The notes under the pieces: model-generated
Seen by the model: the letters and a program-made list of their open reading frames with translations, nothing else
What the model was told of the DNA's origin: nothing
Database searches by the model: none
Virus record (IMG/VR): IMGVR_UViG_3300027631_000129
Span: 1-24,489 of that record
DNA: 24,489 bases
Direction: 5' to 3' (one strand)
DNA from: a virus
Shown here: in pieces, positions 1 through 24,489 of the stretch
Numbering within the stretch: position 1 is the stretch's first letter
How the letters are laid out: the number at the start of each line of letters is the position of its first letter
Made by a program: the position numbers and the translations under genes

Positions 1-81
1 GCTCTTTTTTGCTTTCCATTCGCCGTCTGGACGGTCAATCATGACTCCCAGGATGCGATCCCCAAATGCTTTTATTTTCAT
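1..81 (-). CDS. Possible GroES-type co-chaperonin, N-terminus only
   Basis: The reading frame is open from an ATG at 81 to the window edge (27 codons). It begins MKIKAFGDRILG, which resembles the opening of GroES-family proteins (K-I-x-x-x-x-D-R-I/V-L). A good Shine-Dalgarno (AAGGA) lies before the ATG. GroES or its T4 counterpart gp31 helps the host GroEL fold the major capsid protein, so a co-chaperonin would suit this genome. Only the first beta-strand region is visible, so the family call rests on a short match and could be wrong. It is the last gene of the minus-strand run that starts near 5115. Confidence 0.42.
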   Translation of the reverse strand, partial: MKIKAFGDRILGVMIDRPDGEWKAKKS

Positions 82-108
82 AATATATTTTCCTTGTTAA
101 GTGTAATT

Positions 109-468
109 TTATTCATTATAAGGCAATTCAGTCATACTGCCGTCACTATATTCTACTTCGTAATATAATGTACCATCATTTCGTTCACGAAGTTCTCGGC
201 TTGTTTCAGTCGGGTCTCCGTTGGCTGTATCTGTCTTTGGATTCGCTGTTTCTTCCTTGATACTAATTTGCTCAGTAACACCTACTACTGTATCTTTGTA
301 GTATGTTGCACTGATCTTTTCTTTACTTACTTTTACTTTGCCGCGATTGTCAATGATATCACCACGTGCATTTAATGGCATATTGCTGACGGCGCGTGTT
401 TCCTCATGCTGCGCAGCAATTGCTGACATATTAATTTGGGTACCGCGAGCGGTTGTTACTGTTTTCAT
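109..468 (-). CDS. Hypothetical phage protein, 119 aa, polar
   Basis: I do not recognise the function. The N-terminal half has the look of small proteins in marine T4-type phages, with a short N-terminal stretch (TTARGTQINMSAIAAQ) and a PLNARGDIID segment. The middle is rich in K, E, T and S and is probably disordered. The C-terminal end (GTLYYEVEYSDGSMTELP) looks like two beta strands. There is no membrane segment or cysteine. Its ATG overlaps the end of the upstream DnaE-like gene by 4 bases (ATGA type), so the two are probably translationally coupled. Confidence 0.75.
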   Translation of the reverse strand: MKTVTTARGTQINMSAIAAQHEETRAVSNMPLNARGDIIDNRGKVKVSKEKISATYYKDTVVGVTEQISIKEETANPKTDTANGDPTETSRELRERNDGTLYYEVEYSDGSMTELPYNE

Positions 469-1034
469 TTTAAGAACTCCTTAATGTCCAGGTTGTATTT
501 TAAGCTATCAATTCGGTGAACACCCAACAAAAACAACATATAACTTGCTACGCTAGATCCACGTCCTACGCCCAACACAATGTTATTTGTTTTACAAACA
601 TCTACCATATATGCTAAGAAACGCAAAACAGGCAGCATACCACGTTCGTTATATAAATCAAATTCTAGTGAAACACGCTGCTTCTTTTCAATAGTGTCAC
701 ATTGTTTAATGCACACATCGTAGATGGGATATTTTTTGTATTCGTCTGTCATGTGCCAGTTGTTGGTACAATGTTCTACAAAATTGTCACCAGTGTATTC
801 AGTTTGGGCATTGATGCTATCTTCAACATCATATTCCCTACACCAGTTATTATATATATTTATCGGGTCAACATCTTCAAATATTGCAGCATCAATGTGT
901 ATATCACTTAGCCAAGCAGATATGACATCATTCTCCGATAATATTAGCTGATGATTCTGATTCGATCTCGCCAATTTCCAACCCGCCTTCATGTTTGTGT
1001 TCGTTTTTTTCGACAGCATCTGATACGTAGTCAT
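465..1034 (-). CDS. Truncated DNA polymerase III alpha (DnaE)-like protein
   Basis: About 189 aa. The last 70 residues follow bacterial DNA polymerase III alpha closely: a region like RVSLEFDLYNERG, then the phosphate-binding signature GVGRGSSVASY (residues 155-165), then GVHRIDSLKYNLDIKEFL, matching DnaE G-I-T-x-x-D-P-L-x-x-x-L-x-x-E-R-F-L. The protein stops just where DnaE continues into the catalytic PDFDVDF segment, so the metal-binding aspartates are absent and it cannot polymerise alone. There is no PHP domain. I chose the ATG at 1034 because AGGA stands 8 bases upstream; this makes a long overlap (about 107 bases) with the preceding gene. ATG 992 is an alternative with no good ribosome site. 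It may bind nucleotides or act on host replication, but its role is unknown. Confidence 0.75.
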   Translation of the reverse strand: MTTYQMLSKKTNTNMKAGWKLARSNQNHQLILSENDVISAWLSDIHIDAAIFEDVDPINIYNNWCREYDVEDSINAQTEYTGDNFVEHCTNNWHMTDEYKKYPIYDVCIKQCDTIEKKQRVSLEFDLYNERGMLPVLRFLAYMVDVCKTNNIVLGVGRGSSVASYMLFLLGVHRIDSLKYNLDIKEFLK

Positions 1035-1212
1035 TGATCTTTTCCTGCTTGTGCATTCTAATAATTGCAACATAATTGTTTAGTTGGTCAATAACAGATT
1101 GGCTCATTCCAGCACTGTTGGCAGCTAAAACTTTTTTTAGAACCTGCTTCTCGAATTCAATACTTTCTTCCATACTGAGATCTTCTAGTGATTTATCATT
1201 AAACTTCAACAT
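928..1212 (-). CDS. Hypothetical acidic helical protein, 94 aa
   Basis: I do not recognise this protein. The first two thirds look helical (SMEESIEFEKQVLKKVLAAN, then a stretch with hydrophobic residues at helix spacing), and the C-terminal third is charged and flexible with E, H, K and S. There is no signal peptide or membrane segment. AGGA sits before the ATG. The start overlaps the end of the sulfotransferase-like gene by 14 bases, and its own 3' end runs inside the DnaE-like gene in another frame. Confidence 0.7.
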   Translation of the reverse strand: MLKFNDKSLEDLSMEESIEFEKQVLKKVLAANSAGMSQSVIDQLNNYVAIIRMHKQEKINDYVSDAVEKNEHKHEGGLEIGEIESESSANIIGE

Positions 1213-1939
1213 ATCTATATCCTACCCATGCTGCCCATTTGGTTATTCTTTGGTGCCAATCTAACAATGGTTCACTATCTATATATGTTAGCAGACGATT
1301 ATATTCAGATTGGTCTCCTGCAACAAGTAAACTTATGTCCACTCGATGCACTGTGATGTTGTATTTCTCAACAATGTGTTTGAAAAAATCATTTTCATCA
1401 GTTTCCAGAGTATTGCACTCATACATTTTTTCACTAGCTAAGTTATAATCTACTCGTTCGCCACGGTTTTTTAAACTATTCCAACGGCGATGTATTAAGC
1501 TTTGCTTGACGTTGTAATCGCCTTGATCATCGTATATAAAAGGATAAATCCACCGATTAAATCCAGCATCAGTTATCTTTTTGACCATGTGTTCAGAGAT
1601 GACCTCATCTTCTGGATCATTGATAATGTCATGCGGGAATGTTTTGATTGCAATTTTATCAAACGGACTAATTCTGTGAAATTTGTGTGGGTCTTCAAGA
1701 CATTGTTTTATTTCTAATTCAACATCAACAATGTCTTGGTTATACATATCGTCATCTGCTAACACAGTGTCGTTTAATACCCAGCTAGTAGCATATGACG
1801 CAAGTGCTACATCATTATCTTCATTATGCATCACATTTATATTGGGAAAACCAGCATGCTGATTAACAAACCAAGTGAGCATTGTGCCAGATAATCCTGC
1901 TAGATACTGTACAACAAATTTGTCAGCAGTTGCTATCAA
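1199..1939 (-). CDS. Sulfotransferase-like P-loop protein, paralog A
   Basis: 246 aa. The N-terminus has a hydrophobic strand followed by AGLSGTMLTWFVNQHAGFP (residues 14-32). This resembles the 5'-phosphosulfate-binding loop of PAPS sulfotransferases (x-x-G/S-G-T/S-x-x-x, then helix). The C-terminal part has a YNRLL..I..EPLLDW segment like the end of such folds. It is clearly paralogous to the protein at 17201-17932, which shares the loop and the C-terminal pattern. The start codon appears to be TTG: the frame begins just after the MazG stop, and the first ATG would cut into the P-loop. The substrate is unknown, and enzymatic activity is inferred from fold resemblance only. Confidence 0.6.
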   Translation of the reverse strand: MIATADKFVVQYLAGLSGTMLTWFVNQHAGFPNINVMHNEDNDVALASYATSWVLNDTVLADDDMYNQDIVDVELEIKQCLEDPHKFHRISPFDKIAIKTFPHDIINDPEDEVISEHMVKKITDAGFNRWIYPFIYDDQGDYNVKQSLIHRRWNSLKNRGERVDYNLASEKMYECNTLETDENDFFKHIVEKYNITVHRVDISLLVAGDQSEYNRLLTYIDSEPLLDWHQRITKWAAWVGYRYVEV

Positions 1940-2347
1940 TTAAAGGTCGCCTTCTTCACGGTTTTCACTGTAATACGGATCGAATGAACCACCTGGATAG
2001 CGGGATTCCAACTTGCGTACATTTTCAGCAAACACTTCATTTGGGTCTTCACCAATTGCGCGACATGCATTTACAAAATACCAAGCAATGTCACCAAGTT
2101 CACGCTTCATATGAAAGATTGTTTCGTCATTCATTGGTTTACCTTGGAATACACATTTCTTTACGATTTCTGCAAACTCGCCACCCTCGGCACTCATGCC
2201 AATCGCACCTGTCATTAGTAGTGAGATATTGACAGTTTCATTTAGTTCACGTAGACGTGCAATCATTGATTCTAGATCATTACTGGAATCACTCGTTACT
2301 TCTGCCACGAACTGGCTATAAGCGTTTAGATCAACTTGTTTATTCAT
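1940..2347 (-). CDS. mazG: MazG-like nucleotide pyrophosphohydrolase
   Basis: 135 aa. It carries the all-alpha NTP pyrophosphatase metal-binding pattern: AEGGEFAE (E54, E57, E60) and RELGDIAWY (E83, D86), followed by NVRKLESRYPGG, a usual end of the MazG core. Family members hydrolyse NTPs or dNTPs to monophosphates. Phage MazG proteins are common in marine T4-type viruses and have been linked to nucleotide pool or (p)ppGpp control, although this is debated. The ATG overlaps the upstream stop (ATGA), with AGAGGA before it. It lies between an SGNH-like gene and a sulfotransferase-like gene in the coupled run. Confidence 0.88.
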   Translation of the reverse strand: MNKQVDLNAYSQFVAEVTSDSSNDLESMIARLRELNETVNISLLMTGAIGMSAEGGEFAEIVKKCVFQGKPMNDETIFHMKRELGDIAWYFVNACRAIGEDPNEVFAENVRKLESRYPGGSFDPYYSENREEGDL

Positions 2348-3060
2348 TTTATTCCTCTTAAATAATCGCCCACAGGGCTGTTCATAATGTATTCTTTATA
2401 TAATATAGTATTTCCTTCACTTGTCAAGTGTCTTGTTTCATCATAATATTTCATTATATCACCACGGGATTGCTCTAACCAGGATATGAAGTTTGTGTTG
2501 CCTAAATTTCCAGCGCTGGTGTTGCTGAAAGAAAAATGATAAAAATGATTAAAATAATTATCATATAGTTCCAATGTAGAGGAAAAGAGATCAAAATATT
2601 CAGTAGCAAAATTTTTAAACGTGCCATCATCATTAATTTGATATTCAGCATGCTGACTTTTCAGAACAGTGCCTAGATTGTTATACAAGGATGAAACTTC
2701 TTGCAACTTTGCAGCAGTATCAAACATAAGAGGTATTGCCATATTGGCTCTTGCAATATCATATGACATCTGAATATAATTTTCCGATACTGGGAAGGCG
2801 ACCATTTTTCTATTAGAACTAAATCCCTCTAGCGGCATTGACCATCTGCTTATACCAGTATGTTGCACGATTACACAATCATATTCTAATTTATTGGCTA
2901 CAATATATTTCAACACAAAATCAAAGTAGACGGCGCCGTGTCCACTAACGGCATAATTGTCTACGTGTACGTTGTGGTTACGGGCTATTTGTATTGCCCA
3001 AATATCATCGCAGCTATGATGATTACTGTGACTACATCCTATTACTGCGATTCGTTTCAT
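2344..3060 (-). CDS. SGNH/GDSL hydrolase-like protein A
   Basis: 238 aa. The N-terminal strand ends in IGCSHSN (nucleophile-position Ser10, SGNH block I-like). It is followed by VSGHG around residue 40 (glycine block) and, near the end, DETRHLTSEGN, which places Asp207 and His211 as the D-x-x-H block V. These enzymes deacylate or, in some branches, transfer acyl groups on lipids and glycans. The central block with the catalytic-fold Asn is not obvious, so activity is uncertain. The gene starts with an ATGA overlap on the Fe-S carrier gene. Two other SGNH-like genes in the window (5228-6199 and 8129-8863) share the same layout but little sequence. Confidence 0.6.
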   Translation of the reverse strand: MKRIAVIGCSHSNHHSCDDIWAIQIARNHNVHVDNYAVSGHGAVYFDFVLKYIVANKLEYDCVIVQHTGISRWSMPLEGFSSNRKMVAFPVSENYIQMSYDIARANMAIPLMFDTAAKLQEVSSLYNNLGTVLKSQHAEYQINDDGTFKNFATEYFDLFSSTLELYDNYFNHFYHFSFSNTSAGNLGNTNFISWLEQSRGDIMKYYDETRHLTSEGNTILYKEYIMNSPVGDYLRGIK

Positions 3061-3431
3061 TCTGGAAGTTTGAAGCTTTCTTGGTTGGCTGCGACTGCAT
3101 CCATGTCAAAATTAACACTTTCTCCACAACCGCACCCTGCTGCTGCCTGCGGATTGTTTATCTCTAGTGTAGTACCAAACACTCCTTTGTTAAGGATAAG
3201 TTCCATGCCAAATAGGTACATAAGGCTATAACCATCAAGTACAAAAGTACCACCGTTACTTAGGGTAATAACCTCGTCTGCCATGTCATCAATTTGTTCC
3301 TCTGTAATCAAATCCCAAACATATTTGAAGCCAGCACACCCGCCGCCAGCAACGCTTAGTTTGGGTATCTTGCCTTCAATATCCTGAATACCTTTTAAAT
3401 GCATTTCTGCTTCTGGACTAATTTTAATCAT
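3057..3431 (-). CDS. A-type iron-sulfur cluster carrier (IscA/ErpA/SufA family)
   Basis: 124 aa, the normal family size. The three cluster-binding cysteines are present: C32 in GGGCAGF, and C100 and C102 in AGCGCGESVNF. Members receive Fe-S clusters from a scaffold and deliver them to apo-proteins. The start is the ATG at 3431, which forms an ATGA overlap with the APRT stop and has GGGGAGG about 10 bases upstream; the longer frame beginning at 3452 lacks family match. With the ferredoxin and the FTR1-like permease four genes upstream, it forms an iron-centred block. IscA, ErpA and SufA cannot be told apart from the sequence alone. Confidence 0.92.
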   Translation of the reverse strand: MIKISPEAEMHLKGIQDIEGKIPKLSVAGGGCAGFKYVWDLITEEQIDDMADEVITLSNGGTFVLDGYSLMYLFGMELILNKGVFGTTLEINNPQAAAGCGCGESVNFDMDAVAANQESFKLPE

Positions 3432-3964
3432 TGTAATATATCCTCCCCGCACTCTAAGTGCATATTATCTAATTCAATACTATTTAAGTACTTTAAATTA
3501 ATAACTGCTGTTCCGCCAACAACAGTGGCGCCTGTTTGCTCTACTAGTCGCTTTGTTGCTATCATGCTACCGCCTGTGGCAATAAGATCGTCAGCAATAA
3601 GCACACGGCTTGTATGCCCTAAGATGCCCTCTTGTAGCGTTATCGTGTCAGTGCTGTACTCTGTGTTATAACTTTCAGTTAACAGCTTTCCAGGATACTT
3701 GCTGCCAGCTTTGCGTACCATTACAAATGGTTTTAGCATTTCACTGGCCAGTGCTTGCCCCACAACAAAGCCACGACTTTCAATACCAACAATGTGTGTG
3801 ATGTGTCCAAACAAACTACCGTATTCCATATTACTGGCCATTTGTTCTACGATACATCCCCACATTTCGCTAGCAAACAAACTGTTCATGTCGTAAAAGT
3901 TTACGCCAGTTACTGGATAGTCAGGCACTGTTCTAATATATTGTGTTGGTTTATACTTATTCAT
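3428..3964 (-). CDS. apt: Adenine phosphoribosyltransferase
   Basis: 178 aa from the ATG at 3964, the usual length of APRT. It would convert adenine and PRPP to AMP. Visible motifs are the N-terminal IRTVPDYPVTGVNFYDM (residues 10-26; typical APRT reads I-R-x-x-P-D-F-P-x-x-G-I-x-F-x-D), IESRGFVVG (61-69), the RKAGSKYPG flexible-loop region (84-92) and the PRPP-binding loop VLIADDLIATGGSM (121-134). GGAG lies 8 bases before the start, and the gene overlaps the preceding ORF by 8 bases. It probably salvages adenine from degraded host nucleic acid into the phage nucleotide pool. It sits oddly inside a block of iron-related genes. Confidence 0.93.
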   Translation of the reverse strand: MNKYKPTQYIRTVPDYPVTGVNFYDMNSLFASEMWGCIVEQMASNMEYGSLFGHITHIVGIESRGFVVGQALASEMLKPFVMVRKAGSKYPGKLLTESYNTEYSTDTITLQEGILGHTSRVLIADDLIATGGSMIATKRLVEQTGATVVGGTAVINLKYLNSIELDNMHLECGEDILQ

Positions 3965-4235
3965 CAATTGTCTCCACATGAATTCCCCGTACCCACTCGT
4001 ACCATTCCATAGCACGTTTTTTTGCTTCTACGTGTTCAGGGTCGCTTGCCCAGTCTGCTACATCTGCTTTACTGCGCCAAGTGCTAACAGTAATTTCAAC
4101 ATCGCCAATTTCTTCGCTCTCAATACTGATAAATCCAGGATGATTTGTGCCTAGTTCACGAATACGTTTACTCATGTCCTTGTATTCGCTATTGAAGTCT
4201 TTGACTTTGGCGATGAAGAAGACTTTTACAGCCAA
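3957..4235 (-). CDS. ABM-fold (antibiotic biosynthesis monooxygenase-like) protein
   Basis: About 92 aa if it begins at the TTG at 4235. The core resembles the dimeric alpha-beta barrel ABM family: a KVFFIAKVK strand, the LGTNHPGFISIESEE segment, VEITVSTWRSKADVADWASD (strand, then helix) and PEHVEAKKRAMEWYEWV. The family includes cofactor-free monooxygenases such as YgiN and the heme-degrading IsdG proteins. The IsdG heme-ligand His and partner residues cannot be assigned with confidence. The start is uncertain: upstream ATGs would give an N-terminus read out of the permease gene. Its place between an iron permease and Fe-S genes makes a redox or heme role attractive, but this is inference. 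Confidence 0.68.
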   Translation of the reverse strand: MAVKVFFIAKVKDFNSEYKDMSKRIRELGTNHPGFISIESEEIGDVEITVSTWRSKADVADWASDPEHVEAKKRAMEWYEWVRGIHVETIDE

Positions 4236-4762
4236 TGTAGATGCTCTAATGCTTCGTAGCCAAACCATAGAGCAAGTGCCAAGTATGCCCAGTGTCCCCA
4301 AGTAAAAATAAACTTGTTAACTGTTTTAACGGTTCTACCCACAAAGAAAGCGACCACTGCAACAAGTGCAGCCAAGCCTGCTGCTAGCCAGCTTGCGTGT
4401 TCGTTTAGCAACAGCGCACTAAAGATCTCAAAACTTTCACGTGCATATACAGTTAGCACTGTTACAAAGATTACAATCTCTTTACTAAGATGTTTGATTT
4501 CATTAACGTGTTCTGCAACATGGGCTGCCATGTCTTCGCCACGCAAGAACAAATAAAACAACATAGCACTAAGGATAGCATACCCTAGCCATTCGTAGTC
4601 TTCAATAACTTCATGCAATGCAACACTCGCAACGTAGCCAGCCGCTAGACCAATCGCCCCGTATAGATATAGACGCATTGGATTAGACAGTCTAGTTAGC
4701 AGTAGAGTAATAAGTGCAATCTCTAGACACTCAATTAGTGTAATTGTAAAACTTGCTAGCAT
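4226..4762 (-). CDS. FTR1/EfeU-like iron permease, short form
   Basis: 178 aa with six predicted membrane helices (about 1-25, 31-53, 59-73, 95-119, 123-145 and 150-172). It follows the EfeU/FTR1 pattern. Helix 1 has IECLE (10-14) where the family has REGLE, and helix 4 has RESFE (108-112) where the family has the second REGLE. The last helix, FIFTWGHWAYLALALWFGYE, is close in pattern to the sixth helix of EfeU. These Glu pairs carry iron in FTR1. It is shorter than EfeU (about 276 aa) and lacks the seventh helix, and the first motif has lost its Arg. Ferredoxin lies upstream (2 bases between genes), and AGGGAG precedes the ATG. Confidence 0.68.
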   Translation of the reverse strand: MLASFTITLIECLEIALITLLLTRLSNPMRLYLYGAIGLAAGYVASVALHEVIEDYEWLGYAILSAMLFYLFLRGEDMAAHVAEHVNEIKHLSKEIVIFVTVLTVYARESFEIFSALLLNEHASWLAAGLAALVAVVAFFVGRTVKTVNKFIFTWGHWAYLALALWFGYEALEHLHWL

Positions 4763-4764
4763 GA

Positions 4765-5115
4765 TTAATCTCCCTGTCCTGGCGCTTCGCTTAGGTGTTC
4801 TAGTTTACTACCACCCGTATATCCTTTCGCTGGGTTCCAGGAGTCAGCATCTGGTAGTGAATTACGCTGTTGTGTAATCACTGGCCACATGGCGCTGTAC
4901 TTAGCATTAAGCTCAACCCAGCGTTTACCTTCTTCACCAGTGTCTGGAAGAATAGCACCTGCTGGGCATTCTGGTTCACAGACCCCGCAGTCAATACATT
5001 CATCAGGGTTGATTACTAGTGTATTCTCCCCTTCATAAAAACAGTCAACGGGGCAGACAGCCACGCAGTCCGTATACTTACATTTAATACAATCATCTGT
5101 TACTACAAATGTCAT
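4765..5115 (-). CDS. fdxA: FdxA-type 7Fe ferredoxin
   Basis: 116 aa. It carries nine cysteines in the arrangement of 3Fe-4S/4Fe-4S ferredoxins: [17 protein letters not shown] (C9, C12, C17, C21, C25) and [11 protein letters not shown] (C40, C43, C46, C50). The following [15 protein letters not shown] and the DADSW segment match the C-terminal extension of FdxA from alphaproteobacteria. It would carry electrons in the cytoplasm. AAGGA precedes the ATG. It opens the coupled gene run that continues to the left edge. Phage ferredoxins are known, but they are mostly the plant-type 2Fe-2S kind in cyanophages; this bacterial 7Fe type is less usual and probably came from a host. Confidence 0.93.
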
Positions 5116-5227
5116 TTTAGTTCATCCTTTACATGTGTTTATATTTTATTTGCTAGCCAGATATGAAATTTATTATTCCTGTGGCTGCATTCGCATAAAG
5201 TCCGCGTTATCTTTAACCAGATCGTTG

Positions 5228-6199
5228 TCAGATATTCATGACATCATGGATAATTTTATTAGCGACAAACTCGTGCATGACTTCGTTCTGGTGACCACAA
5301 TCACAGTTAAAATCTGCAAATTGTTGTCCAGCAGATTTGCATGATCTTTCAAAATGCTTGTGTGCTGATCCAGATAGTGATTTTACTTCAGTATCAAAAA
5401 CATCAGTGACCTGTTTAATTGCACTACGCACTACTTTAAAATCATCAGTAGGATCATTAAACTGTGCATGCTCATCCCAGCAGAACCAATTGAACGGAAT
5501 CTGATTCCAACGCCAAATAGCATTCATTGTTTTGATAAAATTGTAATCTTTGATGAATGGCAACATTGAAATATTTTCATAATTTATGAAATTATCCAGC
5601 ACATCCATAACTACATCATACATACCAGCAGCCGGAGTATCAATAATATCTGGCAGCATATCAAGCAGTAACTGGTATTGTCGTTTTTTATCCTGCCGTT
5701 TGAAAGAAGTTGGCAATCTTACCAGCAATTTGTCAGTAATGGTGGTATGCCCTACTAATCCGCCATCTTCTGGATTAGTAACTGTTTTACTAGGAATACT
5801 ATAGCAATTGGTTAATTGTGGAACGAATTCTGCACGACGAAACACTCCAAAATCGCCCAGCAAATCTCGACTCATCCTAGTGGTACCTTCAGCAACCCGT
5901 AGCTCACAGATAACACGCTTGCAGCGTTCACGAGCACCAGGTACATCTAGAAAATCAATCATCTGTTGTACAATTGTGTCATTATCATTGCCTGGCATGC
6001 TAGCATTAAACACTGGTAACCCGAGTGCAACTCCTACTCGTTCAGCCCAGATATGCTCACGGGAGATAGCTTGGCTATCTCCACGCATGCAAACACCGCT
6101 AGTGTGACTGGTACCGAACGCTGCAATAAAATCACCGTCTGGGAGATACTGCGCGAGTTCAGACAACTTTTCTTCACGTGTTTTGAACTTTAGTCTCAT
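5228..6199 (-). CDS. SGNH/GDSL hydrolase-like protein B
   Basis: 323 aa. FIAAFGTSHTSGV (residues 24-36) puts a Ser in the SGNH block I position. SMPGNDNDTIVQQMIDFLD, downstream, looks like the Gly/Asn block, and a C-terminal CDCGHQNEVMHEFVANKI gives a D-x-x-H-like block V followed by the usual helix. This layout is common among uncharacterised SGNH-like proteins of marine phages. The substrate is unknown; acyl removal or transfer on host or phage glycans is one possibility. It starts with an ATGA overlap on the QueD-like gene. A 112-base gap separates it from ferredoxin. Confidence 0.55.
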   Translation of the reverse strand: MRLKFKTREEKLSELAQYLPDGDFIAAFGTSHTSGVCMRGDSQAISREHIWAERVGVALGLPVFNASMPGNDNDTIVQQMIDFLDVPGARERCKRVICELRVAEGTTRMSRDLLGDFGVFRRAEFVPQLTNCYSIPSKTVTNPEDGGLVGHTTITDKLLVRLPTSFKRQDKKRQYQLLLDMLPDIIDTPAAGMYDVVMDVLDNFINYENISMLPFIKDYNFIKTMNAIWRWNQIPFNWFCWDEHAQFNDPTDDFKVVRSAIKQVTDVFDTEVKSLSGSAHKHFERSCKSAGQQFADFNCDCGHQNEVMHEFVANKIIHDVMNI

Positions 6200-6702
6200 G
6201 CAAATAGGTCTTCATTCCATTCACGGTGGCCTTCTCTGTACGCCATGTTAGCTTGTGTTTCACGTACTTCTACACGGAAGCACCAAAGCCTATCTGCTTC
6301 TGATTGTCCCAGCATATCTGGAATATAAACTCCATTTACAAATTTGTATAGCTGATCAGAAAGTCCTTCACAACCTAGCTTGGGCAACACAGTTAGTTTT
6401 GCTAGCTTCCGGGCCTGAAGTTCTTTGTAAATGTCTAATTCTGGATCATCTTCTGCCACAAGCAATGTGTGATCAAATTGATCTTCCAGCATCTTTTTTA
6501 ATTCTCGTAGTCCACCATAATCCATTGCCCAGTTACGAGCATCTAAATCATTTGTTCCAAAATAGAACTTCATGCTGAACGCATAACCATGGATAGTGTT
6601 ACAATGCGAATCTGCTCGCCACTGCCTGTATGCACATGGAAAAGCATCGACGTATTCTTTTGTACTTACATATTTGTAAGTAATGGGCTGTACTGTTGTC
6701 AT
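6196..6702 (-). CDS. queD: QueD-like 6-carboxytetrahydropterin/6-pyruvoyl-tetrahydropterin synthase homolog
   Basis: 168 aa from the ATG at 6702, which has AGAGG about 8 bases upstream. T-fold landmarks are present: the catalytic Cys in DSHCNTIHGYAF (C34), the WAMDYGGLRELKKML segment (58-72) matching D-F-x-x-L-K, the catalytic Asp-His in FDHTLLV (D77, H78) and a substrate Glu in VEVRETQ (E148). QueD makes 6-carboxy-tetrahydropterin on the queuosine/preQ0 route, which some phages use to modify DNA with 7-deazaguanines. Two of the three zinc ligands look replaced by Tyr (Y25 and Y40, where His is normal), so zinc binding or substrate may differ. No other preQ0 gene is seen in the window. Confidence 0.82.
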   Translation of the reverse strand: MTTVQPITYKYVSTKEYVDAFPCAYRQWRADSHCNTIHGYAFSMKFYFGTNDLDARNWAMDYGGLRELKKMLEDQFDHTLLVAEDDPELDIYKELQARKLAKLTVLPKLGCEGLSDQLYKFVNGVYIPDMLGQSEADRLWCFRVEVRETQANMAYREGHREWNEDLFA

Positions 6703-6728
6703 TCTATTACCTCTTGACAGGAGCGGAA

Positions 6729-6736
6729 TATTTATA
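6729..6736 (-). promoter_or_regulatory. T4-type late promoter TATAAATA before queD
   Basis: The minus strand reads exactly TATAAATA, the T4 late promoter consensus recognised by gp55-type sigma. It lies 27 bases before the QueD-like ATG, a normal leader length. It sits downstream of the sigma70-type promoter at 6770-6798, giving the gene both early and late expression. Confidence 0.6.
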
Positions 6737-6769
6737 GAGGGTCGATCCGTTTGAAGACCTCTTGTCATC

Positions 6770-6798
6770 ATATTATATTGAATATGGTAGGTTGTCAA
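6770..6798 (-). promoter_or_regulatory. Sigma70-type promoter for queD/SGNH operon
   Basis: TTGACA (6798-6793), a 17-base spacer and TAATAT (6775-6770) on the minus strand, about 70 bases before the QueD-like start. It is a near-perfect host-type promoter, typical of T4-type early genes. Confidence 0.72.
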
Positions 6799-6800
6799 GC

Positions 6801-6818
6801 CATAAATATTTATATAAT
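6801..6818 (+). promoter_or_regulatory. Plus-strand promoter region of the oxygenase gene
   Basis: CATAAATA (6801-6808) is a close late-promoter match 26 bases before the ATG at 6835. The palindrome ATAAATATTTAT (6802-6813) also gives TATAAATA on the minus strand (6814-6807). TATAAT at 6813-6818 could serve as a -10 but has only a poor -35 (TTGTCA, 15-base spacing). Confidence 0.5.
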
Positions 6819-6834
6819 TTTAAATGAGGATAAC

Positions 6835-7482
6835 ATGGAAGAAGTAACGGCACAAAGTATATTTCAATTTGGAAACCAAGTCCGGATGAATCCGACAGTT
6901 AACGTAAATAGACTGTTGGAAGATCTAAAACAGTTTGATGATAAGTGGCATCAATACAACGAGTTTAAACACTGGATACCTCGCCAAGGATTGTGTATAC
7001 TTAACGAAGATGGCGTCAACAAACCTGGCCCAGCTATTAGTAGTCTAATAGAGTGGAATAACATAAATGGAACAAAATGGAATGAAAGTGATTTCGTAGC
7101 GCCTACTCCAGTGTATCATGCGTGTACAGACTTACAAGAATTGTTAGATCCTATGTTACCATGGATTAATCGCACACATATATTAAAAGTGCCACCGGGA
7201 GGATATTTCCCTCCGCATCGCGATAGTCAAAAATTAAAACAAAAAACGTTGAGACTTATTATGCCATTGCAAAATACAGAAGCGCCATGGTTTCGTTTTA
7301 TGATTGAAGATAAAACACTTAATTGGAATAACGGTAGCCTATATGCTATTAATACTACTCTTGAACATACTCTATTCAATGCATATGCAAGCCCTGATAG
7401 AGACAGTTTGTGGCTTGTTATTAATGCTAATATTTGCTGGGATATGTATGTATATCTGTCCAGTAACTTATCTATTCAATAA
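6835..7482 (+). CDS. 2OG-Fe(II) oxygenase (aspartyl/asparaginyl hydroxylase-like)
   Basis: 215 aa, the only plus-strand gene. The double-stranded beta-helix iron site is visible as H128-x-D130 in FPPHRDSQ and H178 in LEHTLFNA, with R189 in a position to bind 2-oxoglutarate. ILKVPPGGYFPPHRD and TLRLIMPLQN are typical of this oxygenase group, which hydroxylates protein or small-molecule substrates using Fe(II), O2 and 2-oxoglutarate. The start is the ATG at 6835 with GAGGA 5 bases upstream, not the longer frame from 6751. Its 3' end overlaps the convergent gene by 15 bases. Such oxygenases are abundant in marine T4-type phages; their substrates are mostly unknown. Confidence 0.8.
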   Translation: MEEVTAQSIFQFGNQVRMNPTVNVNRLLEDLKQFDDKWHQYNEFKHWIPRQGLCILNEDGVNKPGPAISSLIEWNNINGTKWNESDFVAPTPVYHACTDLQELLDPMLPWINRTHILKVPPGGYFPPHRDSQKLKQKTLRLIMPLQNTEAPWFRFMIEDKTLNWNNGSLYAINTTLEHTLFNAYASPDRDSLWLVINANICWDMYVYLSSNLSIQ

Positions 7483-8139
7483 CAGCCACAAGTCTACGGC
7501 GGTATCTCGCCATGCCTGTTTATGGCTAAGAAAATGTTCGCCTTCACTGTAACGTAAGAATTGCCAACCTTTATCAGTTGTAATATTAGGATGCCATTCA
7601 GTGTCTCTGTCAGAACGCTCAAATGCAAGATGCGTAGTGAAGTCTATATTAGACGCAGTTAAAGTTATGGCTTCAATAAATGCAGCGGGATTCTGTAAGT
7701 CAGTGGCGCCCTCTGGTATCCTAAAACCCGGCTCGTTAAAATAAATGTAAATGCTGCGCAGCCAATCCGTTGGATTTTCTAGCCACATTGCTGCATAACG
7801 TCCACTGCCTGGGTGTACACGCCAGCGACCGTACCAGGGTTCGTGTAGTAGCTGTGGGCAGAATGCTAGCTTGTGGGCCCTTATCTGCTGTCTTAGATAA
7901 TGTATTTTACTGCCATCTTCCAGAACATCGCGATAGGGCATAGTGTTGTCAGTAACGCCAGCAGCCACAAATTCATTTACTGTTTCAAAAGATAACTTTT
8001 TAAAACTATCGTATAATGTTGTTACGTATTGGTCAGGTGATCCAACTAGTGCGCGGGCGTCGTGAACAAGAAACACACGTCCGCCAAGTTTACGATGATT
8101 CTCCATCCATTGTTCTAATACCGCAGTATTAATTTCCAT
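7468..8139 (-). CDS. Hypothetical protein, 223 aa
   Basis: I do not recognise a family. The sequence is globular, rich in Trp, Tyr and His, with no membrane segment. Notable stretches are GGRVFLVHDARALVG near the N-terminus, WYGRWRVHPGSGRYAAMW in the middle and a C-terminal WQFLRYSEGEHFLSHKQAW. The ATG at 8139 is preferred over 8166: AGGA lies 8 bases before it, and it overlaps the SGNH-like gene by only 11 bases. The gene pairs with that SGNH-like gene, so it may share its pathway, perhaps surface or glycan chemistry. This is context only. Confidence 0.7.
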   Translation of the reverse strand: MEINTAVLEQWMENHRKLGGRVFLVHDARALVGSPDQYVTTLYDSFKKLSFETVNEFVAAGVTDNTMPYRDVLEDGSKIHYLRQQIRAHKLAFCPQLLHEPWYGRWRVHPGSGRYAAMWLENPTDWLRSIYIYFNEPGFRIPEGATDLQNPAAFIEAITLTASNIDFTTHLAFERSDRDTEWHPNITTDKGWQFLRYSEGEHFLSHKQAWRDTAVDLWLLLNR

Positions 8140-8863
8140 GTCTGAGGTCCTGCAAGACTGCCGCAATATTTACATGCCACTCTGGCCCAGGATGATTTAA
8201 ATCTCTGCTGTAAGGATAACGTGTGTGATCCTGCTCTAGCATGCTAGTATAATATAGATTGACATTATTAGCTACACAATAGCTTTCGACAAACATCACA
8301 TTCTTTGTATAATTGTATTCGTCCCACAGCTCGTTTTGTAAATACAGGTGTGCATTATCCCAGCTTACAAATTTTTGGGCCATCATCTGTGCAGCTTCAG
8401 CTGGCGTAGTATTTTTAAATCCAATAACATTTCCGAACTGATCTACCCATTCACGCCGCTGGGGGTATGTCCAGCACACGAATATTTCTTTTGGATGATA
8501 AGTGTTGATATAACTAACTGCTAATCGTGCTATTTTATCGTTACTACTGCCTGGTTGGCCACAGTTAGCAATATCTAATAATCCTGGCCAGTGGTGGCGT
8601 TCGTCAACCCCAGTGCCAAATGTACAACTGCATCCAAACCCTGCAGACGTACCATGACCTGGTTCTATAACTCCGCGATAGCCGCTGCTGTTAAAGTGAT
8701 AGGTGACATTGTCAGCAGTCCAGCCCAGTGACGCGGCAGTGTCCTTTTTAACTTGCCAAAGATACTCTTCTACGTCATCACGAAAATGACGCACACCGGG
8801 CGCGTCATTTCCAATATGAAACTCTGTAAACCAGTTTGATTTTATAACTTGGTCTTTATTCAT
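8129..8863 (-). CDS. SGNH/GDSL hydrolase-like protein C
   Basis: 244 aa from the ATG at 8863, which makes an ATGA overlap with the cell wall hydrolase gene; a TTG at 8872 is the alternative. FGCSCTFGTGV (76-86) resembles block I of phage SGNH-like proteins (usually G-C-S-F-T-x-G). IANCGQPGSSNDKIARL (98-114) is the block with conserved Gly and Asn, and DLNHPGPEWHVNIA near the C-terminus supplies D-x-x-H. It differs in sequence from the other two SGNH-like proteins here. This group is frequent in marine T4-type phages without a proven substrate. Confidence 0.62.
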   Translation of the reverse strand: MNKDQVIKSNWFTEFHIGNDAPGVRHFRDDVEEYLWQVKKDTAASLGWTADNVTYHFNSSGYRGVIEPGHGTSAGFGCSCTFGTGVDERHHWPGLLDIANCGQPGSSNDKIARLAVSYINTYHPKEIFVCWTYPQRREWVDQFGNVIGFKNTTPAEAAQMMAQKFVSWDNAHLYLQNELWDEYNYTKNVMFVESYCVANNVNLYYTSMLEQDHTRYPYSRDLNHPGPEWHVNIAAVLQDLRHGN

Positions 8864-9540
8864 GCGTCCCAACGATAAAAAATATGCTGTCCAATTTGGC
8901 CAACCTCAATCATATCGTCGTGATTTGACCAATAAGGGGTTACATATGTTGCGTGATAGTGGGTGGCGCCTTCTACTAGTCCACGATATTTATCTGTATT
9001 CAGGATGTCCCAAGCAAGTGCTTTAGAACGTTCCCAGTTTTCACTGCCAGGAATGCGATCACTCTTGCCATCGCAATACCAGCTAAACTGGCATTTGTTG
9101 CGCCGCATATTACCATCCGGATTACGTACCCCTTGGTAAATTACACCACAGATGGTATCAGGGTAGTCTGAACTTAATACACGATTGAGAACTGTATTTG
9201 CTACTGCTGCCATACCTGCTAGATTGTCAATACCTGCTTCAAAGAAGATGTTTTGTGCCATACAAAATTCAGGTGTTTGGCCACCAGCTTGTGGGTTGCT
9301 GATAAATGCTGCACGTTCCGCTTCTAGTGTAGCAGTCATTTCAGTTACAAAAACTTCTTTTTCGACTTCAACTTCAACGATAACGATTTGATCTAAACTA
9401 ACTGATAGCGGCATATTGGCGGTTGTTAGATTTACATCAGAATTGCCTAATGCGTTTGCATTGCTAATAGCAACTAACCCCACAATTGCAATAACGTTCA
9501 TCACTAGTGATGCTGTGTTGTATATGGTTGTTTTTTTCAT
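8860..9540 (-). CDS. SleB-type cell wall hydrolase (probable endolysin), exported
   Basis: 226 aa. A hydrophobic N-terminus after MKKTT (about 8-26) ends in NANA-LG, which fits a signal peptide or signal anchor. Residues 88-226 match the SleB/Hydrolase_2 family: MAQNIFFEAGIDNLAGMAAV with the catalytic-type Glu101, NTVLNRV, CQFSWYCDG, GATHYHATYVTPYW and IGQHIFYR. The enzyme cleaves peptidoglycan, so it is the likely lysis enzyme or a virion-associated lysin. The export signal suggests delivery by the host Sec system. The ATG at 9540 has GAGGA upstream; a sigma70-type promoter (9579-9608) directly precedes it. Confidence 0.85.
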   Translation of the reverse strand: MKKTTIYNTASLVMNVIAIVGLVAISNANALGNSDVNLTTANMPLSVSLDQIVIVEVEVEKEVFVTEMTATLEAERAAFISNPQAGGQTPEFCMAQNIFFEAGIDNLAGMAAVANTVLNRVLSSDYPDTICGVIYQGVRNPDGNMRRNKCQFSWYCDGKSDRIPGSENWERSKALAWDILNTDKYRGLVEGATHYHATYVTPYWSNHDDMIEVGQIGQHIFYRWDA

Positions 9541-9578
9541 CAATGGTTCCTCAACTGTTGTTCTGTTGTTGCATATTT

Positions 9579-9608
9579 AGTGTAACACTGGAACGGCTTA
9601 ACTGTCAA
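9579..9608 (-). promoter_or_regulatory. Sigma70-type promoter for the cell wall hydrolase
   Basis: TTGACA (9608-9603), an 18-base spacer and TACACT (9584-9579) on the minus strand, in the gap between the HAD phosphatase gene and the hydrolase gene. The -10 is less good than in the other promoters of this window. Confidence 0.55.
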
Positions 9609-9613
9609 GATAA

Positions 9614-10321
9614 TTATTGAATATTTTCCAATATTTTTTGTGTGTTACTCCAATGGTCCACTTGGAACACACAGCCGTGGTCTAGTTCAATCAATATTTT
9701 GGCTAACGGATAATCATTACCACCAGGCGCAGTTCGGTCGCCAAAGAAAACTATATCATCATAATCCACAAAGTCTTTATAAATCTGGCCTTTATCTTTG
9801 CCGAGAGCTGCAATGTCTATTCCAGTTTCTCCACCCACAGTTGCCTGTAAGCCTGGAAATGTTAGATTGAATTTATCTGCAATCCAAATTCGTTCACCTG
9901 ATTGTTCGTCGTAAGCAAAATAGTCTGCTCGTTGTTCGTTATTAGCATTGCGCCCAACAATACTAAAGTTAACACAACCGGGCCTATGTTCAAAATGCAA
10001 CCCTGTACGCACATTGTATGCACTTGAAGTAAGTTGCTGGGCAAGCCATTCGTGTGCATCTGCAGGAAGTGCCCAATCATTAGTATAAACATTTACACCC
10101 TTTTCCCAGACATCATTTCCGGCACAGTTATAGACGCGACGGGCCCGGTTGAACAAATCTTCACCAATCTGTTCAACAGTTTTAGGCTTATCACTTCCAG
10201 TTACCAAGTATACATTATGTGTGTCAGCAAATGCAAGCATCAATTTTTTAAATTCCGGATCAATGCATTGTCTACTAGGGGTTAGTGTGCCGTCGATGTC
10301 AAATAAGTATGCAGTATACAT
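9614..10321 (-). CDS. HAD phosphatase, eukaryotic-type phosphomannomutase-like
   Basis: 235 aa. The HAD nucleophile motif is LFDIDGTLTPSR (D8, D10). VTGSDKPKTVEQIG follows the G-S-D-x-x-K-x-x-E-Q pattern of the PMM2/Sec53 family, RPGCVNFSIVGR (113-124) matches the substrate-binding segment, and FFGDRTAPGGND (192-203) supplies the metal-binding Asp residues. PMM interconverts mannose-6-phosphate and mannose-1-phosphate, feeding GDP-mannose and glycan synthesis. Some relatives act only as phosphatases, so mutase activity is not certain. In a genome with SGNH-like and sulfotransferase-like genes it fits a sugar-modification theme. Confidence 0.82.
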   Translation of the reverse strand: MYTAYLFDIDGTLTPSRQCIDPEFKKLMLAFADTHNVYLVTGSDKPKTVEQIGEDLFNRARRVYNCAGNDVWEKGVNVYTNDWALPADAHEWLAQQLTSSAYNVRTGLHFEHRPGCVNFSIVGRNANNEQRADYFAYDEQSGERIWIADKFNLTFPGLQATVGGETGIDIAALGKDKGQIYKDFVDYDDIVFFGDRTAPGGNDYPLAKILIELDHGCVFQVDHWSNTQKILENIQ

Positions 10322-10329
10322 AATGATAG

Positions 10330-10500
10330 TTACTCCAATGACTCAAGAAACGATACATCCAGCATCTGCTCAATTTCATTATCAGTAACTTTGTGGAACT
10401 CATTTAATTCCATATAAGTCTGAAACAGCAAGTCTGTGGAATAATTAGCAGCTTCGGATTCAGACATTCCAATTGCCTGGATTAGTGGTTCTCTACGCAT
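10330..10500 (-). CDS. Small acidic hypothetical protein, 56 aa
   Basis: An ATG at 10500 opens 56 codons ending in TAA at 10330-10332. The protein is acidic and helical in appearance (SESEAANYSTDLLFQTYMEL, then VTDNEIEQMLDVSFLESLE) and has no recognised family. It fills the gap between the lipoprotein gene and the HAD phosphatase gene, overlapping the lipoprotein's end by 19 bases. The ribosome site is weak (AATGGAC). The spacing and the lack of any competing frame make it a probable gene. Confidence 0.6.
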   Translation of the reverse strand: MRREPLIQAIGMSESEAANYSTDLLFQTYMELNEFHKVTDNEIEQMLDVSFLESLE

Positions 10501-10724
10501 GTCCATTTATTTTCAAATCCCATTTTGGTTAGTTGTGATGGTGTATACTCGCTACGCAGTTGTCTATTTGCCCATTCTGTAATTCTCGGATCGTATAATT
10601 GCCACTGGCACTGGCTGGTAGACGTATATGTAGTTTCATAATGGTAATGTGTGTGTACAGAAGTAGTTTCCATACATGCGCTTAATGATACGCCTGCTAG
10701 TGCAAATAGAAAATATTTTTTCAT
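10482..10724 (-). CDS. Small lipoprotein, 80 aa
   Basis: MKKYFLFALAGVSLSACMET is a clear lipoprotein signal: basic start, hydrophobic core and lipobox LSAC, with Cys17 as the lipid-bearing residue. The mature part (about 64 aa) is rich in Tyr, Thr and His (VHTHYHYETTYTSTSQ) and has two more Cys. There is no proline-rich stretch like that of Rz1 outer spanins, so a spanin role is not supported by sequence, although it lies near the lysin gene. Other options are superinfection exclusion or envelope modification. The ATG follows the stop of a 48-aa ORF directly. Confidence 0.75.
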   Translation of the reverse strand: MKKYFLFALAGVSLSACMETTSVHTHYHYETTYTSTSQCQWQLYDPRITEWANRQLRSEYTPSQLTKMGFENKWTCVENH

Positions 10725-10871
10725 TTAAGACTCACGATTAAGTTTGCGGACGAGTATCCTTAATACTTGTGACCAGTAAGTGTGCGCCCAAGTACCTCTA
10801 GTAGAGTTATATACGATACGCTGTACATTGTCAATACGTTTTTCAGTTAAATAATTCTGCGTCGATTGCAT
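10725..10871 (-). CDS. Small basic hypothetical protein, 48 aa
   Basis: An ATG at 10871 begins 48 codons ending in TAA immediately before the lipoprotein start. The protein is basic (VQRIVYNSTRGTWAHTYWSQ, then VLRILVRKLNRES) and could form an amphipathic helix at its C-terminus. AGAGGAAG lies about 10 bases upstream. The abutting stop and start suggest translational coupling with the lipoprotein. No family is recognised. Confidence 0.6.
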   Translation of the reverse strand: MQSTQNYLTEKRIDNVQRIVYNSTRGTWAHTYWSQVLRILVRKLNRES

Positions 10872-10925
10872 TTAAATATCTTCCTCTGCCCATTTGATTT
10901 TTTTCCTTTTCTGCTAGATGCCATA

Positions 10926-11225
10926 TTAATACCAGCCCATCATCATTCTAGTTTCTTCTGGAACCATTTCGATGCTAAACGGTGGATCGAATACTAAGTC
11001 TCGTTGTACAGTTTCTACCCCAGCCAATGCCCCAACTGCTTCTTCAATGCCTTCGCAAATCTCATCTGCGAACGGACACATCATGCTAGTTAGAGTATGT
11101 TTGATAGCGACATGCGTTCCAGTACATACTACTTCATATATGAGCCCAAGTTCTTCTACACTCACACTTACTTCTGGGTCATAAACTGATTTCAATGCTT
11201 CTCTTACGTCTGCTTCGGTAATCAT
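10926..11225 (-). CDS. MIP18/SufT-like (DUF59) Fe-S assembly factor
   Basis: 99 aa, the usual size of a stand-alone DUF59 domain. Landmarks are YDPEVSVSVEELGLIYEV (residues 15-32; family D-P-E-x-x-x-x-x-x-L-G-L-V-Y), IKHTLTSMMCPFAD with the conserved Cys50, and DLVFDPPFSIEMVPEETR (family x-x-W-D-P-P-W-x-x-x-x-M-S-E-x-x). SufT, PaaD and human CIA2 relatives help mature Fe-S proteins. GGAGG precedes the ATG, and an ATGA overlap couples it to the preceding gene. It is a second Fe-S assembly protein, unrelated in fold to the A-type carrier at 3057-3431. Confidence 0.88.
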   Translation of the reverse strand: MITEADVREALKSVYDPEVSVSVEELGLIYEVVCTGTHVAIKHTLTSMMCPFADEICEGIEEAVGALAGVETVQRDLVFDPPFSIEMVPEETRMMMGWY

Positions 11226-11671
11226 AATGAACCTCCATCGCTGTTACTTTCTTCAACAAATTTGCCATCTACAATTTTCATATATTTTGCTGGAACACTC
11301 AAGTCTCCAGCACGTTTAAAGTATGACCTACCACCATCTACTGCACAATCACCAACGTGTCGATAGTCATGTCTATGTTGTGAATACTCCCAACCCTCTG
11401 GACCTTCAATCATACCAAACTCAAGACCTTCGATAGGGTCGGCAGTTGCAATCATAACTGTTGCATCGCTAGCATAGGGATTACGATACAGACCAAAGTA
11501 GCGATTGCCAAACTCAGGGTGAGGCTCTTCACGATAGAAGATGTCTGCCGCATAATCAGCATGTTTATTCGGTGCAGAAGTGCATACGTACTTTACTGGT
11601 ACGCCGTCTTTTTCACTGTAGAGTTTTTCTACTCTTGCTGTGTCGAATAGTGGATGGTGTTTAATGTTCAT
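11222..11671 (-). CDS. Hypothetical protein, 149 aa
   Basis: No family is recognised. It is a soluble, compact-looking protein with several His, Tyr and Gly residues (RYFGLYRNPYASDATVMIA, a WEYSQHRHDYRHVGDC segment, DGGRSYFKRAGD). The His/Asp/Cys-rich middle might bind a metal, but this is a guess. The ATG overlaps the upstream gene by 11 bases and the end overlaps the DUF59 gene by 4, so the genes are probably co-expressed. Confidence 0.75.
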   Translation of the reverse strand: MNIKHHPLFDTARVEKLYSEKDGVPVKYVCTSAPNKHADYAADIFYREEPHPEFGNRYFGLYRNPYASDATVMIATADPIEGLEFGMIEGPEGWEYSQHRHDYRHVGDCAVDGGRSYFKRAGDLSVPAKYMKIVDGKFVEESNSDGGSL

Positions 11672-11894
11672 GATGTTTCCGTTTCGTCACGTTTATCGTT
11701 GCATCTTTCTTGTATTCTACAACTTTCACAAACCTAGTATCACCAGAAGTTTTCCTCCAAAGTTCAGCAAATGTTTCTGCTTCTTCTTCTGTAGGGAAAG
11801 TCTCAGGAACTAAATCCCAACAACTACTGCGAGTGTCTTTCGTAATGTAAATCCAATCATCTAATGCCAATCGAATTTTTACTGCGTACTCCAT
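11661..11894 (-). CDS. Hypothetical protein, 77 aa
   Basis: Unknown small protein with a mixed alpha/beta look: a first strand region (YAVKIRLALDDWIYITKD), then a helix rich in Glu (TEEEAETFAELWRKT), then a final strand and a basic tail. The pattern is like small phage proteins that wrap one helix over a short sheet. The start is a TAATG overlap with the membrane-protein gene upstream. GGAG lies about 10 bases before it. Confidence 0.7.
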   Translation of the reverse strand: MEYAVKIRLALDDWIYITKDTRSSCWDLVPETFPTEEEAETFAELWRKTSGDTRFVKVVEYKKDATINVTKRKHHEH

Positions 11895-12064
11895 TAGTAA
11901 TCACGCTCCGTTTCCATCACTACACCAAAAACGTACATAAGTGCTAGACCTGGAAACGCTAGTGCGGATGATACCCATAGCGATGTATCATCTGTTACGC
12001 TGACACCAACCATTACCATACCAAGACCGATAGCGATCATAACTGCTTTAAACCATCCAAACAT
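11894..12064 (-). CDS. Small membrane protein, two helices, 56 aa
   Basis: From the ATG at 12064 (AAGGTG 7 bases before) the protein starts MFGWFKAVMIAIGLGMVMVG. It has two hydrophobic segments (about 5-21 and 31-50) with a short TDDTS turn. No family is recognised. The longer frame from 12082 begins inside the preceding 41-aa ORF and has no ribosome site. The role could be membrane-associated host take-over, holin-like or other; nothing in the sequence decides. Confidence 0.65.
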   Translation of the reverse strand: MFGWFKAVMIAIGLGMVMVGVSVTDDTSLWVSSALAFPGLALMYVFGVVMETERDY

Positions 12065-12065
12065 T

Positions 12066-12191
12066 TTATTCACCTTGTTCAATTTCTTCTTTGAGCATTT
12101 CCCAAAGAACCCGTGGAATTACTTGGAGACGGTGGAAACGTCGTGATTCACAATATGCTTCATATGTAGGAAAATCTGATGCAAGACCCAT
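12066..12191 (-). CDS. Small hypothetical protein, 41 aa
   Basis: A short ORF between two annotated genes. Its ATG overlaps the upstream stop (TAATG), AGAGG stands about 8 bases before it, and the TAA comes 1 base before the next gene's ATG. The sequence (GLASDFPTYEAYCESRRFHR, then a helix VIPRVLWEMLKEEIEQGE) is soluble and amphipathic. No family is recognised. The fit of both ends to its neighbours makes it a probable gene despite its length. Confidence 0.62.
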   Translation of the reverse strand: MGLASDFPTYEAYCESRRFHRLQVIPRVLWEMLKEEIEQGE

Positions 12192-12523
12192 TATACTACC
12201 TCTACTTCTTTAAAACCCATCATATCAACTTTATATGTTTTTCCGTTTATAGTCATGCGGTCGAACATAGATGTACTACGAAGACCCATCTTACGACCGT
12301 CTGAAGTTTCATGAAGCGGTGCAAGAACAGTAACATCGTCACATGCGTCTCCACCAATCTTCATGGACCAAGAACCTTCTACGTTGTTCGTGTAACGGTA
12401 AGCATATTCAAGTGCTTCATTAACATCTTCGACATGCCAAACGTTAACTTCTGCAACATCACAAAAACCTTCAAGGATTCCTGTTTCACGATTGTTGATT
12501 GCATGGTGGACGGTGATTTTCAT
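12191..12523 (-). CDS. Hypothetical protein, 110 aa
   Basis: Unknown soluble protein, probably beta-rich. The first strand is MKITVHHAINN, a helix DVNEALEYAYRYTNN lies in the middle, and there is a C-terminal TINGKTYKVDMMGFKEVEVV hairpin. GGAG lies 7 bases before the ATG. It is the first gene after a sigma70-type promoter at 12554-12582, so it likely heads an early operon reaching to the DUF59 gene or beyond. Confidence 0.72.
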   Translation of the reverse strand: MKITVHHAINNRETGILEGFCDVAEVNVWHVEDVNEALEYAYRYTNNVEGSWSMKIGGDACDDVTVLAPLHETSDGRKMGLRSTSMFDRMTINGKTYKVDMMGFKEVEVV

Positions 12524-12553
12524 TTTCTTCTCCAGTGCTTAACTTACTCTTTG

Positions 12554-12582
12554 ACAATAAAGCAATACGTCTTGATTGTCAA
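12554..12582 (-). promoter_or_regulatory. Sigma70-type promoter with shared spacer core
   Basis: TTGACA (12582-12577), 17 bases and TATTGT (12559-12554), with an A/T-rich stretch upstream resembling an UP element. The spacer contains CAAGACGTATTG, related to the other early promoters here. TTGACAAT and ATTGTCAA form an inverted repeat across the promoter (12551-12558 and 12575-12582). Confidence 0.7.
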
Positions 12583-12610
12583 CCACTATTTTCACTTTTT
12601 TTGAAAAAAG

Positions 12611-12979
12611 TTACGAGCCCATAGTCAATTCCCAGGACCCATCATCACGCAACTCAATATCTTCAATGAATTTATGCCAATCACCTTGCAGCTTTGCTTT
12701 CTGGTAACAGATTTCAGCCGCAGTCCACAAGTCACGAACTTTGCCACTGGCTGCAATTGCACTAACTTCAATTCTCTGGGCCTTGCCGCTCATCAATTCT
12801 TCTACAGTAGAGGTTTCAGCATAAAATGTATAGCACACCCGCTTTGAGCCAGGCTTGAGAACATTCTGGTTAATATCATTGAATTCCCACATACTCCAGA
12901 CCGTGTCGTAGCCCAGTGCATCTTGGCAGCCGCCCCAGTATTGGATGCTTTGTTCAGTGGTATCTACAACAGTGTTCAT
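12611..12979 (-). CDS. Hypothetical protein, 122 aa
   Basis: No family is recognised. It is soluble, with several Trp (YWGGCQDALGYDTVWSMW; a helix VRDLWTAAEICYQKAKLQ; a final strand DDGSWELTMGS) and no membrane helix. The middle (VCYTFYAETSTVEELMSGKA) looks like strand then helix. AAGGA lies before the ATG. It has its own strong promoter (13013-13041) and appears as a single-gene early unit, with another promoter following at 12582. Confidence 0.72.
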   Translation of the reverse strand: MNTVVDTTEQSIQYWGGCQDALGYDTVWSMWEFNDINQNVLKPGSKRVCYTFYAETSTVEELMSGKAQRIEVSAIAASGKVRDLWTAAEICYQKAKLQGDWHKFIEDIELRDDGSWELTMGS

Positions 12980-13012
12980 TTGCGTATCCTTTTTTCTAAC
13001 GCCTACATATAC

Positions 13013-13041
13013 AATATAACACCAAAGTGTCTTGATGTCAA
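13013..13041 (-). promoter_or_regulatory. Sigma70-type promoter with shared spacer core
   Basis: TTGACA (13041-13036), 17 bases and TATATT (13018-13013), preceding the 122-aa gene. CTTGA-CA-TCAAG is an inverted repeat over the -35. The spacer core CAAGACACTTTGGTGT is shared with 16818-16846. Confidence 0.75.
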
Positions 13042-13102
13042 GATGTTTTTAGAAAAAAGTGGATTTCTCTGCGTTATTTAAATGTGGGCTGTTAAACAGA
13101 AA

Positions 13103-13126
13103 AGACCCAGTGTTGCCACTGGGTCT
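13103..13126 (-). terminator. Hairpin terminator after the 73-aa gene
   Basis: A 10-bp perfect stem (AGACCCAGTG with CACTGGGTCT) and a 4-base loop are followed on the minus strand by TTTCTGTTT. It begins about 24 bases after the stop of the gene at 13150-13371 and is the clearest terminator in the window. Confidence 0.8.
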
Positions 13127-13149
13127 GTTTACTTACTAAGTAAGATTTA

Positions 13150-13371
13150 TTATGCGAATGTTACAACTACTGAAACGTCTGCAACTGCTGGAAGTGCGTC
13201 GCCCTGAACAGCAACGTGATCGCCAGCAATGCCTACAACCACGTGTGTGATTTGTAGTGCTTTTACTGCGTCTTCTACAGTTGTTGCTACTGTGTCTACT
13301 AGTAGGATATGTGTTACGTTGCCAATACCTTGGCCCGCTAGATCCCAGTTGTCATTTACTTTTGCTACCAT
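13150..13371 (-). CDS. Small hypothetical protein, 73 aa, separate late-type unit
   Basis: A Val/Ala/Thr-rich small protein: VNDNWDLAGQGIGNVTHILL, a helix VEDAVKALQ, then strands THVVVGIAGDHVAVQG and VADVSVVVTFA. It looks like a compact beta domain, and no family is recognised. It is flanked by a late-promoter-like GATAAATA 50 bases upstream, a strong TAGGAG ribosome site and a clear hairpin terminator just after its stop. That layout suits a highly expressed late structural protein such as a decoration protein; this is inference. Confidence 0.72.
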   Translation of the reverse strand: MVAKVNDNWDLAGQGIGNVTHILLVDTVATTVEDAVKALQITHVVVGIAGDHVAVQGDALPAVADVSVVVTFA

Positions 13372-13420
13372 TTTTAATTCTCCTAAAAATTTGTCTTGAG
13401 ATTTTGTATCTCTATAATAT

Positions 13421-13428
13421 TATTTATC
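13421..13428 (-). promoter_or_regulatory. Late-promoter-like GATAAATA before the 73-aa gene
   Basis: The minus strand reads GATAAATA, one base from the T4 late consensus, 50 bases before the ATG of the 73-aa gene. Together with the terminator at 13103-13126 it would define a one-gene late unit. Confidence 0.45.
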
Positions 13429-13651
13429 TCTTTTGTAATTTTTCTTGGAAGTTGAACGCACGATCAACCATCTCATATGCAAAAATTATAACAATAGTTA
13501 TCCAGCCAAAAGGACCGGCCAGTATTAGACATGTCATGATTTGCCAGATATTTGCGTCTTTGCCCACAGTGTGTTTTGCTATTTTTAGTACAACTGCGAA
13601 CAACAATACTGATATTACAACACATGCGATCCAACTAAAAAATAATTCCAT
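13424..13651 (-). CDS. Small membrane protein, 75 aa
   Basis: Two membrane helices are visible (about 5-25 and 36-60), the second containing LILAGPFGWITIVIIFAYEM, followed by a charged C-terminal tail (DRAFNFQEKLQKR). The two-helix plan with a basic tail also occurs in some holins, but nothing specific supports that. It ends just before the promoter of the 73-aa gene. AAGGAG lies upstream of the ATG. Confidence 0.65.
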   Translation of the reverse strand: MELFFSWIACVVISVLLFAVVLKIAKHTVGKDANIWQIMTCLILAGPFGWITIVIIFAYEMVDRAFNFQEKLQKR

Positions 13652-13720
13652 AGATTGCTCCTTATCTCGGTATTATTATTTATTATAAAATGGGTGTGAT
13701 TATGCCACTTTAACTAAGCA

Positions 13721-13951
13721 CTACACCTCATCAAATCGCACTATTTCTTCTTCCCATTCATTAATGGTAGGGTTCCAGATGCGACGAGTCCGGACCAGCT
13801 TATCTGCAATCATCTGATTAATAGTAGTGGAAATTATTGCTTCGACAAGGGTCCGGCGGATCATTGCGCCCTTCCAATATCCCATGCCAAACATACTGAG
13901 CCCGAGAAGAACGCCGACATACCCATTTCCATAAAAAAATGACAAATCCAT
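13721..13951 (-). CDS. Hypothetical membrane-anchored protein, 76 aa
   Basis: The N-terminus holds one likely membrane segment (about 9-27, YVGVLLGLSMFGMGYWKGA). A helix follows (TLVEAIISTTINQMIADKL), then a polar end (IWNPTINEWEEEIVRFDEV). The soluble part would probably face the cytoplasm. Its ATG overlaps the stop of the 94-aa gene upstream (TAATG), so the two are coupled. No family is recognised. Confidence 0.65.
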   Translation of the reverse strand: MDLSFFYGNGYVGVLLGLSMFGMGYWKGAMIRRTLVEAIISTTINQMIADKLVRTRRIWNPTINEWEEEIVRFDEV

Positions 13952-14235
13952 TAGCCTACTACCTTATCAATTACGTTGACAAGATCTTCAGCAAACACCC
14001 CATTTACACGACTATCATACTTGATTTCTGCCTTACGAACACGAAAGAAGTCTACATCGTAGAGGTCACGACCTTCATCATACTTGACATACACATGTCC
14101 TTTCCAACGGGCCATGCCTGATGTCTTGAACTTGAGACCGTCACCCATGTTAACCATATCCTTGGTTCCCCATGCACCAAGCGCCCAGGCGTCTAACGCA
14201 CGAATTTGGTCTCGGATAATAGTAGCAGTGTTCAT
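13951..14235 (-). CDS. Hypothetical protein, 94 aa, driven by repeat cassette promoter
   Basis: Unknown soluble protein. A helix IIRDQIRALDAWALGAWG is followed by an apparent beta sheet (DGLKFKTSGMARWKGHVYVK, then YDVDFFRVRKAEIKYD) and a final helix. Its leader is the 72-bp repeat (14231-14302) carrying TTGACA-17-TATATT and AAAGGAG 6 bases before the ATG, identical to the leader of the gene at 16843-17142. The proteins themselves are not obviously related. Confidence 0.72.
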   Translation of the reverse strand: MNTATIIRDQIRALDAWALGAWGTKDMVNMGDGLKFKTSGMARWKGHVYVKYDEGRDLYDVDFFRVRKAEIKYDSRVNGVFAEDLVNVIDKVVG

Positions 14236-14302
14236 AGCATATCTCCTTTGCTTACAATACTAATATAAGCAATGTGTCTTGGTTTGTCAAGTGTTATTTT
14301 GA
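14231..14302 (-). repeat. 72-bp perfect repeat, copy 1 (promoter and ribosome-site cassette)
   Basis: Identical over 72 bases to 17138-17209. The element holds the end of the upstream gene, a TTGACA-17-TATATT promoter, an inverted repeat (TTGCTTA and TAAGCAA, arms at 14266-14272 and 14248-14254) around the -10 and start point, AAAGGAG and the ATG with the next two bases. Confidence 0.95.
14262..14290 (-). promoter_or_regulatory. Sigma70-type promoter in repeat copy 1
   Basis: TTGACA (14290-14285), a 17-base spacer with CAAGACACATTGCT, and TATATT (14267-14262). The TGA stop of the 255-aa gene lies within the -35. Confidence 0.78.
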
Positions 14303-15054
14303 ATTTTTTTTGGATCAAACATAGAGAGTACACTGGTGACTTCGCTGACGTAAAGGCTACGATGAATACGTTTTGGTTTAGCATAGGTGTCAATATTCAT
14401 TACACCATTATCTTTGTCCAAAATGTAATCTACAATAGCTTGTGTATTGTAGTCATATTTCTTATTGAATGTCCAGAACATCAGGCAGTTGTCTTCACGA
14501 CGGAACACATATACATCTTTATTTGATTGTGTAGTTTTATGAGCATAATGCTCTACGTATTGTAGTTTACCTGTATATTGTGTATCTGAACGATCCACTG
14601 TCTTATACAACGCAGCATAATCATCATAACGCTTGTTGATTTGTGTGAAATGACGCAAGTTGGAAACCAGTCTGCGCTCATCAACTGCAATTCGTTCATC
14701 AGGTCGTGCCACTAGCTGTGCAACTGTCGCTGCCCAGTTATCGCCACCTTTACGAATAGGCCGTCGAATTTCTTCTCCCATGAGCTTGCGATTCATCATT
14801 TCAAACTGCCAGTAAAGAATAATTTCATTGGCATTTTTCAGATGTTGGCTGTTAATTTCACGTGCGTCATATTCTCTTCGACGTAGGAGATCAATAAACT
14901 CAACAGGTTGACTACCCTCATCAACAAAGAACTCTGTTAGTACAAGTGCTTCGCGAAAGGTAATGTCAGACAACTCTGTTCGTTTACCATCCTCGATAGA
15001 TGGCGATCGATCGACAAAATGCCAGTCAGCAGTCACAATCGAGACAGTATTCAT
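14287..15054 (-). CDS. Hypothetical protein, 255 aa
   Basis: No family is recognised. The protein is soluble and charged: DRSPSIEDGKRTELSDITFR and a DLLRRREYDAREINSQHL segment suggest helices in the first half, and the second half (GKLQYVEHYAH, KDVYVFRREDNCLMFWTFNK) suggests a sheet. Its start overlaps the upstream gene (ATGA). Its TGA stop lies inside the -35 element of the next gene's promoter, so the coding end and the repeat cassette are fused. Confidence 0.75.
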   Translation of the reverse strand: MNTVSIVTADWHFVDRSPSIEDGKRTELSDITFREALVLTEFFVDEGSQPVEFIDLLRRREYDAREINSQHLKNANEIILYWQFEMMNRKLMGEEIRRPIRKGGDNWAATVAQLVARPDERIAVDERRLVSNLRHFTQINKRYDDYAALYKTVDRSDTQYTGKLQYVEHYAHKTTQSNKDVYVFRREDNCLMFWTFNKKYDYNTQAIVDYILDKDNGVMNIDTYAKPKRIHRSLYVSEVTSVLSMFDPKKIQNNT

Positions 15055-15350
15055 ATTTTTCCTACTCCATGTCTTTTTATAGTATCTTTTTCCATAACAT
15101 AGGTTACCCAGTTTTCAGCGGCACGTTCTACAAATGTCAATGATTTATCTGGGTAACTAAGACTGCCAACATATCGCCTATTTTCAATAAAATCTATAGT
15201 GTAGATAGACACTTGTTCACTAACGGCAACGGCACGTGTACTGTTGACATTTGATTTGTAACTAGTGGTTGAAGTCCTATCAAATATAACAGCTTCTCGA
15301 TTGTCGTCATCACTGCTATACTGTGCTATAACTTCACGTGTGTGCATCAT
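15051..15350 (-). CDS. Hypothetical protein, 99 aa
   Basis: Unknown soluble protein that appears beta-rich (EAVIFDRTSTTSYKS, AVAVSEQVSIYTIDFIENRR, a YPDKSLTFVERAAENWVTYV segment). The first of two adjacent ATGs overlaps the kinase stop (ATGATG containing TGA). The end overlaps the 255-aa gene by 4 bases. It sits in a coupled set of nucleotide kinase, this gene and the 255-aa gene. Confidence 0.72.
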   Translation of the reverse strand: MMHTREVIAQYSSDDDNREAVIFDRTSTTSYKSNVNSTRAVAVSEQVSIYTIDFIENRRYVGSLSYPDKSLTFVERAAENWVTYVMEKDTIKRHGVGKI

Positions 15351-15868
15351 TTGATGCTATAAGGATCGATGCGCGAGATCAGCTGATTGACATTGAATTC
15401 TAAGTCAGTCAAATTTCCATTGTTATCAATAGTGAAATCAGACATCCACTGTTCAAGACTCATTGAGGATTTTGATTCCGGCGGCAAGTGGTCACTGCGG
15501 TCAACCCAGATCGCGTGATCAAACACGCCACTGTTTTGCATAGCATGAAATTCTTTCTTGTTGCGAAGTCCGCAATAGATATCATGTGCATTGAAAATCT
15601 CACGCCCTAGGCGTGATGGGTCAGGTACATTATAATTGCAGATAGCATCATACCATTCTGCTCTGTGATTATGCCTGTCAGCGTAACACTCTTCTTCATT
15701 AGCATATCCATATTTGTCCTTCAAATCGTTAAAGATAAACAGTTTACTACAAAAGCGGCTGCTGCTTTCAAAACTGTATCCATAATTGTCAGCCAACATT
15801 TCGCACACAGTATCTTTGCCGTGCCGCCCGTGTCCAATCACGAGAAATTTTAGTTTCATCGTAGTCAT
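15347..15868 (-). CDS. P-loop kinase, dNMP kinase (T4 gp1)-like
   Basis: 173 aa. The Walker A loop is VIGHGRHGKDTVCEML (GHGRHGKDT, residues 12-20) right at the N-terminus, as in T4 gp1 and the nucleoside monophosphate kinases. A later HDIYCGLRNKKEF and AIWVDRSDH look like the base/phosphate region and the Walker B-type strand before D. T4 gp1 phosphorylates dGMP, dTMP and hydroxymethyl-dCMP; the substrate here cannot be read from the sequence. The C-terminal tail (NGNLTDLEFNVNQLI) has the look of this family. The start is a TAATG overlap; an ATG three codons later is also possible. Confidence 0.7.
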   Translation of the reverse strand: MTTMKLKFLVIGHGRHGKDTVCEMLADNYGYSFESSSRFCSKLFIFNDLKDKYGYANEEECYADRHNHRAEWYDAICNYNVPDPSRLGREIFNAHDIYCGLRNKKEFHAMQNSGVFDHAIWVDRSDHLPPESKSSMSLEQWMSDFTIDNNGNLTDLEFNVNQLISRIDPYSIK

Positions 15869-16128
15869 TAATTACTCAACCGTTCCATCATGCGCTGTTC
15901 GTCAGCTACTTCTCGCTCACGACGCATTTTAGCGAAAGCATAGCAACTGTAGAAGGCATATCCAATTACAATCGCTGCAATCACAACAGCGATCCCGTGT
16001 TCAGAGTTTACACGCCCTGCAACTTCCATGACAACGAACACTGAAGTAACCCATGCCAATAGTTTAGTAATGTTAACAAATGTGTACCACGCAGTGTTGC
16101 GAGTTAGTTTAAAAATAGTGCTTTGCAT
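15868..16128 (-). CDS. Two-helix membrane protein, 86 aa
   Basis: From the ATG at 16128 (GAGG 5 bases before) the protein has an aromatic first segment (TAWYTFVNITKLLAWVTSVF), a second helix (IAVVIAAIVIGYAFYSCYAF) and a charged cytoplasmic-type tail (KMRREREVADEQRMMERL). The longer frame to 16149 uses GTG inside the lipoprotein gene and lacks a ribosome site. It forms a cassette with a lipoprotein and a 29-aa membrane peptide just upstream. No family is recognised. Confidence 0.66.
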   Translation of the reverse strand: MQSTIFKLTRNTAWYTFVNITKLLAWVTSVFVVMEVAGRVNSEHGIAVVIAAIVIGYAFYSCYAFAKMRREREVADEQRMMERLSN

Positions 16129-16135
16129 ATCAACC

Positions 16136-16339
16136 TCATTCAAATTCACATACTACATCTTCGTAGTATAGGCAGTCATCAACATATTCTGGATCGTAGT
16201 TGTCCAGATCGTAAATACTTTCAAGATATTGTTGGTGAGCATGAAAGTCACGTTCGGCTTCAAGATGATCTTGTAGCGGAGCATCAAAATTAGAACACGC
16301 ACTCAGCAAACCAACACAAGCAATGATAGCATATTTCAT
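16136..16339 (-). CDS. Small acidic lipoprotein, 67 aa
   Basis: MKYAIIACVGLLSACSNFDA shows a lipoprotein signal with lipobox LSAC and Cys15. The mature part is very acidic and Tyr/Asp-rich (SIYDLDNYDPEYVDDCLYYE), with two further cysteines. Such small envelope lipoproteins in phages include spanins and superinfection-exclusion or receptor-masking proteins; this one matches none clearly. Its ATG comes 1 base after the stop of the 29-aa ORF. It differs from the other lipoprotein (10482-10724) in charge and sequence. Confidence 0.72.
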   Translation of the reverse strand: MKYAIIACVGLLSACSNFDAPLQDHLEAERDFHAHQQYLESIYDLDNYDPEYVDDCLYYEDVVCEFE

Positions 16340-16340
16340 C

Positions 16341-16430
16341 TTATTTGTCTTTCAGAAAAAAGGTTTCATACACGGCGGTAACTGCCACAATTACTATAAA
16401 AAATAACGCACATCCAACAAATGTACCCAT
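16341..16430 (-). CDS. 29-aa single-helix membrane peptide
   Basis: An ATG at 16430 starts a short frame ending in TAA at 16341. The peptide is a single hydrophobic helix (GTFVGCALFFIVIVAVTAVY) with a polar end (ETFFLKDK). AAGGAG stands 8 bases before the ATG, which is the best Shine-Dalgarno in the neighbourhood. It abuts the lipoprotein gene. Small one-helix membrane peptides are typical of phage early regions and of some pinholin-type proteins; the function is unknown. Confidence 0.58.
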   Translation of the reverse strand: MGTFVGCALFFIVIVAVTAVYETFFLKDK

Positions 16431-16441
16431 ATCAGTTCTCC

Positions 16442-16792
16442 TTACAAATAGTGTGGACCAGTCCACATAATGTTATAACCGCCAAACACATTACCACGTG
16501 CTGCGTTCTTGGCAGGAGTTGACCTACCTGCTGGTTTTAAAATATCACCACGCTTGAACTTGCCATCATCATTCTTAGCAATAAAACCCCAAACGCTGCC
16601 GCCCTGGATAATCTTGATATACTTATTGCCTTCAGTAATTTTAAATCCATTTTCAAAATTTGAAATCATACTACGCGTAGTAGGGCCCATTTCGTCACTG
16701 CCGGAGCGGACGCGGCCCTTGTAATCGCGGTAATCAGTCTTAATAGCTTCAACAAGAACTTCAATTGCAGTATTCATATCATTCAGTAGCAT
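16442..16792 (-). CDS. Hypothetical protein, 116 aa
   Basis: Unknown soluble basic protein. The N-terminal helix is TAIEVLVEAIKTDYRDYKG, the middle is beta-like (NGFKITEGNKYIKIIQGGSV then WGFIAKND), and the end is Gly/Arg-rich (FKRGDILKPAGRSTPAKNAA). GGAG precedes the ATG. A promoter at 16818-16846 drives it. It probably leads a short operon with the 29-aa peptide, the lipoprotein and the two-helix membrane protein. Confidence 0.72.
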   Translation of the reverse strand: MLLNDMNTAIEVLVEAIKTDYRDYKGRVRSGSDEMGPTTRSMISNFENGFKITEGNKYIKIIQGGSVWGFIAKNDDGKFKRGDILKPAGRSTPAKNAARGNVFGGYNIMWTGPHYL

Positions 16793-16817
16793 GTCTATCT
16801 CCGTTGCTTACATATAT

Positions 16818-16846
16818 AATCTAACACCAATGTGTCTTGATGTCAA
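16818..16846 (-). promoter_or_regulatory. Sigma70-type promoter with shared spacer core
   Basis: TTGACA (16846-16841), 17 bases and TAGATT (16823-16818), before the 116-aa gene. It is nearly the same as the promoter at 13013-13041 (TCAAGACACATTGGTGT spacer). The stop of the 99-aa gene is part of the -35. Confidence 0.72.
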
Positions 16847-17142
16847 GCAAATTCTTTCATTTTTTCTGAAATAATTTGCATAAATGTCTTGGCTACATTT
16901 TCTTCAGCGATATCGGAAACAAGCGTCGTTGCCGTCGAATGTTTTAGTCCAGTGCTAATAGTATAGTTACCGTCTGGCTGTTGGTCGATATCATAATGAG
17001 TTGCATTGCTAGTGTATGCAAACATCATAATCTGCAACCCAGTTTTAGTGCTGTAGGACGAAGTCCGTCCTGGATACATTGGATTATGATGATCAAAGCC
17101 CTGAGATTTAATCAATAAATTAATCTTGGTTCCTACATTCAT
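16843..17142 (-). CDS. Hypothetical protein, 99 aa, driven by repeat cassette promoter
   Basis: Unknown soluble protein with Ser, Thr and His-rich stretches (GFDHHNPMYPGRTSSYSTKT), a strand HYDIDQQPDGNYTISTG and a C-terminal helix VAKTFMQIISEKMKEF. Its promoter and ribosome site belong to the second copy of the 72-bp repeat (17138-17209). Its own stop TGA is part of the -35 element of the next promoter (16841-16846). Confidence 0.72.
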   Translation of the reverse strand: MNVGTKINLLIKSQGFDHHNPMYPGRTSSYSTKTGLQIMMFAYTSNATHYDIDQQPDGNYTISTGLKHSTATTLVSDIAEENVAKTFMQIISEKMKEFA

Positions 17143-17209
17143 AGCATATCTCCTTTGCTTACAATACTAATATAAGCAATGTGTCTTGGTTTGTCAAGTG
17201 TTATTTTGA
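17138..17209 (-). repeat. 72-bp perfect repeat, copy 2 (promoter and ribosome-site cassette)
   Basis: Second copy of the 14231-14302 element, in front of the 99-aa gene at 16843-17142. The distal part overlaps the end of the sulfotransferase-like gene (stop at 17201), read in a different frame from copy 1. Confidence 0.95.
17169..17197 (-). promoter_or_regulatory. Sigma70-type promoter in repeat copy 2
   Basis: TTGACA (17197-17192), a 17-base spacer and TATATT (17174-17169), identical to the promoter in copy 1. Confidence 0.78.
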
Positions 17210-17932
17210 GTTTGTTTCATTATCTTTATCAATTTTATTATACATGGCATCCCAATCACGACAGATGAATCTGGTACGGTAATCATTAACATGATGCTCC
17301 CATCCGTTAATTGGATCTTCATCAATTATAGATAATAAATTATCATATTCCCATTGATCGCACATCAAAAGATTGTGCAAGTTTACGTTGTGAACAGATT
17401 TATTAAACTTGAGATAGTGGCCTCGGGCAATATCTTGCCTGACTCCTAAGATCATATCAGTGTAATCATCAATACCAAAGTCATTATCAAAGTTGGCATG
17501 CCACATATATCGATTGCGTTTTGCATACATATCAACGAACGGACTATCTGGTAAAAGATACGGTACGATAATTCTATTAAATGGCTTCATTACATTACGC
17601 AATACTGCCTCGTCATGATCCCATGACAAGTCATGGTCTGGTAATACCTTGCAACAATTTTTTGTTGCAAGATTATTATTACTCTCTGGCACAGCCCAAT
17701 CATTCATATATTCATCAAATGTTTTTGGTTCATCACTAGCGCCGTCCTCAACATCTTTTGTAAAGCACCAAGTGGCGCCATTACAAGCAAGGTCAGTTAT
17801 AGAGCCGTATGACTTTAATTTAGTAGATGTATATTGTGGAAAACTGGCATGCTGGTTAATAAACCAGGTTAGCCATGTTCCACTCAATCCTGCTGTGTAT
17901 AGACACACTATGTTTTCTTTAATTTCCATCAT
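17201..17932 (-). CDS. Sulfotransferase-like P-loop protein, paralog B
   Basis: 243 aa. The opening CLYTAGLSGTWLTWFINQHA (residues 10-29) has the phosphosulfate-binding-loop look and is nearly the same as in the gene at 1199-1939. The C-terminal halves also align in pattern (VHNVNLHNLLMCDQWEYDNL against VHRVDISLLVAGDQSEYNRL). The two are clearly paralogs separated by about 15 kb. It starts 3 bases after the DNA polymerase stop; two adjacent ATGs are possible starts and the ribosome site is poor. The substrate is unknown. Confidence 0.6.
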   Translation of the reverse strand: MMEIKENIVCLYTAGLSGTWLTWFINQHASFPQYTSTKLKSYGSITDLACNGATWCFTKDVEDGASDEPKTFDEYMNDWAVPESNNNLATKNCCKVLPDHDLSWDHDEAVLRNVMKPFNRIIVPYLLPDSPFVDMYAKRNRYMWHANFDNDFGIDDYTDMILGVRQDIARGHYLKFNKSVHNVNLHNLLMCDQWEYDNLLSIIDEDPINGWEHHVNDYRTRFICRDWDAMYNKIDKDNETNSK

Positions 17933-17935
17933 GTT

Positions 17936-20620
17936 TTACCCAAAATTGAACAAATCGCTAAACGTATTCTTTGCTAGGCTGGAACTCAGGTCCCAGTTCA
18001 ATCCGCCAATAAGGTTATCGATCTTACTGGTAATGATTGCGGCTTCCATTGCATCGTCATCAAATGGCATTGCCTTAAACCAGTCCGGAATACGCTTTTC
18101 GTCTGTTGGATACCCAATACTAGTAATGCCCATTGGATTCCTTTTTAGCTTGCATACGATAGTCTTCATACCGTCAGTAATGTCAATACTGTATGCATCA
18201 CTATTCATCTTCTTCAAACGATTCCAGTTAATAGCTGCTAACGCATGTCCAATGCCACACTTGCCAGTCTTTTGAAATATCCTAGTGTGATTGGTTAGGT
18301 TATTGACACGTTTAGGCGTACCTTTTTCCCAACTTGGTTTATCACGAAACTCCATACGGAATTCAACAATACGGGCTATTACTTTGGCTTCATCAACACC
18401 AGTTAGTACCATCATAAGAATTTCGCTCAAGAATTCTTGCATATAGCCAGGTGTATCACTACGCTTCAAGTCAAGACCCATTGCTTTAATCTTGCCTGGC
18501 TTGCCATTAATATCTTCACGCTTGCCTTCCAAGTCATATACTAGAATAGCATACCGCTTCTTGGTAATAAAAATTCCCGATTCGCCTACAACTTCTCGTC
18601 CCGCCGCGATAATTTCTCCTAATTCCAGTGTTGTGTGGAATGCGCGATTCATAAAGTTTGGAAAACTTTCGTTAACCTGTTCACAAACAGCATCGTAATA
18701 CTTGATAACGGTATCTTTATCCCAGATAATTTCACCAGCATCAATTTGCTTCTTTAGCATGGGATATGCACTAAAGTAAGTTGAGTCAGTATCACCATAC
18801 ACAATAGCTTTGCCACGATGATCATATTCGCCAGCAATAACGTGGTTAAGTTCAGCTGCCATGTGTTTGGCAATACAACGTCCAGTGAGTGTTGTTGATT
18901 GTCCTAATCGTGGATCGTTAAAACGACTTCCTGGGTTAAGCAACGCACCATACAAACTGTTCAAGTTAATCTTTTTAACCAACTGCCGCTTATCCCAAAA
19001 TGCAAACTGTTCTTCGTCTACACCCTTAAAGTCTCTGGCTTTCTTCTGCAAGTCTTTGCGTTCTGCATACCAACGTTCCAATAGTCCAGGAATAATTCCT
19101 TTCTTTGCATACGTAAAGATAGTACCATTTGCACTAATGATCCAAGGCTCTCCGCTATTAAAAATCAGTTCATAAATCTCTGCACCAGTAAGCTCATAAC
19201 TCTCGCCGTTTTCAAAGTCAAGATACAATCTCTCGTTCGTGTCACGATTAATAACAAGTTCATATTCTTGTGTTGCAAACCGGCCTTCCCAGTAACGTGC
19301 AACTGGGCTTTCCTTGTACTTGAGAAAACATTCCTCAATACCAGGGGCAGTAAAGACATGTCGCACTTGGCCTACAATAGTCTCTGTACTCATATTACCT
19401 GCCCGCAAGATGCTGGGATACAGACTGTTCAAGTCGACGCTGCCAATATCGCGATGCATGCCTGTTACAGGATCTGCAACATACGCCCCAGCTGCCTGCA
19501 CATTCCGCGTATACGCAGGTTGGTAATTAGTTTCACTGCGATTTTTGTCAGGAACAATAAGCCCACGTAGATGCGCTTCGTTAACAATAGCTTGGTCAGT
19601 TTGTGCCACCGCGCCCATGGTTGTTTGTAGTAGCACTGTGTTGGAATGTGCTAGTACGTTTGCAAGGTCAATAAACTGTAGCTTCTTGTCCAATTGTACA
19701 AGAAGATCAACGTCCTGCCTGTTGTACGCAATAAACTTTTCAAAGTCATTATGATACAATTGATCTAGTGTGCCTTCATATTCAACTTTGCGTTCGTCTA
19801 GTTCGTATTCACCAATGGCATCCAAACTGTAACTGTGCATTTCATGATATGTGTACTTGCGATACAGTTCCAGATAATCTAAATGCACACGGCCGATTAG
19901 TTCATATGTTCCATTCTCCTTGCCAAATTTAGTAACTGTTTTTGCTTTTGGAAATTTATCCCATAGACAAAGCTGGCGAGTATGACTTTTACTGAGCACA
20001 CGCTGAATACGATTGACAGTGTATGGAATATCGAAGCCTTCACTATTCCAACCACTTAGCACATCAACATCGTCAATCAGTGCAATAAATGATTCCAGTA
20101 GTTCAGCTTCAGTATCAAATAAGATAGTATCATCAAATTTTTCTACGATAGTCTGCGCCGCTTCTTTGGTCAACGTCTTGGGCTTGATAGTCAAACAAAC
20201 TGTGCGCTTTAACCAACTCAGATGAACAGCAATCGCAGTAATAGCATTAAACGGATCGTCTGGGCTAGCAAATCCCAAGTCTTTGTTGAAGTCAACTTCG
20301 ATGTCGAAAAATGCTAAATGCAAATTAGGAGCATCTGCATCCATGTAGGTCTCTGCCAAACAACGGAATACTGGATTGATATCACTCTCAAACAATGTAT
20401 TATGGCCGTGCATTTTCTTTTCAGCAGCGAACTTTTTGCCAGTATTACATACTACACGCTCTAGCTTGTCACCAAAGATGCTGGTGAATTTACCGCGATT
20501 GTCAGGATAGTAGAACGTATAACGAGCAGGATACTCACGATATACTCGCTGGCCGTTTACACGTTCTACAATATTAATAATGTCTCGATCACGGTCGAGA
20601 AACCCGTCTACATAACTCAT
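17936..20620 (-). CDS. 43: Family B DNA polymerase, T4 gp43-like
   Basis: 894 aa, close to T4 gp43 (898). The proofreading exonuclease has FFDIEVDFNKDLGF (D106, E108), LSGWNSEGFDIPY (D197) and YNRQDVDLL (D303). The polymerase domain has motif A SVDLNSLYPSIL (D396), motif B KKINLNSLYGALLNPG (from about 549) and motif C YGDTDSTYF (D610, D612). It replicates the phage genome with a sliding clamp and clamp loader that lie outside this window. No intein or split is present, unlike some marine phages. A TTGACA-17-TATAAT promoter ends 7 bases before the ATG. The only possible Shine-Dalgarno, AGGA, is 12 bases upstream and lies within the promoter. Confidence 0.97.
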   Translation of the reverse strand: MSYVDGFLDRDRDIINIVERVNGQRVYREYPARYTFYYPDNRGKFTSIFGDKLERVVCNTGKKFAAEKKMHGHNTLFESDINPVFRCLAETYMDADAPNLHLAFFDIEVDFNKDLGFASPDDPFNAITAIAVHLSWLKRTVCLTIKPKTLTKEAAQTIVEKFDDTILFDTEAELLESFIALIDDVDVLSGWNSEGFDIPYTVNRIQRVLSKSHTRQLCLWDKFPKAKTVTKFGKENGTYELIGRVHLDYLELYRKYTYHEMHSYSLDAIGEYELDERKVEYEGTLDQLYHNDFEKFIAYNRQDVDLLVQLDKKLQFIDLANVLAHSNTVLLQTTMGAVAQTDQAIVNEAHLRGLIVPDKNRSETNYQPAYTRNVQAAGAYVADPVTGMHRDIGSVDLNSLYPSILRAGNMSTETIVGQVRHVFTAPGIEECFLKYKESPVARYWEGRFATQEYELVINRDTNERLYLDFENGESYELTGAEIYELIFNSGEPWIISANGTIFTYAKKGIIPGLLERWYAERKDLQKKARDFKGVDEEQFAFWDKRQLVKKINLNSLYGALLNPGSRFNDPRLGQSTTLTGRCIAKHMAAELNHVIAGEYDHRGKAIVYGDTDSTYFSAYPMLKKQIDAGEIIWDKDTVIKYYDAVCEQVNESFPNFMNRAFHTTLELGEIIAAGREVVGESGIFITKKRYAILVYDLEGKREDINGKPGKIKAMGLDLKRSDTPGYMQEFLSEILMMVLTGVDEAKVIARIVEFRMEFRDKPSWEKGTPKRVNNLTNHTRIFQKTGKCGIGHALAAINWNRLKKMNSDAYSIDITDGMKTIVCKLKRNPMGITSIGYPTDEKRIPDWFKAMPFDDDAMEAAIITSKIDNLIGGLNWDLSSSLAKNTFSDLFNFG

Positions 20621-20626
20621 ACGGTT

Positions 20627-20655
20627 ATTATATCCTATTCTTCTTGCTGTGTCAA
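20627..20655 (-). promoter_or_regulatory. Full-consensus sigma70 promoter of the DNA polymerase gene
   Basis: TTGACA (20655-20650), 17 bases and TATAAT (20632-20627). The -35 lies in the coding end of the methyltransferase gene. A start point 6-7 bases downstream of the -10 would fall on or next to the polymerase ATG (20620), so this transcript would be leaderless or nearly so. Confidence 0.75.
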
Positions 20656-21405
20656 TTGCATGCTGTCTTGTGGCAGATGCGTTAGTGCTGGGCTATGATT
20701 TTCGACATCAACTACACGTTTAAAATCTTTAAAGATTTCAATGTATTTGGATGCATCCTTTGCCCAGATACCTATAAATCCAGCTGATGCAGGATTTTCA
20801 AATTTAACATATTCTCGTATATCGTAAATAATCCAACCATTCATTATTGCTTTTTGCATTTGAACGGCATCTACGTTATTTTGTCCATTACGTCCTATTT
20901 TTTCCTTAATTAATAATCCGGAATCTGATAGAACATCTTTATACAATTGCAGCAGTTGATTGTGTATCCAGCTAGTTTGTTTGCCGTCATCGATAATCAG
21001 GTCTAGCTGTCCGTATGCTTCTACTACTTCGTTAACTATAGCAGTGTCATACGCATTTCGATTATAATGCAACTCTATATTTTTACGATTCTTGATTGGT
21101 AACTGGCAGAAATTGTTTATTCCTGTCAATGCATTCTGATACTGTCGAATATGGCATTCTTGTACAGCACAAAGTTCAACAATAGGACTAGCTACGTCCA
21201 GCCCAATGATCGTCGAGTTAGGAAATACATTAGACCATGTAACATGGCTATGTACTGCGCCAATGCCAATTTCCATCATTGCAACCGGATCGCTGTCTAA
21301 CGATGAAATTAAAGTATCGTAAAATTTGCCAAATCCGCGCGGTGTTTTTGCGCTTGATCCAATAAGGCTTTTGGTAACCAAATCAGCATCTAGATATCTT
21401 CCCAT
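20635..21405 (-). CDS. SAM-dependent methyltransferase-like protein
   Basis: 256 aa. VAMMEIGIGAVHSHVTW (41-57) looks like motif I of class I methyltransferases, STIIGLDVAS (64-73) like the acidic-loop strand, and QLDLIIDDGKQTSWIHNQ (133-150) like motif IV, with the D-D-G-x-x-x-x pattern of macrocin/sugar O-methyltransferases and related CmcI-type enzymes. A sugar or small-molecule substrate is therefore more likely than DNA; this is inference. The ATG directly follows the DsbA-like stop. The last codons (L-T-Q-Q-E-E) contain the -35 of the polymerase promoter. Confidence 0.7.
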   Translation of the reverse strand: MGRYLDADLVTKSLIGSSAKTPRGFGKFYDTLISSLDSDPVAMMEIGIGAVHSHVTWSNVFPNSTIIGLDVASPIVELCAVQECHIRQYQNALTGINNFCQLPIKNRKNIELHYNRNAYDTAIVNEVVEAYGQLDLIIDDGKQTSWIHNQLLQLYKDVLSDSGLLIKEKIGRNGQNNVDAVQMQKAIMNGWIIYDIREYVKFENPASAGFIGIWAKDASKYIEIFKDFKRVVDVENHSPALTHLPQDSMQLTQQEE

Positions 21406-21660
21406 TTACTGGGCGCGCCCAACGCTTTGCAAAATATTCTCAAGTTCTTCAAATTCTTCACGATTCTTGTCAAAATCGGCTTTGTGTGCAATAGCAATAA
21501 CTTTGTTTAGAACTGCTGGAGTAATACCTAGTTCTTCAGCAATTGCTTTGACTGTGTCGCGAAGGCCTTCATTCAGTGTTTTAACTTCTTCTTTGACTTG
21601 CACCCCTTCGGCAACAAGACGCTTTAGTTTATTAACGTCAGATTCTGAATAATGTGTCAT
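21406..21660 (-). CDS. dsbA: DsbA-like dsDNA-binding protein (T4-type)
   Basis: 84 aa from the ATG at 21660 with GGAG upstream; the TTG at 21672 is inside that ribosome site. The protein is all-helical: ESDVNKLKRLVAEGVQVKEE, TLNEGLRDTVKAIAEELG, ITPAVLNKVIAIAHK and DFDKNREEFEELENIL. The order matches T4 DsbA (89 aa), which binds double-stranded DNA and aids late promoters. The match is in layout and hydrophobic pattern rather than identity, so the call is moderate. A promoter at 21715-21743 drives it. Confidence 0.6.
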   Translation of the reverse strand: MTHYSESDVNKLKRLVAEGVQVKEEVKTLNEGLRDTVKAIAEELGITPAVLNKVIAIAHKADFDKNREEFEELENILQSVGRAQ

Positions 21661-21714
21661 GGTGATCTCCAATAAAAATTTAATGTTAGCGATACTACTG
21701 CCGCCAATATTATT

Positions 21715-21743
21715 AATATACAGTAATATTGTCTAGAAGTCAA
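21715..21743 (-). promoter_or_regulatory. Sigma70-type promoter for the dsbA-like gene
   Basis: TTGACT (21743-21738), 17 bases and TATATT (21720-21715) on the minus strand, about 55 bases before the ATG at 21660. It probably also serves the methyltransferase gene. Confidence 0.72.
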
Positions 21744-21771
21744 CAACCTTCATGAATATTTTTCTGTATTG

Positions 21772-21793
21772 TGCGTATAACTCAGTATACGCA
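21772..21793 (-). repeat. Intergenic hairpin after the 253-aa gene
   Basis: TGCGTATA and TATACGCA form an 8-bp stem with a 6-base loop, between the stop at 21830 and the promoter at 21743. A second short inverted repeat (GTCATT-C-AATGAC) lies beside it. There is no proper T-run on the minus strand, so it is a weak terminator or a regulatory structure. Confidence 0.4.
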
Positions 21794-21829
21794 TGCCGTC
21801 ATTCAATGACCGCCGATCTCTGCCCAGCG

Positions 21830-22591
21830 CTATATTTCTATAGCATGGGTGATTGCATATTGCTTAATATCTTCTATAATCGTATGATTATAGAAATTCT
21901 GTTGCTTATAGAATTTTATTGTTTCTTTCACAGCAATGATGTCGTCTGGTTGGCTTATATTTATTTTTTTATAAAGTTTTTCAATGTCATCGTCCAGCCA
22001 CTCATGCATCGTTACAGTTGGTATTGAATCATCGCCCAAACTCTTCCAATAGTCAATTTGTGCTTTAATTTTTGCTATCCAGCGTTCTACTGGTTGATTC
22101 ATGATCTCTTTAAAATTTTCATCCCGATAATAACCTACAGCAGTTCTGCCCATCCAGAAATGAACATACGGTAAAAACGAATCGCCATGTAATGCTTGAA
22201 TTACTTTCAAGTTTTTTATGTTATATTGTTGGATTTCTTTTAAATTATGTGCATGTGAAAATAAAAATATATTTTTGTCAGTATCATAAAATGTGTCCAC
22301 TGCCCACTGTGCTTGATCATATGTTATACTTGTATTATTGCGTATATCATGAGTGTATTTTTTTCTATCACCAGCCAACACCTGACTTGAAAAGTTCCAT
22401 CTATCATTTACTGTAAGGTCAGATTTTTCATAGTTATCTTCAGAAAAAATTCTATCAATAAACAAGTTTATGAATGGTCTAAAAACCTCACTTGTTTCTT
22501 CATTAACACATTCAGAGCTCTGGTTTAAAACATAGCACAGCATACTTGAACATATGCCAGCTGGCGAGCATAGAAGAAAAACTGTTGCCAT
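21830..22591 (-). CDS. Distant sulfotransferase-like protein, paralog C
   Basis: 253 aa. The N-terminal strand plus loop (TVFLLCSPAGICSSMLCYVL) sits where the two other paralogs have the GLSGT loop, and NIKNLKVIQALHGDS and the C-terminal IEKLYKKINISQPDD follow the same outline. The phosphosulfate-loop residues are poorly kept, so binding of PAPS is doubtful. No other family is recognised. The base composition is AT-richer than its neighbours, and the ribosome site is weak. It lies 6 bases after the 453-aa gene. Confidence 0.45.
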   Translation of the reverse strand: MATVFLLCSPAGICSSMLCYVLNQSSECVNEETSEVFRPFINLFIDRIFSEDNYEKSDLTVNDRWNFSSQVLAGDRKKYTHDIRNNTSITYDQAQWAVDTFYDTDKNIFLFSHAHNLKEIQQYNIKNLKVIQALHGDSFLPYVHFWMGRTAVGYYRDENFKEIMNQPVERWIAKIKAQIDYWKSLGDDSIPTVTMHEWLDDDIEKLYKKINISQPDDIIAVKETIKFYKQQNFYNHTIIEDIKQYAITHAIEI

Positions 22592-22597
22592 AATTTA

Positions 22598-23959
22598 TTA
22601 TTTTAACTTGAACCCGATTCGACCCTTTTGCCCTGAAGCAAAGTATGTTTTATTATATAAGACTGGTGAGCCTTCGAACACTGCTGGGAATTTTGTATAA
22701 TAATCTAAGACAATATCGTTTCCACGCTTGCCGGCACGTGTGTTCAGCTGCACATACTTGTTGTTATTAAGAGCGGACATCATGGCTCCTTTGAAGTCAT
22801 CATCAGCATTGACGGATTTTATCATCGCAGTGACTATGGCGGCTAATACATGAAAGAATACACGATAATCTTCACGATCCAATGCGCCTGGGGCTGTGGC
22901 TTGTGCATCCAATAATGTGCGAAGTTTTGGTGATCGCAGATCGTCAGGATTACGTGATCCACGATCTAAATCTTTCAAGGCTTGAATGTCAACATCATTA
23001 ATGATGCCGTACATCTTTGCTACCAGCAGTGGACCTGTTGCTGCGTTTTCTGTCGCTAGTAATCGCATTACCTCTGCTCCGCGAGGATATTCTTTCTTGC
23101 CAGCATCTTGTAATTGTTTATATACGCCACTCAAACTGCTTGCCGCGCCGCCGCCCTTGCTTACTTTACTACTAATTTGTATTTCTTGTCCACCAGGAGT
23201 TTTTATGATGCTATCAATAAGTTCCATTTGCTTATCTTGTGGAAACATAACCTGGCTTCCTGCAAAACTGCTTAATTGGAATACGCGCAATAAGTCCTGT
23301 GTATTACCACCAACACTGCCTGTCGCATCAATAAGTGCTAGTGGGCCCAAATATTCGCCAGCATATTTTCCTAATACGTTGACATATTCCATTCCGTTAA
23401 CGATTGGGGTTGATGTTCCAGCACGTGCTTGTTGTACTGCCTGCTCTATAATACTGGACAGTGCTTCATGATCAGTACCACGCACCTGTTGTGCTACATT
23501 ATTACTGATTATTTGTGCTAACTGATCAGTATTGCGATAGTTTTCATCTGTAACAATATCGGCTGGTTTAATAGGAATACTTTCTTCCTTAGCGCCTTTG
23601 CCATACTTATAACCACGCAGCGTGAGCCATAATCCATGGATACCTTTTGGTGGTATCTCTTTAATATAGCGTACCCAATACTGTGGTTGTCCTTGTGAGT
23701 CTGTAACTTGTGCAATAGCAGCAGCTAGCGTTCCGTTATTTTTTGTATTGTCGTATACGATTTCTGCGCCGCTTGGAATAACCTGCGCAAGAGCTGCATC
23801 TAGTTCTTGTACACTGCTAAACGCAGGACTATCACTTGGTAAGACACCAACGTCTACCATTGTTAATACGTCTGATGGATCTATGTCACTAACATATGTT
23901 TCGCCAGGTTGTCGTGCTGTTACCCCGCGTGATTCGTATAGTATCTCATCTGCTCTCAT
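22598..23959 (-). CDS. Large hypothetical phage protein, possible packaged head protein
   Basis: 453 aa. It opens with MRADEILYESRG, in which ILYE-S fits the T4 gp21 prohead protease cleavage pattern (I/L-x-E) at the same distance from the start as in T4 internal proteins (MKTYQEFIAE). The body is soluble and Gly/Ala/Gln-rich. TPGGQEIQISSKVSKGGGAA contains an E/Q-x-S-S-K core that faintly recalls PD-(D/E)XK nucleases, but this is weak. A late-promoter-like CATAAATA lies 48 bases upstream, and AAGGA precedes the ATG. A protein packaged and injected with DNA is a reasonable hypothesis, not a demonstrated function. Confidence 0.55.
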   Translation of the reverse strand: MRADEILYESRGVTARQPGETYVSDIDPSDVLTMVDVGVLPSDSPAFSSVQELDAALAQVIPSGAEIVYDNTKNNGTLAAAIAQVTDSQGQPQYWVRYIKEIPPKGIHGLWLTLRGYKYGKGAKEESIPIKPADIVTDENYRNTDQLAQIISNNVAQQVRGTDHEALSSIIEQAVQQARAGTSTPIVNGMEYVNVLGKYAGEYLGPLALIDATGSVGGNTQDLLRVFQLSSFAGSQVMFPQDKQMELIDSIIKTPGGQEIQISSKVSKGGGAASSLSGVYKQLQDAGKKEYPRGAEVMRLLATENAATGPLLVAKMYGIINDVDIQALKDLDRGSRNPDDLRSPKLRTLLDAQATAPGALDREDYRVFFHVLAAIVTAMIKSVNADDDFKGAMMSALNNNKYVQLNTRAGKRGNDIVLDYYTKFPAVFEGSPVLYNKTYFASGQKGRIGFKLK

Positions 23960-24006
23960 AGTTTTAATCCTTGTTACTTCTAGTCTTCATATTTTTACTT
24001 TAGTAA

Positions 24007-24014
24007 TATTTATG
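24007..24014 (-). promoter_or_regulatory. Late-promoter-like CATAAATA before the 453-aa gene
   Basis: The minus strand reads CATAAATA, the same variant as the plus-strand site at 6801, 48 bases before the ATG at 23959. It overlaps the end of the cysteine-rich gene. Confidence 0.48.
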
Positions 24015-24264
24015 CGCTTTTAGCGCAATCCTTGCAAACACAAACTTGGCCGCGCAGATTTCCCCAATAGTCTCGGTGATCAACTTGACTGCATACTTTA
24101 ATTTCTTTACACACACTGCAACTACGTTTGCAACATTCAGCACAACTACAACTGTTGCATAGGGTTATTCCGGGTTGGATTTCGTTTTTTAGACTAAAAT
24201 GATTTTCGCTGTACAATGGCACGCCACAGTGACTTGGGTGCCCACAATTTTTACAATACGACAT
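24010..24264 (-). CDS. Cysteine-rich zinc-ribbon-like protein, 84 aa
   Basis: Fourteen cysteines in 84 residues, grouped as knuckles: C4-x2-C7 with C13, then C36-x2-C39-x-C41-x2-CC44-45, C49-x2-C52, C58 and a C-terminal C75-x-C77-x2-C80. This strongly suggests several bound zinc ions or a metallothionein-like function. There is no recognised family. It would be cytoplasmic. A GCTAAATA element resembling late promoters lies about 23 bases upstream. In an iron-themed genome, metal buffering is possible but unproven. Confidence 0.72.
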   Translation of the reverse strand: MSYCKNCGHPSHCGVPLYSENHFSLKNEIQPGITLCNSCSCAECCKRSCSVCKEIKVCSQVDHRDYWGNLRGQVCVCKDCAKSA

Positions 24265-24304
24265 GTTAATAGTTCTCTCTTTAAAATATTTAGCATGTTA
24301 TAGA

Positions 24305-24327
24305 AATGGAGGCCGCCGGCCTCCATT
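24305..24327 (-). terminator. GC-rich hairpin between the last two genes
   Basis: A 10-bp perfect stem (AATGGAGGCC with GGCCTCCATT) and a 3-base loop lie 21 bases after the stop at 24348. The run after it on the minus strand is only TTTCTAT, while the plus strand has GTATTTTT. It is probably a terminator for the gene entering from the right, though it could work in either direction. Confidence 0.6.
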
Positions 24328-24347
24328 GTATTTTTAAATGCCAAATA

Positions 24348-24489
24348 TCAGCCTACTGATTTTCTAATAGTATCAATATCTTTTGCGCCGGCACCTGCAT
24401 CATATGCCATTCCAACTAGATCATCAGCACTTGCCGCGGCACCAGCCTTTTGCGGGGCTTTGAAACTTGGCAAATCACCTGCCATAGCA
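24348..24489 (-). CDS. C-terminal end of an unknown protein
   Basis: An open frame runs in from the right edge and ends in TGA at 24348-24350. Its last residues are PSFKAPQKAGAAASADDLVG and then MAYDAGAGAKDIDTIRKSVG. The composition is Ala/Gly-rich and likely partly disordered. An ATG at 24485 could be an internal Met or the start of a 45-aa protein; the edge prevents a decision. It is followed on the minus strand by a strong hairpin. Confidence 0.55.
   Translation of the reverse strand, partial: AMAGDLPSFKAPQKAGAAASADDLVGMAYDAGAGAKDIDTIRKSVG

Follow-up and report, generated by a model that had tools for sequence, protein, structure and literature searches.

A 72-bp repeat as putative early-promoter module of uncultivated T4-like phages, with an operator-like site in its spacer

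The stretch of DNA analysed here (the window; positions 1-24,489 of IMG/VR record IMGVR_UViG_3300027631_000129, 24.5 kb and probably a fragment) carries two identical copies of a 72-bp sequence. We consider it, with a probability of roughly 0.7, to be the module of early promoter and leader that is standard in an uncultivated clade of aquatic T4-like phages; its copies would be held by constraint and spread by recombination, and its spacer would be bound by a regulator. Repeated host-type early promoters in T4-like phages are of an already known kind; the new part is apparently the operator-like site in the spacer.

Two identical copies in front of unrelated genes

Both copies lie on the minus strand, as do all promoter features described below. 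Copy A (14231..14302) comprises the end of an A-rich, UP-element-like flank (14291..14310, delimited by sequence and column conservation), a promoter, a leader, a ribosome-binding site and the ATG of a 94-aa gene (13951..14235; PHROG 9437), whose family occurs in 8 of the phage populations compared. Copy B (17138..17209) precedes a 99-aa gene (16843..17142). The two copies are 100% identical across 72 bp and 98% identical across 80 bp. The core promoter TTGACA-N17-TATATT, assigned from its hexamers and their spacing, is located at 14262..14290 in copy A and at 17169..17197 in copy B, with the -35 hexamer TTGACA at 14290-14285 and 17197-17192 and, 17 nt from it, the -10 hexamer TATATT at 14267-14262 and 17174-17169. 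An AGGAG follows 3′ of a dyad around the -10 and is in turn followed by the ATG at 14235 or 17142, respectively. When the window was searched with the 21-mer TTGACANNNCAAGACACATTG allowing up to 3 mismatches, only two places were found, namely copies A and B, and two such matches occurred in 0 of 100 dinucleotide shuffles, which excludes chance as the source of the two copies.

The upstream part of each copy covers a gene end, in different frames. In copy A the gene codes for 255 aa (...CAA AAT AAC ACT TGA) and its stop codon falls within the -35 hexamer; in copy B it codes for 243 aa (...TCA AAA TAA). Pairwise comparison revealed no similarity between the 94-aa and 99-aa proteins downstream, nor between the 255-aa and 243-aa proteins upstream. 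An earlier note on this DNA, made from the sequence alone, had described an identical cassette with promoter, arms around the -10, ribosome site and ATG that drives dissimilar genes and whose distal part overlaps two unrelated gene ends in different frames, and all of this was borne out. Rfam and tRNA scans of the 24.5-kb window gave no match.

The earlier note had also allowed for the second copy being an assembly artefact. That the identity stems from misassembly or an artefactual duplication is extremely improbable, since the copies are flanked differently within one assembly and an independent contig, G001, carries promoters of slightly different sequence at both corresponding gene junctions; copy B is therefore genuine.

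A T4-type phage and its uncultivated relatives

The window encodes an 894-aa DNA polymerase of the T4 type (PHROG 262, 2.6e-188), which shares ~46% identity with the polymerases of the nearest isolate phages and 65-90% with those of 80 viral contigs among the matches listed. No capsid gene was identified within the 24.5 kb; the promoter-carrying relatives G021 and G026 encode Gp23 (2.6e-86 and 1.9e-85), and together with the polymerase this supports the assignment to T4-type phages. Among 50,697 isolate phages, none was related over the repeat region at the nucleotide level. Several relatives proved to be fragments of the same population, namely G002, G005, G014 and G016 (99.7-100%) and, in a second case, G009 and G010 (99.9%).

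Some features of the gene content were recorded along the way. A 202-aa ORF (465-1073) with the motif GRGSSV matches the phage DNA polymerase PHROGs 11127 and 405 and resembles part of a DnaE-type polymerase, which this phage would have in addition to its T4-type polymerase. Positions 3057-6798 hold a cluster of metabolic-type genes, including IscA/HesB-like (judged by eye), ferredoxin and QueD-like genes, and a MazG-like gene is found at 1940-2347. The gene at 6834-7482 is the sole plus-strand gene among those called and has the same orientation in G005.

Copies of the module in related phages

The earlier note had proposed a search for further copies in relatives, and these are numerous. The 48-nt core has an exact match in one further viral contig. 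When 3 positions are left free, the 21-mer is found in ~16 viral contigs, where it precedes differing genes. Searches of whole records revealed as many as 12 copies in 159 kb; in other contigs the maximum was 9. A nucleotide profile built from the repeat detected 137 sites in related viral contigs, 100 of them non-redundant and up to 14 in a single contig (159 kb), but 0 on shuffled sequence. An ATG starting an ORF of at least 40 aa was present 42-75 nt 3′ of 95 of the 100 non-redundant sites, compared with 26% of random positions. The proteins encoded downstream fall into 51 families and include T4-type RNA ligase, PNKP phosphatase, HNH and AAA proteins, which suits early genes. Copy number, position in front of ORFs and the 51 families point to the clade's early promoter of the host-sigma70 type. 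The promoter pattern had no match in 84,980 bacterial and archaeal genomes, and BLAST queries of promoter length gave only chance-level matches. A 12-mer match in a paper on Pseudomonas phage pf16 was discarded, as it concerns a lone clamp-gene promoter lacking the palindrome.

Judged by the consensus, host RNA polymerase with the housekeeping sigma factor would recognise TTGACA-N17-TATATT, aided by the A-rich flank. The resulting transcripts would begin with a leader of ~20 nt that carries a GGAG ribosome site, and the small early genes behind the module could thereby be expressed at once after infection. Early regulons of uncultured phages would thus become callable from contigs alone by means of a readable promoter signature.

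Within the collected copies, TTGAC is fully conserved, the spacer CCAAG, the -10, GTAAGC and GGAG are highly conserved, and the region 5′ of the -35 is A-rich; the conservation value of TTGC is not independent, because TTGC was required for entry into the count. The seven bases after the -10 read AGTATTG in 8 of 10 copies of the close clade and are variable elsewhere, which points to recent copying, and the ATATGCT gap between ribosome site and ATG is likewise common to the close clade, its counterpart varying freely elsewhere. These two features argue against purifying selection on a strict promoter consensus as the sole cause of the A/B identity, with neither copying nor gene conversion, as do the variant promoters with other spacers in the same window. 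Such selection would explain why distant relatives keep the core positions before genes that are unrelated; as a complete account we consider it unlikely. The variants, assigned by sequence and, for the first two, by the profile, precede a 116-aa gene (TTGACATCAAGACACATTGGTGTTAGATT, 16818..16846), a 122-aa gene (13013..13041) and a 110-aa gene (TTGACAATCAAGACGTATTGCTTTATTGT, 12554..12582).

Two copies from one genome resemble each other no more than copies taken from different genomes do. Concerted evolution within genomes is thereby ruled out as a general rule, and the identity of A and B is not an instance of general within-genome homogenisation; it is read more simply as a recent common origin within the close clade. 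Copies A and B would be recent copies of one clade-level sequence, identical because this sequence is under functional constraint and because ordinary homologous recombination, a frequent process in these phages, spreads or homogenises it.

An operator-like element in the spacer

Between the hexamers lies the element CCAAGACACATTGC (14269..14282 in copy A, 17176..17189 in copy B), a degenerate version of GYAAG-N4-CTTRC. The form in the window is CCAAG-N5-TTGC, in which the symmetry CAA-N6-TTG remains. We counted AAG-N4-CTT behind TTGACA in contigs picked by polB similarity and not by promoter, and found it 22 times at offset 9 and 10 times at offset 11, against an expectation of 0.18 per offset. 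Unselected sigma70-like promoters of the polB relatives have spacers such as GTAAGGCATCTTGC and CCAAGATATCTTGC, and these spacers share 5-mers in excess of shuffled spacers. When all viral contigs were scanned with TTGACA-N3-AAG-N4-CTT-N4-TATAAT, 76 of the 95 non-redundant sites among the matches listed were followed by an ORF, and ACAT and ACGT were the commonest inner N4 sequences. The same palindrome scan of bacterial genomes yielded, among the matches listed, unconnected sites with random inner bases and is uninformative. A few kb of one viral contig contain several GYAAG-N4-CTTRC promoters; ahead of the -35 they have a conserved aaagg, and their leaders contain TATAAGTTAA.

A half-swap test for pairing within the spacer gave no covariation signal, which rules out a hairpin inside the spacer. 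A symmetric site of ~14 bp whose position moves by 1-3 nt at a constant hexamer spacing of 17 resembles the operator of a dimeric regulator, and from this we infer a putative phage regulator, with GYAAGACRTCTTRC as the candidate sequence for binding. Besides the polymerase, the promoters would thus be recognised by a further sequence-specific protein, in all likelihood a dimeric regulator encoded by the phage. Its site would be GYAAG-N4-CTTRC in the wider clade and CCAAG-N5-TTGC in the window, and it would shut off the whole promoter set together later in infection. The further-reaching proposal that this large aquatic clade runs its early genes as one regulon, in which such a regulator switches a dozen or more near-identical host-type promoters together, unlike AsiA/MotA of T4, is tentative, and we place it a little below an even chance. 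Searches for the AsiA and RegB families gave no match in the clade, nor in the controls, and so carry no information; inspection by eye of the conserved small proteins revealed no obvious DNA-binding signature. If it exists, the regulator would be an unrecognised one acting on early promoters of T4-like phages.

Promoters with an operator in the spacer occur in temperate phages and bacteria. The element described here is like these in that a symmetric site between the -35 and the -10 shifts by 1-3 nt at a hexamer spacing of 17, and unlike them in that large T4-like phages have it at many of their early promoters. The early promoters of T4 and T4-like phages are used by host polymerase and repeated before early and novel ORFs, with a GTTTAC-like -35, an A-rich stretch at -40 and a conserved -10 (PMC1524935). 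The clade shares with them the repeated host-type promoters, the A-rich UP-like stretch and the conserved -10, but its -35 is TTGACA instead of GTTTAC-like, and it has a partly palindromic spacer element and a -10 dyad that set it apart from T4 early promoters as described there. A text search with partial coverage of the literature found no earlier report of a GYAAG-N4-CTTRC spacer motif, which is thus apparently undescribed.

The dyad around the -10

The -10 is flanked by the dyad TTGCTTA-N11-TAAGCAA (14248..14272 in copy A, with arms at 14272-14266 and 14254-14248; 17155..17179 in copy B, with arms at 17179-17173 and 17161-17155), the 3′ arm of which is located in the predicted mRNA leader. 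Pairing of the arms in fixed register exceeded that after within-genome swaps (531 versus 514 ± 4.5, reached in 0 of 1000), and so did the longest stem in comparison with within-genome half swaps (5.61 versus 5.34 ± 0.09, 1 of 500). The hairpin arms described in the earlier note are hence kept across copies beyond the half-swap expectation; descent of promoter subfamilies can contribute to this signal.

Translation is known to be damped by a hairpin of this kind in read-through RNA for some T4 late genes. The dyad might likewise act in RNA, with a hairpin in read-through transcripts that abuts the ribosome site and damps translation, while transcripts started at the promoter would be free of the 5′ arm and hence freely translated. 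The excess of pairing over swaps fits this idea, as do stems of 9-12 bp that extend into the ribosome site in some copies. Yet the variants at 16841, 13036 and 12582 in the window have no good stem, the predicted fold of the leader is unremarkable, and subfamily descent can mimic covariation, so that we regard a role of the dyad in RNA as rather improbable.

Recombination and gene shuffling at the copies

The earlier note had likened the repeats to the mobile early-promoter cassettes of T4-type phages and suggested that they promote gene shuffling; as a check it named whether gene gain or loss is bounded by copies. T4-type PeSL cassettes are reportedly composites of promoter and terminator, a definition going back to Arbiol in 2010 and Comeau in 2014. 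PeSL stands for promoter early stem-loop, an element described as mediating gene shuffling in T4-like phages (PMC4503421). Copies A and B are like PeSLs in that a T4-like genome has several copies of an early promoter, each between variable genes that are unrelated, and in that some genes were gained or lost at the copies. Under the definition given above, they differ in having no stem-loop terminator, none being present within 150 nt upstream of either copy, and in that breakpoints are not generally enriched at the copies. The likeness therefore extends to the cassette of promoter and ribosome site before unrelated genes and stops short of terminator and mobility: the copies work like PeSLs but are not demonstrated to be PeSLs.

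The relatives are mosaics with near-identical tracts on backgrounds of 70-88%. One end of a 766-bp tract common to the window and G001 (14242..15007; 99.2%, with flanks of ~78%) lies inside copy A, in its ribosome site. The 99-aa gene, present in G001, was gained or lost exactly between two promoters, as G005 lacks it and has a single promoter between the same neighbours. In place of the 255-aa gene and copy A, G005 contains a 61-aa gene between two promoters that share GTAAGCAACGGAGATATGCTATGA, and the 94-aa gene retains a promoter in altered neighbourhoods. These cases would fit a PeSL-type mobile cassette whose copies serve as homology patches for swapping, adding and removing early genes and whose conservation was shaped by this role. 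A terminator-like hairpin within 150 nt upstream, found for 10 of 99 family promoters and 22 of 529 control gene starts (P = 0.02), would also be in accordance with it.

A synteny test over 24,318 gene-junction comparisons argues in the opposite direction. At locally collinear junctions the frequency of breaks was 0.63 with a promoter and 0.63 without, i.e., there was no enrichment; when junctions were restricted to gaps ≥40 nt, the values were 0.67 versus 0.60 in all comparisons (Fisher P = 0.04 on observations that are not independent) and 0.62 versus 0.58 in locally collinear ones. Most ends of recombination tracts lie kilobases from promoters, neither 72-bp copy has a terminator, and copies within a genome resemble each other no more than copies between genomes. 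We therefore conclude that recombination can use the copies, and a special role is not evident. Gain or loss bounded by copies held for individual cases but not as a general enrichment at promoters, and the repeats are weakly supported as drivers of gene shuffling; that a mobile-cassette role shaped their conservation we consider doubtful. Promoter copies, gene gains and losses and tracts together make this clade a clean system for studying repeated promoters and genome shuffling.

Among the promoters of the window, a PeSL-like composite layout is confined to the variant at 13041, just upstream of which a strong, bidirectional terminator-like hairpin (13103..13126) is located between a 73-aa gene and the promoter. 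A similar hairpin is kept at the G005 counterpart. Two further sets of tracts were observed. At 16136-16370 a second tract common with G001 (95.8% on a background of ~75%) adjoins a replaced gene (15868-16149) at a place where there is no promoter, and at 3960-5117, a long way from any of the family's promoters, tracts of 96-98% common with G005 cover the ferredoxin gene and the gene next to it.
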